Below the pieces are notes generated by a model that was not told where the DNA came from, did not search any database, and saw only the letters and a list, made by a program, of their open reading frames with translations. Shown in pieces: positions 1-64,000 of a stretch of 64,000 nucleotides of DNA (positions are counted from its first letter, which is position 1; every line of letters begins with the position of its first letter). Origin of the DNA: Clostridia bacterium (lineage in GTDB: Bacteria > Bacillota > Peptococcia > DRI-13 > SM3-B62). A program made the translations under genes and the position numbers. The stretch is from NCBI GenBank assembly GCA_018432615.1, contig JAHDSQ010000018.1, positions 1-64,000 of the forward strand, given 5' to 3'.

Positions 1-126
1 CTAAACATCTGCTGACACCCCGTATATTCAATTTATCTCTTTATATCTTTTACTTGCTTCTTGTTATTTAATAATTCGGCATAAAGAAGCAAATCTCCTC
101 CTGAAAATGAGGATTTATAGGGGTTT

Positions 127-172
127 TTGCAGTGGAATCATGATATAAATATGTAAAAAAGGGGGAGCGGCG
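127..172 (+). promoter_or_regulatory. Leader and possible extended -10 promoter of the surface protein gene
   Basis: TATAAA at 144-149 is preceded by TG one base upstream, which makes an extended -10. No good -35 lies at the right distance. A GGGGGAG ribosome site sits just before the ATG at 173. The upstream 1-126 bases hold an imperfect stem (about 91-116, AAATC/GATTT ends) followed by GGGGTTTTT, which may be the terminator of a gene outside the window. Nothing else is recognisable there. Confidence 0.35.
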
Positions 173-2215
173 ATGCGAAAGATGCTACACTTTACAGTCG
201 CCTGGGCCTTGTTGTTTGTTATGCTGTTTGCAATGCCGGGCGCGGCCGAAGGGATTGTTTCTAACCTGGAGGTTTTTTTGCAGGATAATGTTGTTGGCAG
301 AAATGTTGTATATTTGGTGAGTTTCACTTCAAATACCGTTTTGTACGGAGGAATGGATTCGGTTAAGGTGGTTTTTCCCGATGAGGTTCAAATAGACGAA
401 CGAATCAGAAAGGAAAATGTATCAATCAATAACCTTGACGTTCCGGGTATTGATTACAGTGATAATGTCCTATCTGTCCTGATTCCCGAGAGGATAAACA
501 TCGCTTCCGGGGAGAAGGTGGAACTTCGTATTGCCAGCGGGGTAATAAAAAATCCGCGGGAGGCAGGTACATATCAGCTTTCTGCGTATACCAGCAAAGA
601 TACGGCGGAGACATTTTCACGGGCCTTTGAAATCACTGATTATGAATATGCAAACGGTGTAAGCAAGCCCCAGGTTAAGCTTTTTGGGGGTGTGGACAAC
701 ATCCATGAGTATCAGATTAAGTTCAAAACCTCCGTTAACGGATATTTACCGGGGGGTACGGGTAGAATAACGCTGGTGTTCCCCACTGTTACGGAAATTC
801 CCTCATATATAAACGGCAGATATATTAAAGTGAATCAGGTGGACCTGGCGGGGCAGACGATTGCAGTCAACGGCAGGAATGTAAGTTTTTACCTTCCAGC
901 GGGCTTAAGTATTGCCGCAGGAGGAAATGTGGAAATAGTGATATCTGCCGAGGCTGAAATCAAGAATCAGTACACTTCAACTTATAATACTTTGAAGGTT
1001 TATACTTCTACGGAGACGCGGGAGATAACATCCTTCCCCTATGAATACACCGGGTCATCTTCTACGACCACGGGAGGAGCGGAGGCTACTACCAATAATG
1101 TTGTAGTTGTAACGAGCCCCAACGGAAGCGGAGAAATGGCATCGTATCGGATTAAAATTGGGTCTCAGGCTCTTTTCTCTTTGGGTCGTGAAGGCGACGG
1201 CTTCGTCTTGACCTTGCCGAAAAAAACCGGGATTCCCGCAACGATTAATCCCCGGCATATCAAGGTCAACGGGCAGGAAGCCTCAGGGGTGCTCTGTAAT
1301 GAGGATAAGGGTCAAATTATTTTCACCCTGCCTAACGAAATAAGTTTTAATCAGCAGCTTGAAATATATATTGACAAAGAAGCGGGTTTGGTGAACCCGC
1401 CCTCGGCTCAATATAAACTAAGTATTAATTCACTGATGCAGTCCGGTACTGTTCTTTCGGAGTTCTATATCATCTGGGAGGAAAGCACGGAGGATTCCTG
1501 GGAGGACCCAACGGAAACAACAACCGGTGAAGAAACTCCGACGGGTACCGGCAGTGACACTGGCGGCAGCAGTCAAGACTCGGTTGTATTGTGGATCGAC
1601 AATGATGTGGCTACAGTTGGCCAAACGACTTATATGATGGATGCCAAGCCGCAAATCAAGAACAATGTGACCATAGTACCGGTAAGGTTTCTCTCCAATG
1701 CCCTGGGGGCTGAGGTAGAGTATGACAGTAATGCTAATTGCGTCAACATCAATCTTGACGGCAAGGAAATGACGTTATGGATTGATTCCATCTTGGCCAG
1801 AGTGGAAGGAGAGTACACCACCTTGTCTTTGCCGGCTTCCCTTATCAACAACAGGTTGATGGTCCCCATAAGGTTTATAAGTGAAAACTTTGGGGCTCAT
1901 GTGCAGTGGAACGCAGAAAGCCGGAGTATCACTATTTCCCCGGACGGGGTGCCGGCAGGTACTTCAGGAGGTACGGTGCCGGAAACTACCGCTCCCGAGA
2001 ATCAATATCCCATAGGTTACAAGGCCTATATAAAATCCGGCAACAGCTATTCCAATCTCAGGCAGGGGCCGGGGACCGGATATGATATTGCCGGAAGAGT
2101 TTTGCCGGGAGAAGTAATGACGATCAAGCTTGTTGACGGCGACTGGTACAAGGTTAGCTTGAGCACAGGCCAGGAGGCTTGGATTGCTTCCTGGATGGTC
2201 AATATCAACGGTTAA
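173..2215 (+). CDS. Secreted copper-amine-oxidase-N (stalk) and SH3 domain protein
   Basis: The 680-residue protein starts with a clear Sec signal peptide (about residues 1-25, MRKM then a hydrophobic core, ending near AAEG). A long beta-rich region with repeated similar segments (about 30-440) is followed by a Thr/Gly/Ser-rich linker. Then comes a copper amine oxidase N-terminal-like (stalk) domain, about 470-590, with the repeated VPVRF/VPIRF motif. An SH3b domain closes the protein (about 611-680, NLRQGPGTGYD and W-x-K-V). Despite its name the stalk domain is non-catalytic and occurs in cell-surface proteins of Clostridia; SH3b domains usually bind wall peptides. I infer an extracellular wall-associated protein of unknown substrate. 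It stands alone, convergent with carB, with only 9 bases between the stop codons. No enzyme active site is visible. Confidence 0.8.
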   Translation: MRKMLHFTVAWALLFVMLFAMPGAAEGIVSNLEVFLQDNVVGRNVVYLVSFTSNTVLYGGMDSVKVVFPDEVQIDERIRKENVSINNLDVPGIDYSDNVLSVLIPERINIASGEKVELRIASGVIKNPREAGTYQLSAYTSKDTAETFSRAFEITDYEYANGVSKPQVKLFGGVDNIHEYQIKFKTSVNGYLPGGTGRITLVFPTVTEIPSYINGRYIKVNQVDLAGQTIAVNGRNVSFYLPAGLSIAAGGNVEIVISAEAEIKNQYTSTYNTLKVYTSTETREITSFPYEYTGSSSTTTGGAEATTNNVVVVTSPNGSGEMASYRIKIGSQALFSLGREGDGFVLTLPKKTGIPATINPRHIKVNGQEASGVLCNEDKGQIIFTLPNEISFNQQLEIYIDKEAGLVNPPSAQYKLSINSLMQSGTVLSEFYIIWEESTEDSWEDPTETTTGEETPTGTGSDTGGSSQDSVVLWIDNDVATVGQTTYMMDAKPQIKNNVTIVPVRFLSNALGAEVEYDSNANCVNINLDGKEMTLWIDSILARVEGEYTTLSLPASLINNRLMVPIRFISENFGAHVQWNAESRSITISPDGVPAGTSGGTVPETTAPENQYPIGYKAYIKSGNSYSNLRQGPGTGYDIAGRVLPGEVMTIKLVDGDWYKVSLSTGQEAWIASWMVNING

Positions 2216-2224
2216 TGGCTAGTA

Positions 2225-5200
2225 CTATTTAATTTCCCGGTGATAGCTTTGCAGGGATTTTACAGTGTCATGATCGGGGGCATCGCGGTAAGCCGCGATG
2301 CCTTTTGCGCTCGCATGGGCAGCGGCGACGGTGGTGATATAGGGAGTTTTATATTTGATTGCCGCCTTGCGGATGTAGGAGTCGTCATTTTGACTGCGTT
2401 TGCCGGCGGGAGTGTTGATGACCAGTTGTATTTCATTATTCATGATGCCGTCGGCAATATTGGGACGGCCCTCATGCAGCTTTTTAATTCTCTCGCAGTG
2501 GATACCGTGTTCGACGAGAAAGCGATGGGTGCCTTCGGTGGCTTTGATTTTAAAGCCCAGTTCCATAAACTGTTTCCCTATTTCCAACAAGGCCGGTTTA
2601 TCCTTATCGGCGATGCTGATCAGGACCGTACCTTCTATCGGCAGGGGTACCTGAGTAGCCTCCTGGGCTTTGAAGAAGGCTAAGCCGAAGGAATCTGACA
2701 TGCCCAATACTTCACCGGTAGAGCGCATTTCCGGCCCTAAAAGTGGGTCGACCTCCTGGAACATATTAAAGGGGAAAACGGCTTCTTTGACACCGAAATG
2801 AGGAATGTTTCCGGGCAGAAAACCGGCTATATCCGGATGTTTGCCGGTCAAATCGGCCATCATGACTTCAGTGGCGATGCGGGCCATCGAGATATTGCAG
2901 ACCTTTGAGACCAAAGGGACGGTACGGGAAGCACGAGGATTAGCCTCCAGTACGTAAACCCGGTCTTCGGCAATGGCGTATTGCATGTTCATCAGTCCCG
3001 AGACGTTCAGTTCCCGGGCAATGTCTTTGGTGTATTCGCAAATCGTTTGCAGGTGTTTTTCCGGGATGCTGATGGAGGGGATAACGCAAGCCGAATCGCC
3101 GGAGTGGGTTCCGGCCAATTCAATGTGTTCCATAACTGCCGGTACATAGGCGTTTGTACCGTCGGCTATCGCGTCCGCTTCTGCCTCAATGGCATTATCC
3201 AGGAATTTGTCGATCAATATCGGCCTTTCCGGAGTGACACCTACGGCAGCTTGAATGTAACTGTATAGCATTTCCTCATCATGAACCACTTCCATACCGC
3301 GTCCGCCGAGGACGTAGGAAGGCCTGACCATTACCGGATAGCCGATACGGTCGGCAATTTTTTGGGCGTCGGCAAAGTTAGAGGCCATATCGGAAGCGGG
3401 CATGGGGATATTGAGTTGTTCCATGATATGCCTGAACCTGTCGCGGTCTTCGGCCAGGTCGATAGTTTCAGGGGAGGTGCCGAGGATATTGACACCGGCA
3501 TCCTTTAACTCTCTGGCAATGTTCAAAGGGGTTTGACCACCGAATTGGACGATAACACCCAGAGGTTGTTCTTTTTTATAGATGCTGAGGACGTCTTCTG
3601 TTGTTAGGGGTTCAAAATATAGTTTATCGGAGGTATCGTAATCGGTGGAAACTGTCTCCGGGTTGCAGTTGACAATGATGGTTTCAAATCCCAAATCGCG
3701 CAGGGCAAAGGCTGCGTGAACGCAGCAGTAGTCAAATTCGATTCCCTGCCCGATGCGGTTGGGTCCACCGCCTAAGATCATCACCTTTTTATTGGCGCTG
3801 ACGGGCGTAGAGTCTTTAGCGTTATAAGTTGAAAAGTAGTAGGCCGCATTTTCTACGCCGCTTACGGGTACCGCCTCCCAGCCCTGGACAATACCCAGTT
3901 TGATGCGACGTTCTCTTATCTCTTCTTCCCGGACACCCAAAAGTTCGGCCAGATAACGGTCGGAAAAACCATCTTGTTTCGCCCGGGCGAGTAAACCGTC
4001 GGACAGACCGCTTTGCTTGTATGAGATAATTTCTTCCTCCGACATTACTAATTCTTTCATTTGCCGGATAAACCATGGTTTGATATGGGTGAGCTGATGA
4101 AGCTTATCGATATCCGCACCCTTGCGAAGTGCCTCGTACATGATGAATTGCCGCTCACTGGAAGGTTCGCTCAGCATAGCTAGCAGTTCATCCAATGTGC
4201 GTTCGTTGAAGTCCTTGGCGAAACCAAGTCCATAGCGCCCAATTTCCAAGGAACGAATGGCTTTTTGCAAGGCCTCTTTATAGTTTTTGCCGATGCTCAT
4301 CACTTCACCGACGGCCTTCATTTGTGTGCCTAGTTTGTCTTGAGCTCCTTTGAATTTTTCAAAGGCCCAGCGGGCGAATTTAACTACCACGTAATCGCCG
4401 GAGGGCACGTATTTATCCAGAGTTCCTTCCTTCCAATAGGGAATTTCATCAAGGGTTAAGCCTGTCGCCAGCAGTGTTGAAATCATAGCAATCGGAAAAC
4501 CGGTAGCCTTGGAGGCGAGGGCGGAGGAGCGGGAAGTCCTGGGATTAATTTCTATAACAACGATACGATCTGTTTTGGGGTCGTGAGCGAATTGGACGTT
4601 GGTACCACCGATGACTTCGATGGCCTCGACAATGTCATAGGCCTGTTTTTGCAGCCTTTGCTGCAACTCGGGTTTAATGGTCAGCATGGGGGCGGAGCAA
4701 AAGGAGTCACCGGTATGTACTCCCATAGCATCAATGTTTTCAATAAAGCACACCGTAATCATTTGGTTTTTGCTATCACGGACGACTTCAAGCTCTAATT
4801 CCTCCCAGCCGAGCACCGATTCCTCGACTAAAACCTGTCCAACAAGGCTGGCGGCAATCCCTCGGTTGGCCACGGTCCTTAGCTCTTCTATGTTATATAC
4901 CAGGCCGCCTCCCGTGCCGCCCATGGTATAGGCGGGACGAATCACGACGGGCAGTCCGAGCTCCAGGGCGATTTCTTCGGCCTCTTCTACGCTGTAAGCT
5001 GGTTTGCTCCGCGGCATATCGATTCCTAGTTTGTTCATAGTTTCTTTAAAGGAGATGCGGTCTTCACCGCGTTCAATAGCGTCGACCTGTACTCCGATGA
5101 CTTCTACCTTGTATTTTTCCAAAACGCCCTTTTTAGCCAATTCCGAGCAAAGGTTCAGCCCGGACTGTCCACCTAGGTTAGGCAGCAAGGCGTCGGGCCG

Positions 5201-5443
5201 TTCTTTGGCAATAATGTCGGTAATTCTTTTGACGTTTAAGGGTTCAATGTACGTCACATCCGCTATTTCCGGATCAGTCATGATGGTGGCCGGGTTCGAG
5301 TTTACCAGCACAATTTTATAACCCAGTTTACGTAAGGCTTTGCAGGCTTGTGTCCCGGAATAGTCGAATTCGCAAGCTTGCCCTATCACAATCGGGCCTG
5401 AACCGATTATCATGATTTTTTCAATGTCTGTTCGTTTTGGCAT
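2225..5443 (-). CDS. carB: Carbamoyl-phosphate synthase large subunit
   Basis: This makes carbamoyl phosphate from bicarbonate, ATP and ammonia passed from the small subunit, for pyrimidine and arginine synthesis in the cytosol. The two homologous ATP-grasp halves are plain: FDYSGTQACKALRKLGY near the N-terminus is repeated as FDYCCVHAAFALRDLGF near residue 570. Both halves keep the NSNPATIMTD / NCNPETVSTD nucleotide-site motifs. The last ~140 residues form the MGS-like allosteric domain. The length of 1072 residues is normal. I start at the ATG at 5443 (MPKRTDIEK) because GAGGTG lies 7 bases upstream; the frame extends to 5473 but with no ribosome site. No carA or pyr gene is adjacent, so the small subunit must be elsewhere. 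No PyrR-type attenuator is visible in the short leader. Confidence 0.97.
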   Translation of the reverse strand: MPKRTDIEKIMIIGSGPIVIGQACEFDYSGTQACKALRKLGYKIVLVNSNPATIMTDPEIADVTYIEPLNVKRITDIIAKERPDALLPNLGGQSGLNLCSELAKKGVLEKYKVEVIGVQVDAIERGEDRISFKETMNKLGIDMPRSKPAYSVEEAEEIALELGLPVVIRPAYTMGGTGGGLVYNIEELRTVANRGIAASLVGQVLVEESVLGWEELELEVVRDSKNQMITVCFIENIDAMGVHTGDSFCSAPMLTIKPELQQRLQKQAYDIVEAIEVIGGTNVQFAHDPKTDRIVVIEINPRTSRSSALASKATGFPIAMISTLLATGLTLDEIPYWKEGTLDKYVPSGDYVVVKFARWAFEKFKGAQDKLGTQMKAVGEVMSIGKNYKEALQKAIRSLEIGRYGLGFAKDFNERTLDELLAMLSEPSSERQFIMYEALRKGADIDKLHQLTHIKPWFIRQMKELVMSEEEIISYKQSGLSDGLLARAKQDGFSDRYLAELLGVREEEIRERRIKLGIVQGWEAVPVSGVENAAYYFSTYNAKDSTPVSANKKVMILGGGPNRIGQGIEFDYCCVHAAFALRDLGFETIIVNCNPETVSTDYDTSDKLYFEPLTTEDVLSIYKKEQPLGVIVQFGGQTPLNIARELKDAGVNILGTSPETIDLAEDRDRFRHIMEQLNIPMPASDMASNFADAQKIADRIGYPVMVRPSYVLGGRGMEVVHDEEMLYSYIQAAVGVTPERPILIDKFLDNAIEAEADAIADGTNAYVPAVMEHIELAGTHSGDSACVIPSISIPEKHLQTICEYTKDIARELNVSGLMNMQYAIAEDRVYVLEANPRASRTVPLVSKVCNISMARIATEVMMADLTGKHPDIAGFLPGNIPHFGVKEAVFPFNMFQEVDPLLGPEMRSTGEVLGMSDSFGLAFFKAQEATQVPLPIEGTVLISIADKDKPALLEIGKQFMELGFKIKATEGTHRFLVEHGIHCERIKKLHEGRPNIADGIMNNEIQLVINTPAGKRSQNDDSYIRKAAIKYKTPYITTVAAAHASAKGIAAYRDAPDHDTVKSLQSYHREIK

Positions 5444-5480
5444 GATTACAACACCTCGTTTTTCAGTTTCCATCTGTTAC

Positions 5481-5508
5481 ATTATATATTAGATTAAGCA
5501 TTATTCAA
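5481..5508 (-). promoter_or_regulatory. Predicted SigA promoter of carB
   Basis: Read on the minus strand: TTGAAT (5508-5503), a 16-base spacer, then TATAAT (5486-5481). Transcription would start near 5474 and leave a leader of about 30 bases, too short for an RNA-based attenuator. Confidence 0.6.
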
Positions 5509-5658
5509 AAAAAGATTTCAGGAAGTTGAAAAAAATTTTTTAAGATAGTTTTTCAGGATGAGGGAGAAGTAAAAAAATGTCGAAACAAAAAGGAAAAGAA
5601 AAAAGCATCGCGAATTGTTTACCAATGCCAAGCTTATCTTGTGGTGGGGTGATTGTCG

Positions 5659-6504
5659 ATGACAGAGCAAATCATAAATGACAAATATACCGTAATAAAG
5701 ACTGTTTTCACCGAACCGCACCAGTCGGTCCATATCGTAAAAAATGTCTTTGCCGATAACGAAGAGCTTTTGATCCTCAACAGTATTATCGATACGAGGA
5801 TTATTCCCCGGCTGGTTAATGTTTTTTTGGAAAACTATAAAGACTTACAGGATAGCTTTGTCGAGTTCTTTTATACCGCAGAGGTTTTTTATGTAGTGTC
5901 TAAGCTGTTTCCCGGTCAATCTCTTTATGAACTCTTATCTCAGGAGGAGCTCGCGGAGAATGAAAAAAAGGATATAGCATACGGATTTCTGATACTCGCT
6001 AGGGAAAACAGCAAGCTTCCTCTGCTTTTGCAGCAGTGCTTGTGTAATTACGGGAACATTACGGTAGAGGAGAAAAAGAAAGTTAGGCAGAATCACTTTT
6101 ACAGCTTCACGGAAGAAGATTTCTCCGTTGAAAACGAGGATATGATAAAGAAAATAGGGGAAATCCTGCTGGCGATTTTTACAAACTCTATGTATGCCGA
6201 AGAAGGGGCGGTGGAAAAACTCCCACCTAGGGTACGTCGGGTTATTGAGGGCTGTTTGAATAAGGAGTATACCTCGGCTGAACAAGTCTATCGCGATTAT
6301 GCCATCGGAGTAATGCGTAAGCTCGATGAAAACGAGCATAAGAAGCTGTTGACAGATGAAAACAACATGTATTTGGCAAGAAGCCTTCGGTATAGGAGAA
6401 AAAAACATTATAAGGCGAGTCGGGTGATGGGCAAAGCTGCAGTAGTTTTGCTACTTGCCGCTTTGATGGTACTGGGTTTTAAGCTGCAGTCTTTGTTGTT
6501 TTGA
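5659..6504 (+). CDS. Membrane-anchored protein-kinase-like (pseudokinase) protein
   Basis: No named family is recognised with certainty. The start INDKYTVIKTVF followed by VHIVKN looks like the first strands of a Ser/Thr kinase N-lobe. The segment PPRVRRVIEGCLNKEYTSAEQVYRDY (split here as two neighbouring motifs) resembles the end of a kinase C-lobe. The catalytic HRD and DFG motifs and an obvious VAIK lysine are absent. A basic stretch (RYRRKKHYKASR) precedes one C-terminal membrane helix of about 20 residues, so the protein is probably tail-anchored with the fold in the cytosol. The ATG at 5659 is preferred over an in-frame TTG at 5653 because GGGGTGAT is correctly spaced from the ATG. It sits between divergent carB and the corrinoid activator gene, 39 bases before the latter, so the two may be co-transcribed. 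Confidence 0.55.
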   Translation: MTEQIINDKYTVIKTVFTEPHQSVHIVKNVFADNEELLILNSIIDTRIIPRLVNVFLENYKDLQDSFVEFFYTAEVFYVVSKLFPGQSLYELLSQEELAENEKKDIAYGFLILARENSKLPLLLQQCLCNYGNITVEEKKKVRQNHFYSFTEEDFSVENEDMIKKIGEILLAIFTNSMYAEEGAVEKLPPRVRRVIEGCLNKEYTSAEQVYRDYAIGVMRKLDENEHKKLLTDENNMYLARSLRYRRKKHYKASRVMGKAAVVLLLAALMVLGFKLQSLLF

Positions 6505-6543
6505 TATAATTTAACAGAACAAAGAACAAAAAGGGGATATTTT

Positions 6544-9057
6544 ATGCTTTTTGAAACGAAGGTAGACATTGATAAGAAAGCAGTCTATAGATATTTAGGC
6601 TTCAAAGAGGGGACTCAAGTATCGGCAAGGATCGTTGATGAGGTGGAAAGAGCCGTTGACGAAGCCAAGGAACTTGTTAATCCGGCCGTGTTCTATCAGG
6701 AGTTTCCCTGCGGACTTGACAAGGAGAACAAGCGGGTGATGCTTCCCAACGGGCAGTATTTTACCGGCAGCTACCCTTTCACTCATTTGGCAGGTAGCCG
6801 CTTTCTAGTTGTGGCTGTTTCGACCTTAGGCTTTGGATTTGAAAAGATCAGGAATGCTGCGGGTATGCAAGGTTCGATGACGGCTCTGGTTTACGATGCG
6901 GTCGGCAATGCAGCTCTGATGGAACTGAACCACAGATTTTGGTTGTTTTTGGCCGAGGATTGCCGGAAAAAAGGTTTGGGACTGAGTCGCCAGGTTTCAC
7001 CCGGAGATAACGATTGGCCTCTGGAGGAACAAGAGGTGGTATTCGGTCTTCTGCAGGAAGTTGTTGTTGGGGTGGAACTGAGCGATTCCTTCATTATGGC
7101 ACCGTTTAAGTCACATTCTCTGGTTTACGGAATAAAGGATTCCCCGGATATTTCACAGGAGGGGCATGACTGCAGTGAGTGTAATCTGCACGATTGTATG
7201 TTTCGACGGGAAGCGGTTGCCAAATCTCCTGATAATCCGGATAAAAAATACGAGGTCGTAATTATCAAGGGGAAGAAGGAGAAAAAGGTCGAAGCCCCGG
7301 AAGGGGAAAATCTCTTTGACCTGTTGTTTGCAAACGGTCTTTCTCCGTCGAACTCTTGCGGCGGGAACCATACCTGCGGTGAGTGTCAAGTGGAGGTTCA
7401 GACTGAAAAAGAGATTGCCATAAGCGAAGAAGAAGCCAAGCTTTTGCGGGCTAAAGGAGCTAAGTCCGGTAGCAGGTTGGCTTGTTATATCCGTGTCGAC
7501 CGGAATATGAAGGTCGTTGTGCCGGAAAAAGAGGTTGCCGCCCAGGTTTTTGTTGAAGGCACTATGCCCGATATCAAGCTGCAGCCGCGTGTTGAAAGAA
7601 GGGAAATAAAGCTTTCCCGATTTGAGGAAGACGAGGATAGAGACAACCTGACCAGGTTTTTCAAAGGGAACAAAGAACTTGCCGAAGGAAAGGTCTCATA
7701 TCAGGTCCTGCAGAAATTGCCGGGCCTTTTACAGGAGGAAGCGGATAAGCTGGATGTTGTCTGCTGCGAAAAAGAGATAATTGATGTTAACAGGACAGGC
7801 GGAGAAAAAGGAATACACGGATTAGCTGTTGATATGGGTACGACCACACTTGCGATCTATCTGCTTGATTTAACGACAGGTGCTGTGATAGATGTTGCCT
7901 CATCGCTGAATCCCCAAAAGGACTTGGGAGCGGATGTTATCAGCAGGATCCAGCATACTGTTCTCAAGGAAAGCGGATTAAAAGAATTGCAGACCCTGGT
8001 TATTAATGAATTAAGCCGTGTTATCCAGGGGTTATGTCGTCAAAACGGCCTCAGGCGGGAAGAAATATATGAAATTATATTTGTCGGCAACACTACTATG
8101 CTGCACCTTTTGTTAGGGGTTTCATGCGCCGGCCTGGCTTCGTCGCCCTTTATTCCGGCCTTTTTATCCGGTATCAGGCTCAAAGCCCGGGACTTGGGAC
8201 TTAAAATTAATGCCGAAGCCTATGTCCAAACATTACCCGGTGCTTCGGCTTATGTGGGAGCCGACACAATGGCTGCCCTTTTGGCAGTGGGAATGCATAA
8301 GGCCGCAGGGATAAACCTGTTGGTGGACATAGGTACCAACGGGGAGATTGTCCTTGGGGGCAAAAAGGACCTATATTGCTGTTCTACCGCGGCCGGTCCA
8401 GCCTTTGAGGGAGGTAAGATTACCTTTGGGGTCGGAGGGATAAAGGGCGCCATCGACCACGTTGATTTCAATCGAAAAGAGCCGTATACCACGATTGGGG
8501 GTACGGCTCCGGTGGGAATCTGTGGGTCGGGCTTACTGGATCTTGTTGCGGAGTTGTTGAAATATGGAGTTATTGACAAAACGGGTAGGATGCAAAAAGC
8601 AGAGGCGGCTGTAGTGCAGGTGTCGGAGGGATTAAGCGGCAGGCTCGTTTCTTCCGAAGAGAAACCCGCCTTTGTACTTGACGAGAATTCGGGAATACTT
8701 TTGACCCAGGGTGATGTGAGAGAGTTTCAACTGGCAAAAGCCGCTATTTATGCTGGGATTGAGGTGTTGGCGGATAAAATGGGTGTCGGGTATAATGAGA
8801 TAGACAAGGTTTATCTTGCAGGCGGTTTCGGCAATTATTTGGATTTGGAAAGCGCTTTTACTGTGAAGCTTCTGCCGCATGGGTTGAGGAACAAGGTGGT
8901 CCCCGTCGGTAATGCTGCCGGTACGGGGGCAAAAATGGCCCTATTATCGGCTCCTTTCCTGCAGGAGGCGGATGGGGTTGGCTTAAGAATGAAGCATGTG
9001 GAGCTTTCCACTTCCGAGGTGTTTCAGGAGAGGTTTATTAAGGCCATCAATTTTTGA
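6544..9057 (+). CDS. Corrinoid-protein reductive activator: MetH-activation-like + 2Fe-2S + ASKHA (DUF4445)
   Basis: This 837-residue protein has three parts. Residues about 1-225 resemble the vitamin B12-dependent methionine synthase activation domain (SPGDNDWPLEEQ segment). They end in a cysteine patch (Cys210, Cys213, Cys218) that could hold metal. Residues about 235-325 form a plant-type 2Fe-2S ferredoxin: Cys272, Cys278, Cys281 and Cys314 in the C-x5-C-x2-C pattern plus a distal Cys. Residues about 424-837 form the ASKHA ATPase of RamA/RACE proteins (GLAVDMGTTTLAIYLLDL, DIGTNGEI, AGGFGNYLDLE). Known relatives use ATP and low-potential electrons to reduce inactive cob(II)alamin to cob(I)alamin. 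The fused N-domain suggests methionine synthase or a related corrinoid protein as client (inference). The fusion of two activation modules is unusual. mobB follows after 40 bases. Confidence 0.85.
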   Translation: MLFETKVDIDKKAVYRYLGFKEGTQVSARIVDEVERAVDEAKELVNPAVFYQEFPCGLDKENKRVMLPNGQYFTGSYPFTHLAGSRFLVVAVSTLGFGFEKIRNAAGMQGSMTALVYDAVGNAALMELNHRFWLFLAEDCRKKGLGLSRQVSPGDNDWPLEEQEVVFGLLQEVVVGVELSDSFIMAPFKSHSLVYGIKDSPDISQEGHDCSECNLHDCMFRREAVAKSPDNPDKKYEVVIIKGKKEKKVEAPEGENLFDLLFANGLSPSNSCGGNHTCGECQVEVQTEKEIAISEEEAKLLRAKGAKSGSRLACYIRVDRNMKVVVPEKEVAAQVFVEGTMPDIKLQPRVERREIKLSRFEEDEDRDNLTRFFKGNKELAEGKVSYQVLQKLPGLLQEEADKLDVVCCEKEIIDVNRTGGEKGIHGLAVDMGTTTLAIYLLDLTTGAVIDVASSLNPQKDLGADVISRIQHTVLKESGLKELQTLVINELSRVIQGLCRQNGLRREEIYEIIFVGNTTMLHLLLGVSCAGLASSPFIPAFLSGIRLKARDLGLKINAEAYVQTLPGASAYVGADTMAALLAVGMHKAAGINLLVDIGTNGEIVLGGKKDLYCCSTAAGPAFEGGKITFGVGGIKGAIDHVDFNRKEPYTTIGGTAPVGICGSGLLDLVAELLKYGVIDKTGRMQKAEAAVVQVSEGLSGRLVSSEEKPAFVLDENSGILLTQGDVREFQLAKAAIYAGIEVLADKMGVGYNEIDKVYLAGGFGNYLDLESAFTVKLLPHGLRNKVVPVGNAAGTGAKMALLSAPFLQEADGVGLRMKHVELSTSEVFQERFIKAINF

Positions 9058-9097
9058 TTTCTAGATAAGGAAAATATCTTTACAGGAGGTCGTGGTG

Positions 9098-9610
9098 ATG
9101 TTTCAAAAGGAAATACCGGTTATCTCCGTTGTGGCCGGTCCTGGTGCCGGAAAAACGACTCTGCTGGAAAAGGTCATTCGGGAACTGAAGAGACGTGGTT
9201 TAAAGATAGCGTTTGTTAAGCGTGACCCTCATGATTCTGAAATAAATCCTCCGGTCAGGGATGCCTGGCTACATGCTTATGAAGAAGCCGATATGGTGGC
9301 GATTTCCGCTCCCGGGGAATATGCGGTAATTGAGAAGCGAGAGCGCGAACTGACCTTGGAAGAGATTTGTGCGCGAATTTCCGGAGTTGATGTCATTCTT
9401 ACCGAGGGCTACAAAACGGAAAAAAAGCCTAAGATAGAGGTGTTTCATTCCGGGGCCGATCAGGAGCAACTCCTCTGCAAACCATATGAGTTGATAGCTT
9501 TGGCCAGTGACATTCCTTGGGATATAGGGGTTCCTTGTTATCATCATGACGATTACAAGGGAGTAGCCAATGAGATAGAGCAATATGTCGGGGCTTACGG
9601 TCAGGGCTGA
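9098..9610 (+). CDS. mobB: Molybdopterin-guanine dinucleotide biosynthesis protein B
   Basis: MobB is a GTP-binding P-loop protein that assists MobA in attaching GMP to molybdopterin. The Walker A motif AGPGAGKTT lies near residue 12 of the 170-residue protein. VDVILTEGYK is the family's typical Walker B-like segment, and a C-terminal HHDDY region is also present. I start at the ATG at 9098 because AGGAGGT ends 7 bases before it; two in-frame GTG codons at 9092 and 9095 are too close to the ribosome site. It is the last gene of the rightward group starting at 6544 and is convergent with proA. With modE-like and xdhC/yqeB genes nearby, it points to use of molybdenum hydroxylases. Confidence 0.85.
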   Translation: MFQKEIPVISVVAGPGAGKTTLLEKVIRELKRRGLKIAFVKRDPHDSEINPPVRDAWLHAYEEADMVAISAPGEYAVIEKRERELTLEEICARISGVDVILTEGYKTEKKPKIEVFHSGADQEQLLCKPYELIALASDIPWDIGVPCYHHDDYKGVANEIEQYVGAYGQG

Positions 9611-9617
9611 TATAAAA

Positions 9618-10907
9618 TTATTTGATTTTCACATGAGTGAAGCTTTTCTTTTTACCGGCATAATCCGCAACAATGTGACCGTTTCCGGTCAGCATATATT
9701 TGTAAATCAACAAGCCTTCCAGGCCAACGGGGCCTCTGGAGTGTATTTTGCTGGTGCTAATTCCTACCTCGGCGCCAAATCCGTAGCGGAAGCCGTCACT
9801 GAAGCGGGTGGAACAGTTCCAAAAGGTGCTGCCGGAATCGACCAGGTTCATGAATTTTTGGGCGGTGGCTTTATCGGCTGTGATAATGGCGTCCGTATGG
9901 CCGGAACCGTAAGTGTTGATGTGGTCAATCGCTTCATTATCGCCGGTGACGATTTTGACGGAAACCTTGCGGTCCAGGTATTCCTTGGCCCAGTTGTCAG
10001 CGGGCACAGGCTTAATGTCGATGATTTCCAGTGTTCCTTTGCAGCCGAAAAGTTCTACATTTACTTCCTCAAGCCGCTGCTTGAGAAGAGGAAGAAACTT
10101 GTTGGCTATATTTTTATTTACCAGGATCGTTTCCGTGGCGTTGCATGCGGCGGAGTATTGCGTTTTGGCATCGATAATGACTTTTATGGCCATTTCGATG
10201 TCCGCATCGCTATGCACATAGGTATGGCAAATTCCGTCGGAATGCCCGAGGACGGGGATATTCGAGTTGTCCATGATGTATTTGACAAAGGCATTAGAGC
10301 CGCGAGGTATCATTAAGTCAATGTATTCGTCCATTTTTAGCATTTCATTGACGTCTTCCCTGGTTTCTACAAGTTGCAGCCAGCCGGAGGGAATGCCGGC
10401 CTTAATAGCGGACTGAGAGATGATTTCAGCCAGGATTTTGTTGGTTTCTGCGGCTTCACTGCCGCCTTTTAAGATGACCGCGTTTCCGCTTTTTAAGCAT
10501 AGCGTGGAAATTTGCACCAGTGCATCCGGTCGTGACTCAAAAATGACGCCAATCACACCTATAGGGCAGCTGACCTTGTGCAACTCCAAGCCCCGGTCAA
10601 GCTCGGTAACGGACAGTGATTGGCCGACGGGTTCGGGAAGCCGGATTAGACTCTCGATACCATCGGTTACGTCTCGAATCTTTCCTTCGTCGAACTTTAA
10701 CCTTTCAAGAAGCGGTTTGGCAAGATTTGCTTTTTTGCTGCGTGCCAGATCAGCTTCATTAGCTTTGATAATAGCAGCGGTGTTTTCTAACAAGGCCTGT
10801 GCCGTTTTTTGCAAGGCGTCGTTTTTCAGTTCGGCACTTGCGGCCGCAAGTTCAAGCGCGGCCTTTTTGGCGGAACGTGCCATTTCTTTAATATTCACAA
10901 AGTTCAT
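9618..10907 (-). CDS. proA: Gamma-glutamyl phosphate reductase
   Basis: ProA reduces gamma-glutamyl phosphate with NADPH to glutamate semialdehyde, the second step of proline synthesis. The 429-residue protein has the aldehyde-dehydrogenase fold. The catalytic cysteine is probably Cys255 in YSAACNATETILV, and VIFESRPDAL and KGGSEA form the cofactor-binding region. The start ATG at 10907 is preceded directly by GGGGG. Spacing is tight, so the ATG at codon 9 (MARSAKKAA) cannot be excluded. proB, the usual partner, is not adjacent. The gene lies isolated between molybdenum-cofactor genes on the opposite strand. Confidence 0.96.
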   Translation of the reverse strand: MNFVNIKEMARSAKKAALELAAASAELKNDALQKTAQALLENTAAIIKANEADLARSKKANLAKPLLERLKFDEGKIRDVTDGIESLIRLPEPVGQSLSVTELDRGLELHKVSCPIGVIGVIFESRPDALVQISTLCLKSGNAVILKGGSEAAETNKILAEIISQSAIKAGIPSGWLQLVETREDVNEMLKMDEYIDLMIPRGSNAFVKYIMDNSNIPVLGHSDGICHTYVHSDADIEMAIKVIIDAKTQYSAACNATETILVNKNIANKFLPLLKQRLEEVNVELFGCKGTLEIIDIKPVPADNWAKEYLDRKVSVKIVTGDNEAIDHINTYGSGHTDAIITADKATAQKFMNLVDSGSTFWNCSTRFSDGFRYGFGAEVGISTSKIHSRGPVGLEGLLIYKYMLTGNGHIVADYAGKKKSFTHVKIK

Positions 10908-10932
10908 CCCCCTATCTCAATATCTTGATGCT

Positions 10933-11001
10933 ATTATACACTATATTTGATTTTTTGCATTGGTGAGGAAAGTTGATAACGCCTGTTTATTGTGTTAAAG
11001 T
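10933..11001. promoter_or_regulatory. Divergent promoters between proA and the modE-like gene
   Basis: Rightward: TTGATA (10973-10978), a 17-base spacer, then TAAAGT (10996-11001) with an upstream TG, for the modE-like gene. Leftward: TATAAT on the minus strand (10938-10933) about 25 bases before the proA start, with no clear -35. The interval 10908-11057 holds nothing else recognisable. Confidence 0.45.
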
Positions 11002-11057
11002 ATCATCAATAACAAAAGCTGTAACAGGTATCCAAGCAAATTGGAGGTTCAGAGAGA

Positions 11058-11408
11058 ATGGAAATGCGCTATAAAATATGGTTGGACCAGGATGGAAAGG
11101 CTTTTGGAACCGGACCTTACAACATATTGGTCAATGTGGAAAAAGAGGGTTCTTTAAACGAAGCCGCCCGTAAAATGGGGATGTCATACAGCAAGGCCTG
11201 GAAAATAGTAAATATGGTAGAGAAGAGACTGGGGATAAAGTTTTTGCTGAGGAAAATCGGTGGAAATGAAGGCGGAGGCTCGTACCTGACTGAGGAAGGC
11301 AAGGCATTTATGGAAAGGTACGCTGCATTTCGCAAGGAAGCCGATGAGGCACTGGCCAAGATATACGAACGGTATTATGGTGGAAAGAACGACGATGTGA
11401 AGTCTTAA
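11058..11408 (+). CDS. ModE-type winged-helix regulator without molybdate-binding domain
   Basis: The 116-residue protein matches the N-terminal DNA-binding domain of ModE, related to LysR helices: GPYNILVNVEKEGSLNEAARKMGMSYSKAW forms the helix-turn-helix (given here as consecutive short motifs), followed by the wing GGGSYLTEEGKAF. Full ModE carries two molybdate-binding TOBE domains after this; they are absent here, so the protein cannot sense molybdate in the classical way. Such short ModE-like proteins usually sit beside molybdenum or tungsten genes, and this one lies 26 bases upstream of xdhC-yqeB. I infer regulation of that operon. The start ATG has GGAGG at a good distance. Confidence 0.82.
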   Translation: MEMRYKIWLDQDGKAFGTGPYNILVNVEKEGSLNEAARKMGMSYSKAWKIVNMVEKRLGIKFLLRKIGGNEGGGSYLTEEGKAFMERYAAFRKEADEALAKIYERYYGGKNDDVKS

Positions 11409-11434
11409 AGATAGAACCTGAACAAAGGGAGAAG

Positions 11435-13078
11435 ATGAAAACAATGGATAATGAACTGGTACATCTGCTTTCTGAAAAAATAGCTGAAAATAAAGAAGTG
11501 GCTCTGGTGATTGTTACCGGAGCGGAGGGTTCCAGCCCGCGTGGAAAAGGAAGCATGATGTTTGTTGATAAAAATGGGAATATTCTGGGTGGGACAATTG
11601 GGGGCGGTGCCCTTGAGGGGCGGGCGGCTCAAGATGCTGTTGCGTGCCTGAAAAAAGGAGAATCCGAGGCCTTTCGCTACAGCTTGGATATGGATACCGG
11701 GGAAGGTGACGACGAGCCGGATATGATTTGCGGAGGCAGTGTCGAGGTGTTTATCGCCCTTTTCGGCAGCAAGGACTTGTTGTTGATTGCTGGGGGTGGT
11801 CATATTGGTTTAAGCCTTTACCGGTTGGGCAAGATGCTGGGCTATCGAGTAGTGGTGGTCGACGACAGGGAGGAATATGTGTCAAGTGGACGCTTCCCGG
11901 AGGCCGATGAGCTTCTTGCCGGAGATATTGCTGCAATCATGGGAGACTACGAAATAACCGACAGAACAAGTATCGCTATTGTCACACGCGGCCATCAGTA
12001 TGACACACAGGTCTTGGCAAAGGTGATAAACAGTTCGGCACGATATATTGGGATGATAGGCAGTAAAAAGAAAATTGAGAGCTGTTATTGCGAACTGAAG
12101 CAACAGGGTGTGGGAGCGGATAAGCTGACGAGGGTTCATGCCCCTATTGGCCTCGATCTGGGGGGCGACAGGCCTGAGGAAATAGCCTTGGCTATTATGG
12201 CTGAGATCCAGGCGGTAAAATATAAAAAGGGGCAGGTGAAAACAGAGGATAATCCTGACAAAAAAACCGTAGTAGTAAGAGGCGGCGGTGACGTCGCTAC
12301 AGGAATCATAGTCAGGCTTCATCAGGCCGGGTTTAAGGTTATCGTGTTAGAAACAGCAGAGCCAACGGTAATCAGGCGCACAGTGGCTTGTGCTGAGTGC
12401 TTGTTTTCCGGGGAAGTCGAGGTTGAAGGCATCAGGGCAAGGCAGGTCTCTTCGGCGGAAGAAGCACTGAGGATGACGCAAGAGAATTTTATACCGGTAT
12501 TAATCGATCCGGAAGGGAAATATATCAAACAAATTCGACCGTTTATTGTGGTTGATGCAATCATGGCCAAGAGGAATATAGGGACCGATCTGGGCGTGGC
12601 TCCTCTTGTAATAGGTGTAGGTCCCGGATTTACGGCAGGGTTGGATGTGCATGCCGTGGTGGAAACAAAAAGAGGACATCATCTGGGAAGAGTATATTAT
12701 GAAGGAAGCGCTCAGCCTGATACCGGAGTACCGGGTGAAATCGCGGGAGTGAGCAAAAAAAGAGTTATTCATTCGCCTGCTGATGGGGTCTTTATCCCTG
12801 AAAAGGAAATCGGGGACGAGGTTGAAGCGGAAGACATCCTGGGTTATGTGGGTAATGTTGCGGTGAAGGCCCCGTTGAGGGGTGTTTTGCGCGGTTTGAT
12901 CCAGAAAGAAGCAAAGGTTTATCAAGGGATGAAAATCGGTGATGTGGATCCCCGTTGCATCAAGGAGTACTGCTGGACGGTTTCGGATAAGGCCAGAGCA
13001 GTTGGCGGGGGAGTGCTTGAAGCGATACTGCATCTTGGGGAAACGAATCAAGAAGGAAGGGGAGAAGGTTTTTCATGA
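11435..13078 (+). CDS. XdhC-YqeB fusion, selenium-dependent molybdenum hydroxylase maturation protein
   Basis: Residues about 1-260 are an XdhC/CoxI protein. They carry the N-terminal motif VTGAEGSSPRGKGSMMFV with GGTIGGGALEGR, then a Rossmann domain (LLIAGGGHIGLSLYRLGKMLGY). XdhC proteins help insert the sulfurated molybdenum cofactor into xanthine dehydrogenase-type enzymes. Residues about 270-547 match the YqeB / EF2563 family, a Rossmann-type protein (VVVRGGGDVATGIIVRL) linked by genome context to selenium-dependent molybdenum hydroxylases. In many genomes the two are separate genes; here they are one 547-residue chain. No hydroxylase subunit is in the window. The ATG at 11444 is an alternative start. 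The stop overlaps the lipB start by 4 bases (ATGA), so translation is probably coupled. Confidence 0.88.
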   Translation: MKTMDNELVHLLSEKIAENKEVALVIVTGAEGSSPRGKGSMMFVDKNGNILGGTIGGGALEGRAAQDAVACLKKGESEAFRYSLDMDTGEGDDEPDMICGGSVEVFIALFGSKDLLLIAGGGHIGLSLYRLGKMLGYRVVVVDDREEYVSSGRFPEADELLAGDIAAIMGDYEITDRTSIAIVTRGHQYDTQVLAKVINSSARYIGMIGSKKKIESCYCELKQQGVGADKLTRVHAPIGLDLGGDRPEEIALAIMAEIQAVKYKKGQVKTEDNPDKKTVVVRGGGDVATGIIVRLHQAGFKVIVLETAEPTVIRRTVACAECLFSGEVEVEGIRARQVSSAEEALRMTQENFIPVLIDPEGKYIKQIRPFIVVDAIMAKRNIGTDLGVAPLVIGVGPGFTAGLDVHAVVETKRGHHLGRVYYEGSAQPDTGVPGEIAGVSKKRVIHSPADGVFIPEKEIGDEVEAEDILGYVGNVAVKAPLRGVLRGLIQKEAKVYQGMKIGDVDPRCIKEYCWTVSDKARAVGGGVLEAILHLGETNQEGRGEGFS

Positions 13079-13800
13079 GATTACTGGTTTCTTTAATGGG
13101 TAGGATAGACTACAGTGAAGCGTTGGGTATGCAGGAGCGCTTATTGAAATTAAGGCAAAAGAATGCTATCGAGGACGTTCTACTTATCCTGGAGCACAAT
13201 CCCGTCTTGACGTTGGGATTAGGGGCAAAGGAAGATAATATCATTGCTTCTGCGGAAATCTTGAGAAAACAGGGGATAGATGTATATAACATCAACAGAG
13301 GCGGGGATGTGACATACCATGGACCCGGCCAGGTGGTGGGATATCCCATACTTGATCTGACGGGTTACGGCAAGGACGTTCGTGATTATGTGACCAAACT
13401 TGAAGAGGTTATCATCCGGTTGCTGGAAAAGGATTACGGATTAAAAACACGAAGGATTCCTGAATACCGCGGCGTATGGGTAGGAAACGAGAAGATCGCC
13501 GCGATTGGATGTGCGATCAAGAAGTGGGTGACCATGCATGGTTTCGCTCTTAATGTTAACACACAGCTGGAGCATTTCAGATATATAACCCCCTGTGGGA
13601 TAACGGATAAAGGGGTAACTTCATTGGAAAAGATTAAGGGCTGTCCTCAGGATATCCATAAAGTTAAAAAAGCCATTATTCACTATTTTGCCGAAGTTTT
13701 TGATAATGAACCCATTATTATTAACAGGCAGGAGTTGGACGAATTGATACAAGGAGATGAGAGTCATGAAAGAAGCGAAGCCGGAATGGCTGAGGGTTAG
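13075..13800 (+). CDS. lipB: Octanoyl-[acyl-carrier-protein]:protein octanoyltransferase
   Basis: LipB moves the octanoyl group from acyl-carrier protein to the lipoyl domains of 2-oxoacid dehydrogenases or GcvH, the first step of lipoate synthesis. The family signature [18 protein letters not shown] is complete. The catalytic pair is Lys140 (EKIAAIG) and Cys174 ([10 protein letters not shown]). The protein has 241 residues, near the usual size. It begins in an ATGA overlap with the upstream maturation gene and ends inside lipA, so all are probably one transcript from the modE-like gene onward. Confidence 0.95.
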
Positions 13801-14638
13801 GTTTAAGTCAGGCCAGGATTTGTATGCGGTAAAAGAGATGCTGGACAGGCTTTCCCTACATACGGTATGTGAAGAGGCAAACTGTCCTAATATAATGGAG
13901 TGCTTTGGTAGGAAAACCGCGACGTTTATGATTTTAGGCAAGATTTGCACACGTAACTGTACTTTTTGCAACGTAACAAAAGGGCTGGCGGAAAAAGTCG
14001 ATCCAGCGGAGCCCTTGCACGTAGCCCAGGCAGTTAGGGAGCTTAAACTTAAGCATGTAGTGGTTACCTCCGTTACGAGGGATGACCTTCCCGACGGGGG
14101 TGCCGCTCATTTTGCAGAGGTTATCGGGGAGATTTTCAAGCTTGGAGGTAATACTACCATTGAGGTATTGATCCCCGATTTTCAAGGAGAGAAGGAAGCA
14201 TTGCGTACTGTAGTAAAAGCCAAACCTAATGTTATTAATCATAATGTGGAGACAGTACCCCGTTTATACCCGAGCGTGCGTCCCAAAGCGGTTTATCAAA
14301 GGTCGCTGGAACTGTTAAAAAGGGTTAAGGAGATGGACTGTGGGATTGCGACTAAATCCGGAATAATGGTTGGCTTGGGTGAGAAAAAAGAGGAAATCAT
14401 GGAAGTTTTACAGGATTTACGGTTGGTTGACTGTGACCTCTTGACCATAGGGCAGTATCTGTCACCTTCAAAAGAACACCATCCCGTTGTTGAGTACATT
14501 CACCCTAATGAGTTTGCCGAATATAAGGAAAAGGCGTTGGCTTTAGGATTTAAGCATGTTGCCGCTGCTCCCCTGGTGAGGAGTTCTTACCATGCGGATG
14601 AGGCCGCACAAAGCGTAAGGCTCGAGTCAGACTGTTAA
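13766..14638 (+). CDS. lipA: Lipoyl synthase
   Basis: LipA is a radical-SAM enzyme that inserts two sulfurs into the protein-bound octanoyl chain. Both clusters are visible: the auxiliary, sacrificial cluster from Cys35, Cys40 and Cys46 ([12 protein letters not shown]) and the radical-SAM cluster from Cys61, Cys65 and Cys68 (CTRNCTFC). The C-terminal RSSYHADE carries the serine ligand of the auxiliary cluster. I take the ATG at 13766, 9 bases after AAGGAG; an ATG at 13757 abuts the ribosome site. The reading frame overlaps lipB by 35 bases, and a strong terminator follows directly. Confidence 0.97.
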
Positions 14639-14640
14639 AA

Positions 14641-14665
14641 AAAACCGGGAGGCAATCCCGGTTTT
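14641..14665. terminator. Bidirectional terminator between lipA and the IclR gene
   Basis: A perfect 10-bp stem, AAAACCGGGA / TCCCGGTTTT with loop GGCAA, carries A and T runs at its two ends, so it can stop both convergent transcripts. It overlaps the last codon of the IclR gene. Confidence 0.85.
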
Positions 14666-15461
14666 ACATAATAGAGGCCAAATCTGAAGCTATTAAATTA
14701 TCTGTTATCCGCTGGGCACTGCTTTTGACGAGCTCTATCATCCTATCTACCTTATCTGTAGGTTCAAAACGGTACACCGGTCCGGAAATACTCAGACCAG
14801 CTACCAGTTTGCTGTGGGAGTTAAAAACCGGGGATGCTATTCCGACCAGGCCCTGGTCCACCTCACTGATACTAAAGGCATAGCCTTGCTTGCGTATTTC
14901 CTGCAGCTTTCTTCTGAGTGTGTCAGGGTCGGTGATGGTGTTTTCGGTGAAAGCGGGAAGCGGCTGGGATAAAACACTTTCTATTGTTTCTTCATCTGCG
15001 TAAGCCGCAAGCACCAGTCCTGAAGCACCGGCGTGAATTGGGATATGGTTGCCGATTTCTGTAGTCATCCTGATGTTATGGCTACATTCCACCTTTTCGA
15101 TACAGATACCCTGGTCAAAGGAGGGAGACATTATTGTCAGCATGGCGGTTTCGTCGACTTCGGAGACAAGTTCGCTCATAATGGTTCTCGCTATTTGACG
15201 AAAATTATTGCGGTTGGGTACTAAAGGTGAAAGCTTTAATAGTTTGAGTCCCAGGGAGTATTTTTCGGTGGTTTTGCTCTTATGTACCCAGTCCTCGCTT
15301 TCCAGGGTTACTAAAAGTTTATGAACCACACTTTTATGAATATCCATCAGTTTTGCGATTTCGCTTACTCCAAGATTAGGCCCGTGTTCAGCAAACAGAT
15401 TTATAAGCCGCACAGCTCTTTTTACGGCAAGGATGTGATATTGGTTTTTTGGATCTGTCAT
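14664..15461 (-). CDS. IclR-family transcriptional regulator
   Basis: The 265-residue protein has the N-terminal winged helix (about 10-75, VSEIAKLMDIHKSVVHKLL) and the C-terminal IclR effector domain (about 85-260, GLVGIASPVF, AGLSISGP). Members bind small organic acids and control catabolic genes. The start ATG at 15461 follows a GGGGGG run. It is divergent from the alanine-type aminotransferase gene, which is the natural first target, together with itself; the effector cannot be read from sequence. A perfect inverted repeat in the shared upstream region (15543-15557) could be its operator. Confidence 0.9.
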   Translation of the reverse strand: MTDPKNQYHILAVKRAVRLINLFAEHGPNLGVSEIAKLMDIHKSVVHKLLVTLESEDWVHKSKTTEKYSLGLKLLKLSPLVPNRNNFRQIARTIMSELVSEVDETAMLTIMSPSFDQGICIEKVECSHNIRMTTEIGNHIPIHAGASGLVLAAYADEETIESVLSQPLPAFTENTITDPDTLRRKLQEIRKQGYAFSISEVDQGLVGIASPVFNSHSKLVAGLSISGPVYRFEPTDKVDRMIELVKSSAQRITDNLIASDLASIM

Positions 15462-15542
15462 CTGATCGCCCCCCCGTCATGGTAATTTATATAAATGCAG
15501 AAAAAGGCTATGTAATACTACGTATATATTATAACAGAAAAC

Positions 15543-15557
15543 AGAGACAACGTCTCT
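15543..15557. promoter_or_regulatory. Inverted repeat in IclR/aminotransferase intergenic region
   Basis: AGAGAC-AAC-GTCTCT is a perfect 6-bp inverted repeat with a 3-base centre, 82 bases upstream of the IclR start and about 190 bases before the aminotransferase start. IclR proteins bind short palindromes, so it is an operator candidate, by inference only. Confidence 0.35.
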
Positions 15558-15686
15558 AATACATAACCGCTCATTCCCTAAATATTTTAACAAATTAACG
15601 TCTTGATTTCAAGCACAAATGTTCAAATGCATACGGGTATACAAGTGATTTGGTCTTAAAAAAACAGAGCGAAGTATTTTAAGATA

Positions 15687-15695
15687 TGGTAGAAT
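15687..15695 (+). promoter_or_regulatory. Extended -10 promoter candidate of the aminotransferase gene
   Basis: TG-G-TAGAAT is an extended -10 element 54 bases before the aminotransferase ATG. There is no good -35, which would fit a promoter needing an activator or a weak promoter. Confidence 0.35.
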
Positions 15696-15748
15696 AACAG
15701 CATTAACGATTAAGCTATTGAAAGATCAAGAAAAGGAGGGGTGGATAT

Positions 15749-16963
15749 ATGCAGGTGTTTAAAAAGTCAAGCAAGCTGGATAATGTCTGTTATGATATCA
15801 GAGGCCCGGTGATGGAAGAATCCGTGCGAATGGAGAAAAATGGCTATAAAATAATCAAACTTAATATTGGTAATCCCGCACCTTTTGGACTCGACGCCCC
15901 TGACGAAATAATTCGCGATATAATGGCAAACTTAAGAAATGCCAGCGGTTATTGCGATTCGAAGGGACTGTTTTCCGGACGCAAAGCAATCATGCAGTAT
16001 TGTCAAAAACGGGGTATATCCGATGTACAAATTGACGATATTTATGTAGGTAATGGTGTAAGTGAAATGATAACCATGTCAATGCAGGGGTTACTCAACG
16101 ACGGTGATGAAATATTGGTACCGATGCCTGATTATCCCTTGTGGACTGCAGCGGTAAATCTTTCAGGGGGAAGGGCTGTCCACTATTTTTGTGATGAGGA
16201 GGCTGATTGGTGCCCTGATATCAAGGACATACAGAGCAAAATTAATTCCCGCACAAAGGGGATAGTTTTGATTAATCCAAACAATCCTACCGGTACGGTA
16301 TATCCGGTTTCCTTGGTTGAAAAGATTGTAGAGATGGCGGCCGCTCATAATCTGATAGTCTTCTCAGATGAAATATATGACAGAGTACTATACGATGGCG
16401 AGGAGCATGTTTCTACGGCTTCTCTGTCTGATGACATATTGTTCGTTACTTTTAACGGAATTTCGAAATCCCACCGCGTAGCAGGTTTCCGAGCAGGTTG
16501 GATGGTGCTTAGCGGAAACAAAAAGATGGCCGCTGATTATATTGAGGGTTTAAATATCTTATCTAATATGCGCTTATGCAGTAATGTTCCGGCACAGTAT
16601 GCTATTCAAACGGCTCTTGGCGGACACCAGAGTTTGACCGAAATGCTGGAGCCGGGAGGCAGATTGAGGAAACAGAGGGATATTTGTTATGAGCTTTTAA
16701 ACAAAATACCCGGGGTGTCTTGTACCAAACCGAAGGGTGCCTTTTATGTTTTTCCAAAGTTGGATGTTAAGAAGTTTAACATCACCAATGATGAAAAGTT
16801 TGTTTTGGATTTTTTGCGTGAGAAAAAGATATTGCTTGTTCAGGGTACAGGCTTTAACTGGCCTTATCCCGATCACTTCAGGTTAGTCTTTCTGCCTGGG
16901 GTAGATGAGTTGACTTTTGCGCTTAATGAGATGGGAGACTTTTTGGCGGGATATTGGCAATAA
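15749..16963 (+). CDS. Class I/II aminotransferase, alanine (AlaA/AlaT-like) type
   Basis: This is a 404-residue fold-type I PLP enzyme. The PLP lysine is Lys240 in NGISKSHRVAGFRAGW; NPNNPTGTVYP and FSDEIYDRVLYDG (aspartate to the pyridine nitrogen) are intact. The wording RVAGFRAGWMVLSG and the N-terminal KLNIGNPAPFGLDAP are typical of the AlaA/AlaT group that interconverts pyruvate with alanine using glutamate. An exact substrate cannot be proven from sequence. A strong GGAGGGGTGGATAT ribosome site precedes the ATG. lplA follows 18 bases later, and the gene is divergent from the IclR regulator. Confidence 0.88.
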   Translation: MQVFKKSSKLDNVCYDIRGPVMEESVRMEKNGYKIIKLNIGNPAPFGLDAPDEIIRDIMANLRNASGYCDSKGLFSGRKAIMQYCQKRGISDVQIDDIYVGNGVSEMITMSMQGLLNDGDEILVPMPDYPLWTAAVNLSGGRAVHYFCDEEADWCPDIKDIQSKINSRTKGIVLINPNNPTGTVYPVSLVEKIVEMAAAHNLIVFSDEIYDRVLYDGEEHVSTASLSDDILFVTFNGISKSHRVAGFRAGWMVLSGNKKMAADYIEGLNILSNMRLCSNVPAQYAIQTALGGHQSLTEMLEPGGRLRKQRDICYELLNKIPGVSCTKPKGAFYVFPKLDVKKFNITNDEKFVLDFLREKKILLVQGTGFNWPYPDHFRLVFLPGVDELTFALNEMGDFLAGYWQ

Positions 16964-16981
16964 TTATCAAGGGGTGAACAT

Positions 16982-17962
16982 ATGCTATACATTAGGAATG
17001 ATTCGAATGATCCTCATTACAATCTAGCATTTGAAGAGTACATTTTAAAAAACCTCAATACGGAAGAAAAATATATCATGCTTTGGCAGAACAAACCTTC
17101 TGTAATCATTGGGAGATTTCAAAACGCCTTCGAAGAGGTTAACATCGAGTACCTGGAACGTAACGGGGTTAATTTGGTTAGAAGGATTACCGGAGGAGGA
17201 GCAGTCTACCATGATATGGGCAATTTAAACTTTACCTTCATCGAAAAAAAAGACGGAGAAAGCATTGATTTTAGCGAATATGCCCAGCGTATTGCCAAAG
17301 CGCTGGAAAAAATGGGAGTACAGACTGAGATATCCGGCAGGAACGATATTACAGTAGACGGCAAAAAGTTTTCCGGGAATTCACAGTATCATTACCGGGG
17401 TAAGGTTTTACACCATGGTACAATCCTATTCAATTCTAACCTCCATAATGTTCAGCAGGCACTGAATGTCGGTGCCGATAAATATGAGTCAAAAAGCGTA
17501 AAATCCGTCAGAAGCAGGATAACCAATTTGGTTGATTACATGGAGGAAAGTAAGGACATAAATAGATTTAAGGAAGTATTGGTGAGATCCTTGTTTAATG
17601 GAGAGCCTGTCAGAGAATATATTCCCACTTGGGGTGATTTAACCAAGATCAAGGAAATGATGGCGGAAAAATATTTGACCTGGGAATGGAATTACGGTTC
17701 ATCCCCGGCTTATAACATGAAAAAAAGAAATCGCTTCAACTTTGGAAGTGTAGAGGTTAGATTGCAGGTTGAGCAGGGTACCATTCAGGGATGCAAAATA
17801 TATGGCGATTTTTTCAGTAACGAGGATATATCCGAGTTAGAGAAAATGTTGGTCGGAAACAAACATGATTTCAAGTCAGTTGAGTCTTTGTTGGACAAGA
17901 TTGATATACAGTGCTATTTTGGTCAAATCGAGAACAAAGAGTTTTTGGAGCTACTATTCTAA
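16982..17962 (+). CDS. lplA: Lipoate-protein ligase A
   Basis: LplA activates free lipoate with ATP and attaches it to lipoyl domains, a salvage route. The 326-residue protein has the catalytic domain with RRITGGGAVYHD (67-78) and the lysine in GKKFSGNSQYH near 127. It also has the C-terminal accessory domain (about 245-326), so it should be a complete ligase and not an LplJ-type fragment. It lies 18 bases after the aminotransferase. With lipB-lipA 2 kb away, the cell has both synthesis and salvage, consistent with a working glycine cleavage system or 2-oxoacid dehydrogenase elsewhere. Confidence 0.94.
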   Translation: MLYIRNDSNDPHYNLAFEEYILKNLNTEEKYIMLWQNKPSVIIGRFQNAFEEVNIEYLERNGVNLVRRITGGGAVYHDMGNLNFTFIEKKDGESIDFSEYAQRIAKALEKMGVQTEISGRNDITVDGKKFSGNSQYHYRGKVLHHGTILFNSNLHNVQQALNVGADKYESKSVKSVRSRITNLVDYMEESKDINRFKEVLVRSLFNGEPVREYIPTWGDLTKIKEMMAEKYLTWEWNYGSSPAYNMKKRNRFNFGSVEVRLQVEQGTIQGCKIYGDFFSNEDISELEKMLVGNKHDFKSVESLLDKIDIQCYFGQIENKEFLELLF

Positions 17963-17995
17963 TCTGCCTCGATTGAAAAATTTGGAGGACTGAAA

Positions 17996-19168
17996 ATGTC
18001 AAGACAAGAGTTGATTGCGACATCAGGATTCGGTATGGAAGGCCTGGTGGCTGCTGAGCTTAACAGGCTTGGTTATGGGCAACAAAAGGTAGAAAACGGC
18101 CGGGTAACCTTTCAAGGCGATGAAAGGGCAGTATGCAGGACTAATCTTTGGCTGCGCTGCGCGGAAAGGGTCGTCTTGAAGGTGGGGAGTTTCGAGGCCC
18201 AAACCTTTGAGGAACTGTTTGAAAAGACCAAGGCACTGCCTTGGCCTGATTTGTTGCCGGAAAAAGCCTGTTTCCCGGTAAATGGTAAATCGGTAAGATC
18301 CCGCCTGCATAGCGTGCCGGATTGCCAGGCCATCGTGAAAAAAGCTATTGTAGAAAAGATGAAACAGCGTTACAAGGTAAGTTGGTTTGAAGAGACGGGT
18401 CCAAAATATACGATCGAGGTTGCACTTTTAAAAGATGTTGCGACACTGACCATTGATACGAGCGGGCCAGGACTCCACAAAAGAGGATATAGGAAAATTG
18501 CCGGCAAAGCTCCCTTGAAGGAGACGATGGCCGCAGGTATGATCTATTTGAGCAAGTGGAGGGCCGGGCGAACATTGATCGATCCCTTTTGCGGTTCGGG
18601 CACCATCCCGGTTGAAGCAGCCTTGATCGGCTTGAACAAAGCGCCGGGTCTTGAACGGAGCTTTGAAGCGGAAACCTGGCCCGATATTCCCGAAAAGCTA
18701 TGGCAAGAAGCCCGTACGGAGGCCTTGGATCTTTTGGATAAGGACAGTAAACTGGAAATTGAGGGCTATGACCTTAATGCCTCTGCCGTAAGTTTGGCCA
18801 GACTGCACGCTCAGGAGGCCGGGGTAGACAAACAAATCCATTTTCAACAGAGGCCTGTAGCCGATCTTTCTTCAAAAAAGAAATACGGGTATGTTATCTG
18901 TAATCCTCCTTATGGTATCCGCTTGGAGGAAAAAGAGCCTATTGAAAAACTTTACCGTGAGATGATACAGGTTTTTAATAGGCTGGAGAGTTGGTCGTTC
19001 TATATTTTGACGAACCATCAGAACTTTGAAAGACTATACGGGCGTAAAGCCGACAAAAACAGAAAGCTCTATAACGGCATGATTGAATGCCATTATTACC
19101 AGTTTTTTGGGCCGCGTCCGCCCAGAAAAAGTGAAGTTGGGGATGCTAATAAACAGTTAGAGGGTTGA
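17996..19168 (+). CDS. THUMP-domain class I SAM-dependent RNA methyltransferase (YpsC/RlmL-like)
   Basis: The 390-residue protein has an N-terminal ferredoxin-like/THUMP RNA-binding part (about 1-160) and a Rossmann methyltransferase (about 165-380). The SAM site is LIDPFCGSGTIPVEAALIG and the catalytic motif is VICNPPYG, typical of N2-guanine or N6-adenine base methylation in rRNA. The orthologue in Bacillus is YpsC. GGAGG is well placed before the ATG. The 3' end overlaps the convergent rhomboid gene by 12 bases. Confidence 0.9.
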   Translation: MSRQELIATSGFGMEGLVAAELNRLGYGQQKVENGRVTFQGDERAVCRTNLWLRCAERVVLKVGSFEAQTFEELFEKTKALPWPDLLPEKACFPVNGKSVRSRLHSVPDCQAIVKKAIVEKMKQRYKVSWFEETGPKYTIEVALLKDVATLTIDTSGPGLHKRGYRKIAGKAPLKETMAAGMIYLSKWRAGRTLIDPFCGSGTIPVEAALIGLNKAPGLERSFEAETWPDIPEKLWQEARTEALDLLDKDSKLEIEGYDLNASAVSLARLHAQEAGVDKQIHFQQRPVADLSSKKKYGYVICNPPYGIRLEEKEPIEKLYREMIQVFNRLESWSFYILTNHQNFERLYGRKADKNRKLYNGMIECHYYQFFGPRPPRKSEVGDANKQLEG

Positions 19169-19837
19169 AGTCTTATTCCTTTTTCTCATAATCAGCATCA
19201 GTATTATGCCTGTCAAAAAACCTCCGATATGTGCCCACCAGGCGACAGAAATATAGTTCGTGCCCAGGCTAGAAATGCCACTGAATACCTGAATGATAAA
19301 CCAAATAAAGAGAAAATAGATTGCCGGGATATCCCGGATGGTGAAAAAAATAAAGATAAACAGCAGGGAAGTGACTTTAGCCCGCGGAAAGGTTATAAAA
19401 TATGCACCTAAAATACCTGCTACCGCTCCGCTTGCCCCTATTACCGGTACGGGAGAGGACGGGTCAATAAGAAACTGGGTTAAGTTGGCGAAAACACCCG
19501 TCAGTAAATAAAACAAGAGGAAGCGGACACGTCCCAGTTTATCCTCAATATTATCACCGAAAATCCACAAGTAAAGCATATTCGATAATACATGGAACAG
19601 GCTGCCGTGCAGAAAAAAGGACGTCACCAGTTGGGGATGGAAAAGGCCGGGTAAAGAATAGTCACGGATGTTTTCCGCCAGGTGAGCCGGAATAAAAGCA
19701 TAGCTGTTAATAAAGTGTGTCAGCTGATTTGGGTCGAGGAAGATTTGTCGCAGGAATATGTAAAGATTCAAGATGATAATTAGCACGGTAAGTATAGGTG
19801 GTTTGTGGGAACGAGTGCTGTCACGAAGGGGAATCAT
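19157..19837 (-). CDS. Rhomboid-family intramembrane serine protease
   Basis: The 226-residue protein has six predicted membrane helices. The catalytic serine is Ser136 in GASGAVAG and the partner histidine is His203 in AWWAHIGGF. The family's HGSLFHVLSNMLYLW motif, which starts helix 2, is also present. Rhomboids cut transmembrane segments within the membrane; the substrate here is unknown. Monocistronic, convergent with the methyltransferase gene. Confidence 0.93.
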   Translation of the reverse strand: MIPLRDSTRSHKPPILTVLIIILNLYIFLRQIFLDPNQLTHFINSYAFIPAHLAENIRDYSLPGLFHPQLVTSFFLHGSLFHVLSNMLYLWIFGDNIEDKLGRVRFLLFYLLTGVFANLTQFLIDPSSPVPVIGASGAVAGILGAYFITFPRAKVTSLLFIFIFFTIRDIPAIYFLFIWFIIQVFSGISSLGTNYISVAWWAHIGGFLTGIILMLIMRKRNKTSTL

Positions 19838-19929
19838 ACTATCACTTCCTTTGCGTTTATAATAACATTTTACTCTAGTTTAACCAAGGCGACATTATCA
19901 CAGAATGAACACAGTTGCTGAGAAAAATA

Positions 19930-19958
19930 TTGACAGGTAATGATTGCACTGCTAAACT
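19930..19958 (+). promoter_or_regulatory. SigA promoter of the SAM-riboswitch operon
   Basis: Consensus TTGACA (19930-19935), a 17-base spacer, then TAAACT (19953-19958). Transcription would start near 19965, about 25 bases before the aptamer. Confidence 0.75.
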
Positions 19959-19989
19959 AATATTCATAATTACAATTAAATTGTGTGTG

Positions 19990-20100
19990 CTCTTATAAAG
20001 AGAGGTGGAGGGACTGGCCCGATGAAGCCCGGCAACCGTTCGCAATTGTTGCGGATTGGTGCTAAATCCTGCAGGAGTGTTGCATCCTGAAAGATAAGAG
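19990..20100 (+). promoter_or_regulatory. SAM-I (S-box) riboswitch aptamer
   Basis: All S-box hallmarks are visible: P1 (CTCTTAT pairing with ATAAGAG), AGAGAGGTGGAGGGACTGGC, the conserved CCCGATGAAGCCCGGCAACC, GGTGCTAAATCCTGCAG, and GAAAGATAAGAG closing P1. The expression platform is also legible. The 3' strand of P1 plus CCCGT (20096-20106) can pair with ACGGG..CTCTT (20119-20129) as antiterminator, which competes with the terminator at 20122-20144. With SAM bound, P1 is held, the antiterminator cannot form and transcription stops. It controls the three genes from 20211. Confidence 0.97.
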
Positions 20101-20121
20101 ACCCGTCAGCATCGAAAAACG

Positions 20122-20149
20122 GGCCTCTTCCTAAAGAAGAGGCCTTCTT
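20122..20149 (+). terminator. Intrinsic terminator of the SAM riboswitch
   Basis: A perfect 9-bp stem GGCCTCTTC / GAAGAGGCC (20122-20130 with 20136-20144), loop CTAAA, followed by TTCTT. Its left arm overlaps the antiterminator partner sequence. Confidence 0.92.
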
Positions 20150-20210
20150 AAATTCATATTAAGACCTTAAACGGGGAGAAAGAGCACAGCATCAAGGAGG
20201 TAGGGAGTAT

Positions 20211-21416
20211 ATGGGTGTAGAACGTACATACCAGGACATCAATGCTCGCATTAAGGCGGGGAAAGCTGTTGTTTTAACTGCTGAGGAAGTCATTGAAAAG
20301 GTCAGAGAAAAAGGTGTTACTCAGGCGGCACGGGAAGTAGATGTGGTAACGACCGGAACTTTCGGGGCGATGTGCTCATCAGGTGTATTCTTGAATTTTG
20401 GACATACGAAACCACGGATGAGAATGAGTAAGGTGTGGTTGAACGAAGTACCGGCGTACGCAGGTATTGCTGCAGTCGACGCCTTTTTGGGAGCGACGGA
20501 GCTGCCGGAAGGTGATCCGAAAAACAATAATTACCCGGGAGAATTTCGTTATGGGGGCGGTCATGTTATTGAAGATCTGGTAGCAGGCAGGGATGTCCGC
20601 TTAAGGGCCGTCAGTTACGGAACGGACTGTTATCCCAGAAAAAGCCTGGATACCCTGATTAATTTAGATAGTATTAATGAAGCCACGCTGTTTAACCCGC
20701 GTAATTGTTATCAGAATTACAACTGTGCGGTCAATGCCGGGGACAGAACTGTTCATACTTATCTGGGCACCTTAAGGCCGCATCTTGGCAATGCTCATTA
20801 TTCAACTTCCGGACAATTGAGTCCGTTGCTGAAAGATCCCCATTTTCGTACCATTGGCATTGGTACCCGTATCTTTTTGGGTGGGGGCATAGGTTATGTG
20901 GCTTGGAACGGAACCCAGCATTTTCCGGGCTTTATCAGGGATAAAAATAAAGAAGTCCTTTGCGGGACGGGAGGTACACTCTCTGTAGTAGGGGATTTGA
21001 AGCAAATGAGTTCCCACTGGCTGGTTGGTGCCAGCATTAGAGGATACGGTGCGTCCTTGACCGTGGGCTTGGGTTTGCCGATTCCAATCTTGGATGAAGA
21101 GGTATTGGAGTACGCAGCCAAAACCGATGAAGAACTCTATGCGCCGGTTGTCGATTATGGTATTGCTTATCCGGAAGGGAATCCGGAGGATATAGCTTAT
21201 GTCAGCTATGCACAGCTGAAGAAGGGCGAAATAACTGTGATGGGCAAAAGCGTACCGACGGCACCTGTCAGCAGTTATCCTCGTGCCCGAGAGATTGCGG
21301 GGATTTTGAAGACTTGGATACAAAAGGGCGAATTCTTGTTGGGGGAACCAAGCCAGTTGCTGCCAGGCCCAGGAGCCGGTCTGGCCGGGAAAGCCCTTAA
21401 GATACGGGATAAATAA
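20211..21416 (+). CDS. Homocysteine biosynthesis protein (DUF39 family)
   Basis: The 401-residue protein belongs to the DUF39/COG1900 family, which in methanogens takes part, with a NIL-ferredoxin protein, in making homocysteine from aspartate semialdehyde and sulfide. The family's glycine- and cysteine-bearing stretches are present (FGAMCSSGVFLNFGHTKP, RNCYQNYNCAVN, GGGIGYVAWNGTQH). No CBS domains follow, so this is the short form. AAGGAGG precedes the ATG. Control by a SAM riboswitch directly upstream strongly supports a role in methionine/homocysteine synthesis in this bacterium. The NIL-ferredoxin and UPF0280 genes follow at 20 and 0 bases. Confidence 0.93.
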   Translation: MGVERTYQDINARIKAGKAVVLTAEEVIEKVREKGVTQAAREVDVVTTGTFGAMCSSGVFLNFGHTKPRMRMSKVWLNEVPAYAGIAAVDAFLGATELPEGDPKNNNYPGEFRYGGGHVIEDLVAGRDVRLRAVSYGTDCYPRKSLDTLINLDSINEATLFNPRNCYQNYNCAVNAGDRTVHTYLGTLRPHLGNAHYSTSGQLSPLLKDPHFRTIGIGTRIFLGGGIGYVAWNGTQHFPGFIRDKNKEVLCGTGGTLSVVGDLKQMSSHWLVGASIRGYGASLTVGLGLPIPILDEEVLEYAAKTDEELYAPVVDYGIAYPEGNPEDIAYVSYAQLKKGEITVMGKSVPTAPVSSYPRAREIAGILKTWIQKGEFLLGEPSQLLPGPGAGLAGKALKIRDK

Positions 21417-21436
21417 TAAAGAAGGGAGATGAGTCC

Positions 21437-21838
21437 ATGGCACCGGAAAAGATTGTACTGCGTTTTGGGGCAGAGAAGGCGGATAAACCGGTCATTTACC
21501 ACCTGGCAAAGGACTATGATCTGATTATTAATATTGTTAAGGCTTCCATCAATCCGCATAAAGAAGGAACTATGGTGCTGGAACTTACGGGTGAAAGATA
21601 CGCAGAAGGTATTGCTTATTTACGGGAGCAGGGAATATCCGTTCACCCTCTGACAACAGAGGTTGTCAGGAATGAGGAGAAATGTACACACTGTGGTGCT
21701 TGTACGGTTCATTGCCCTACGAAGGCACTCTTTATAGACAGATCTTCCATGGAGGTAAGATTTAACGAAGATGAGTGTGTCCTTTGCTTGATGTGTGTAA
21801 AAATATGTCCCGTAAAAGCCATGGAGGTCAAGGTATAA
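21437..21838 (+). CDS. NIL-domain 2x[4Fe-4S] ferredoxin of homocysteine synthesis
   Basis: The 133-residue protein has an N-terminal NIL domain (about 1-75, beta-alpha ligand domain also found in MetN importers). A bacterial-type two-cluster ferredoxin follows, with CTHCGACTVHCP and CVLCLMCVKICP, each a complete C-x2-C-x2-C-x3-C-P. It is the expected partner of the DUF39 protein and probably passes electrons for sulfide transfer to aspartate semialdehyde. Known family data come from Methanosarcina; the role here is inferred from order and the shared riboswitch. Confidence 0.92.
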   Translation: MAPEKIVLRFGAEKADKPVIYHLAKDYDLIINIVKASINPHKEGTMVLELTGERYAEGIAYLREQGISVHPLTTEVVRNEEKCTHCGACTVHCPTKALFIDRSSMEVRFNEDECVLCLMCVKICPVKAMEVKV

Positions 21839-22579
21839 GTGAAATATGAGGAACGTACCTATCGTAATCTGCATAAACAAGACGATCTTGAGCATTTCCG
21901 GCTTGTGGTTGAGGAGACAGATCTTGATATCGCTGTTACGAAAGGAGTATTAACTTCTGAACTTTATGAGAAAGCAAGGGGCTATGTGCAGGACAGGCGG
22001 GAGGAATTAAAAGAATATATAAAACGGGATCCCGTTTTTGCCAAGACACTGCAACCTCATAATCCTCTGGAGGATGCTCCAGAGCTGGTTGCAAAGATGT
22101 GTATAAGAGCCTTACAAGCAGGAGTAGGCCCGATGGCTGCCGTCGCCGGGGCACTGGCAGAGGTTGTAGGGCTTTTTTTGCTTGATTACTCCGGGGATGT
22201 TATTGTGGAAAATGGCGGGGATATCTGGTTGAAATCCGATAAAGATAGAAAGATAGGTATTTTTGCCGGTGATTCTCCTTTTTCCTGTCGTATTGGAATG
22301 GAAATAAAAAATGCACAAACACCGTTAGGCATTTGTACCTCATCTGGGACAGTCGGGCACAGTTTAAGCTTCGGAAGGGCTGATGCAGTTGTTGTTTTAT
22401 CACCATCGGCTGTTTTAGCCGATGCCGTAGCAACCTCTGCTTGCAATCGTATCAAAACGCAACATGATCTGGAAGGGGCTGTTGATTTTGCCCTCGCTGT
22501 TCCCGGTATTATCGGTGTAGTTGCTATTATGGGTGATAAATTGGCCGCAAGGGGAGAGGTAGAACTGTATCCGGTATAA
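21839..22579 (+). CDS. UPF0280 family protein (ApbE-related fold, COG2122)
   Basis: The 246-residue protein starts at GTG directly after the upstream stop codon. GVGPMAAVAGALAEVVG, VENGGDIWLK and GICTSSGTVGHSLSFGRADAVVV match UPF0280/COG2122, which has the fold of ApbE flavin transferases and resembles their thiamine/FAD-binding core. COG2122 has been linked by comparative genomics to the DUF39 pathway in anaerobes. Its exact step is unclear. Placement as the third gene under the SAM riboswitch backs a role in homocysteine synthesis or sulfide handling. Confidence 0.88.
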   Translation: MKYEERTYRNLHKQDDLEHFRLVVEETDLDIAVTKGVLTSELYEKARGYVQDRREELKEYIKRDPVFAKTLQPHNPLEDAPELVAKMCIRALQAGVGPMAAVAGALAEVVGLFLLDYSGDVIVENGGDIWLKSDKDRKIGIFAGDSPFSCRIGMEIKNAQTPLGICTSSGTVGHSLSFGRADAVVVLSPSAVLADAVATSACNRIKTQHDLEGAVDFALAVPGIIGVVAIMGDKLAARGEVELYPV

Positions 22580-22581
22580 TA

Positions 22582-23628
22582 CTAGAACTTGATTTTTATA
22601 TTCAATATCCCGACTTTTTGGAGGGCATTGAAGAGTATGACTACTGTTGGTCCGAGGAAGAGTCCGATAACACCTGCCAGCTTCAAGCCGATGTACATAC
22701 TAATGAGCGTAGACAAAGCACTGATCCCCATGGCGTCGCCTAATATTTTGGGATCAATGATTCGTCTGAAGACCATGATGATGACATAGTGAAGAAAAAC
22801 ACCGATGCATAAGAATAAGTTGCCTGTTAAGCCATAGAAGATCGACATGGGAATCATCACGGCACCTGTTCCCAGAATGGGCAAGAGGTCGACAAAGGTG
22901 ACAATTAGCGCCAGTAATGAAGGAAACCTCACATCCAAAAGCAAAAAACCGGCGAGTACAAAGAAAAATTCAAGGGCGGAGATAACGATCTGTGCTCTTA
23001 AAAAACCAAAAACCGCGTAATTCAGGTCTTGAATAACAGTATTGACACGGAAATGAACCTCCGGTTCGAAAAAGCTCAGAAACGAATCCCTGGCCTTAGG
23101 CAGATGGAGACTGATAAGAAACATGGCGATAAAAGTGATGAGAACCTGAATGAAAAGGTTAGGAATTTGTTTTGCCATACTGAAGGCTAGTGAGACGGAT
23201 TCTCTCAGGAAAAACTGTAGGGATTCCAGGATGCTGTTGGTAAAGGATTGTAGACTGAAATAGTAGTCGAAGGGTAGTGAATCCAAAAGGTGTTGGTAGC
23301 GGGCCCCTAATTGTCCGATGCCGCCATTTATTTCCCGGGTAAAAGATAGCAGCGTGTTTGAAAGACCTATGGCCTCAGTTATGATTTTGGATACCAGTAT
23401 ATAGCCGAGTATCAGAATCAAAACGGTAAATATTGTGCAGACAAAAAGGGATATGAAACCCCTCTTTATTTTTATTTTATTGCTTATTAAACCTATAACA
23501 GGCTCCAACAGTAAAGCAAGCAAAAGAGCCAATAAGAAAGGAAGCCCTACGGTAAATAAGGCATATAGAAGCAACACTATAATTATAAAGGCAAATAATG
23601 GTTTGAAGGACAAGGGTAGAGCCTCCAT
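22582..23628 (-). CDS. AI-2E family transporter (YtvI/PerM-like membrane protein)
   Basis: About seven to eight membrane helices and the family's conserved C-terminal block (LLPILGTGAVMIPMSI, RRIIDPKILGDAMGISAL, GLFLGPTVVILF) place it in the AI-2E/PerM family, whose substrates are mostly unknown. Some members act as Na+/H+ antiporters or autoinducer exporters. The frame is open to 23700. I prefer the ATG at 23628 (MEALPLSFKPL) because an extended -10 (TG-A-TACAAT, minus strand near 23650) sits between the two starts and the upstream ATG has no ribosome site. A 372-residue form remains possible. The gene converges on UPF0280 with 2 bases between. Confidence 0.82.
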   Translation of the reverse strand: MEALPLSFKPLFAFIIIVLLLYALFTVGLPFLLALLLALLLEPVIGLISNKIKIKRGFISLFVCTIFTVLILILGYILVSKIITEAIGLSNTLLSFTREINGGIGQLGARYQHLLDSLPFDYYFSLQSFTNSILESLQFFLRESVSLAFSMAKQIPNLFIQVLITFIAMFLISLHLPKARDSFLSFFEPEVHFRVNTVIQDLNYAVFGFLRAQIVISALEFFFVLAGFLLLDVRFPSLLALIVTFVDLLPILGTGAVMIPMSIFYGLTGNLFLCIGVFLHYVIIMVFRRIIDPKILGDAMGISALSTLISMYIGLKLAGVIGLFLGPTVVILFNALQKVGILNIKIKF

Positions 23629-23837
23629 AACTGGATTTGATAACCCTATTGTATCAGAATTAGAAAATAAAGCTATGTTTTTTACTTCTATTGTGCTCAT
23701 ATTGTGCTCAAACAGTCGTGATTTGGTGAGGAGATGAGAGAGCTTGGTTGTTAGAAAGGGCTAGTCGAAAAAGGATTATTCTGTTATAATGTCCATGTTC
23801 TAGAAAATTTGCACAAAGACTAACGGAGGAAAAATTG

Positions 23838-24623
23838 ATGAGTGATACGATCAAAGCGGTGATACTCGGGATTATTCAGGGCTTAACAGAATTTTTACCT
23901 GTCAGCAGCAGCGGGCATTTGCTAGTTTTTAGAAAAGTGCTAGATTTGTCCGAGGCTGGCTTGTTTTTAGATACCATGCTGCACTTTGGAACACTTTTGG
24001 CGGTTGTTGCCGTGTTTTGGAGGGATATCTTGGGTATGATCAGACGTCCGTTCAGTCATTTGACACTATTAATAATTGTGGGGACGATTCCTACAGGGAT
24101 AATTGGGGTAGTTTTTAAGGACTATTTCGAAGAGCTGGCGGTAAGCGGTGTAAGTGCTGGTTGGGGCTTTTTGTTTACCGGGTTGGTTCTTTGGTTGGCA
24201 GATCGTGCTAAAAGCTTTGGGACAAAGGATATTGAGGAAATCACCTTCAAAGATTCGCTAATTGTCGGTACACTGCAGGGAATTGCCATATTTCCGGCGG
24301 TATCGCGTTCGGGACTAACTATTGGGGGATCTTTCTTTCGGGGTATCGATAGGGATACGGCTGCGCGCTTTTCCTTTTTACTTTCCTTGCCGGCGATTTT
24401 GGGAGCTGTTGTCTTGCAGGGAGTTGATGTGCTGAATGGCAAGGTGGAGGCCATAGGGACGGTTCCCCTGGTTGCAGGGACATTAGCTGCGGCTGTGACA
24501 GGGTATATAGCCGTTAGATGGATGCTCAACATTATTAGGCGCGGATCCTTAAAAGGGTTTGCCATATATGTCTGGGGTATGGGAGCGCTTGTTTTGATTG
24601 TCCAGTTTCTAGGACGGTTTTAA
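23838..24623 (+). CDS. uppP: Undecaprenyl-diphosphatase
   Basis: UppP (BacA) removes a phosphate from undecaprenyl diphosphate to recycle the lipid carrier of wall synthesis, and gives bacitracin resistance. The integral membrane protein of 261 residues has both active-site signatures, GLTEFLPVSSSGHL near the start and the SRSG motif in PAVSRSGLTIGGSFFRG. The ATG at 23838 is 8 bases after GGAGG; the TTG at 23835 is not needed. Confidence 0.96.
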   Translation: MSDTIKAVILGIIQGLTEFLPVSSSGHLLVFRKVLDLSEAGLFLDTMLHFGTLLAVVAVFWRDILGMIRRPFSHLTLLIIVGTIPTGIIGVVFKDYFEELAVSGVSAGWGFLFTGLVLWLADRAKSFGTKDIEEITFKDSLIVGTLQGIAIFPAVSRSGLTIGGSFFRGIDRDTAARFSFLLSLPAILGAVVLQGVDVLNGKVEAIGTVPLVAGTLAAAVTGYIAVRWMLNIIRRGSLKGFAIYVWGMGALVLIVQFLGRF

Positions 24624-24663
24624 ATTACCGAAGAGATAGGTTTGTTTAAAGGGGGAAGAGTCT

Positions 24664-25980
24664 TTGGAGGACTTTTTAAGAGCCCATCTTATCTGCTGGG
24701 AAAATACTGGGGAAATCATTGACGAAATAAAAAAATACTGTGTGATTACGGGGAAGAGTCCGACTTTTAAAGAGGCTTGCCTGTGGGCTAAAGAAAGCGG
24801 AGGGGCAGCACCGGATTTATTTGTGGTCAATGGCGGTGAATATTTTTCTAGCGTCTTAGGGGCAGAAGATGGCACCAGAAAAGCGCTGCTGAGAGGGTTG
24901 AGAGAAATAAAAAAGCAGCGGCAGCAGAGTCGGATTATTTTGTTGTTACCCACAGACAAAGTTCAAGATGACGCCTTGATCGTAGGACTTCTTAAAACCC
25001 GAGTTTATGATTTCTGGTTTTATGATGATTTTGACGAAAAGGATATCAGAGAGTTTTTATTAACAGAAAGAACTTTAGAGAATGCCGAAGAGTACCTAGT
25101 AAGACGACAGGAGCAGACCGACCCAAGGGGGCAGAGAAAGAGAAGCTTTTTTGGCTTCCACAGCAGATTCAAACAAACCTATAAGCCATACTATGTAAAA
25201 TCAAATATTATTGCTTTTTGGTCCGAGGATGATTTGCTTCTTAATCAGGGTATAGCTCTTATGACTGCCATCAGACTGGCCCAGGCGGGCTTTAAGGTTG
25301 CACTGCTGGAAGCGGTGACTCCGACGCCACAGTTGGCTTCATGCTTGTCGATAGCACATTTTCCTCGTAACATTAGACATGCACTGGCTTTATATTCGCA
25401 AAAAAACAATAAATTACTTAAAAATTACTTATTCAATATCGATGATATTCATGAATACGGTCTGCAACACGGCGGAGATTACAGTATTGCGGACCTGCCT
25501 GCCAATCTGTATCTGTTGCCGGACGGAGTTAGAGAAGACAGTTTGCCTTTAAAAGAGCTGAAGAGGAATTGGAAACCCTTTATTGATGAAATCATGAGGG
25601 CCACTATATTTGAAAAAGACTATAATTTTATTGTTCTTATTTGCTCCGGCAACACATATTTCGGAAATGTGATTTTAAATGAGGTAGCTTACCTTAAATT
25701 TATCACATTAAACATGCTTCCCGGCAGCGTGGTAAAGGCTTTAGAAAAAAGAAGGGCGGCAAGCCAGGAAAATGTTCATCTTATCGGTGGGCAAAGGATG
25801 AAATATGTTGCGGCTGAACTTCGTGATTTGGGAGAAAAACCATTTCTATACGTACCTGCTTCCCTCGAGGAGGATTTTTTAAATCTCGTTTATTTGCAGA
25901 ACATACGTAAGATAGGGACTGAAACACGGGAGTTCATTGAAATGATAGTAGAAAGAACAGGGGTGAAATTGTTTGAATAG
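24664..25980 (+). CDS. CpaE/MinD-like protein lacking the P-loop
   Basis: The family is not certain. Residues about 50-135 look like a response-receiver-type fold (PDLFVVNGGEYF, RIILLLPTDKVQDDALIVGLL, VYDFWFYDDFDE), the arrangement seen at the N-terminus of CpaE/TadZ proteins. Residues about 180-430 follow the outline of a MinD/ParA ATPase (KSNIIAFWSEDDLLLNQGIAL, AQAGFKVALLEAVTPTPQLAS, NFIVLICSGN). However, the Walker A lysine-glycine sequence is replaced, so ATP binding is doubtful. The TTG start at 24664 lies 8 bases after GGGGG. No pilus (Tad) genes are nearby. It could be a localisation scaffold. It follows uppP by 40 bases. Confidence 0.55.
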   Translation: MEDFLRAHLICWENTGEIIDEIKKYCVITGKSPTFKEACLWAKESGGAAPDLFVVNGGEYFSSVLGAEDGTRKALLRGLREIKKQRQQSRIILLLPTDKVQDDALIVGLLKTRVYDFWFYDDFDEKDIREFLLTERTLENAEEYLVRRQEQTDPRGQRKRSFFGFHSRFKQTYKPYYVKSNIIAFWSEDDLLLNQGIALMTAIRLAQAGFKVALLEAVTPTPQLASCLSIAHFPRNIRHALALYSQKNNKLLKNYLFNIDDIHEYGLQHGGDYSIADLPANLYLLPDGVREDSLPLKELKRNWKPFIDEIMRATIFEKDYNFIVLICSGNTYFGNVILNEVAYLKFITLNMLPGSVVKALEKRRAASQENVHLIGGQRMKYVAAELRDLGEKPFLYVPASLEEDFLNLVYLQNIRKIGTETREFIEMIVERTGVKLFE

Positions 25981-25990
25981 TGGGGCTAGA

Positions 25991-26015
25991 TTATTTTTGA
26001 AAAATAAGATAGAAT
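25991..26015 (+). promoter_or_regulatory. Palindrome and -10 before the FCD regulator gene
   Basis: TTATTTTT-G-AAAAATAA (25991-26007) is a perfect palindrome, followed by TAGAAT (26010-26015), which would serve as -10 for the FCD gene 42 bases downstream. The stem could also act as a weak terminator for the gene before it. Confidence 0.3.
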
Positions 26016-26057
26016 ATAAATAGTGAGATTCGCAAAAAGGTATTAAGGGAGAAACAG

Positions 26058-26792
26058 ATGTTAGCAGATAGGGAAAGACAGGAATATTTGATTTTGCTTA
26101 TTGTAAGTCAGAGCGAGTCTCCTGTCGGTTCCGGCTATCTCAGCCGTGAATTAAAGAATTACGGATGGGACTTGAGCGAGGCAACTGCCGGAAGGTTATT
26201 AGCCCAGTATGATACCCAAGGTTATACCACTAAAGTGGGTTACCAGGGTAGAGTATTATCGGCTCAAGGTTCGGCTAAGCTGAAAGAACTTGAAGAGAAG
26301 AAACAACGTACGGACCAGGGTCTTGAGTTTTTCCGGGTACTGGAGACGAAGACGGCTGAGGAGCTGATTGACGTACTGGTTGCACGTCGCGCTATTGAAC
26401 GGGAAATCGCCCGCTTGGCAGCGGAGAAGGCGACAGAAGACGAAATCAAAGAGCTTCGCTATATCCAACGCTTGCAGCAGCAACGGGTTGAACACCAAAG
26501 AGGCGGAGCGGCGGAGCAGGATGTTGCTTTCCACCGTGTTTTAGCCAGGGCTGCCCGCAACAAGGTTCTGGAAGGTGCTATGGAGCTGATTAGGCAGGAC
26601 GGACAGCTGGCCCCGGTATTGGAGTACATCAGGAAAGAGGTGCACAGCGTAGTATCTTTGGATCACGCCAATATTATCGAGGCTGTGGCCGACCATAACT
26701 CTGACGCGGCAGAAAAAGCCATGACCGATCATATAGAGAACCTAATCAGGGATGTTAAGAAGTATTGGAATAAGGTGGAGAACCAGGGGTAG
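26058..26792 (+). CDS. FCD-domain transcriptional regulator with NrpR-like winged helix
   Basis: The C-terminal part (about 95-235) is an FCD ligand-binding domain as in FadR/GntR regulators (ELIDVLVARRAIEREIARLAAE, QDVAFHRVLARAARNKVLEGA, DHANIIEAVADHN). The Asp and His residues that bind a metal in the family are kept. The N-terminal part is not the usual GntR helix. It resembles the winged helix of NrpR / RNase R type (PVGSGYLSRELKNYG, ATAGRLLAQYDTQGYTTKVGYQGR). The combination is uncommon. FCD domains bind organic acids with metal. The gene lies directly upstream of the cobalamin cluster and is its likely regulator. Confidence 0.8.
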   Translation: MLADRERQEYLILLIVSQSESPVGSGYLSRELKNYGWDLSEATAGRLLAQYDTQGYTTKVGYQGRVLSAQGSAKLKELEEKKQRTDQGLEFFRVLETKTAEELIDVLVARRAIEREIARLAAEKATEDEIKELRYIQRLQQQRVEHQRGGAAEQDVAFHRVLARAARNKVLEGAMELIRQDGQLAPVLEYIRKEVHSVVSLDHANIIEAVADHNSDAAEKAMTDHIENLIRDVKKYWNKVENQG

Positions 26793-26826
26793 TAAGGTAC
26801 TTCGGGCAGAGCTATATTTTTTTACC

Positions 26827-26851
26827 TACAATATACTCATCAATGATGAGT
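26827..26851 (+). promoter_or_regulatory. Possible -10 and operator before the cobalamin-enzyme genes
   Basis: TACAAT (26827-26832) is followed at once by the perfect inverted repeat ACTCATC-AAT-GATGAGT (26835-26851). This lies 23 bases before the small-protein start, where a bound repressor would block transcription. It is a candidate site for the FCD regulator. No convincing -35 is seen. Confidence 0.4.
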
Positions 26852-26873
26852 TGCAAGATGGGAGGGTATGGAG

Positions 26874-27113
26874 ATGGGAGAATGGTTCGAGAGAGTTCTT
26901 GATGCCGTGGATATCGAAACGTTTTTCGCCTGCAAAGACGAAAAAGAGGGCAGGGTATTGGCAATGCAGCTAATGAAGGGGTTCGGACTGAAAGACGCGG
27001 ATATTGTTTTTATTGAACATGAAGGACCGGGTGCAAGGGTAAGGGCCCGAGGATATATTCACAGGGCCGGTGACCGCTATGGCTGGCTGGAGGGAGGGAC
27101 AGATGATGAGTAA
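26874..27113 (+). CDS. Small protein of unknown function upstream of the cobalamin enzyme
   Basis: The 79-residue protein (MGEWFERVLDAVDIETFF...) is not recognised. The N-terminal half is amphipathic helical. The second half has alternating strands (ADIVFIEHEGPG, ARVRARGYIH) and ends in an acidic GGTDDE tail. The ATG at 26874 is 7 bases after GGAGGG; the ATG at 26868 is too close. Its stop overlaps the next gene by 8 bases, so equal expression with the cobalamin protein is likely. The arrangement of a small gene before a large cobalamin enzyme recalls the small OraS subunit of D-ornithine aminomutase, but I see no sequence match, and a subunit role is only a guess. Confidence 0.7.
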   Translation: MGEWFERVLDAVDIETFFACKDEKEGRVLAMQLMKGFGLKDADIVFIEHEGPGARVRARGYIHRAGDRYGWLEGGTDDE

Positions 27114-28920
27114 AAAGGCTAAAGTCTTATTGGCACCGTTGGATCCGGTGCATGATATAGGCTTGAAAATTATAAAACGATCCCTGGATGAAGCGGGCTA
27201 CCAAACAATTCTTCTACCCCCCGACTATTCTTCGGAGGAAATTCTCAAGGTAGCAATGGAGGAGAAGGTCCGTGCCATCTTAGTCAGCCGTACTTTAGGT
27301 TATGGTGTTGCCGAGCTTTTAGCACGGTTCGTGGACATGGCGGAAGCGGTAGGGATTCGCGAGAATGTAAAGCTGGCTATAGGGGGTATGAGTATTCGCC
27401 CCGAATTAGCGCAAGAGTTGGGCTACGATGCCGGCTTTGGCCCGGGGACGAAGCCGGAGGAGGTTATCGCTTTTCTGGAAAACAGGAAATATGAGCCGGA
27501 GATAAGAGGAGCGGGGAAGATAAAAAGGGATATTACCAAAGGGTTTGATTATGCCTATAGTAATAAAAATATTGAAAAGATGTTGGATCATATCGTGACC
27601 TCGATTGTCGGTTGGGGACAGAACAAAACTACCCCAGGGATAAAGAGGGCCGAGGTAAGAAAAGGATTATTGGAACTTCCTCAGGGTAAGGACAGGACAC
27701 ACCTGTTGCAGGAATACTTGCGGTGGTGTGATGCCAAGGTCAAGGAATTCTATCTTGAAGGAACGGTATTGCCAAAAACGCGTCTGTTGAGCAAGGAAGA
27801 ACTGAGGAAATTAGAGAGATATGTTGAGGAGACCAATAAGCGTATGACGCTGCAGGTAATTCAACACAGCAGGGAAAAACCGGTAGTATTCATCCAGTAT
27901 GGCACAGGTTGTCCCTTTATGGATATTGCGCACATCAAAGCCGGAGAAGCATGGGGTGCCGACGGGGTAGTGCATTTTGATCCGTCCTGGGGGGCTCGCA
28001 CCGAAGGTTTTCTGGAGGGATACATAACCCATGAAGAGGACGGTTCCATTATTACCCCTGAGAACTTAATGGGTATCAAGAGTTCTTTAAGTCCTCATAC
28101 GATATGGCAGGTAAGGGCTCATAGGGGTTTAAACACGCCGGAAACAGTACTCTTGGCAGGGGCGATGGGAGCGGATCTGACTAAAATCAATATTGCCTAT
28201 GGTTCCCTTGGCGGGGGAACAGACCCGGCCAGGCTGACTATGGATGCTATGCAAGCTATTCGTTACGCGGTTGAGTACGGACTTCCCTTTGATGTGGTGA
28301 CAAATGAGGAACTGTGTGGGGTTCCTGCCTATAAGGCTTTTGCAGGTATGCTGATTACAGCGCATCTCGGCTTGCGCTTGGGTGGCAGACCTATACTGCA
28401 GCCGTTGTTCTGTTATTCTCCGGAGGTTATGGTATCAGGCGATATGGATGATAATTACGTTGATTTCAATGCGGCGAAAATCATGGCTTTGCGCAGTATA
28501 ATCAGGGCTCCGATTTGGCCGGGAGCTCCCATCGGGTTTTTGACACAAACGGAGGATAGGGTGCAGTCATCACTGTCCACAGCATTGCACGGGGCCCTTG
28601 CCGCCAGTTTAGGAGTTGAAGCCATCTCTATCGCTTCCTCCGATGAGGCCTATTCAGGTGGGCCGATAGCAGTGCCGTCCCGTATCGATACCTTAAAAGC
28701 CCTGCAAGAAGCCTTCCGTTTCTTCGGGCTGTCAAGTATTGCCCCCACCGAAAATGCGCAAGTTTGGGCCGAACGCTTGGAAAAAGGGATAGAGGAAGTG
28801 CTGGAAACGGTAGCGGAGAGAGGCGATTTTGTTGCTGCTCTTTATGAGGGATTACTTGGCAGCGTGGCTGAAGGCGCTTATCCGGGCAGGAGCGGAAGGA
28901 AAACGGTGATGATGTTGTAA
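27106..28920 (+). CDS. Fused glutamate-mutase-like protein (MutS-type B12 domain + MutE-type barrel)
   Basis: The 604-residue protein begins with a B12-binding Rossmann domain (about 1-135) that lines up with glutamate mutase S: DPVHDIG for the cobalt-binding loop, ILVSRTLGYG, then GPGTKPEEV. The loop spacing is Asp13-x2-His16-x2-Gly19, one residue longer than the canonical D-x-H-x2-G. The remainder (about 170-590) resembles the E subunit barrel (IWQVRAHRGLNTPETVLLAG against the arginine-bearing QARHGTPD segment of MutE). Glutamate mutase rearranges glutamate to 3-methylaspartate with adenosylcobalamin. Both subunits in one chain, and clear divergence in the barrel, suggest another substrate. 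The ATG at 27106 is 7 bases after GGGAGGG. A PLP enzyme gene follows after 58 bases. Confidence 0.75.
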   Translation: MSKKAKVLLAPLDPVHDIGLKIIKRSLDEAGYQTILLPPDYSSEEILKVAMEEKVRAILVSRTLGYGVAELLARFVDMAEAVGIRENVKLAIGGMSIRPELAQELGYDAGFGPGTKPEEVIAFLENRKYEPEIRGAGKIKRDITKGFDYAYSNKNIEKMLDHIVTSIVGWGQNKTTPGIKRAEVRKGLLELPQGKDRTHLLQEYLRWCDAKVKEFYLEGTVLPKTRLLSKEELRKLERYVEETNKRMTLQVIQHSREKPVVFIQYGTGCPFMDIAHIKAGEAWGADGVVHFDPSWGARTEGFLEGYITHEEDGSIITPENLMGIKSSLSPHTIWQVRAHRGLNTPETVLLAGAMGADLTKINIAYGSLGGGTDPARLTMDAMQAIRYAVEYGLPFDVVTNEELCGVPAYKAFAGMLITAHLGLRLGGRPILQPLFCYSPEVMVSGDMDDNYVDFNAAKIMALRSIIRAPIWPGAPIGFLTQTEDRVQSSLSTALHGALAASLGVEAISIASSDEAYSGGPIAVPSRIDTLKALQEAFRFFGLSSIAPTENAQVWAERLEKGIEEVLETVAERGDFVAALYEGLLGSVAEGAYPGRSGRKTVMML

Positions 28921-28978
28921 TTGGGGTGATTTTCACCCTTGCAAATATATCAAATAAAAAAAAAGGAGTTGTTTAAAA

Positions 28979-30445
28979 ATGGCAAAATTTAAGTTCAAGT
29001 ACCAAATGTACAAACATCTTAGGGACAATATCCCTAACATTTATGCCGAGGCAAGCAAGGCAGCGGAGAAAATTGGCGTTCCTGCGGATATCAAAGGGAA
29101 ATTCGGATTAACAGGGGCTATTTCCGGTTGCCCGGCGCCTCTTAGGAACGATATTTTGGAAGCCGGGGAGAAGGAAGCCAAAAAGGTCGTGCCTTTAGCA
29201 GTGTATGTCGATCAAATGAGGGATATTGTCAAAGAGGTTTACGGAGATGACTGGGATGTAGCACCGGTCAATACCTGCGAGGCAGGTTTGTGGGTTTCAT
29301 TTGATGCCCTCTTTACACCCCCCGCTATGGGTCGCGGTGATAACTATCGTTCTCGTTATATTGCCTTGTATGAGAAGCATATCCATCACCAGGCAGGATA
29401 TGGGCGGCCCTTTCCGGCACGCTACAAAGACATCTTGGCAGATCGCGGTTCAACAGCCGGTGAATTAGGTTTTTACGGGAAGAGACAGAACAACCTTGAT
29501 ACGATTTTTGCCCCCCTGGCCGGAGCAAAGTATGATGTTCACGGGATTAAGTATCATCCGGTACCCCTGTTAACAGAGGTAGATCCCCAAGCCTCTCAAA
29601 AGAGCATTGCCGAATTGGCTGAACGCCATGCCCAAATGCTTACCGGCTTCACTAGTTTAGGTTACGAGACTCCGGGGTATGGCTATGGCATCAAGGATAA
29701 AGAAGGCACGCCTGTTTTGCAGAAGGTCGTTGCGGAACTTGCGCAGAAATATAATGTGCCCTATGTGATAGACAATGCTTGGGGACTGCCGTTTGTTGGA
29801 ACCAACCCTGTTAAAAACGGCTGTGATGTGATCATTTACAGCATGGATAAGGCAACCGGTTCACCTTTATGCGGTCTTATTATCGGTAAAGAGGAAGTTA
29901 TGGTACCGATTAGGCGTGCTCTTGGTATGCACGGTGATCGCTGGGGTACTACTGCTTCTTACGGGAAGGCCGCTTACGTCACGAATGACCCCGGCAAAGA
30001 AGCCTTAGTCGGCGCTTTGGCTGCTCTCAAAGCCCTGAAAGACAAGCCTGAAATGTACACCAAGCCGGTTGATGATCTCTACGATATAGTTGTGGATGAA
30101 ATCAAGGGTCTTGATCCGCAAATCAGAGATGGTTTTATTGTCAATAAATCCTATAACTCCACGGCGGTAGAAATCAACTACGAGAAAACATGGAAGAACG
30201 GAAAGATGGGTGTACCGATTTTCTCGATTGAGGATATGTATTCCGGCACGAACATCTTCCAGTCAGGGATGTCGGCGATGGGAGTCATTCCTACCGTGGC
30301 ATACGACGGCAACATCTATATCTCCACAGGTCTTGCCACTACAGACGAAAACGGGATGTTGATTCCCGATAGGACCAGGGTTGCCGTGAAGGCTTTGGTA
30401 GAGTTGATTAATATTACCAGCCGGTATGCAGGAATTTTAGAGTAA
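28979..30445 (+). CDS. Fold-type I PLP-dependent enzyme of unknown substrate
   Basis: I do not recognise a named family. The 488-residue protein has the marks of a fold-type I PLP enzyme: an aspartate for the pyridine nitrogen (Asp265 in YVIDNAWGLPF) and a probable PLP lysine (Lys291 in IIYSMDKATGSPLCGLIIG). The latter resembles the SGDK-LGGPQAG segment of SelA-type and cysteine-desulfurase-type enzymes. Lyase, transaminase and racemase are all possible. AAAAGGAG precedes the ATG. It is the last gene of the cobalamin-enzyme transcript and ends at a strong terminator. I infer that it prepares the mutase substrate or works on its product. Confidence 0.75.
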   Translation: MAKFKFKYQMYKHLRDNIPNIYAEASKAAEKIGVPADIKGKFGLTGAISGCPAPLRNDILEAGEKEAKKVVPLAVYVDQMRDIVKEVYGDDWDVAPVNTCEAGLWVSFDALFTPPAMGRGDNYRSRYIALYEKHIHHQAGYGRPFPARYKDILADRGSTAGELGFYGKRQNNLDTIFAPLAGAKYDVHGIKYHPVPLLTEVDPQASQKSIAELAERHAQMLTGFTSLGYETPGYGYGIKDKEGTPVLQKVVAELAQKYNVPYVIDNAWGLPFVGTNPVKNGCDVIIYSMDKATGSPLCGLIIGKEEVMVPIRRALGMHGDRWGTTASYGKAAYVTNDPGKEALVGALAALKALKDKPEMYTKPVDDLYDIVVDEIKGLDPQIRDGFIVNKSYNSTAVEINYEKTWKNGKMGVPIFSIEDMYSGTNIFQSGMSAMGVIPTVAYDGNIYISTGLATTDENGMLIPDRTRVAVKALVELINITSRYAGILE

Positions 30446-30450
30446 GGTAA

Positions 30451-30486
30451 AAAACAGGGAGGGCGGCAAAGCTCTCCCTGTTTTTA
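30451..30486 (+). terminator. Intrinsic terminator after the PLP-enzyme gene
   Basis: An 11-bp stem, AAAACAGGGAG (30451-30461) with CTCCCTGTTTT (30474-30484), is followed by more T residues. Confidence 0.9.
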
Positions 30487-30511
30487 TGAGTTTCCGCAAA
30501 GAAAACTAACT

Positions 30512-31165
30512 TTAATGGTATTTATGGAATCTGCCAAAACTAATCTGAGCCCAAATCCATAAGATTACGCCCAGAGAAAAGGAATGTACGGATGAAAACC
30601 ATAATTCGGAGGCGTTTAATAAGTTTGTATTAAATGAGAAAACATTTATTATTGGAAATAGCACTCCCCTGGTAAGTATTTGTGTGCTTGAATAAATAAC
30701 GAGTATGACTAAAGACCAACCGGAGTTTGCAGTCATTGTTATAGCCCAAAAACCTAAACCGGCGAAAAAAAATACTTCAGATCCCAGTTGCACTGCTAGA
30801 GGGAGAAAAATACGCGCAACACATAACTGGTCTATTATTAGTAATATCGCTAGCAACAAAAAAAGATAGAAAATGAAAAAGACGAATGCCCTCAGAAACC
30901 CTAATTGCAAGCGGCTGGTTGGATAACTGAACACCGTTTCGCTTCCGGGTTCTTCTAAAATGTATTGGTATAAAAAGATGCTCCACCAAGCAGCGAAAAC
31001 AGGAAAAGTTAGTTCAAGGGCCGGTATAATATGATTTAAAGCATCTTTCCTCAGACAGCTATAGAGAATAAGTAATAGCGATATTAAGAAAGGAAGATGT
31101 GCATTAAATCCCATTACCTTAAAATCGTAAAAAACATCTAATTTCTTTTTCATTCTGAAACACAC
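30512..31165 (-). CDS. ABC-2-type membrane permease of the AT-rich cluster
   Basis: The 217-residue hydrophobic protein has about six membrane helices and a short basic N-terminus (MCFRMKKKLDVFYDF); no catalytic motif. The start is uncertain: the frame overlaps the upstream ATPase gene by 16 bases, and an ATG at codon 5 (MKKKLDVF) is also possible. Its position last in a permease-ATPase-permease set makes it a second membrane subunit. Base composition, like its two partners, is visibly richer in A and T than the flanking chromosome. Confidence 0.7.
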   Translation of the reverse strand: MCFRMKKKLDVFYDFKVMGFNAHLPFLISLLLILYSCLRKDALNHIIPALELTFPVFAAWWSIFLYQYILEEPGSETVFSYPTSRLQLGFLRAFVFFIFYLFLLLAILLIIDQLCVARIFLPLAVQLGSEVFFFAGLGFWAITMTANSGWSLVILVIYSSTQILTRGVLFPIINVFSFNTNLLNASELWFSSVHSFSLGVILWIWAQISFGRFHKYH

Positions 31166-32007
31166 CCCATTAAATACAGATAAGCATCCTCTAAAGTAGG
31201 CGTTGCAGAAACGGCACCATTTGGCGGCGTTTCCGATATAATGCGAAGATTATACTTATCCCCAAGATGTTGACTGGAAATGACATTCCATTCTTTTGAT
31301 ATGTTGAAATATTCATCAGTTGACAAGGTCATACTCCAAACCTTACCTTTTGCCATATCAGATAAAGATTTCAAATCATCTTTCTTAAGTATTTTTCCTT
31401 TATGAAGAATTGCAGCTTGTTCGCAAGTCGCTGCAATGTCTTCAACAATATGGGTAGAAATAATCACAATAGATTCTTTGCTGAGATAATGTAATAATCT
31501 TCTAAATCTAATCCGTTCCGCTGGGTCTAGTCCGGCAGTGGGTTCGTCTACAACAATAATTTGAGGATCACCTAAAATTGCCTGTGCTATACCCACACGA
31601 CGAATCATACCGCCGGAGAGTTCTTTGATTTTCTTATCCTTTTGCTCTAATAAATTTACTTTCTCCAGAACATCTACAACCATTTTTTCCCGTTGATCGT
31701 AAAAGCCTCTTAATACAGCAATATGATGCAAAACTTCTTTGACCGTGATGTTTTTGTATAAAGAGAATTTTTGCGGAAGATAACCGATCATATTCCGTAC
31801 TAAATGAGCTTTTTTCCAGTTGATGTTACCCATGCTTATTTCACCTGCCGTGGGTGTCAGGAGGGTTGTTATGATTCGCATCAGAGTGGTTTTCCCGGCT
31901 CCGTTAGGGCCTAATAATCCAAACATACCGGGAGAAATTTCAAGCGAAACATCTGTCAGCGCAGGAAATTTGCCATAGCATTTGGATATGTTTTTAATTT
32001 CAAGCAT
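31150..32007 (-). CDS. ABC transporter ATP-binding protein
   Basis: The 285-residue ATPase has Walker A ([15 protein letters not shown]), signature LSGGM, Walker B (IIVVDEPTAGLDP) and the H-loop (STHIVED). The C-terminal ~80 residues form the extra domain common in antibiotic/bacteriocin exporters of the CcmA/BcrA class. I start at MLEIKNISKCYG (32007), with AAAGGGG nine bases upstream; the frame extends to 32028. It follows the large permease gene by one base. Confidence 0.92.
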   Translation of the reverse strand: MLEIKNISKCYGKFPALTDVSLEISPGMFGLLGPNGAGKTTLMRIITTLLTPTAGEISMGNINWKKAHLVRNMIGYLPQKFSLYKNITVKEVLHHIAVLRGFYDQREKMVVDVLEKVNLLEQKDKKIKELSGGMIRRVGIAQAILGDPQIIVVDEPTAGLDPAERIRFRRLLHYLSKESIVIISTHIVEDIAATCEQAAILHKGKILKKDDLKSLSDMAKGKVWSMTLSTDEYFNISKEWNVISSQHLGDKYNLRIISETPPNGAVSATPTLEDAYLYLMGCVSE

Positions 32008-32008
32008 T

Positions 32009-34129
32009 TTATCTATCCCCTTTTTCAATGCTGATTAATTCGGTAACATTCTCAAAATCCATAATTTTATCACTGTCTAAAGTGCTTAACCAATTACGGA
32101 AAAACGATTGCAAAATTTCGTGGTCTGATTTATTTTCATCGATAAACGCTTTAATTTGGTTTAATACAATTTCTTCCCTTGCAAATTCAAGCTCATGATA
32201 ATTATCTACAATAGTACGAAAATGATTGTAGCTATCTATCATGGAATCCAGGATTGTTTTTGATTCTTCATAAGATGTTTGATCGTAGTTCATGCTATAC
32301 CAGTATGCATAACCAGCTATAAAGGAGGCTTTTATTCTCTCATTTTGTTCAGTCATGTTGTTAGTTCTGGTTAAAGAAGTCAATACTGATGGAACAAGGG
32401 ATCTTCTGTTATTTAGAAGATCGCCATCATTATATTGTTGGTTTATTCCTATAATTAAATGGTCATCTAAATTCCATATAGTTGAGGAAACTAAACTTGA
32501 TTCTGTAGGTATCGAAAGAAAAAGCAGTTTTGAATATTTTAAAGTGTTTTTAAGGGCTAAATCGGTTTTAATATTTTCTACTACCGGTTTTATGTTTTCA
32601 AGAAAACCTGGTATTCCTTCAATCATTTTGTTAAGAGATATCGGATAAACTATATTTATCTCTCCTATTTTCGTTTCTGTGAGCATTCCTGCAGCAAGTG
32701 TTATTCCGGATGATGTTTTTCCGCTCCATAAATTCTCACCTTCTCTGGAAAGATTGGTAAATAAAGGTCTAGGCCCTGAGTACTTGAGTGTATATTTGGC
32801 AGGTGTTTGAGAAATTAAAGGTTTTCGCAGCAGGTATGAGTTTTCGGCTTTCATAGCTTGGTAAGAACCTGCAACAGGAATCCAGGGGAAATAAGCGGGG
32901 AGCATAACAGCTTGTTCATTAGCATAAAAATAAGGAGAACTCGTGCCTTCATAATCAAAAACTATTTTCTTAAGAACATTTTTGTTTAAGATTTTTGGGA
33001 ATGATACCAAAACTTGATCTCCCTTTTGCTCATATGATAATAGGGTACCGCTTTCATCAAAAACACCTTTTACTCGTAGATCATGGTAAAGAGTAAATAC
33101 CATTTTTTCGGTTTCTTGGAGCGGCTTTATTTCCATGATGACCTTAGCTTTAAGATTACGAAATGACTCTAAATCGATTTCGTACGATTCGATAATAAAT
33201 GGTTCGTTGTTTTGAAATGCGGTCTGTTTATTGGCAGTATAGTAACACATATCATAAACACCCACTGCATTATATTCATATTTTGTTGTTATTACTTGGT
33301 CTTCTTTAGCAAATGAGTTAATCAAGGGTATATTTAGAGTTAACAAAAAGATTATAACAATAGCGAGTGTTTTAGTAGATTTGAAATTGAAAGATTTTAA
33401 AAGCGATATTAAAAATAACACCACAACGTTTAACAACCATAAGCCCTTCTGTAACCATCTGCCGATTTCTAATTGTAAACCATAAACAGGATCATACGAT
33501 AGATGGGGATTAGTTTGTCCAAGATTCAAAAAATTAGCAATAGAGTTTAAATTAACCCGTAATATACCCATAAGAGGTTTAAAAACAGCCATATTAAGAG
33601 GACCAATAAATAACCAGATTAAAACTAGTACAGGATATATCAAATTTGATTTCATATACAATCCCAAGATCATTCCTAGAAGCCCTGATATAATAAAAGG
33701 GATTGCCCAGTATAAAAAAAGATAGGAGATTGACTTCCAATAGAAAATAAAAGGAACATCTTTACACCAAAATATTACATATATTTCAATTAAAGATATG
33801 CAGGTGAAAGCAAGTATTATAGATATTAAAGTAAGGCATTTAGCAATTATTTTTGAACTCTGTCCGTTAGGCAGCACATCAAACACTTCGTCACACCAAT
33901 AAAATGCTTCTTTTTGTACAAGATAAACACCTAAAATCATACAAGCGAACATCCCACCCTGAATTATAAAGGCTGTTGAAATCAAGGCTCCTCCCGGATT
34001 AGACCTTTGAAGCCTGATTATAAAGTGGTAAAAAATAACAAAAAGAGACAACAATAAAAAAAAACAGCTTCCATAATAACGAGTTAACAGTCTTAATTCA
34101 ATTTTGTACGAGTCAATAATCTTTTTCAT
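32009..34129 (-). CDS. Large ABC-2-type permease with extracellular domain
   Basis: The 706-residue protein has about seven N-terminal membrane helices (1-270), which continue the ABC-2 exporter pattern. A large soluble C-terminal part follows (about 285-700), presumably outside the cell. The overall form resembles ABC-2 permeases joined to an M1-peptidase-like region, but I see no HExxH zinc site, so no peptidase activity is implied. With its ATPase and second permease it would export or give self-protection against a peptide or lipid. Upstream lies the remnant of a small secreted protein. The gene is AT-rich. Confidence 0.75.
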   Translation of the reverse strand: MKKIIDSYKIELRLLTRYYGSCFFLLLSLFVIFYHFIIRLQRSNPGGALISTAFIIQGGMFACMILGVYLVQKEAFYWCDEVFDVLPNGQSSKIIAKCLTLISIILAFTCISLIEIYVIFWCKDVPFIFYWKSISYLFLYWAIPFIISGLLGMILGLYMKSNLIYPVLVLIWLFIGPLNMAVFKPLMGILRVNLNSIANFLNLGQTNPHLSYDPVYGLQLEIGRWLQKGLWLLNVVVLFLISLLKSFNFKSTKTLAIVIIFLLTLNIPLINSFAKEDQVITTKYEYNAVGVYDMCYYTANKQTAFQNNEPFIIESYEIDLESFRNLKAKVIMEIKPLQETEKMVFTLYHDLRVKGVFDESGTLLSYEQKGDQVLVSFPKILNKNVLKKIVFDYEGTSSPYFYANEQAVMLPAYFPWIPVAGSYQAMKAENSYLLRKPLISQTPAKYTLKYSGPRPLFTNLSREGENLWSGKTSSGITLAAGMLTETKIGEINIVYPISLNKMIEGIPGFLENIKPVVENIKTDLALKNTLKYSKLLFLSIPTESSLVSSTIWNLDDHLIIGINQQYNDGDLLNNRRSLVPSVLTSLTRTNNMTEQNERIKASFIAGYAYWYSMNYDQTSYEESKTILDSMIDSYNHFRTIVDNYHELEFAREEIVLNQIKAFIDENKSDHEILQSFFRNWLSTLDSDKIMDFENVTELISIEKGDR

Positions 34130-34179
34130 ATCCTAATCTCCCCGTTTTTAATACCCCTGAATTTTACGCGCAACTTAAA

Positions 34180-34218
34180 AGAATAGAGGGACTATCATGA
34201 TGCCCCTCTATTCTATGG
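34180..34218 (-). terminator. Terminator before the ABC genes (minus strand)
   Basis: AGAATAGAGGG (34180-34190) pairs with CCCTCTATTCT (34204-34214). Read leftward the stem ends in TTTT. It would separate the peptide/TetR remnant from the permease gene. Confidence 0.65.
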
Positions 34219-34271
34219 GATATCATGTAATACTATTTAACGGTTAAACAAAACAAGATTTGATTTAACAA

Positions 34272-34545
34272 TTAATTCTCAGCCTTTCCGTATCCATTAC
34301 AACCTGTGCGAAGAGGACCGCTTGGATCAAGATGCACATAGTAAGTGCCGCTTTCAACATTAGGTGCCCATGAAGCAGTGCCGCCAACAGCCATTTGAGA
34401 CTCAGAAATTCTTGTATTTAGACCAGGAACCTCTTTGTACAATTGTATCCAAAGAGAATTGGTAGATGAAGTATAGTTGTAACCGAGCATACTAACATCA
34501 CCTGACATAGTGTACTGAGCTCCATCTGCTCCTCCACAGCTATCA
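34272..34545 (-). pseudogene. C-terminal fragment of a small secreted-type protein fused to TetR remnant
   Basis: The frame ending at 34272 reads CGGADGAQYTMSGDVSMLGY, then NYTSSTNSLWIQLYKEV, and ends SGTYYVHLDPSGPLRTGCN with a short tail. It is rich in Gly, Ser, Thr and Tyr and has a pair of Cys, like small exported or peptide-antibiotic-like proteins. It has no start, signal peptide or ribosome site of its own: at about 34537 the frame runs into the duplicated TetR sequence in a different reading frame. The natural N-terminus therefore seems to have been lost by the rearrangement. An internal ATG at 34508 would give 78 residues. Whether it is ever translated is unclear. Confidence 0.5.
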
Positions 34546-34912
34546 GCGGGTTTATCTCCCGGAATTCTTTTCCTGCGCCCTTTTTGTACATGCTCTTTAC
34601 TATCAAGACCGCATTTTTGGCCCTGAATTCATCAATTTTTCTCCAAATGTGGGGATAGTGAGAACTCATATCCTCCATTAACTGATAGGTAATATACTTG
34701 TGGGATAAATCCAAGAAAGCATTCAGCAGCTTCGTCAAGGCTTCTTCGGAGGTTTCGGCTTCTTCTACTGTTTTTATGACATATGTTGACGCCTGATGAA
34801 GCAGTTTTTCTACAGTTGCCTCGATGATTTCGTCTTTGCTTCTGAAATAGCGATAAACTGTTCTTTTGCTCATTTCTGCTTCAGCATTAACATCAGCAGC
34901 CAGTTCATCCAT
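34418..34912 (-). pseudogene. TetR-family regulator, first copy, C-terminus replaced
   Basis: From 34912 to about 34537 this matches the TetR gene at 36515-37069 with about 97% identity. The N-terminal helix before MDELAA is missing. A 12-base insertion adds four residues inside the helix-turn-helix (MDELAADVNAEAEMSKR against MDELAAEAGMSKR). After EINPLIA the sequence switches to unrelated DNA (EEQMELSTLCQVM). With both a broken DNA-binding region and a foreign C-terminus it is almost certainly non-functional. Confidence 0.85.
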
Positions 34913-34921
34913 AGAAAAGTG
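34537..34921. repeat. Direct repeat, left copy (TetR segment)
   Basis: It pairs with 36640-37012: 11 substitutions that I can count over 373 aligned bases, plus one 12-base insertion here. Both copies have the same orientation and bracket 1.7 kb of decayed genes. Confidence 0.9.
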
Positions 34922-35236
34922 TTGGTAGCTTTAATTAATATCACATGCCGGTACGCGGGGATTTTGGAATAGGGACCTTGTTGTTTTTACAATAAGGCAA
35001 GAAGTGGAAAGGTTCGAAGAAGTTCACAAGTCTGCCTAAAAGCTCACAAAAGACAGAGAAGGCGTCGAAAAGCATCTGTTCGTAGTTCTTTCGGATACAA
35101 TTCAAAGTGTCGTCTGCTATTTTAGAGAAAATCAATATATCGATTAAACTAATCCTGTGTTCGCTCGTGTTTTTCTTGTTTTTATTGTTATAATAATGCT
35201 GCTTATTTGTGCTATTAACCAGGCGAGGTGGACAAA
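34922..35236. other. Gene-free stretch before the Cro/CI remnant
   Basis: Only short open frames occur. One on the minus strand (34941-35135, 64 residues, ending KNNKVPIPKSPRTGM) has no ribosome site and no recognised relatives; it may be a scrap of a transposase or other gene. TATAAT near 35188 could be the -10 of the decayed regulator that follows. Nothing firm is seen. Confidence 0.4.
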
Positions 35237-35447
35237 ATGGCGATCAGTTACAAAAAACTCTGGAAACTCCTTATAGACAAGGCACTGAAAAAAAGACCTG
35301 CAAAAACTTGCAGATATCAGTTCTGCTTCAATAACGAAACTTGGCAAAAATGAAAATGTAAATACTGAAACATTTGCGAAAGTATGCAAGGCCTTGAATT
35401 GTGACATAGCCGATATTATGGAAATGAGAGATGAGGTGAAACGATAA
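35237..35447 (+). pseudogene. Cro/CI (XRE)-type regulator with a one-base frameshift
   Basis: ATG at 35237 gives MAISYKKLWKLLIDKALKK. The frame then breaks in a run of seven A residues (about 35290). Removing one A restores DLQKLADISSASITKLGKNE, followed by CKALNCDIADIMEM and a stop at 35447, a complete 69-residue helix-turn-helix protein of the YozG/XRE type. GAGGTG precedes the ATG. It is either an inactivated gene or a sequencing error in a homopolymer. Confidence 0.8.
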
Positions 35448-35466
35448 ATTGGGGATGGGGATATTT

Positions 35467-35671
35467 ATGGATTTTTATACACCACATCAAATAAGATTTT
35501 TTGCAGAACGATTACTGCTCAAACGCCCGCAGTCAATCCTCGAAAATTATGATGAAGAAGTTGCCGCCCACTTTAAAGGGTACACTCTCGCTGGACAAGC
35601 TGATATATACCGGCTTTGAAAATGAAGGACACCTTATTTATTCTGTCATCACAGAGGATGATACATTATGA
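35467..35671 (+). pseudogene. Fragment of a helicase-like or restriction-associated gene
   Basis: ATG at 35467 gives MDFYTPHQIRFFAERLLLKR and stops after about 50 residues. The TPHQ..FFA..L..R pattern resembles the start of SNF2-type helicases in defence loci. A second frame then reads SLDKLIYTGFENEGHLIYSV and ends at 35671. Both look like leftovers of larger genes; identity is tentative. Confidence 0.4.
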
Positions 35672-35711
35672 AGATCTCTTTTGAGGTTGTTTGAGACACG
35701 GAGGTATAAAA

Positions 35712-36342
35712 ATGTCGAACCTGAATGCCGAGGAATATAAAACTTTTGAAAGCATCAAGCATGTTCGGGAAAACGGAACTGAGTTTTGGCATGCTCGTGA
35801 GCTTGCTGAAGTGTTGGAATATGTTCAGTGGAGAAACTTTCAAAAGGTAATTGCCCGAGCAATTCTTGCCTGTAAAAACAGCGGATTTGAGGTCAACGAC
35901 CATTTTGCTGAAGTCAGCAAAATGGTCGGGATAGGAAGTTTAACGCAAAGAAAAGTGAAAGATTATGAGCTCACGCGCTATGCGTGTTACTTAATAGTTC
36001 AAAACGGTGATCCGCGAAAAGAAATTATTGCGCTGGGTCAGACCTATTTTGCTATACAGACTTGTCGGCAGGAGGTCCAGGATGCTTTTAATCAGCTTGA
36101 TGAAAATAACAAACGCTTGGTTGTTCGCGGTAATATCAAGCAGTGGAATCAACTTCTTGCTGAAGCGGCGCACAATGCGGGCGTGATTACTGACGAGGAA
36201 TTCGCTATATTTCAAAATGCCGGATATATGGGGCTTTATGGCGGCATGACTGTTTCTGATATACATGCAAAAAAAGGGCTTAAAGAAAAAGGATAAAATT
36301 CTTGATTACATGGGCAGCACCGAGCTGATGCTGGACGAATAA
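35712..36342 (+). pseudogene. DNA-damage-inducible protein D (DinD-like), frameshifted and truncated
   Basis: ATG at 35712 (after GGAGG) opens 194 residues that match DinD: KTFESIKHVRENGTEFWHAR, then YVQWRNFQKVIARA and YELTRYACYLIVQNGDPRK. The frame stops at 36296 in an A-rich run. Shifting one base restores KILDYMGSTEL, a typical DinD continuation, before a second stop at 36342. Normal family members have about 275 residues, so the last part is gone. DinD genes are often carried in mobile and restriction-modification islands. Confidence 0.82.
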
Positions 36343-36356
36343 GGAGGATACACATC

Positions 36357-36520
36357 ATGCAAAACTTGAACTCACATGGATTGGCAAGGGTAGCGAACCT
36401 GCCGCAGCGGCAAGCTATGGGAATATGCGCTTATTTCGCACGATGAAGTGCGGCTGCAATCCAGCTTCACTTACCTTGCAAAAAACAGAGTGGCACCGGA
36501 ACAATTAACTTTATTCATTT
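36357..36520 (+). pseudogene. Remnant of a type III restriction-modification locus (Mod start joined to Res end)
   Basis: After AAGGAGG and an ATG at 36357, one frame reads AKLELTWIGKGSEPA, the signature N-terminus of type III Mod methyltransferases, with a missing base right after the ATG. Within 30 bases another frame reads KLWEYALISHDEVRLQSSFT. The W-x-Y-x-L-I-x-H-D-E pattern matches the C-terminal end of type III Res subunits. A large deletion has joined the beginning of mod to the end of res. Confidence 0.65.
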
Positions 36521-37069
36521 CAAAAAGCCGTTTTTAAAAATAGCAAGAAGCTGCTTAATAGTTTCTTCAGAAGTTAAATTGTTTTGCAGGATGAAGTCGG
36601 GATTTAGAACCGCCTGGATAGACGTCTTTACCACTTCCGCAGCTATCAGCGGGTTTATCTCCCGGAATTCTTTTCCTGCGCCCTTTTTGTACATGCTCTT
36701 TACTATCAAGACCGCATTTTTGGCCCTGAATTCATCGATCTTTCTCCAAATGTGGGGATAGTGGGAACTCATATCCTCCATCAACTGATAGGTAATATAC
36801 TTGTGGGATAAATCCATGAAAGCATTCAGCAGCTTCGTCAAGGCTTCTTCGGAGGTTGCGGCTTCTTCTACTGTTTTTATGACATATGTTGACGCCTGAT
36901 GAAGCAGTTTTTCTACAGTTGCCTCGATGATTTCGTCTTTGCTTCTGAAATAGCGATAAACGGTTCTTTTGCTCATTCCTGCCTCAGCAGCCAGCTCATC
37001 CATAGACAAGTGGTAGATACCCTTTTTGGGAGCAAGCCGAAATAAGGCATTAATGATTCTGTCCTTAAT
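36515..37069 (-). CDS. TetR/AcrR-family regulator with probable AUU start
   Basis: The 184-residue protein has the TetR helix-turn-helix (MDELAAEAGMSKRTVYRYFRSKDEI) and a variable C-terminal effector domain. A start at TTG 37009 would cut off the first helix. Reading further back, in-frame LIKDRIINALFRLAPKKGIYHLS completes it, and the only start-like codon there is ATT at 37069, 7 bases after a strong AAAGGAGGGG. ATT is a rare but known initiator (infC). The gene follows the ABC-2 permease by 14 bases and probably represses this efflux operon, as CecR does for ybhFSR in E. coli (analogy). It is the intact source of the duplicated fragment at 34.5 kb. Confidence 0.85.
   Translation of the reverse strand: MKDRIINALFRLAPKKGIYHLSMDELAAEAGMSKRTVYRYFRSKDEIIEATVEKLLHQASTYVIKTVEEAATSEEALTKLLNAFMDLSHKYITYQLMEDMSSHYPHIWRKIDEFRAKNAVLIVKSMYKKGAGKEFREINPLIAAEVVKTSIQAVLNPDFILQNNLTSEETIKQLLAIFKNGFLK
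36640..37012. repeat. Direct repeat, right copy (TetR segment)
   Basis: This is the partner of 34537-34921 and lies entirely inside the intact TetR gene, so this copy is the likely original. Confidence 0.9.
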
Positions 37070-37083
37070 AAGAAACCCCTCCT

Positions 37084-38193
37084 TTAGCCGATCTTTTTCT
37101 TGAACTTCAATGTACTCACAGTTAATAGCACCACGGAAAAGACCAGTAATGAAGCCACTTGTCCCATAAGATACGGGAAGCCTATCCCTTTCAGGATGAT
37201 ACCCCTGATAATATCCAAGTAGTAGGTAAGGGGTATGAGGTTGCCAATGTAATAAATGATTTTCGGCATGGCATCCCGGGGAAACATAAATCCTGACAGC
37301 AAGATGCTGGGCAGGAGAATGAAAAAGGCCAGTTGCATAGCTTGCATTTGTGTTTGGGCAATATTAGAAATCAAAATGCCTAAGCCCAAAGAGGCCGTGA
37401 TAAAAAACAAGGTGAGGAGATATAGTTGAAGCAAGCTTCCCTTGATAGGTACTCCAAACACGATCACTCCGATAATCAGCGCCAGGGTAATCTGGATATA
37501 ACCCAGGACGATATAGGGCAATATTTTGCCCAGCATAAGCTCATAAGACTTGATAGGTGTTACCATTAATTGTTCCAGAGTTCCCCGTTCGCGTTCCCTG
37601 ACGATACCCATGGAAGTCAGCATGACCATAGAAAGGGTGACGAGTATACCGAGAATGGCCGGAACCATGTAATATGCCGTGATTCCGTCCGGGTTGTACC
37701 AAGGACGCACTCTAATATCATAAAGAGGGCCCCCGAGATGCACCTTTTTACTTAATATTTCCTGGGATTTCAAAAGACCGATGGAATTAGCCACAGCGAT
37801 AGCCTGGTTTGATACCAAGCTGTCGCTGGCGTCGACGATGACCTGTACAGGAGCGGGAATGCCCCGATTGGTGTTTTGGGCAAAGTCGGGAGGAAAAATG
37901 ATACCGGCTTTGGCTTTTCCGCTGTCAATTGCTTTATTAACCTCATCGTAACTGTTTACCGTGTAATGGACCTCAAAATACCCCGAAGCCGTAAAAGCCT
38001 CTAGCAACTCTCTGCTTTCGGCAGACAATGATTGGTCGAAGACCACCGTTTTAATGTCTTTGACCTCGGTTTGGATCGCAAATCCAAACAATAATAGCTC
38101 GACCAAAGGAAACAAGAAGGTTAAAGTCAAGGTCATTCTGTCCCTTTTGATCTGCAGGAATTCTTTATACAAAACAGCCAAGATCCTATGCAT
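37084..38193 (-). CDS. ABC-2-type efflux permease (YbhS/YbhR-like)
   Basis: The 369-residue permease has one N-terminal helix, a large periplasm-type loop (about 45-170) and five C-terminal helices with the family's GIVRERERGTLEQLMVTP motif. I start at MHRILAVLYKEFLQIKRDR (38193), preceded by GGTGA; the open frame to 38376 runs inside the upstream ATPase gene. The overlap is 8 bases. Only one permease is present, whereas E. coli YbhFSR has two, so it probably forms a homodimer with the two separate ATPases. Confidence 0.92.
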   Translation of the reverse strand: MHRILAVLYKEFLQIKRDRMTLTLTFLFPLVELLLFGFAIQTEVKDIKTVVFDQSLSAESRELLEAFTASGYFEVHYTVNSYDEVNKAIDSGKAKAGIIFPPDFAQNTNRGIPAPVQVIVDASDSLVSNQAIAVANSIGLLKSQEILSKKVHLGGPLYDIRVRPWYNPDGITAYYMVPAILGILVTLSMVMLTSMGIVRERERGTLEQLMVTPIKSYELMLGKILPYIVLGYIQITLALIIGVIVFGVPIKGSLLQLYLLTLFFITASLGLGILISNIAQTQMQAMQLAFFILLPSILLSGFMFPRDAMPKIIYYIGNLIPLTYYLDIIRGIILKGIGFPYLMGQVASLLVFSVVLLTVSTLKFKKKIG

Positions 38194-39109
38194 GATTTTC
38201 ACCGACCCTTCGACTTTTAGCCAAACTAACAAAGACATCCTCCAAAGAAGGATTGATCGCTTGTGCCTTGACCCCTGTATATTCATAAAGGTCTCGTTCA
38301 TATTCCTCTTTTTCCAGCAGGATATGGAGTAAGGGGCCGTGAATGCTGCAATCCTTAACATAAGGCAGAGCCTCAAATTCCTCTGTCCTTTCAGGGGCGT
38401 GAGGGATATCCAATTCCACCAGATGACCTTGCAACGAGTTTCTTTTTAGGTTTTCCGGTGTGTCCACCGACAGCAATCGTCCGGAAGAAATAAAAGCAAT
38501 TTTATTGCATCGTTCTGCCTCGTCCATAAAATGGGTGGTAACCATAACAGTCATGCCGGAGCGTGCCAGATCCTGGATAATATTGAAGAACACCCTTCTG
38601 CTCGTTGGGCTCACACCGCTGGTGGGTTCATCCAAAAAAACGATAGAGGGTCTGGCAATAATGGCACAGCTTAAGGCTAATCTTTGTTTCCAACCGCCAC
38701 TTAAATTTGCCACCAACTCATTTTCTCTTCCGGCAAGCCGGGATATCTCGATTAATTCCCGGATTCTTTTTCTGCGCTCTTGGCCGGGAACACTGTAGAT
38801 GCCCGCATAAAAATTAAGGTTTTGCAGGACCGACAGGTCATCATAAAGACTAAACTTTTGGGACATGTAGCCAATATTGCTCTTGATCGTTTCGGTCTCT
38901 TTCAGTAAGTCGTAACCAAGGATGACGGCAGACCCCGCAGAAGGCTCCAGGAGCCCGCAAAGCATCCTGATGGCAGTTGATTTTCCTGCCCCGTTGGGGC
39001 CAAGAAACCCGTAAATCTCTCCTTTTTTGATGCTGATAGTAAGTTTATCAACAGCCGTAAAATTGCCAAACCTTTTTGTAAGGTCCTTCGTTGCAATCGC
39101 ATATTCCAT
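38186..39109 (-). CDS. ABC transporter ATP-binding protein (second ATPase of efflux operon)
   Basis: The 307-residue ATPase has Walker A (GFLGPNGAGKSTAIR), signature LSGGW, and Walker B (IVFLDEPTSGVSP) with the switch histidine (TTHFMDEA). The signature glycine-methionine is replaced by GW, a minor change. GGAGGTGGGATAA precedes the ATG directly after the previous gene ends. It corresponds to the second half of the fused YbhF ATPase. Confidence 0.94.
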   Translation of the reverse strand: MEYAIATKDLTKRFGNFTAVDKLTISIKKGEIYGFLGPNGAGKSTAIRMLCGLLEPSAGSAVILGYDLLKETETIKSNIGYMSQKFSLYDDLSVLQNLNFYAGIYSVPGQERRKRIRELIEISRLAGRENELVANLSGGWKQRLALSCAIIARPSIVFLDEPTSGVSPTSRRVFFNIIQDLARSGMTVMVTTHFMDEAERCNKIAFISSGRLLSVDTPENLKRNSLQGHLVELDIPHAPERTEEFEALPYVKDCSIHGPLLHILLEKEEYERDLYEYTGVKAQAINPSLEDVFVSLAKSRRVGENHA

Positions 39110-40015
39110 TTATCCCACCTCCTTCTCAGCCAGGGAGACGAAAACATCCTCCATAGAAGGAGCGATTACTTTTAAATCAGGCCGGGGCAGACCTGTTTTA
39201 GCCAGCTCTTCCCGGAGCCGGAGGTGGTTTGAACTTTTCTCGGCAATAAGATGGTACCTGTCTCCGAAAAAGTAGGCATCTAAGATACCAGGAATTGCTT
39301 TTAAAGAAGCGGTATCGACATTTTTACAAACGAGTTCAAGTACAGTATAGGGAAAGTTCTTTTTAAGGTTTAAAGGGGAATCCAAAGCTTTGATATTTCC
39401 CTGATCGATAAAGGCAACCTTCATGCAAAGTTCGGCTTCATCCATATAGGGGGTAGAAACAAAGATGGTCATACCTTCCCTGTTTAAGTGATAGAGGATT
39501 TTCCAGAATTCCTTCCGTGATTCCGGGTCTACCCCATAAGTGGGTTCATCCAGAACAAGGACCGAGGGCCTTGTTACAAGTGCACAGGTAAGGGCCAGTT
39601 TCTGTTTCATCCCTCCCGAGAGATTATTGGCAAACCTATCCTTAAAAGGCAGAAGCCTGGTGATATCAAGAATGCTATCTGCCCTTTTCGTTATAACCTC
39701 ACGGCTCAGGTTATACATGGAGCCAAAAAAATGTACGTTTTCCCATATCGTCAAATCGCCGTAAAGGCTGAAACGCTGGGGCATGTAACCTAAACCGTCC
39801 TTAATCTGTTCGATTTCCTTAAAGCTGCGTCCCAAAAGAAAAACCTGCCCTTGATCAGGGGAGATTAAACCACAGACCATCCTCATCAGCGTTGTTTTGC
39901 CGGCACCGTCAGGTCCTACCAAGCCAAAGATATCCTGTTTTTCAACATGAAGGTCGACATCCTTAACGGCTGAAATTTTGCCGAAAGCCTTGCTCAATCC
40001 CTTTGCTTTGATCAT
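39110..40015 (-). CDS. ABC transporter ATP-binding protein (first ATPase of efflux operon)
   Basis: The 301-residue ATPase has Walker A ([15 protein letters not shown]), signature LSGGM and Walker B ([13 protein letters not shown]). I choose the ATG at 40015 ([12 protein letters not shown]), nine bases after GGAG; the TTG at 40024 abuts the ribosome site. It corresponds to the first half of YbhF. HlyD partner immediately upstream, with a short overlap if the TTG start is used. Confidence 0.94.
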
Positions 40016-40020
40016 TTCGA

Positions 40021-41049
40021 TCAACTCCGTTCAAAGACGACATCCGCAGGCATTCCCGGTTTCAGCACGCCTCCGTTGTCCGTAATCCTGATTTTGACTG
40101 CAAAAACCACATTGGTTCTCTCTTTTTTGGTTTGGATGGTTTTGGGCGTAAATTCCCCTTTGTCTGCGATTTCCTCAACTTTACCCAAGAAATCCTCTTC
40201 GTAACCGCTCACGGAAAAATGCACCTGCTGACCAAGCCTGATATGGGGCAGATCATCGGTGGGGATATATACCTTAATCCAGAGATCATCTTCTTGGGCT
40301 ATGCTGGCAACAGCAACCCCCATTTGCACGAATTCACCCTCTTGGTAGTTCTTGGATAGTACTGTTCCGTTAAGCGGTGAAATGATTTTTAAGTCTTCGA
40401 GCATGGCCTCGGTAGCCCTTAATACAGCAGTGCTTCTTTTTACTTCTATCTCGGCGGCGTTAATTACTTCGGGCCTGCTGCCTGCGTTGATTAAGCTCAG
40501 TTTAGCTTCAATGGCAGCTACCTGATTTTCCCTGATTTCCAATGCTGCTTCGGCTTTTTCATATTCCACGAGCGAGATGGCCCCTGTTTCAAGCAGGGCC
40601 TCGTATCTTTGAAAATCATCATAAGCAAGCTGATAATTAGCTTTGGCAATGTTCAAATTGGCTTCGACTTCCCTAATTTCCGCCTCTCGGGCCCCATAAA
40701 GGAGGTCGGACAGCGCAGCCTCGGCTTTAATCACTGTCAGTTCATCCCTTTCCTTTTGAGCAAGAAGGTCGTTCCTGGAAAGGGAGGCGATTACTTGATT
40801 CTTTTTTACCTGCTCCCCGGCCTTGATCTTGAAATCCTCCAGAGTCCCGGAAATTTTAGCCTGAAGGTCAAGCGTAGTGGCTTCGATAGTTCCTGCGGCC
40901 TGGATGAATTCATTCTTTTTTTGATAATGATCCCCAAGAAAGTCTACTGCGCTTATGGCTATTATGAAGATGAGGACAGCAAAGAATAGGAGCTTTTTGG
41001 CTCCTATTTTTTTTAATTTAACTCCTGTTTCTTGTAATCTTTTCCGCAC
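40021..41049 (-). CDS. HlyD-family membrane fusion protein of efflux operon
   Basis: The 342-residue protein has one N-terminal membrane helix (about 15-37), a lipoyl-type hairpin half ([23 protein letters not shown]), a coiled-coil stretch (about 85-190) and beta-barrel parts ([29 protein letters not shown]). It is of YbhG/EmrA type and should link the ABC permease to the cell exterior. The GTG at 41049 is preceded by GGAGGGG with six bases between; the frame continues to 41079 without a ribosome site. First gene of the operon HlyD-ATPase-ATPase-permease-TetR. Confidence 0.93.
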
Positions 41050-41083
41050 GTTTTTCCCCTCCAAGTATACTAATGACACATAA

Positions 41084-41106
41084 TTAGTTTACTAAGTATC
41101 ATTATA
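41084..41106 (-). promoter_or_regulatory. Promoter and putative TetR operator of the efflux operon
   Basis: TATAAT read on the minus strand (41106-41101) is followed by the perfect palindrome TTAGT-TT-ACTAA (41084-41095), which covers the expected transcription start. A TetR dimer bound there would block initiation. ATACT/AGTAT arms extend the symmetry more loosely (about 41067-41099). Confidence 0.5.
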
Positions 41107-41145
41107 GCATGATAAATCAATCAATGCCATCCAAAAATTATACAA

Positions 41146-41181
41146 TGGCAGAAGGCTGCTTCAATAAGCAGCCTTCTGCCA
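41146..41181 (-). terminator. Terminator after the cation exchanger gene
   Basis: A perfect 16-bp stem TGGCAGAAGGCTGCTT / AAGCAGCCTTCTGCCA with a 4-base loop. Read leftward it is followed by a T-rich stretch. It separates the exchanger from the efflux operon on the same strand. Confidence 0.8.
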
Positions 41182-41203
41182 TGACGTAGTGCGCAAATAG
41201 CGA

Positions 41204-42208
41204 TTAGCGTATCGTTCCGCCCAGATAGAATACCAGGACAAGAAAAATGAGATAAAGGGAACCCACACTCATAAGGGTGCGTGGCGCAAGACGGTTTGTC
41301 AGCCGCAGGTTGAGGTAGATGATGAGCACGGAGATGAGGGCTAAAACACCGCTGGCGAGAGCCAGTGGTGATAACTCCCAGGGTGTCAGTAGAATACCGA
41401 TAGCAGGTACGACGGAGCTTTGGAAGACCATGGCACCGGTGATATTGCCCAAAGCCAAGGTATCCTTGCCTTCTCTAATCCATACGATGCTGTTGAACTT
41501 CTCCGGAAGCTCGGTGGCAATTGGCGCAATAACAATGGCCAGGATGAACTCAGGGATATTCCATACTGCTGAGATTTTTGTGATGGCTGTGATAAGAAGA
41601 CCGGCGCCGTAAATCACCATGCCCAATGCTGTCGCAATTTGTAAAAGTATGACGGTCAGGGAAGGATTGCCGGCAGATTTGTGGAATAACAACGGTGGAA
41701 TCCTTGTTTCCTCCAAGGACCTTCCCGCCTTTACCGTATGGTAGGCATAGATTGAATAGGCGGTAACCAAGCCTACGGCACAAAAGACTTTAAAAACGTG
41801 GGAGGGAAGAAAAGCTGTTAGTAAAGCGGCACTGTACACCAGGGAAAAAAAGAGAAGATCCCTGCGCATAATTTGGGGGTCGCACAGCAGATGCTCGCGC
41901 TTTTTTCCTTCAACCATACATAATGAGGCAGTGACACCTGTGACAAACATGGCCAAAGTCGATAGCATAAACGGAGCCCCCAGGATTGCACCGATTCCGA
42001 TTTGCTCTGCGCCTTTCCCGGTGCCGAAAAAGATGGCAATTACCGGGAGCAAGGTTTCAGGAAGAGCTGTACCGACCGCTGCCAGGATGCTTCCGACAGC
42101 ACCTTCGCCAAGTTTGAGTTTTTTGCCCAGCCACTCGATTCCGTTGGTAAAGATTTCTGCCCCGCAGAGGATTATTGCCAGGCTGAAAAAGAGATAAAAA
42201 TAGGTCAT
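41204..42208 (-). CDS. Sodium/calcium exchanger family (CaCA) membrane protein
   Basis: The 334-residue protein has about ten membrane helices and the two inverted alpha-repeats that form the ion pathway: GSILAAVGTALPETLLPV near residue 40 and AIVIAPIATELPEKFNSI near 230. Both keep the acidic residue after the Pro or Leu. Members exchange Ca2+ (or other cations) for Na+ or H+. The ion is not provable from sequence. Its gene stands alone, divergent from the first GH18 gene, with AGGAGA before the ATG. Confidence 0.88.
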   Translation of the reverse strand: MTYFYLFFSLAIILCGAEIFTNGIEWLGKKLKLGEGAVGSILAAVGTALPETLLPVIAIFFGTGKGAEQIGIGAILGAPFMLSTLAMFVTGVTASLCMVEGKKREHLLCDPQIMRRDLLFFSLVYSAALLTAFLPSHVFKVFCAVGLVTAYSIYAYHTVKAGRSLEETRIPPLLFHKSAGNPSLTVILLQIATALGMVIYGAGLLITAITKISAVWNIPEFILAIVIAPIATELPEKFNSIVWIREGKDTLALGNITGAMVFQSSVVPAIGILLTPWELSPLALASGVLALISVLIIYLNLRLTNRLAPRTLMSVGSLYLIFLVLVFYLGGTIR

Positions 42209-42358
42209 GCAATTTCTCCTTTGTCAATGATGTAACCGAGAGCGACAAGTCGGCGCTGCAATATAATATGAAATAGAGGGCAAAGGCATGTAAGTACAGA
42301 ATGAATAAAATAACGAACATATTTTGGATGAGACGAGCGCTGAAGAAGGAGAAGGCGT

Positions 42359-44065
42359 ATGAGTGCGGTAGAATATGGCTCCAGAAAAGATAGGAGAAAG
42401 AAAACAACAGCCAAACCGAATGCTGCGGTTTTGCTGTTGCTTTTTCTGGTGGCATTAATTGCCTTCTTATTTATCAAGCCAATGTTGGAATATCGGCAAC
42501 CGGATCTGACAGCCCCGCCGGAAGTTTATTATCAAGGAGAATTGTGTTTAGAAAAAGGCCTGTACAGGGAAGGGGAAATATATTTCCCCTTGGTCTTTGT
42601 CAAAAAATATCTTGACAGCAATATTTGGTGGGACGAAAAGAACGATATGGTCATTGTAACGACGGATGAAAAGGTTTATCATTTTGTCCCCGGCAGCAAA
42701 GAAGGATTATTGAATTTGCAGCCGCAGGTGATAGAGCATGGGATTATTGCCAGTGAGTCTATAGTTTATGCCCCTGCCGCTCTTTTGCGTGAATTGTATG
42801 AGGCAGACATCATATATAATACGGAAAGGAATACCGTGAGTGTTCGTGCCGCCGGTGATCAATATTTGACAGGGACGATTGGCAAATCCGGCAGGATGCG
42901 AGCACAGGCCACTATATGGTCAGGATGGACAGGGGAAGTCGAAAAGGGTGAGGTCGTAAAGATAATTAATGAAGCAAAGAGATGGGTATGGGTAGAGAAA
43001 GAAGACGGAAGCATGGGATACTATCCGCAATCCCGGGTTGAACCGGCAGGCGTAAAAGGAGGAGTGTCTGCGGAAAAACCAGGGGAAAGCTCAGCTACCG
43101 TTAAACCCTGGAAGACTTTGCAAGAGCCGGTTTTTTTGACCTGGGAGTACGTTTTCAGCGCCACCGCAAATCCGGCTACTATCGGAGATTTAGACGGGGT
43201 ACAGGTGATTTCACCGACCTGGTTTCAGTTAGAGGAAAACGGAATCGTGATTGATAAGGGTTCCCAAAGATATGTTGATTGGGCCCACAGTCAGGGAAAA
43301 AAGGTATGGGGAGTATTTTTCAACGACTGCGAAATTGACTTGACCCATGATTTTCTTTCAGATGCGGCTTTAAGGATCAAAGCCTACGAGCAGATTTTGG
43401 AATACGCTAAAGGATACGGCTTGGATGGCATAGACATCGACTTTGAGTATATGTATATGGAGGATAAGGAGGCTTTTGTACAGTTTGTGCGGGAAATAAC
43501 TCCTCTGCTGCACGAAAAGGGCTTGAACGTCACGTTGTATGTCATCTTTCACTCCACCAGTGAGAGGTGGTCAAGGTGTTACGATCATCAGCGTTTAGCC
43601 GAGGTGGCTGACTATCTCATCGTGATGGCTTATGACCAGCATACGGCCCGGGCAGGTTCGGTAGCCTCTTTGCCTTGGGTGGAGAGGGGAGTGGTGAGGA
43701 TGTTGGAGGATGTTCCGGCTGGGAAGCTGTTGTTGGGAGTACCCCTGTATACCAGGCTCTGGAAGGAGGAAACCGACGAGAACGGCGAGGTAAAAACGAC
43801 CCGTAGCACCTTGACATTGCCCCAGGCGGAGAAATGGATCGAAGACAACGCTGCCCAGGTAGTGGTGGACAATGATTCAGGCCAGCATTATGCGGAGGTT
43901 CAGCGGGGCGAGGCTGTCTATAAAATGTGGCTGGAGGACAAGTACTCTCTCGAAAAGCGTGTTGCCCTCATGAAGAAGTATCATTTGGCCGGAATTGCAG
44001 CCTGGAGAAGGGGTTTGGAGAAAGGGGAGACCTGGAGGGAATTGACGGAGTTGCTCAAGAGGTAA
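42359..44065 (+). CDS. GH18-family glycosidase with stalk and SH3 domains (first paralogue)
   Basis: The 568-residue protein is anchored by one N-terminal helix (about 22-42). Outside it has a copper-amine-oxidase-N-like segment (about 55-165), an SH3-like segment (about 170-225, RAQATIWSGWTGEVEKGE) and a GH18 barrel (about 245-568). The active-site motif DGIDIDFE with the catalytic Glu is intact, as is VMAYDQH. Relatives such as YaaH/SleL are spore cortex or wall-lytic N-acetylglucosaminidases. I infer action on peptidoglycan during germination or growth. A close paralogue lies 95 bases downstream. Confidence 0.9.
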   Translation: MSAVEYGSRKDRRKKTTAKPNAAVLLLLFLVALIAFLFIKPMLEYRQPDLTAPPEVYYQGELCLEKGLYREGEIYFPLVFVKKYLDSNIWWDEKNDMVIVTTDEKVYHFVPGSKEGLLNLQPQVIEHGIIASESIVYAPAALLRELYEADIIYNTERNTVSVRAAGDQYLTGTIGKSGRMRAQATIWSGWTGEVEKGEVVKIINEAKRWVWVEKEDGSMGYYPQSRVEPAGVKGGVSAEKPGESSATVKPWKTLQEPVFLTWEYVFSATANPATIGDLDGVQVISPTWFQLEENGIVIDKGSQRYVDWAHSQGKKVWGVFFNDCEIDLTHDFLSDAALRIKAYEQILEYAKGYGLDGIDIDFEYMYMEDKEAFVQFVREITPLLHEKGLNVTLYVIFHSTSERWSRCYDHQRLAEVADYLIVMAYDQHTARAGSVASLPWVERGVVRMLEDVPAGKLLLGVPLYTRLWKEETDENGEVKTTRSTLTLPQAEKWIEDNAAQVVVDNDSGQHYAEVQRGEAVYKMWLEDKYSLEKRVALMKKYHLAGIAAWRRGLEKGETWRELTELLKR

Positions 44066-44160
44066 TGGCAAATTACCAGTAAACACCTTGTCCCAAGAGG
44101 CATATTTGCTGGTATTCTGATGGCATAGGCTTTCCCATTCGTATTGGAGGTTAATTGCAT

Positions 44161-45852
44161 ATGAGCTTGATTCCGGTAAAAAAGATTAAAAAAGCAGGCT
44201 ATCCTCTGCCCGCTATGGTGCTGTTGGTTGTCGCAGTGCTGATTCTGGCCGTATTTACTTACTATCTGCCGGGGTTTTTTAATAATTCCCTTAATCCTTC
44301 GGAGGAGATAAGATTATATTATGAAGGGGAATTATCCGATGCGACGGCACTTTTGCAGGATGATAAGTTATATATTTCTTTCGCCTTTATCCAAGAGAAA
44401 TTTGACGAGGGTTTGCAGTGGGATGAGGAAAATGAGGTTATCATCATCACCACTGAGGATTCTCTTTATCATTTTCCGCTGGGCATTGATGAGGGGTTGC
44501 TTAACCTTAAACCATATACCTTTACTTGCCCGGCTGTGCAAGAGGAAGGGCAGGTTTTCATGCCGGTTGACTCTTTACGGGAGATTTATAACCTGGAGGT
44601 TAGCTATAACCCGGAAACTCGTCTCGTGTTGTTTTGCGACCTCACCCAACCCGCTTTGGAGGGAAGGGTGAAAAAGGCCGGCAAGCTACGAACTGCGCCC
44701 AGTATCAGGTCAACCTGGACGGCGAGCATCGCAAAGGAGGAGACAGTTCGTATCGTAAAAGAAGAAAAGGGCTGGTATTGGGTGGAAACAGAGGGTCTGC
44801 AAATCGGCTATCTCGAAAAAGGCAAGGTAGAGTTGACCGGCATTTCAGGCGGCGACCTTTCGCAAGAGGTGTATCGCCCTTGGAATCCTGTAGGCAGTCC
44901 GATCATGATGACCTGGGAGTATGTGGGGCAAAAAACAGCCCAACCGGATGTGTTGGGAGAGTTGGAAGGTGTGCAGGTTCTGTCGCCTACCTGGTTTCAT
45001 CTGCGGGAGGAGGGCCTGGTCATTAATAGGGCGGACAAGGCTTTCGTGGAGTGGGCTCACCGGCGGGGCGATCAGGTCTGGGCCTTGTTCGATAATGGTT
45101 TTGACCCTGAAATGACCCATGAGGTTTTACATGATACCGACTTGAGAATAAAGGTATACAAACAGCTTTTAACATATGCTGATCTTTATCTTCTTGACGG
45201 AATCAACATAGATTTTGAAAATATGTACCTTAAGGACAAGGAGGCCTTTGTCCGGTTTATTAAAGAGCTGGCGCCTCTTTTGCATGAAAAAGAGATAACC
45301 TTGACGGTGGACGTGACATTTCATTCCAACAGTGAAACTTGGTCCAGGTGTTATGACCGGAAGGCTTTAAGCCAGGCAGCGGATTATCTGATAGTAATGG
45401 GCTATGATGAGCACGGAGCGTCCAGTCCTTCGGCCGGTTCGGTTTCTTCTTTGCCCTGGGTAAAAAGGGGTCTGCAGGAAATGTTGAAGGAGGTTCCGGC
45501 AGAGAAGTTATTGCTAGGTGTGCCTTTTTATACCAGACTGTGGATCGAAGAGACGAAACCTTCGGGCGAAAAAGAATTGACGGTAAAAACCATGACCATG
45601 GAGCGGGCCCGGGAATGGATCTCTCAACGACAACTTACGGTTAGCGAGGATGTCGCCACCGGACAGCACTACGTTGAGCTGGAAGAAGGGGACAAGGTCT
45701 ATAAAATGTGGTTGGAGGATGAATATTCGTTGAAAAAGAGGGTAGAGTTAATAAAAAAATATAATTTGGCAGGGCTTGCGGCTTGGCGCAGAGGGTTTGA
45801 AACGGATGAAACCTGGCCGTTTTTAAATACACTGGTTAATAAAAGGTGGTAA
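44161..45852 (+). CDS. GH18-family glycosidase with stalk and SH3 domains (second paralogue)
   Basis: The same plan as the preceding gene: membrane helix (about 15-38), stalk-like domain, SH3-like segment (LRTAPSIRSTWTASIAKEE) and GH18 barrel of 563 residues in all. The motif here is DGINIDFE: the middle Asp is Asn, as in several spore-type GH18 enzymes, and the catalytic Glu remains. VMGYDEHG follows. Tandem duplication is plain from the shared ending (YKMWLEDEYSLKKRVELIKKY, then LAAWRRGFE). The ATG at 44161 is ten bases after GGAGG. Confidence 0.9.
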   Translation: MSLIPVKKIKKAGYPLPAMVLLVVAVLILAVFTYYLPGFFNNSLNPSEEIRLYYEGELSDATALLQDDKLYISFAFIQEKFDEGLQWDEENEVIIITTEDSLYHFPLGIDEGLLNLKPYTFTCPAVQEEGQVFMPVDSLREIYNLEVSYNPETRLVLFCDLTQPALEGRVKKAGKLRTAPSIRSTWTASIAKEETVRIVKEEKGWYWVETEGLQIGYLEKGKVELTGISGGDLSQEVYRPWNPVGSPIMMTWEYVGQKTAQPDVLGELEGVQVLSPTWFHLREEGLVINRADKAFVEWAHRRGDQVWALFDNGFDPEMTHEVLHDTDLRIKVYKQLLTYADLYLLDGINIDFENMYLKDKEAFVRFIKELAPLLHEKEITLTVDVTFHSNSETWSRCYDRKALSQAADYLIVMGYDEHGASSPSAGSVSSLPWVKRGLQEMLKEVPAEKLLLGVPFYTRLWIEETKPSGEKELTVKTMTMERAREWISQRQLTVSEDVATGQHYVELEEGDKVYKMWLEDEYSLKKRVELIKKYNLAGLAAWRRGFETDETWPFLNTLVNKRW

Positions 45853-45962
45853 GTGATATAATCAAGATAGGAGAGTTTTCAAGGGAACAGTTATAAAGGA
45901 AATAGGGTTGCCAGGGAGAAAAAAGAATGGGATAATCAAATTAAAAATCGGGATGGGATCGT

Positions 45963-46481
45963 ATGAATGCACTGGGGAGAAGAGGAAAACTGCTAAAAAT
46001 ACTGAGGGAAAGGCAGTCTCCCGTTTCCGGCGGTGATTTGGCCGAGCAACTCGGAGTCAGCCGTCAGGTTATCGTTCAGGATGTAGCCCTGTTGCGGGCA
46101 AATGGCGAGGACATACTGGCAACACCCCAGGGCTATATACACTCTCTTTGTTTGCGGGCCAGGCCTAAAAGGGTCTTTGCGGTAATTCACCGACCGGAGG
46201 AAATTGAGGAAGAACTGAGGATGATTATGGAATCCGGTGGGAAAATACTCGATGTTATTGTTGAGCATCCTCTTTATGGCGAACTAAAAGGTCTTTTAAT
46301 GATAACTAATGAAGAAGATCTGCAGGAATTTTTAAGCAAAAAAAGGGCTACCGGGGCCGAACCTTTGGCTGTACTGACAAGAGGTGTACATCTACACACG
46401 GTTGAGGCTGATGATGAGGGAAAATTGGCGGATATTGCTAGAAAGCTAAAGGGCAGAGGTTTTCTGCTACAAGAGATTTAA
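45963..46481 (+). CDS. niaR: NiaR-type niacin-responsive repressor (HTH + 3H domain)
   Basis: The 172-residue protein has an HTH_11 winged helix (about 5-60, SGGDLAEQLGVSRQVIVQDVALL) and a 3H domain (about 75-170) named for its conserved histidines, seen here in IHRPEE, VEHPLYGELKG and RGVHLHTVE. NiaR (YrxA) in Firmicutes represses NAD-synthesis and niacin-uptake genes when nicotinic acid is present, with a bound metal. None of its usual targets lies in the window. Confidence 0.9.
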   Translation: MNALGRRGKLLKILRERQSPVSGGDLAEQLGVSRQVIVQDVALLRANGEDILATPQGYIHSLCLRARPKRVFAVIHRPEEIEEELRMIMESGGKILDVIVEHPLYGELKGLLMITNEEDLQEFLSKKRATGAEPLAVLTRGVHLHTVEADDEGKLADIARKLKGRGFLLQEI

Positions 46482-46507
46482 GATTTCAAAGAAAACTTGG
46501 TATTTAC

Positions 46508-46535
46508 TTGACATTAAGCTTTTATGCAATATAAT
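46508..46535 (+). promoter_or_regulatory. Consensus SigA promoter of mecA
   Basis: TTGACA (46508-46513), 16 bases, TATAAT (46530-46535): both hexamers are perfect, so strong constitutive expression is expected. Confidence 0.85.
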
Positions 46536-46587
46536 TAGTTATACGTATTTGCCTCCAATTTCAGAGACCGAAGAGGGGGTTGTATTC

Positions 46588-47193
46588 ATGAGAATAAAAA
46601 AGATTAATGACGACAAAGTACAAATAATTATCACCAATCAAGATTTGGAGGAAAGAGATTTTAAAAAGTGGGAACTAATGCCGATTACGCCCAAAGCACA
46701 GGAGTTGTTTCAGGATTTATTGGATATGGCGTACCACGAATGTGGCTTTGAATTGGAGGATGATTCTCAGCTGATAGTCGAAGCTTATCCCCTGTCTGGT
46801 GATAGCTTTGTCATAGTCATGACGAAAATTCGTCCGGTTACTTTGAATGAGCAGCTGAGCGGTCTTCTACCTAATTATCAACTTGATGATGAAAAGGAAG
46901 ACATGGAAAACGAGCGGGAGCTCAATCAGGTATGGTGCTTTTTCGATTTAGAGGATTGCATCCAGGTTTGTGCGCGTATTGACCCGATTTTTGTGGATAG
47001 AAGCGCCCTTTATAAGTATGAAGACCAATATTATCTGGCGCTGACAGCAGCAATGGAAAAGGATTGCGATGTGGCTGCGGTATTTGGGGAGTACGGTGAA
47101 TGGGTTCCATTGGATGAGGAGTTCTTTAAGGAGCATGGCAAAGCATTGATTTTGCGAGAAGCAATTACAAATTTAGCCTGTATAAAGAGATAA
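46588..47193 (+). CDS. mecA: Adaptor protein MecA
   Basis: MecA delivers target proteins to the ClpC-ClpP protease. The 201-residue protein has the N-terminal substrate-recognition part (MRIKKINDDKVQIIITNQDLEERDF) and the C-terminal ClpC-binding domain (NQVWCFFDLEDCIQVCARI, YLALTAAM). Between them runs an acidic linker (DDEKEDMENE). I start at the ATG at 46588 after AGAGGGGG; the frame is open from 46549. An intrinsic terminator follows the stop. Confidence 0.93.
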   Translation: MRIKKINDDKVQIIITNQDLEERDFKKWELMPITPKAQELFQDLLDMAYHECGFELEDDSQLIVEAYPLSGDSFVIVMTKIRPVTLNEQLSGLLPNYQLDDEKEDMENERELNQVWCFFDLEDCIQVCARIDPIFVDRSALYKYEDQYYLALTAAMEKDCDVAAVFGEYGEWVPLDEEFFKEHGKALILREAITNLACIKR

Positions 47194-47214
47194 AAGAGGA
47201 AAAAGAACCTACTT

Positions 47215-47248
47215 AAAAGAAGCTGTTTTCAAAGGCTTCTTTATTTTT
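47215..47248 (+). terminator. Intrinsic terminator after mecA
   Basis: AAAGAAGC (47216-47223) pairs with GCTTCTTT (47235-47242), then ATTTTT. The nth ribosome site begins just after. Confidence 0.75.
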
Positions 47249-47262
47249 AAAGGAGACAGAGA

Positions 47263-47889
47263 ATGTTGTTGGCAAAAAAAGAAAAAATCTTAGAAAAGCT
47301 TGAAGAGATTTATCAGGGGAGAGAATCGGCCCTGAACTTCAATAATCCCTTTGAGATGTTGATTGCAACGATACTGTCGGCCCAGAGCACGGATAATCAG
47401 GTGAATAAAGTTACGGGTAGACTTTTTGCTAAATACCCGACACCTAAGAAGATTGCTTTTTTGTCAAAAGAAGATTTGGCTGAAGAGATCAAAGGTTGCG
47501 GACTATATAAGACCAAGGCTGCCAACATCTTATCGACTGTGAAGCTGTTACTGGCCGAATATGACGGACAGGTTCCCAAAAGCCGCGAGGAACTGATGAA
47601 ATTGCCCGGGGTGGGACGCAAGACGGCAAATGTTGTTCTAGCTAATGCCTTCGGCGAGCCGGCGTTGGGTGTGGATACCCACGTGTTTCGGGTTGCCAAT
47701 AGGCTGGGGTTGGCGGAAGGGAAAACGCCGTTGCAGGTGGAAGAGCAGTTGATGCTTGTTATACCTCAGCACAAATGGAAAGAGGCTCATCATTGGCTGA
47801 TATGGCACGGTCGTCTTGTCTGCAAAGCGAGGAAGCCGCAATGCGATATATGTCCTGTCGGGGATTTGTGTCCAAGTGTGTCCAAGTAA
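47263..47889 (+). CDS. nth: Endonuclease III
   Basis: This DNA glycosylase/AP-lyase removes oxidised pyrimidines. The 208-residue protein has the helix-hairpin-helix ELMKLPGVGRKTANVVL with the catalytic Lys, and the catalytic Asp follows in LGVDTHVFRVANRLGL. The C-terminal [4Fe-4S] loop C-x6-C-x2-C-x5-C (CKARKPQCDICPVGDLC) is complete. AAAGGAG precedes the ATG. Confidence 0.97.
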   Translation: MLLAKKEKILEKLEEIYQGRESALNFNNPFEMLIATILSAQSTDNQVNKVTGRLFAKYPTPKKIAFLSKEDLAEEIKGCGLYKTKAANILSTVKLLLAEYDGQVPKSREELMKLPGVGRKTANVVLANAFGEPALGVDTHVFRVANRLGLAEGKTPLQVEEQLMLVIPQHKWKEAHHWLIWHGRLVCKARKPQCDICPVGDLCPSVSK

Positions 47890-47935
47890 TCAGAAAAACG
47901 ATGAGGAATAGAAAAGCGCGGAGGGAGTATGAAGC

Positions 47936-49081
47936 GTGAAAAGCAGGGAAAAAGAGATAGAGCCTGTGAAAGTCCTAATTTTTTCAGTCTCGATCGGTGC
48001 GGGACATGATTCTGTTGCCAATGCTTTGTCTGAAAGACTGAAGCACAATGTGCCAGGTTCGGAAGTAAGGATCGTTGATACTTTTCAGTACATCAATGTG
48101 GTTTTGCATAAGGTTGTTCAAGGCAGTTATATGGAAACGATAAGATTTACGCCAAAGGTTTGGGGCCTGCTTTATGAACAAGTGGAGGAGGGCGAGCGCC
48201 TGGTTGATATGGGGCAAATACTGTCGAAACTGCTCTCTCCGAAACTGGAACACCTCTTGAATGAGTTTAAACCGCATGTAATTATTGCAACCCATGCTTT
48301 TCCCACCGGCATTCTAGCCATGTTAAAACGCAAGGGCCATGTTAAGGTGCCTTTAGCTTCCGTAGTAACGGACTTTCATGTCCACGCTTTTTGGGTCCAT
48401 GAGGGGGTAGATCGGTACTTTCTGCCTGCTCCGGACTTGGATTACAGGTTAAAAAAAAGCGGGGTAAAAGGGGAACAAATCAAGGTATCGGGGATACCGA
48501 TTCGCCTCCAGTTCAGTGAAAAGATAGACCGAGATAAGGAAAGGGAAAACTTATCCCTATCCAACAAGCCCGTTGCTTTGGTAATGGGAGGTGGTCTTGG
48601 TTTAGGGAGGATTGAGTTGATTGCTAAGGAGTTGCTGGAAAACAGTGACTTTCAGGTTGTGGTTGTAGCAGGCAAAAACAAACGCTTATTAGGCATATTA
48701 TCGGATATTGATGATCCGCGTCTGAAGGTTTTCGGATTTGTTGATAACGTTGCACAGATCATGGCGGCTGCAGATATTATAATATCCAAGCCCGGTGGGG
48801 TAACCATCGCCGAGATTCTGGCCATGAAAAAGCCCTTGTTTATTTATTCTTCACTGCCCGGACAAGAAGACCGTAATACGGATTACCTTCTCAACCGAGG
48901 GGCAGCCGTTAAGATAAAAAAGATTGGCAAGCTGGTTTCCGAGATTGAAAGCTTTTGGGACAATCCGATCAGAAGAAGGCATGTGAAGGAAATGGCTGAG
49001 TATTTGGGTTCCCCTCACGCCGGAGATCTGGTTTGGGAGGAAATGCTGTCTTTAATGGAAGACCCAAATGTGTTATCCTGA
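47936..49081 (+). CDS. MGDG-synthase/UgtP-type glycosyltransferase (GT28)
   Basis: The 381-residue protein has the MGDG synthase N-domain (FSVSIGAGHDSVANALSERL, the glycine-rich entry loop) and a GT28 C-domain with the UDP-sugar site (SKPGGVTIAEILAMKKPL). Relatives put galactose or glucose on diacylglycerol (MGDG synthase, UgtP), giving membrane glycolipids and the anchor of lipoteichoic acid. Donor and linkage are not readable. The start is GTG at 47936 after GGAGGGAG. The C-terminus overlaps the leader of pfkA, so co-transcription is probable. Confidence 0.9.
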   Translation: MKSREKEIEPVKVLIFSVSIGAGHDSVANALSERLKHNVPGSEVRIVDTFQYINVVLHKVVQGSYMETIRFTPKVWGLLYEQVEEGERLVDMGQILSKLLSPKLEHLLNEFKPHVIIATHAFPTGILAMLKRKGHVKVPLASVVTDFHVHAFWVHEGVDRYFLPAPDLDYRLKKSGVKGEQIKVSGIPIRLQFSEKIDRDKERENLSLSNKPVALVMGGGLGLGRIELIAKELLENSDFQVVVVAGKNKRLLGILSDIDDPRLKVFGFVDNVAQIMAAADIIISKPGGVTIAEILAMKKPLFIYSSLPGQEDRNTDYLLNRGAAVKIKKIGKLVSEIESFWDNPIRRRHVKEMAEYLGSPHAGDLVWEEMLSLMEDPNVLS

Positions 49082-49112
49082 TAAGTATAATTTGCAGGGA
49101 GGTGATTACAGG

Positions 49113-50201
49113 GTGCAGGTAAAACGAATCGGAGTTTTGACCGGTGGGGGCGATGCTCCAGGCTTGAACGGGGTAATCCGTGCGGTAGTCAAGACAGCTA
49201 TAAACAGGTACGGGTTGGAAGTGATAGGATTTAAAGACGGATTCTACGGACTGATAATGAATAAGTATCTTTGTCTCGATTTATCAAGTGTTTCCGGGAT
49301 TATACATAGGGGAGGAACAATACTCGGAACCAGCAACAGGGATAATCCTTTTCGTTTCCCGGTTACGGAAAACGGAAAGACCGTTTACCGTGATGTTTCA
49401 GATCAAGCCATTGCTAACTTGCAAGAACTGGGCGTAGATGTGCTGGTAGTAATCGGTGGCGACGGGAGTTTGAGTATAGCCCATGACATGAGTAAGAAGG
49501 GACTAAAAGTTGTAGGCGTTCCTAAGACGATAGATAATGATCTTTTTGCTACGGACGTGACATTTGGTTTTGATACTGCCGTTAGGACGGCTACCGAGGC
49601 CTTGGATAAACTTCATACCACCGCAGAATCACACCACAGAATAATGGTGTTGGAGGTCATGGGACGTTACGGAGGATGGATCGCTCTTAATGCGGGGATT
49701 GCAGGAGGAGCTGACGTAATTCTGATACCCGAGATACCTTTTGCTTATGATAGAATTAAGGAAAAGATTGAGGAGAGAAGAAAAGACGGCAAACTTTTCA
49801 GCATTGTGGTGGCCGCCGAGGGAGCAACAGAGAAAGAAGGGCAAATGGTAGTTGCAAAATATATTAAGGAAAGTACCGATCCCGTACGTCTGGGTGGGAT
49901 AGGGCAAGTGGTAGCGGAGCGTTTGGCGGAAATAACCGGGTTGGAAACTCGAGTGACGGTGCTTGGACATTTACAGCGGGGAGGAAGTCCTACAGCTTCA
50001 GACCGTATTCTTTCCACCAGGTTTGGCGTAAAAGCTGCAGAGCTTGCGGCCAAGGGTCCCTGGGCACAGATGGTTGCCCTACATGGAACGGAAATAGGCT
50101 GTGTTGAACTGAACGAGGCTGTCAAAGCCTTGAAAAAGGTTGACCCGGAAGGTGAAATGGTCAACGCCGGTAAGGCAGTAGGAATAAGCTTCGGGAATTA
50201 A
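49113..50201 (+). CDS. pfkA: 6-phosphofructokinase
   Basis: The 362-residue enzyme phosphorylates fructose 6-phosphate in glycolysis. Motifs are GVLTGGGDAPGLNGVIR (phosphoryl donor), VIGGDGSLSIAHD, the catalytic PKTIDND and MGRYGGWIALNAGIAGGAD. The donor-deciding positions are Gly in GGDG (ATP type) but Lys in PKTIDND (where classical ATP enzymes have PGTIDND). This mixture occurs in the group III / long-type enzymes, so ATP use is likely but not certain. The GTG at 49113 follows the strong GGGAGGTGAT; the frame is open from 49068. Confidence 0.93.
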   Translation: MQVKRIGVLTGGGDAPGLNGVIRAVVKTAINRYGLEVIGFKDGFYGLIMNKYLCLDLSSVSGIIHRGGTILGTSNRDNPFRFPVTENGKTVYRDVSDQAIANLQELGVDVLVVIGGDGSLSIAHDMSKKGLKVVGVPKTIDNDLFATDVTFGFDTAVRTATEALDKLHTTAESHHRIMVLEVMGRYGGWIALNAGIAGGADVILIPEIPFAYDRIKEKIEERRKDGKLFSIVVAAEGATEKEGQMVVAKYIKESTDPVRLGGIGQVVAERLAEITGLETRVTVLGHLQRGGSPTASDRILSTRFGVKAAELAAKGPWAQMVALHGTEIGCVELNEAVKALKKVDPEGEMVNAGKAVGISFGN

Positions 50202-50275
50202 AACTTCGAAACACGGGTTAATGAGATAAACGGTAGGATGGTAGAATGGTAGGAAGAAGAAGTGTCTAATGAAGG

Positions 50276-50309
50276 AGCACCTTTCTTATTTCCTATGGGT
50301 GCTTTTTTT
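50276..50309 (+). terminator. Intrinsic terminator after pfkA
   Basis: AGCACC (50276-50281) pairs with GGTGCT (50298-50303), followed by a run of seven T. The loop of 16 bases is long. Confidence 0.65.
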
Positions 50310-50376
50310 GTACCTTTTTGCTTACCGTTTACATGATTCAAGGCAAAGTAAAATGAGCAAAGAGGAGGACTTAAAA

Positions 50377-51483
50377 ATGAGCGTAAAGGAAATCGCTATC
50401 GTTGGATTGGGTGTAATTGGCGGTTCATTGGGATTGGCCGTTAAAAAATTTCTGCCTGGGATTAGGGTTGCGGGTACGGATATCAGCCCCGCTGTTATTG
50501 AAGAAGCCTTGGCGGCAGGAGTGATTGACCGGGGCAGCAACAACTTGCAGGAGGCGGTTCAGGAGGCCGAGGTTGTCTTTTTAGCTGTTCCCATGCGTGC
50601 CATGCAGCAGGTTTGCAGAGAAATGGTCCCGGCTTTAAAGACTGGAAGCATCGTAACGGATGTGGGAAGTACAAAGTCTGCCCTTGTTAAGGTGATAAGG
50701 GAGGAACTACCTTCAGGGATCAAGTTTCTGGGAGGCCATCCTATGGCCGGTTCCGAGCAGCACGGACTTAAGGGGGCTGATGAACTGTTGTTTGAGAATG
50801 CGGCATATATTCTCACACCGGTGGACGGTAACGATATTGCCGCTGTTCAAAGGGTACGGGGTATCGTGGAAGGAATCGGTGCCCAGGTAATCCTTATGTC
50901 ACCCCAGGAGCATGATAACAGGGTAGCCGCAGTCAGTCACTTGCCGCATGTGGTAGCCAGCGCGATGGTGAGTACGGTAGGGAAAATGGAGGAAAGAAAG
51001 GGCGGCTACTTCACACTGGCCGCCGGGGGATTTCGTGATTCCACGAGGATTGCAGCCTCCCAAAGTGAAATGTGGTGTAATATTCTGCTGCACAATGAAG
51101 AAGCGGTTCTTCCTTCCTTAAAAGAATTCATTAAATCTTTAGAGGAATACGAAGCTGCTATTGTTAATAAAGATAAGGCTTCCCTATTAAAACTATTAGA
51201 ACAGGCCAGGATTTGGCGGGAGGCAGTGCCCACCGGGTTGAAAGGGATAATGCCGCAGCTTTATGAATTATCTGTTACCGTGCCGGATCAGCCCGGCGTA
51301 ATCGGTGATATTTCAAATCTGCTGGGAAGAAAAGGGATAAATATTGCCGACATTGAAATAATGAGGGTGCGTGAAGAAGGGGGAGGCACTATCCGTTTGG
51401 GCTTTGCACAGGAAAAATATCGGGACGAGGCATTTACCTTAATGAAGGATAATGGTTTTAATGTTCAGAAATTTAGGTTATAA
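50377..51483 (+). CDS. tyrA: Prephenate dehydrogenase with ACT domain
   Basis: This oxidises prephenate to 4-hydroxyphenylpyruvate for tyrosine. The 368-residue protein has the NAD site AIVGLGVIGGSLGLAVK, the catalytic histidine segment (GGHPMAGSEQHG) and HLPHVVA. A C-terminal ACT domain (about 292-368, SVTVPDQPGVIGDISNLLG) probably gives feedback control by tyrosine. I start at the ATG at 50377, eight bases after AGAGGAGG; the frame extends to 50269 across the pfkA terminator, so that longer form is unlikely. First gene of the aromatic operon. Confidence 0.95.
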   Translation: MSVKEIAIVGLGVIGGSLGLAVKKFLPGIRVAGTDISPAVIEEALAAGVIDRGSNNLQEAVQEAEVVFLAVPMRAMQQVCREMVPALKTGSIVTDVGSTKSALVKVIREELPSGIKFLGGHPMAGSEQHGLKGADELLFENAAYILTPVDGNDIAAVQRVRGIVEGIGAQVILMSPQEHDNRVAAVSHLPHVVASAMVSTVGKMEERKGGYFTLAAGGFRDSTRIAASQSEMWCNILLHNEEAVLPSLKEFIKSLEEYEAAIVNKDKASLLKLLEQARIWREAVPTGLKGIMPQLYELSVTVPDQPGVIGDISNLLGRKGINIADIEIMRVREEGGGTIRLGFAQEKYRDEAFTLMKDNGFNVQKFRL

Positions 51484-51513
51484 TAGAGCAAAACAGGATG
51501 GGGTACAAAAAAG

Positions 51514-52800
51514 ATGATAATGTGCGTAAAACCGACAAAAAAGCTCACGGGAAGGCTCAGTGTCCCGGGAGATAAGTCTATATCCCACCGGGCCGTAATG
51601 ATAGGCGCGTTGGCCGAGGGTGATACTGTGGTGAAGGGATTTTTACCCGGTGAGGATTGTTTAAGTACCGTTAACTGCATGCGCGCCCTGGGTATACCGG
51701 TGACAGCTTCCGCCGAAGACGAACTGGTTGTTTGCGGAAAAGGGCTCTACGGTTTGCGGGAGCCGGAGGATGTCTTGAATGTAAACAATTCCGGGACAAC
51801 GATCAGACTATTAAGCGGTATCCTTGCCGGACAGGATTTTACAACGGTTCTGACGGGGGACGCCTCTATTCGCAAACGTCCCATGAAACGCGTAACCGGC
51901 CCCTTAAAAGAGATGGGGGCTGTTATCCTGGGGCGAGCGGAGGGTGAACTGGCACCTCTGACCATCAGGGGAGGTAACCTTAGAGCCATCAGATACGAAT
52001 CGCCTGTTTCCAGTGCACAGGTTAAGTCGGCAGTATTGTTGGCAGGACTATTTGCCACCGGGTGTACAGAAGTCGTTGAACCAGCTCCTTCTCGAGACCA
52101 CACGGAAATCATGCTCCAAGCCTTTGGTGCCAAAATAGAAACAGGCTCGAATTATGTCAGATTGGAAAGTGAGCCGGTCTTGCAGGGGCAGGAGGTTATA
52201 GTGCCGGGTGATATTTCTTCGGCGGCATTTTTGATGACGGCCGCTTTGATCGTTCCCCAGGGAAGACTGGTCATAGACGATGTAGGCCTAAACCGGACTC
52301 GCAGCGGCATCATCGAAGTGCTGCAAGCCATGGGCGCGAAGATAGAAATATCAAATGTGGCTCTTGCCGCCGGGGAGAAAAGAGGAACAATCACGGTGGA
52401 GAGTAGTTCACTGCGCGGAGTCAGCGTTGGCGGGGAGATGATCCCCCGTTTGATTGATGAAATACCGGTACTGGCTGTCGCCGCTCTTTTCGCTTCCGGT
52501 GTTACCGAAATCCGTGATGCTGCGGAATTGAAGGTCAAGGAAAGCAACAGAATCAGCGCGATGGCGGAGGGGATAACACGTCTGGGAGGACGTGTGGAGG
52601 AACTTCCGGACGGACTGAGGATATATGGCGGCTATAAACTTAAGGGGGCAAGATGTCAAAGCCACCATGACCACAGAATTGCTATGGCCTTTGCCGTAGC
52701 AGCTTTGCAGGCTGATGGTGAAACATGCATCGAGGATGCGGAAGCAATTAATATATCGTATCCCGGTTTTATGGAGGTTATTGAGTCCTTGAAGGACTGA
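51514..52800 (+). CDS. aroA: 3-phosphoshikimate 1-carboxyvinyltransferase (EPSP synthase)
   Basis: This joins phosphoenolpyruvate to shikimate 3-phosphate. The 428-residue protein has the two-fold inside-out barrel with PGDKSISHRAVMIGALAEG at the start, NNSGTTIRLLSG, TGDASIRKRPM and the C-terminal KVKESNRI and DHRIAMAFA. The segment NNSGTTIRL differs from the classical NAGTAMRP, the pattern of class II, less glyphosate-sensitive enzymes (family knowledge). An ATG at 51520 is an alternative start. It follows tyrA by 30 bases. Confidence 0.96.
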   Translation: MIMCVKPTKKLTGRLSVPGDKSISHRAVMIGALAEGDTVVKGFLPGEDCLSTVNCMRALGIPVTASAEDELVVCGKGLYGLREPEDVLNVNNSGTTIRLLSGILAGQDFTTVLTGDASIRKRPMKRVTGPLKEMGAVILGRAEGELAPLTIRGGNLRAIRYESPVSSAQVKSAVLLAGLFATGCTEVVEPAPSRDHTEIMLQAFGAKIETGSNYVRLESEPVLQGQEVIVPGDISSAAFLMTAALIVPQGRLVIDDVGLNRTRSGIIEVLQAMGAKIEISNVALAAGEKRGTITVESSSLRGVSVGGEMIPRLIDEIPVLAVAALFASGVTEIRDAAELKVKESNRISAMAEGITRLGGRVEELPDGLRIYGGYKLKGARCQSHHDHRIAMAFAVAALQADGETCIEDAEAINISYPGFMEVIESLKD

Positions 52801-52847
52801 AGGAATAATACTACATTTACCATTTAGAGGAAGGGTGATTCTGCATT

Positions 52848-53999
52848 ATGCTTAGGTACTTAACGGCGGGGGAATCCCATGGCAAGGCTTTGTTGGCAAT
52901 TATTGAAGGCCTGCCGGCCGGAATCAAGCTGGACGGAAGCGAAATCAACATACTTTTAGAAAGGCGGCAAGGAGGTTACGGCCGCGGCGGGCGTATGTCC
53001 ATTGAAAAAGACGAGGTTGAATTCATATCCGGTTTACGAAGCTCCTATACCTTAGGGAGTCCGTTGGGACTTTTGATTAAAAACAGGGACTGGGAGAATT
53101 GGCAGACCGCTATGGATCCGTTGGACCCAGTTATTGACATGAGTAAAAGAGTGGCCAGACCCCGCCCCGGACACGCCGATTTACCGGGGGGGATAAAATA
53201 TGGGCATAAGGATATGCGCAACATTCTGGAACGTGCCAGCGCCAGGGAGACAGCAGCTCGTGTGGCTGTCGGCGCAGTGGCTAAGGAACTCTTGAAAGCA
53301 TTGGGAATAAGGGTACAGGGGCATGTCTTTAGGATAGGCGGTATTGAGGCGGACTCGCCTCCCAAAATATACGATGAAAAAATCTATGATAATCCCTTTT
53401 ACTGTTCCGATCCAAGGGTAAGGGATCAAATGAAGCTGGTGGTCGATACTGTTAAAAGTAGCAACGATTCCATTGGTGGAACGATTCGGGTGGTTGCCGA
53501 AGGGGTACCGCCCGGTTTGGGGTCTCACGTTCATTGGGACCGGCGTTTGGATGGCAGGTTGGCCCAGGCGGTCATGAGCATCCCCGGTATTAAAGCGGTT
53601 GAATTCGGGATGGGTCTGAGAAGCTCCATCGAACCCGGTAGTCATATACACGATGGGATCTCCTACAGTAAAGAAAAAGGCTATTATCGTGAAAGAAACA
53701 ATGCCGGCGGCCTCGAAGGCGGCATCACCAATGGCGAGCCTCTGGTGATCAGAGCTGCCATGAAGGCTATTCCTACTATGATCATGCCGCTGCAGAGTGT
53801 GGATATCGATACGAAGGAGAAAATGTATGCGATTGTCGAACGTTCCGACATTTGTGCCGTTCCCGCAGCCTCAATAGTGGGAGAAGCAATGGTGTGTTGG
53901 GTGCTGGCAGAAGCCGTGATGGAGAAGTTCGGCGGAGACAGGCTCGAGGAGATTGTTGAAAACTACCACAACTACCTGCAGCACGTTAAGGAGTTTTAG
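52848..53999 (+). CDS. aroC: Chorismate synthase
   Basis: This flavin-dependent enzyme makes chorismate from EPSP. The 383-residue protein carries GESHGKALLAIIEGLPAGI, RRQGGYGRGGRMSIEKD, the phosphate-binding RARPRPGHADLPG-like segment (VARPRPGHADLPGGIKYGH), ERASARETAARVA and NAGGLEGGITNGEPLV. It requires reduced FMN. Next gene aroB starts 4 bases after the stop. Confidence 0.97.
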   Translation: MLRYLTAGESHGKALLAIIEGLPAGIKLDGSEINILLERRQGGYGRGGRMSIEKDEVEFISGLRSSYTLGSPLGLLIKNRDWENWQTAMDPLDPVIDMSKRVARPRPGHADLPGGIKYGHKDMRNILERASARETAARVAVGAVAKELLKALGIRVQGHVFRIGGIEADSPPKIYDEKIYDNPFYCSDPRVRDQMKLVVDTVKSSNDSIGGTIRVVAEGVPPGLGSHVHWDRRLDGRLAQAVMSIPGIKAVEFGMGLRSSIEPGSHIHDGISYSKEKGYYRERNNAGGLEGGITNGEPLVIRAAMKAIPTMIMPLQSVDIDTKEKMYAIVERSDICAVPAASIVGEAMVCWVLAEAVMEKFGGDRLEEIVENYHNYLQHVKEF

Positions 54000-54002
54000 A
54001 AG

Positions 54003-55088
54003 ATGGAGAAGATCAGGGTAGAACTGGGGGAAAACAGTTACGATATCCGGCTGGGCTATGACATCCTTACAGACTGTGTGGAAAGACTGAGGGAAACTGC
54101 TTATGAGAGGGAAGTCTTTGTAGTCAGTGATAGGAATGTTTATGAAATACACGGTGGCGGGCTGGAGACGGTCTTGAAAAATAATGGCTTTGCGGTAGCA
54201 AAGTACATAATACCGGCCGGAGAAAGCTCCAAGTCTTGGGATATGGCTAATGAAATATTGAAGGTCATGTTGAAAAAAAACTACAGCCGCAAGACCTGTG
54301 TTCTCGCCTTGGGTGGAGGAGTAGTCGGTGATTTGACCGGCTTTGTGGCTGCGGTTTACCGCCGAGGCGTGCCCTTTATCCAAATACCGACTTCTTTGCT
54401 GGCGCAAGTCGACAGCAGTGTGGGCGGTAAGGTCGCGGTGAATCATCCTTTAGGCAAGAATATGATCGGTTCCTTTTATCAACCGAAGGCTGTCTGGGCA
54501 GAACTGGGGATGCTGGAATCATTGCCCGAGGGTGAGTGGCTAGCCGGCTTGGCCGAGGTGTTAAAGTACGCTGTTATCTGGGATAAGGAGTTCTTTGATT
54601 TCCTCGAAAAAAATTCAGAGCGGGTATTCAGGCGGGAGAGAGAAGTTCTGCCGAAAATGATAGCTGTTTGCTGTGAAATCAAAGGGGAAGTAGTAAAAAG
54701 GGACGAGAAAGACGAAAACCTGCGAAATATCTTGAATTTTGGGCATACCTTCGGACATGCCTTAGAGACAGCGACCGGATACAAAAAGTATCGGCACGGA
54801 GAAGCCGTGGCCGTGGGTATGGTAGGAGCCATGCATTTAGCGTGTGGTTTGGGACTATTTTCGCTTGAAGAGTTGCAAAGGGTCGAAAAGCTCCTGAAAA
54901 AATGGCACCTACCTATGAGCTTTTCCGGACATTTGAAAGAAGAGGTTTTGCACCTGATTGAGCATGATAAAAAGGTTATCGGCAACCAGGTCACCTTTGT
55001 CCTGCCTACGGAAATAGGGAATGTAGTTTTAAAGAAGGGGATTCAACAGAAATTGCTAGAAGAAGCTTTAGAAAAGATTGCGGAATAG
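54003..55088 (+). CDS. aroB: 3-dehydroquinate synthase
   Basis: This NAD- and metal-dependent enzyme forms 3-dehydroquinate from DAHP. Motifs are GGGVVGDLTGFVAAVYRRGV, QIPTSLLAQVDSSVGGKVAVN and the metal-binding LNFGHTFGHALE and RHGEAVAVGM. The 361 residues are normal for AroB. The ribosome site AAGGAG lies inside the end of aroC, so the pair is translationally close. Confidence 0.97.
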   Translation: MEKIRVELGENSYDIRLGYDILTDCVERLRETAYEREVFVVSDRNVYEIHGGGLETVLKNNGFAVAKYIIPAGESSKSWDMANEILKVMLKKNYSRKTCVLALGGGVVGDLTGFVAAVYRRGVPFIQIPTSLLAQVDSSVGGKVAVNHPLGKNMIGSFYQPKAVWAELGMLESLPEGEWLAGLAEVLKYAVIWDKEFFDFLEKNSERVFRREREVLPKMIAVCCEIKGEVVKRDEKDENLRNILNFGHTFGHALETATGYKKYRHGEAVAVGMVGAMHLACGLGLFSLEELQRVEKLLKKWHLPMSFSGHLKEEVLHLIEHDKKVIGNQVTFVLPTEIGNVVLKKGIQQKLLEEALEKIAE

Positions 55089-55115
55089 TTTAGTCAGGTG
55101 ATGGAGTGATCGCAG

Positions 55116-55691
55116 ATGAAATTGGTTTGTCTTGGAGATAGTTTGACGTACGGTTATGGAGTCAGGCGTTCGGAAGCGTGGCCGGCGTTGTTGGCAAACA
55201 GGCATAAAATTGAGGTTTTGAACAAGGGCGTTAATGGGGATGCCACGGCAGGAATGCTGTCCCGTTTTTATAGAGATGTCGTGCTCCAAAAGCCTTCCCA
55301 TGTTTTTATTATGGGAGGCGGTAACGACCTGATGTGGGAAGCCCCGCTGTTTTTAATCAAGGCTAATATTGCTTCAATGGTTCAGCAGTCATTTCACGAA
55401 GGCATTCTGCCCATCTTAGGTGTTCAAACCCCCATCCCTGCCGAGATGGCAGAAAAGAATTGGGGCATTGTGAAAAGCTTTACAAAGGTCAATGAAGGCC
55501 TTGAAGAGTATACGGAATGGATTTACGAGTATGCCCGTAATTTTAAACTTAAAGTAATCGATTTTTACAAGCCATTTATCAATGAAGACGGCAGTGTCAA
55601 AAAGGAATACTATTTGGACGGACTTCACCTAACGCCGGAGGGGAATATGATTATGGCCGATTGTGCGAGTAGTGTACTGGGCTTGGAGTAA
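55116..55691 (+). CDS. SGNH/GDSL-family hydrolase
   Basis: The 191-residue esterase-fold protein shows the four SGNH blocks: GDSLTYGYG with the catalytic Ser, a Gly in NKGVNGDATAGM, GGGNDLMW with the oxyanion Asn, and DGLHLTPEGN with the Asp-x-x-His pair. There is no signal peptide, so it acts in the cytosol, perhaps as a thioesterase or acyl-ester hydrolase; the substrate is unknown. It follows aroB by 27 bases and may belong to the same transcript. Confidence 0.9.
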   Translation: MKLVCLGDSLTYGYGVRRSEAWPALLANRHKIEVLNKGVNGDATAGMLSRFYRDVVLQKPSHVFIMGGGNDLMWEAPLFLIKANIASMVQQSFHEGILPILGVQTPIPAEMAEKNWGIVKSFTKVNEGLEEYTEWIYEYARNFKLKVIDFYKPFINEDGSVKKEYYLDGLHLTPEGNMIMADCASSVLGLE

Positions 55692-55725
55692 GCATAAAGT
55701 TTATTCTAAGGCATAGAATTTAATA

Positions 55726-55754
55726 TTGACATATATAGATGGTCGATATAATAT
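55726..55754 (+). promoter_or_regulatory. SigA promoter of the padR-ftsW-like operon
   Basis: TTGACA (55726-55731) with TAATAT at 17 bases (55749-55754); an alternative TATAAT lies at 15 bases (55747-55752). Both -10 choices sit inside the palindrome at 55731-55778. Confidence 0.7.
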
Positions 55755-55778
55755 ATAATATATCGACCATCTATATAT
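55731..55778. promoter_or_regulatory. Long palindromic operator of the PadR gene
   Basis: Two perfect 20-base arms (55731-55750 and 55759-55778), centred on ATATATAA, each hold GATGGTCGATATA or its complement. The left arm overlaps the -35 end and the -10, and the right arm ends just before GGAGGG of padR. PadR proteins bind such palindromes next to their own genes, so autorepression is the natural reading. Confidence 0.8.
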
Positions 55779-55793
55779 GTGGAGGGAAACGCT

Positions 55794-56144
55794 ATGAAAA
55801 TTGATAAAAGCTTGTTGACCGGCAGCACAACAATGCTGATACTAAAACTGCTTGAGGATAAGGATATGTACGGTTACCAGATGATTGAGGAGCTTGCAAA
55901 AAGATCGGACGACACCTTTTCACTAAAAGCCGGGACGTTGTATCCTTTGCTGCATACGCTCGAGGCTAAGGATATGATAGAATCTTATGATGAAAACACA
56001 GGTGGAGGAAGAGTAAGAAGGTATTACAGCATGACAAAAAAAGGCAAGCAAATGCTTGCCGAAAAAAGAAACGAATGGAAGACTTACACTGCTGCAGTTA
56101 ATCAGGTTTTGCATGGGGGTGTCAATATTGCAACAGCCCATTAG
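55794..56144 (+). CDS. PadR-family transcriptional regulator
   Basis: The 116-residue protein is the short PadR type: a winged helix with MYGYQMIEELAKRSDDTFSLKAGTLYPLL (given across two helices) and a C-terminal dimer helix. I start at the ATG at 55794 with GGAGGG upstream (MKIDKSLLTGST). Such PadR genes pair with membrane protein genes having a short N-terminal prefix domain, exactly as here; the partner starts inside this gene's last codons. Confidence 0.92.
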   Translation: MKIDKSLLTGSTTMLILKLLEDKDMYGYQMIEELAKRSDDTFSLKAGTLYPLLHTLEAKDMIESYDENTGGGRVRRYYSMTKKGKQMLAEKRNEWKTYTAAVNQVLHGGVNIATAH

Positions 56145-57483
56145 AATAAGCGAGTTTTTAAAAACCGTTTGCGAACAAGTAAGGTGGAAGAAGGCTCATA
56201 ATATTATTTCAGAAGAACTAGAGAATCATATCACCGATCAAAAGGATGCCTACATAGCCGCCGGCATTGATGAGGAAAAAGCTATGACAAAAGCAATAAA
56301 GGAAATGGGTGATCCTGTTTTGATCGGTTCGGAGCTTGACCGTACGCATCAGCCCAAAATTGAATGGAGCGTGGTTCTGCTGACCGGGCTGGTGCTTTTA
56401 ATAGGCTTTGCTATCAGAAGAGTTATTGCTTTTGATCTTGATTTAGCCTGGCTAGGCAGAAATAGTATAATCAGTGCCATACTTGGCCTGGGGTTTATGG
56501 TTCTTGTTTATCACTTGGACTTTACTATCCTTGGCAGGTATCCAAAAGCAATATATTTCGCTCTTCTTGTGCTGACTATCGGGACAATAGCATTTTCCCC
56601 GGCTGTTAATGGCAGGTATTTTTATGCTCAGTTCATACTGTTGCTTTTCCCTACAGCTTTTGCGGGAATACTATATAATATGAGAACCAAAGGGTATCTT
56701 GGGATAATATTGAGCGGCATATTCCTTGCTGTTCCCGCATTTATAGGGTTAGTTGCCGCAGGTTTTCCGATAGTAGTTGTGTACTCATTAGCATGTTTAA
56801 TCTTGCTTACATTTGCTATTGCAAACGGGTGGTTCAACGTAAAAAGAGTATATGGGATGCTACTATTTTATATTCCAACGATCATAACAACAATGATTGT
56901 TGGCATGGTAACGATCGTTAACAATCCTTATCGGCTCCGGAGATTGAATAGTTTTTTTGACCCGTCCTTCGATCCTTTGGGGGCCGGGTATATTGGAACG
57001 ATAACAAGGGAGATGCTAGCTAAGGCAAGATTTCTTGGGCGGGGGCAATTTGGAATAGATCAGGGTATGATGCTGCCTAATGCGAGTACTGATTTTGTAG
57101 TGACGTATTTGATTCACAGAGTGGGTTGGATGCCGGTTATCGTTTTAATGGCTTTGTTGTTATCATTTATTGTTCGTTCCTTAGTACTATGTTCCGGGCA
57201 AAAAAGCGTTTTGGGGAAATTGGTGTCTGCCTCTGTTTTGATAACCTTTACAATGCAGATTGTTCTCTATGTTGCGTTTAATTTGGGCTTTCAGTTGGTT
57301 TCCCCGCTTACACTACCAATGATTTCTCATAGTGGGACTGCTACGGTAATAAATATGATTCTCATCGGGGTGATGCTTTCGGTCTTTAAATCAGGTGACT
57401 TGTTCAGGGATAACCTGGCAATGCCAACACGAGAAAGAAAGAAACTGCTTGAAATCATAGACGGTAGAAGAATCATTGGTTAA
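56128..57483 (+). CDS. FtsW/RodA/SpoVE-family membrane protein with permease-prefix domain
   Basis: The 451-residue protein has an N-terminal helical prefix domain (about 1-75, ISEELENHITDQKDAYIAAG, AIKEMGDPVLIGSEL), as found on PadR-linked permeases. About ten membrane helices follow with FtsW/RodA similarity (FLGRGQFGIDQGMMLPNAST, DFVVTYLIHRVGW, SHSGTATVINMILIGVMLS). RodA/FtsW proteins polymerise peptidoglycan glycan strands, but it is uncertain that this divergent form keeps that activity. I choose TTG at 56128, six bases after GGGGGTG, inside padR; upstream in-frame codons have no ribosome site. Confidence 0.85.
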   Translation: MQQPIRISEFLKTVCEQVRWKKAHNIISEELENHITDQKDAYIAAGIDEEKAMTKAIKEMGDPVLIGSELDRTHQPKIEWSVVLLTGLVLLIGFAIRRVIAFDLDLAWLGRNSIISAILGLGFMVLVYHLDFTILGRYPKAIYFALLVLTIGTIAFSPAVNGRYFYAQFILLLFPTAFAGILYNMRTKGYLGIILSGIFLAVPAFIGLVAAGFPIVVVYSLACLILLTFAIANGWFNVKRVYGMLLFYIPTIITTMIVGMVTIVNNPYRLRRLNSFFDPSFDPLGAGYIGTITREMLAKARFLGRGQFGIDQGMMLPNASTDFVVTYLIHRVGWMPVIVLMALLLSFIVRSLVLCSGQKSVLGKLVSASVLITFTMQIVLYVAFNLGFQLVSPLTLPMISHSGTATVINMILIGVMLSVFKSGDLFRDNLAMPTRERKKLLEIIDGRRIIG

Positions 57484-57532
57484 AAGAGCAGATAAGAATA
57501 ATCCTTCGAATATGAGTAAAAAGGTGCGGGAC

Positions 57533-58450
57533 TTAAACATGCAATTTCCATTCCTTGACGGCCCTGAAACTGTGGTAAGGCTGCCCATCGATTTTTCTCT
57601 TATTAAATACTCCTCCATGGTACACTATGATGTAAGCGCGTTCTTCATCCTTGGGGTATGTGTCTGAAGTCCAATAGTATATTACCTTAGAATTCACATC
57701 CCACAAAGGGGATTCTTTATCCGGTGCTTTATTATATGTAGCCTTTTCTTCTTCCGGATGCCAGACCCCGCCCGCATTTTCACCATGGAGCATCATTGAA
57801 CGGACCGCTTCGTCAACTGTCGGCAAGCGCCAAATATTCTGTTCCGTTTCCATGACAGTTGTACCATCCTCAGCTAAATACTTACATATTTCCTGTGCTT
57901 CTTCCCAGGAGGTTCCTTTATCCGGCCAGCCGGGTCCCCTGGGAGCCCAAGCGAGGGTGACGCCGTTCCCCTCGACGATCCTCATACCAAGGTCACCGTC
58001 ATCGATTCTTTGTGCAACCTTAATTCCTTGAGGAATAGATATAGCTAAAACAGTAATCAGGGGAACAAATATTATCAAGCGATAAGCCCACTTTTTGGGG
58101 TGCGGGTCACCAAAATAATAGATAAGCCCCAAGACAGCAAAGGGTATGACTATCAATAGTCCCAGCACACTAAAACTGGCCCCCGAGAAAAACCAAATGC
58201 AAAAAATACCCAACAGCAGGTGAATCAATAACCCTGCTTTTTTCCATTTTAAAATAATCAAGGCTAAAGCGACAAAAATGATGGTAAAAAGCATATACTG
58301 AAAAACAAGCATAAAAATGTTTTCCCAGAGAGATTCGGAATACCAACCTTCGTGGAAGTTTTCAAATGCTCCCCAATAAGCCCACAGGCTTGAGAAAATT
58401 ACCGTAATGGATACACCAATCCAGCCTAATATTACCTTTTTTCGTTCCAT
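57533..58450 (-). CDS. Membrane protein with C-terminal Lcl-like (DUF1566-type) domain
   Basis: The 305-residue protein has about five N-terminal membrane helices (to about 150) and a soluble C-terminal domain. That domain carries IWRLPTVDEAVRSMM, VIYYWTSDTYPKDEERAY and a final FRAVKEW, a pattern of DUF1566/Lcl-type domains related to the formylglycine-generating-enzyme fold. Function unknown. The ATG at 58450 is six bases after GGAGG; the longer frame to 58606 crosses the divergent promoter region and is rejected. Confidence 0.75.
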   Translation of the reverse strand: MERKKVILGWIGVSITVIFSSLWAYWGAFENFHEGWYSESLWENIFMLVFQYMLFTIIFVALALIILKWKKAGLLIHLLLGIFCIWFFSGASFSVLGLLIVIPFAVLGLIYYFGDPHPKKWAYRLIIFVPLITVLAISIPQGIKVAQRIDDGDLGMRIVEGNGVTLAWAPRGPGWPDKGTSWEEAQEICKYLAEDGTTVMETEQNIWRLPTVDEAVRSMMLHGENAGGVWHPEEEKATYNKAPDKESPLWDVNSKVIYYWTSDTYPKDEERAYIIVYHGGVFNKRKIDGQPYHSFRAVKEWKLHV

Positions 58451-58596
58451 TTCATTCCTCCGGAAATATATTGTTGTACTTTTCGAATTATACATTAAGC
58501 ATACAAATATTATAACACCTCTCGATATAGAGTAAAACTCATGATAAAATACTATTAGCAAACTTGCTATTAGATGGCAAAAGGAGAATGTTGCGG

Positions 58597-59307
58597 ATGA
58601 GGTCAAATAGGGAATGGTTACTTGGGGGGATTTTCGTTGCAGCAGGAGTGATAATGTTACTCAATAATTTTGGGATAACAGATATTGGGCTAGGATATAT
58701 AATATCGGAGTTTTGGCCGGTGGTGCTTATCCTTTGGGGACTGCAAGTCCTCATTAGGAGGAAAGGCACAGGGGAATTGATTAGCGGATTAATATTGCTC
58801 ACGCTTGGCGTATTGATTATTGGTAAGAAGCAAGGTTTGTTTGATCTTGATTTTTCTATGTTTTGGAAGGCCTTATGGCCTGTGTTAATCATCTTAGTGG
58901 GTCTTAGCTTTTTGCGAGGGCCAAAGTCAAGCGGAAAGCGAAGAGTAGCCTTCATGGGCGGCCTGGAAAAAAAGCAGAATGAGTGGGTACTAGAGGATGA
59001 AACCTACTGGGCCGTGATGGGTGGTATTGAATTGGATTTGCGGAAGGCAGTGTTCGAGAACAAGGAGTATTCTCTTACATGTAATGCTATCATGGGCGGG
59101 GTTGAGTTGGTAGTGCCGGCAGACATAACCGTTTTTTGTGAGGGTACGGCGATTTTAGGCGGCGTAGAGTTTTTAGGGGAAAGCTCAGGGGGTATCATTG
59201 GTTCTCAAAAAGCAGAAATGATCAATAGTAAGCCGGAAGGCGGTCCCGTAGTGAGGATTTATTGCCGCGCTTTTATGGGTGGAGTAGAGGTAAAGGCCAA
59301 GGAATAA
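58597..59307 (+). CDS. LiaF-like membrane protein (cell-wall stress response family)
   Basis: The 236-residue protein has four short N-terminal membrane helices (REWLLGGIFVAAGVIMLL, FWPVVLILWGLQVL, LISGLILLTLGVLII, ALWPVLIILVGLSFL). A C-terminal beta-helical LiaF/DUF2154 domain follows, with three repeats of the M-G-G-[IV]-E pattern (AVMGGIELDL, AIMGGVELVV, AFMGGVEVKA). LiaF-like proteins modulate envelope-stress two-component systems in Bacillus, but no such system is adjacent. The ATG at 58597 fits AAAGGAG; earlier in-frame ATGs are too close to it. Followed 17 bases later by a DUF1624 gene. Confidence 0.85.
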   Translation: MRSNREWLLGGIFVAAGVIMLLNNFGITDIGLGYIISEFWPVVLILWGLQVLIRRKGTGELISGLILLTLGVLIIGKKQGLFDLDFSMFWKALWPVLIILVGLSFLRGPKSSGKRRVAFMGGLEKKQNEWVLEDETYWAVMGGIELDLRKAVFENKEYSLTCNAIMGGVELVVPADITVFCEGTAILGGVEFLGESSGGIIGSQKAEMINSKPEGGPVVRIYCRAFMGGVEVKAKE

Positions 59308-59324
59308 TGATATAGGAGAACTCG

Positions 59325-60014
59325 ATGCAGAAGAAACGGATTTGGGAAGTAGATTTTTTAAGAGGTATTGCACTTGTTTTAATGATATTCTTTCATATCG
59401 TTTTTGATATGAAAGAGTTTTTTGGGTACGATGTAACATATTCCGAGGGTGTAAATTTTTATATAGGAAAGGCCTCAGGTATACTGTTTATTTTTGTGGC
59501 CGGTATCAGTTCTACCCTTACATCCGGTAATACTAAACGAGCCGTAAAAATACTTGCTGTCGCGATGTTGGTTACTCTTGCGACATACTTATATGATAAT
59601 GATGTTGTTGTTACCTTTGGGATACTGCACTTTTTAGGTCTTAGTATCCTTTTGGCTTCTGTTTTGCGGCGGATTCCCGCATATCTGTTGCTGGTTTTAG
59701 GTACTGTCGTTATTCTCTTGCGGCAATTCATAGCCGGTCTGGTTGTGACGCATAATTATTTCTTCATGCTTGGCGTATCCACAGCCGGCTTTATTTCTTC
59801 CGATTATTATCCCCTGATACCCTGGTTTGGTATCTTTTTATATGGACTTGCTGCCGGAAAAGTATTGTATCGTGAAAAAAGAAGCATTTTCGGTGATTAT
59901 GGCCTGAGTCAAAAAAATATTATTATCAGGTTAGGGTCTCATACGCTCCTTATCTATCTCTTGCATCAGCCGGTTATAGTAAGCGTACTTACTGTCTTAG
60001 AAAAAATAAAATGA
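59325..60014 (+). CDS. DUF1624 heparan-alpha-glucosaminide N-acetyltransferase-like membrane protein
   Basis: The 229-residue integral membrane protein begins RIWEVDFLRGIALVLMIFFHIVFD, the DUF1624/HGSNAT signature with conserved Asp, Arg and His, and has about seven helices. Relatives are acyltransferases that move acetyl groups across membranes onto sugars. The substrate here is unknown. It probably shares a transcript with the LiaF-like gene. Confidence 0.87.
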   Translation: MQKKRIWEVDFLRGIALVLMIFFHIVFDMKEFFGYDVTYSEGVNFYIGKASGILFIFVAGISSTLTSGNTKRAVKILAVAMLVTLATYLYDNDVVVTFGILHFLGLSILLASVLRRIPAYLLLVLGTVVILLRQFIAGLVVTHNYFFMLGVSTAGFISSDYYPLIPWFGIFLYGLAAGKVLYREKRSIFGDYGLSQKNIIIRLGSHTLLIYLLHQPVIVSVLTVLEKIK

Positions 60015-60103
60015 CAATAACTTAAAAACAGGGGAAAAAAGAGTAAAACGAAGAATATAAGAGATATAGAAGAAAAAATACGACATAACGATGCTATATC
60101 ACT

Positions 60104-60132
60104 TTGACACAACTCTAGGGACCTGGTATTAT
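60104..60132 (+). promoter_or_regulatory. Near-consensus SigA promoter of the ncRNA gene
   Basis: TTGACA (60104-60109), exactly 17 bases, TATTAT (60127-60132) with TG one base before it (extended -10). Start predicted near 60139. No open frame with a ribosome site follows. Confidence 0.8.
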
Positions 60133-60138
60133 GGAAAT

Positions 60139-60470
60139 GAGCTCCAAGGAATACCTAGCGTGGGAAACCTAAAGAGCTGGAGACGGAAACCGAACATATC
60201 GACTGGCCTTAAATCTCGGTGGATTAAAGTCCGCTATATCTGGAAGGGAAGAGAGAAAGAGGTTTGTTTCGGAATTAACGACATTGAAGTTGGGTTTCAC
60301 AAGTATCCGAAAGGGTTCTGGTGAAGGATGATGGATGTGAAGTAAGACCGAGGTAGACATTGAGTATCGAAACTGGAAAGACGAAGAGATTGAGTAAAGT
60401 ATGGTAGTGGGAAACGGAAGTTGAAGGCAAAATGGGTGGAACATTAAAAGGGTTCGTTGGAGCTTTTTTG
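60139..60470 (+). ncRNA. Probable structured non-coding RNA, class not identified (~330 nt)
   Basis: The stretch between the DUF1624 gene and hpt has no supported coding frame, but has all marks of an RNA gene. A near-consensus promoter ends six bases before 60139. AGCTCCAA at 60140-60147 pairs perfectly with TTGGAGCT at 60457-60464, so the ends close on each other. A run of six T (60464-60469) follows the right arm. Inside are local hairpins: CGG-AAA-CCG (60184-60192), GGTGGA/TCCGCT (60218-60235) and ATCC-GAAA-GGGT with a GNRA loop (60305-60316). The sequence is rich in purines and GAAA motifs. It is not RNase P RNA, tmRNA, SRP RNA or 6S RNA by their signature sequences. I cannot assign it to OLE, raiA, ROOL or another large RNA class by eye. 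Confidence 0.65.
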
Positions 60471-60478
60471 TATACAGT

Positions 60479-60529
60479 AACAAAGAACAGAGACCTGACT
60501 GAAATCTTATCAGGTCTCTGTTCTTTGTT
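60479..60529. terminator. Strong hairpin between the ncRNA and hpt
   Basis: A perfect 20-bp stem AACAAAGAACAGAGACCTGA / TCAGGTCTCTGTTCTTTGTT with an 11-base loop lies directly after the hpt stop codon. It can serve hpt on the minus strand and act as backup for the RNA gene. Confidence 0.85.
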
Positions 60530-60530
60530 C

Positions 60531-61061
60531 TTATTTTCGATTGAACTCGGCAATATAAGAGAGGTTGCGGTATCGTTCTTCAAAATCAAGGCCATAGCCA
60601 ACGACAAAGACATCAGGCATAGTAAAGCAACGGTAAGCGATGTCGATATTCAGCAGACGCTCGGCCGGATTATCGAGAAGTGTACAGATTTTCAGACTGG
60701 CTGGCTTAGCAGATTCAAGGTGCTGGCAAATATACCCGAGAGTCAAACCGGTACCGATAACATCTTCTACTAAGAGGACGTGACGATCCGTAATACTCAA
60801 ATCCAAATCTTTTTTAAAGCTTACCACACCTGTTCTGTTGGCTTCTCCTACTCGCACTCCGATCGATAAAAAATCAATATTGATAGGGATCGTCAAATGA
60901 CGCGTTAAATCAGCCACAAAGTAGAGTGAACCCTTGAGGATGCCGATTATTACCAGGTCCTGGCCCTGATAGTCTTGGTTGATTTCCTGTCCTACCTCTG
61001 CTATTCTTTGCTGGATCTGTTCCTGAGTAAAAATGGTTCTTCCTATGTTCTCAAAGCTCAT
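60531..61061 (-). CDS. hpt: Hypoxanthine phosphoribosyltransferase
   Basis: This salvages hypoxanthine (and guanine) to nucleotides with PRPP. The 176-residue protein has the PRPP-binding motif HVLLVEDVIGTGLTLGYI, the purine-site region FVVGYGLDFEERYRNL and GILKGSLYFVADL. The start codon overlaps the stop of the upstream kinase-fusion gene by 4 bases (ATGA), so they are translated together. Confidence 0.95.
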   Translation of the reverse strand: MSFENIGRTIFTQEQIQQRIAEVGQEINQDYQGQDLVIIGILKGSLYFVADLTRHLTIPINIDFLSIGVRVGEANRTGVVSFKKDLDLSITDRHVLLVEDVIGTGLTLGYICQHLESAKPASLKICTLLDNPAERLLNIDIAYRCFTMPDVFVVGYGLDFEERYRNLSYIAEFNRK

Positions 61062-61993
61062 TTATTATCAATAACCTCCCGCAAACCGAATCTCTTTATC
61101 AAAGCATGGAAATCGTTTTTAAAGACAATTTTGATATTAGTTCCGGGGTAAAGCTTCTCCAGAAGCTTTACTTTTTTCTTTTTTTCCGAGGTGTATTTTT
61201 GGTTCATCGTAGTCAACTCAATATATGTATCAAACTTAGGCAAATAGAAATCAGGTGAAAAGGCGAGGGTGATATTGCCCTCCGCGTCCCATTTGATCGG
61301 AAATGTGCGTGGCTCGTACTCCCATTCCAATTCATACATATCCAATATCTTGGCGAATTCTTCTTCAGACGGGTGCTTAAAGACAACGGTTTTCTCCCCT
61401 GGTTGTTCAGGGTGTTCAACAGAGGAATCCTCAGTAATCTGCTTGTTCTTTGCCATATGATATAGTAGAGAAGAGGCTTCTTCAATGCTCAAAAAATCGG
61501 TATTCAGTATTAAGTGATATAACAAAGGGTCAGACCAGTCTTTGTCATAAATAGTAGAGATATATCGCCTGTGCTTACGGTCTGTTATCTTGAGAAAGGT
61601 TTCGGCATCTTTTCTGCTTAGATTATGGGATTGCATAATACGATTAGTACGGACTTCATGAGAAGCTATAATCTTAATATGAAGAGCAGCAGGATGCCGG
61701 GAAAATATGATTTGAGAGCCCAGACCATAGATGACCGCGGCTTGTTCAGCGATATAGTTTTCAAGTTTTTCTTCCAAATACTCGGCGAAGGTTGGGCCCT
61801 GAGATGTGTGGGTCAGATAAAAGCCGGGGCTTTCCGCCAGCATATGCAATTCATGATCACCGGCTATTTCAGGAAACCAGTGTTCCATAACAAAATCGCG
61901 GTTGATGATGGGTAAAGCAAGCTTTTCTGCTAAGAGTTTGGCGATTTCCTCACCACGACTGCCTGTTTGTCTGGATATAGTGATAAATATCAA
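61058..61993 (-). CDS. Cytidylate-kinase-like protein fused to a PD-(D/E)XK-nuclease-like domain
   Basis: Residues about 1-185 match the cytidylate-kinase-like family (P-loop ISRQTGSRGEEIAKLLAEKL, SRHPAALHIKIIAS, RIMQSHNLSRKDAETFLK). Residues about 210-311 have the outline of a PD-(D/E)XK endonuclease fold (FAKILDMYELEWEYEPRTFP, SPDFYLPKFDTYIELTT, VKLLEKLYPGTNIKIVF). The Asp of SPDF and Glu of YIEL are present, but the usual E-x-K lysine is Thr, so nuclease activity is doubtful. It is translationally coupled to hpt. The joining of a nucleotide kinase fold, a nuclease fold and purine salvage hints at nucleotide metabolism or signalling; the real reaction is unknown. Confidence 0.75.
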   Translation of the reverse strand: MIFITISRQTGSRGEEIAKLLAEKLALPIINRDFVMEHWFPEIAGDHELHMLAESPGFYLTHTSQGPTFAEYLEEKLENYIAEQAAVIYGLGSQIIFSRHPAALHIKIIASHEVRTNRIMQSHNLSRKDAETFLKITDRKHRRYISTIYDKDWSDPLLYHLILNTDFLSIEEASSLLYHMAKNKQITEDSSVEHPEQPGEKTVVFKHPSEEEFAKILDMYELEWEYEPRTFPIKWDAEGNITLAFSPDFYLPKFDTYIELTTMNQKYTSEKKKKVKLLEKLYPGTNIKIVFKNDFHALIKRFGLREVIDNK

Positions 61994-62052
61994 AGTATCA
62001 TCCCCAACCGATGGATATTTTCTTTATTGTACCACGAAATGTGATTATCATA

Positions 62053-62104
62053 TGCTATACTTTTTAATAGAAAAATAGCACACTTGTAAAGTGTCAACCC
62101 AAAC
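62053..62104 (+). promoter_or_regulatory. Promoter and inverted repeat before cls
   Basis: Extended -10 TG-C-TATACT (62053-62061), then the perfect repeat ACACTT-GTA-AAGTGT (62090-62104) in the leader, 24 bases before the ATG. It is a possible operator or short RNA hairpin. Confidence 0.4.
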
Positions 62105-62127
62105 TGTTTAAGAATAAGAGGGTTAAG

Positions 62128-63681
62128 ATGAACATTATTAAAAGGTTCCAAAAATCTAAAAGAATCATATTGTTGATAATAACCGCCGTCATTCAAATCC
62201 TTGTTTTTGTAGGGCTGATTCAGTGGTTTAGCCACTATATTGCGGTTTTTTACGGCTTTAACATTCTGGTAAGCTTAGTGGCAGTGATATCAATTCTCAA
62301 CAATAAAAGCAAGTCCGCCTATAAAATGGCCTGGATTATTCCGATAATGCTTTTCCCAATATTCGGAGTCTTATTCTATCTTTCCTTTGGCGGTAATAAA
62401 ACGGGCAGACAAGTAAGAAAAAAAATGCAATCGATTATGCAGCAAACGGCTGAGGCTTTAAGACCGGCAGACGGATGTCTGGAGTTGATTCAAAAACAGG
62501 ATGACGATGCGGGAAACCAGTCGAGATATCTTCAAGAATACTCCTATTATCCTCCTTACAAAAATACGGTAACCGAATATCATGCAGGCGGGGAAGATAA
62601 GTTCGCGAGGTTGAAAGAAGAGCTGAAAAAGGCAGAGCATTTTATTTTTCTGGAATACTTTATCATTGAAGAAGGCTATATGTGGAACAGTATCTTGGAA
62701 ATATTGAAGGAGAAAGCGGCAAAGGGAGTCGACGTTCGCGTCATCTACGACGATATGGGTTGCCTCAAGACCTTACCCTATCGTTACGACAAAAGGCTTG
62801 AGAGAATGGGGATAAAGTGCGGCATCTTTCATCCGGTCACTTTGCTTCTTTCCGCCAGAATGAACAACCGTGATCACCGAAAGATTGCAGTAATAGATGG
62901 ACAGACAGGGTTTGTCGGAGGAATCAACCTGGCGGATGAATATATCAACGAGGTGGATAAATACGGACATTGGAAGGATGCCTCTCTCATAATCAAGGGG
63001 CAGGCTGTCTGGAGTCTGACGGTCATGTTTCTTTCCATGTGGGATTACATCAAAGGAATTAAGGAGGATATGGAGTTCTATCATACATACAGCCAATCCG
63101 GTGAGGAAAATGAAAACGGGGCAACTCCCAAGGAGGGGTTTGTGCAACCCTTTGGGGATAGTCCCTTGGACGACGAACCTGTCGGTGAGGCGGTTTACCT
63201 CAATATAATCAATAAGGCGAAGAAGTATGTCTATATCACAACCCCTTATTTGATTATTGACGATGGAATCTTGAATGCCCTTTGTTTGGCAGCGAAAGGC
63301 GGTGTTGATGTACGTATTATCACACCGTATCATGCCGACAAATGGTATGTGCATGCTGTATCCAGATCCTACTATCACACCCTGGTAGCCAGTGGAGTAA
63401 AAATTTATGAGTATGTGCCGGGATTCATTCACTCTAAGACCTTTGCCGTTGATGACGAATACGGTGTGGTCGGCACCATCAACATGGATTACAGAAGCCT
63501 CTATTTGCACTTTGAATGCGGTGTGTGGATGTATCGCTGCCAGTGCATTTTAGATATAAAAAGAGATTTTGAAAACATCATGAAGGTTTGCAAGGAAATA
63601 ACGACAGAAGAGCTGAAAAAAATGCCTTGGCCTAAGGTTTTAGGCATATCTATTTTAAGGGTATTTGCTCCGTTGATGTGA
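62128..63681 (+). CDS. cls: Cardiolipin synthase
   Basis: Cls makes cardiolipin from two phosphatidylglycerols. The 517-residue protein has two N-terminal membrane helices (about 12-33, 38-58) and a further hydrophobic segment. Two phospholipase-D motifs follow: HRKIAVIDGQTGFVGGINLADEY near residue 252 and HSKTFAVDDEYGVVGTINMDYRSL near 434, each H-x-K-x4-D. The length is typical. A long hairpin follows the gene. Confidence 0.94.
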   Translation: MNIIKRFQKSKRIILLIITAVIQILVFVGLIQWFSHYIAVFYGFNILVSLVAVISILNNKSKSAYKMAWIIPIMLFPIFGVLFYLSFGGNKTGRQVRKKMQSIMQQTAEALRPADGCLELIQKQDDDAGNQSRYLQEYSYYPPYKNTVTEYHAGGEDKFARLKEELKKAEHFIFLEYFIIEEGYMWNSILEILKEKAAKGVDVRVIYDDMGCLKTLPYRYDKRLERMGIKCGIFHPVTLLLSARMNNRDHRKIAVIDGQTGFVGGINLADEYINEVDKYGHWKDASLIIKGQAVWSLTVMFLSMWDYIKGIKEDMEFYHTYSQSGEENENGATPKEGFVQPFGDSPLDDEPVGEAVYLNIINKAKKYVYITTPYLIIDDGILNALCLAAKGGVDVRIITPYHADKWYVHAVSRSYYHTLVASGVKIYEYVPGFIHSKTFAVDDEYGVVGTINMDYRSLYLHFECGVWMYRCQCILDIKRDFENIMKVCKEITTEELKKMPWPKVLGISILRVFAPLM

Positions 63682-63713
63682 GGGGAATTTTCCAAGGCAA
63701 TCCGTTGATACTT

Positions 63714-63765
63714 CCGTTCATTCATCCATCAAAAAAAATTTGATAGATGAATGAACGGATTTTGG
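63714..63765 (+). terminator. Terminator after cls
   Basis: CCGTTCATTCATC..ATCAAA (63714-63733) pairs with 63739-63758 with one mismatch in 20, followed by ATTTTGG. Confidence 0.8.
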
Positions 63766-64000
63766 TTCTTACACATTGGTGTCTCGGTTCATCAGATGGA
63801 CTGGGACATTTTTCTTGCCGTCACTACCGTTTTGCATATCGGCGGGTTTATAAAAATTGACGACCGTAGACATTTACCAAACTAGTATCAGAGAGACTGG
63901 CGACTTAATAAGCCTGTCGATAAAAGTCAGGTTTTTCCCCAAGGATTACATTAATGTGTTAGAATAATAGCAAATAGATAAAAAATAAAACAAAAATTAT
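63766..64000. other. Gene-free end of the window
   Basis: No supported gene, tRNA or repeat is seen. TAGAAT near 63961 with AT-rich flanks could be the -10 of a gene beyond the window. A short CCTG/CAGG stem at about 63917-63934, followed by TTTTT, might be a weak terminator. Confidence 0.3.

Follow-up and report, generated by a model that had tools for sequence, protein, structure and literature searches.

Which adenosylcobalamin (AdoCbl)-dependent reaction is served by a locus in which a B12-binding domain is fused to the front of a barrel, and from which of the known mutases does such a fusion descend? The question is raised by a gene group on a Clostridia bacterium contig, within the window analyzed here (a stretch of 64,000 nucleotides, taken as a whole). 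A sequence-only reading had described this group as a compact unit comprising an FCD regulator, a small protein, a MutS-MutE-like fusion and a fold-type I PLP enzyme. Reading of the window sequence recovered all four ORFs (4/4), and the palindrome, the terminator and an 8-base overlap (the small-protein gene ends at 27113 and the mutase gene starts at 27106) lie where they had been placed (Table 1). The fold-type I PLP enzyme, the small partner protein and the B12-barrel fusion were borne out, as was the proposal of an uncharacterized AdoCbl-dependent pathway with an FCD regulator. Among the window genes, Pfam recognized the FCD domain and RNase-R-type winged helix of the regulator and the B12 domain of the mutase, and returned no significant match for the small protein or the mutase barrel.

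Table 1. Features of the mutase locus, numbered from the first letter of the window
Feature	Position	Strand	Basis
FCD-domain transcriptional regulator with RNase-R-type winged helix (HTH_12)	26058..26792	+	Pfam
Possible -10 hexamer TACAAT, directly 5' of the operator	26827..26832	+	Read from sequence; weak
17-bp operator palindrome ACTCATCAATGATGAGT, core CTCATCANNGATGAG	26835..26851	.	Genome-wide pattern search
79-aa small protein, presumed mutase subunit	26874..27113	+	Profile alignment, adjacency
604-aa predicted AdoCbl mutase: B12 domain, OraS/KamD-N-like helix and KamD-type barrel	27106..28920	+	Pfam, hhalign, AF2/Foldseek
B12-binding Rossmann domain, residues 1-125, motifs DPVHDIG, GGM and GFGPGT	27106..27480	+	PF02310, KamE profile
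Helical segment KTSPGVxRAxLR, residues 154-190	27565..27675	+	Resembles OraS HTSPSIERSVLLR and KamD NTTTSVERTVARL
Barrel, about residues 225-600	27778..28905	+	AF2, Foldseek, invariant columns
488-aa fold-type I PLP enzyme, SelA/SepCysS/C-S-lyase superfamily	28979..30445	+	AF2, Foldseek
Terminator-like hairpin AAAAACAGGGAG ... CTCCCTGTTTTT plus T-run	about 30450..30485	+	Read from sequence

Some boundaries of the locus need qualification. The small protein may start at 26874 (79 aa, with better spacing from the ribosome-binding site) or at 26868 (81 aa). The possible -10 hexamer is considered weak because a promoter scan did not return it, and the hairpin was missed by a terminator scan because its loop of 12 exceeds the scanner limit of 8. 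Directly upstream of the regulator lies a 438-aa ORF (window positions 24664-25980) with no Pfam or NCBIfam match; it apparently falls outside the module, since it is absent at other mutase loci.

A conserved neighborhood had been proposed as a check on the locus, and a survey of 40 mutase loci found one: the small-protein and mutase genes adjoin each other in 39, the exception being a genome (G122) with a small-protein copy on another contig, between a regulator gene and a KamB gene. Full-length mutases with 52-96% identity were detected in 12 of the 46 genomes of the class and, across the phylum, in 39 of 398, distributed over 21 families. DUF6917 and the PLP enzyme are each present in 40 of the 398, and all 39 mutase genomes possess both (Fisher 2e-53 for co-occurrence across the 398 genomes, uncorrected for ancestry). 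The locus is thus more than a chance arrangement, given the adjacency of the pair, the full-length identity of the mutases, their presence in 39 of 398 genomes and the PLP protein in all 39. The module is present in genomes as small as 1.5-1.9 Mb, and some genomes have two mutase copies, those of G001 falling in different parts of the tree. One genome (G028) carries DUF6917 and another (G094) the PLP enzyme (56% identity), both without the mutase, as possible remnants or parts of alternative pathways. A pattern scan of genome contigs returned a single near-identical contig, viral contigs gave no match, and plasmids matched only with pieces of the B12 domain. One sequence filed as a plasmid, the 2.1-Mb NZ_CP084075.1 of Fusobacterium vincentii (L200), is of chromosome-like size.

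Profile and structure comparisons place the mutase near the lysine and ornithine aminomutases (LAM and OAM). In hhalign, the barrel matched KamD with probability 84 over 384 columns and MutE with probability 0.9, and the B12 domain reached probability 99 against KamE and 97 against OraE. When the AF2 model of the mutase (pLDDT 85) was compared with the PDB by Foldseek, the KamD barrel of lysine 5,6-aminomutase ranked best (E 1.3e-14), followed by ornithine 4,5-aminomutase (3e-11) and later by glutamate mutase (2e-9). These results do not support the MutS-MutE-like assignment, and a glutamate-mutase ancestry was rejected on the profile comparison. Within the family, an alignment of 32 members has a mean column identity of 73%; PF02310 matched the B12 domain in all 32, the base-off DxHxxG motif is invariant as DPVHDIG, and the barrel keeps R298, R337, H339, R340 and Y365 without exception. 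Weak Pfam matches to known barrels were distributed among Lys-AminoMut_A (four members), OAM_alpha (three) and Met_asp_mut_E (one, E 1e-3), and the mutase stays below the curated cut-offs of PF09043, PF16552, NF040743 and NF052385. The home genome encodes two MutE-family proteins of its own, one canonical and one diverged (G000:C15:72711-74030 and G000:C23:11371-12660).

The order of the domains is what sets this protein apart. The hhalign alignment with KamD begins at the pre-barrel segment KTSPGVxRAxLR, which corresponds to a helix of OraS (HTSPSIERSVLLR) and of KamD (TTSVERTVARL). The small-protein family, in turn, matched the N-terminal dimerization domain of KamE (probability 87, a remote match) and OraE only at probability 8, and Pfam OAM_dimer (PF16554) recognized 23 of 34 members, with a best E of 4e-4 that lies under the curated cut-off. 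Both the KamD and the KamE-N matches are remote, with 15-22% identity and probabilities under 90. A KamD-like barrel, a KamE-like B12 domain and a small protein resembling the KamE N-domain would together make a LAM/OAM enzyme with its domains re-ordered. The most economical reading of these alignments is that KamE was split, its dimerization domain becoming a gene of its own and its B12 domain joining the front of the barrel protein. The small protein is accordingly presumed to be a mutase subunit, the stand-alone equivalent of the KamE/OraE dimerization domain, and the mutase itself is probably a LAM/OAM descendant whose B12 domain has moved before the barrel. D-lysine 5,6-aminomutase (KamD/KamE with KamB) shares with it AdoCbl, a barrel with an N-terminal helix, the type of B12 domain, KamB and, putatively, the dimerization domain; it differs in that the B12 domain is here fused before the barrel and the dimerization domain is a separate 79-aa protein. 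D-ornithine 4,5-aminomutase (OraS/OraE) shares the superfamily, the OraS-like TSPxxxR motif and the combination of a small partner with a large barrel protein. However, OraE runs in the order barrel, dimerization domain, B12 domain, whereas the order here is B12 domain, helix, barrel, with the dimerization domain apart.

A second departure concerns the PLP site. LAM holds PLP through Lys144 of the B12 domain and through Arg184, Ser189, Tyr236, Ser238, Tyr263, Arg268 and Asn299 of the barrel (PMC3958899). These barrel residues are invariant in 12 KamD sequences, and the lysine is found in 12 of 12 KamE sequences. In all 32 mutase members, the position of the PLP lysine (His+11; Lys144 in LAM, Lys629 in OAM) is occupied by Leu, Met or Ile. 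By remote alignment, seven of the eight contacts have been lost in the family and only Tyr263 is kept, as Y365; Ser238 is replaced by the invariant R340, Tyr236 by A338 and Arg268 by G/A370, Ser189 and Asn299 align to gaps, and the equivalent of Arg184 is likewise missing or replaced. The same remote alignment puts the invariant Arg337 and Arg340 at the former PLP site, and the invariant Arg298, Arg337, His339 and Arg340 suggest carboxylate binding. The mutase is therefore read as likely PLP-independent, differing in this from both LAM and OAM. This stops short of proof because the alignment is remote and because K360, K410 and K458 are invariant in the barrel, where they could anchor PLP in another way.

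The separate 488-aa PLP enzyme was modeled by AF2 with a pLDDT of 88, and Foldseek ranked SepCysS/SelA best (2e-13 at 12% identity). A DgaE-family profile matched at 3e-7, far below its cut-off. SelA, SepCysS and DgaE-like enzymes thus resemble it in fold and around the PLP lysine, which lies in SMDKATG, but identity is about 12% and no curated family was reached. Assignment of a specific activity was rejected both from PDB and family searches, in which the match is confined to the region of the PLP lysine, and from the fold search, which returns many fold-type I families at about 12% identity. The protein is probably a lyase or another C-beta/C-gamma enzyme, and its step in the pathway might be an elimination, a cleavage or a transamination.

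The regulator connects the locus with genes elsewhere. Its FCD domain (PF07729, E=1.4e-21) confirms the earlier assignment and carries the D-x3-H metal-site motif, with D155, H159, H203 and H225 invariant. At its N-terminus, Pfam found no GntR winged helix; an HTH_12 (RNase R type) winged helix stands in its place (E 2.1e-8). The operator core CTCATCANNGATGAG has exactly two sites in the entire 3.16-Mb home genome, one 5' of the small protein-mutase-PLP enzyme genes and the other 5' of an unlinked operon on contig C11 encoding DUF6917, a flavoprotein and a Rid protein. Sites were found in all 30 genomes searched (home, nine relatives and twenty further genomes), the two-operon arrangement recurs in most of the nine relatives, and a reversed-pattern control gave 0 matches. 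Regulator orthologs are present at 32 of the 40 mutase loci, and the operator, with at most one mismatch, accompanies 30 of these 32 and one of the 8 loci without a regulator (ancestry uncorrected), a pattern that favors binding of the site by the regulator. The FCD regulator is accordingly presumed to recognize the palindrome, and by this shared site the two operons are predicted to form one regulon split between contigs. The compact unit described earlier is therefore not upheld: the locus is half of a regulon whose second operon is unlinked.

Additional operator sites extend the regulon in some genomes. Seven genomes have one before unlinked permease copies, and G272 has one before a pyruvate/2-oxoisovalerate-type ferredoxin oxidoreductase with a Rid gene behind it. 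In two genomes (L226:4444-5358 in G374; L228 in G216), the operator lies before a DapA-family aldolase accompanied by Opp/Dpp-type ABC transporter genes, a possible clue to substrate uptake. In G333 and G240 it precedes a NIF3-like gene followed by genes for an amidohydrolase and a membrane protein, and a NIF3-like gene also lies behind the operator in G354 and G293.

The lack of a reactivase, claimed by the sequence-only reading, holds within the window, but the same genome encodes a KamB homolog on contig C25 that scores over the curated cut-off and rules out such an absence; its gene carries no operator. KamB matches were obtained in 13 of 13 module genomes tested, 11 of them over the cut-off, and at 29 of 40 loci KamB (NF052386, over cut-off) lies inside the mutase cluster. 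About 4 kb from the home KamB gene, ORFs resembling a lysine 2,3-aminomutase-like radical-SAM protein and an acetyltransferase (L117:14641-16650) were assigned by eye to the ablA/ablB type. No MutL/GlmL ATPase or methylaspartase was seen in the 40 neighborhoods, and we agree with the earlier argument against the methylaspartate route. Although it encodes KamB, the home genome has neither KamD nor OraE, and the mutase clusters share no recurrent Ord/Kdd-, OrtAB- or Kce-like genes; standard lysine or ornithine fermentation was therefore rejected.

The genes recurrent at the 40 loci encode the PLP enzyme, the FCD regulator, KamB, DUF6917, Rid, a GidA-like flavoprotein and a permease. The HARSAVG segment of the Rid proteins still has its arginine, a residue that separates imine-hydrolyzing Rid subfamilies from others (PMC4433059). 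A catalytic-arginine Rid beside a flavoprotein gene recalls Rid1-3/RidA with FAD amine dehydrogenases (e.g., DauA with Rid); however, the pair is here tied to a B12 mutase and DUF6917 by operator and co-occurrence, and the nearest solved relatives of the FAD enzyme are the tRNA-modifying MnmG/GidA proteins, not amine oxidases. For DUF6917, neither a solved relative nor a paper was found. In one genome (G287), DUF6917 and Rid are fused in a single 302-aa ORF (L067:12684-13592), which suggests joint action. Most permease copies matched no family, with one match to CitMHS. A flavoprotein paralog (about 58-63% identical; L063:10425-12707, L165:7618-9895) is encoded apart from the module, in the home genome as well, and is paired with a sulfide/dihydroorotate-dehydrogenase-like electron-transfer protein.

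Considering these partners together, the locus is, in our judgment, probably the mutase half of a conserved, co-regulated catabolic regulon that would take in an amino-acid-like compound and degrade it, by way of a radical rearrangement, to a 2-oxo acid, using a mutase in which arginines have replaced the PLP site. The reading draws on homology, domain order, the PLP ligands missing from the alignment, co-occurrence and the shared operator; from these we infer subunit contact, PLP independence, regulator-operator binding, the order of steps and the catabolic direction. The 79-aa and 604-aa proteins would together form an AdoCbl-dependent mutase, with the invariant arginines holding an amino-acid-like or dicarboxylic substrate in the barrel. 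Docking of the B12 domain and homolysis of the Co-C bond would generate a 5'-deoxyadenosyl radical that abstracts a hydrogen and permits a 1,2-shift, and KamB would restore inactivated mutase. The PLP and FAD enzymes might then yield an imine or enamine that Rid hydrolyzes to the 2-oxo acid, which a 2-oxoacid:ferredoxin oxidoreductase could oxidize. The FCD regulator would repress the module operons through CTCATCANNGATGAG until its ligand, probably a carboxylate, arrives.

Different chemistries for the same mutase have to be weighed against this reading. It could be a PLP- and AdoCbl-dependent 1,2-aminomutase that acts on a diamino acid and has its PLP lysine relocated into the barrel, serving a variant of ornithine- or lysine-type fermentation. 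Its closest relatives are all PLP-dependent aminomutases, KamB is present, the PLP-stacking Tyr263 persists as Y365, and K360, K410 and K458 are invariant barrel lysines; yet the equivalents of Lys144/Lys629, Arg184, Ser189, Ser238, Arg268 and Asn299 are missing or replaced and the Ord/Kdd-, OrtAB- and Kce-like partners do not recur, and we regard this as unlikely. Glutamate mutase (MutS/MutE/MutL) holds its substrate carboxylates with arginines. It shares with the present enzyme the broad AdoCbl mutase fold, an arginine-rich active site and probably the lack of PLP, and a MutE-like carbon-skeleton rearrangement of a dicarboxylic amino acid, as in the sequence-only reading, may apply as chemistry, though not as ancestry. 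The invariant R298, R337 and R340 recall those arginines, and the Foldseek match at E 2e-9 and the single Met_asp_mut_E hit among 32 members (E 1e-3) point the same way. A mutase of glutamate-mutase type is nevertheless very improbable here, with a barrel lacking significant profile similarity to MutE (probability 0.9), KamD and OAM structures ranking far higher, KamB and a KamE-type small protein as partners instead of MutL, and a separate true MutE in the genome.

The direction of the pathway may also be questioned. A biosynthetic or metabolite-repair module, for example one that produces or disposes of an unusual amino acid, would suit the occurrence in 1.5-1.9 Mb genomes, the nature of Rid proteins as repair enzymes and the fact that no end-product gene is common to all. 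It appears quite unlikely, however, when many genomes have the permease inside the cluster or behind the same operator and when the FCD (catabolite-responsive) regulator, the Opp-type transporter and the 2-oxoacid:ferredoxin oxidoreductase fit uptake and breakdown. The catabolic reading is preferred here, as permease, FCD regulator, flavoprotein/Rid and 2-oxoacid:ferredoxin oxidoreductase together suggest that an amine-bearing acid is taken up and broken down oxidatively through an imine to a 2-oxo acid.

No description of the module was found in the literature searched, which covered few subscription journals. The module is real, conserved and undescribed in these sources, and its mutase is an enzyme of the LAM/OAM kind with possibly a new reaction. 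The list of AdoCbl radical reactions is short, with about a dozen known to date, and every addition to it has defined a pathway. Judged from sequence, the mutase may represent a new AdoCbl enzyme class, a claim we hold at slightly less than even confidence: a LAM/OAM scaffold without PLP, carrying out a PLP-free radical rearrangement of a carboxylated amine and supplying a hitherto undescribed route of amino-acid degradation (mutase, PLP enzyme, DUF6917, flavoprotein, Rid, permease and KamB) in about a tenth of Bacillota. The whole regulon can be read from sequence, including mutase, small subunit, reactivase, PLP enzyme, flavoprotein, imine hydrolase, DUF6917, transporter, regulator and operator, and DUF6917 thereby gains a process. 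The regulator-operator pair would offer the quickest way to the inducing substrate, and the mutase would provide a natural test of what becomes of a PLP/B12 aminomutase after the loss of its PLP site.
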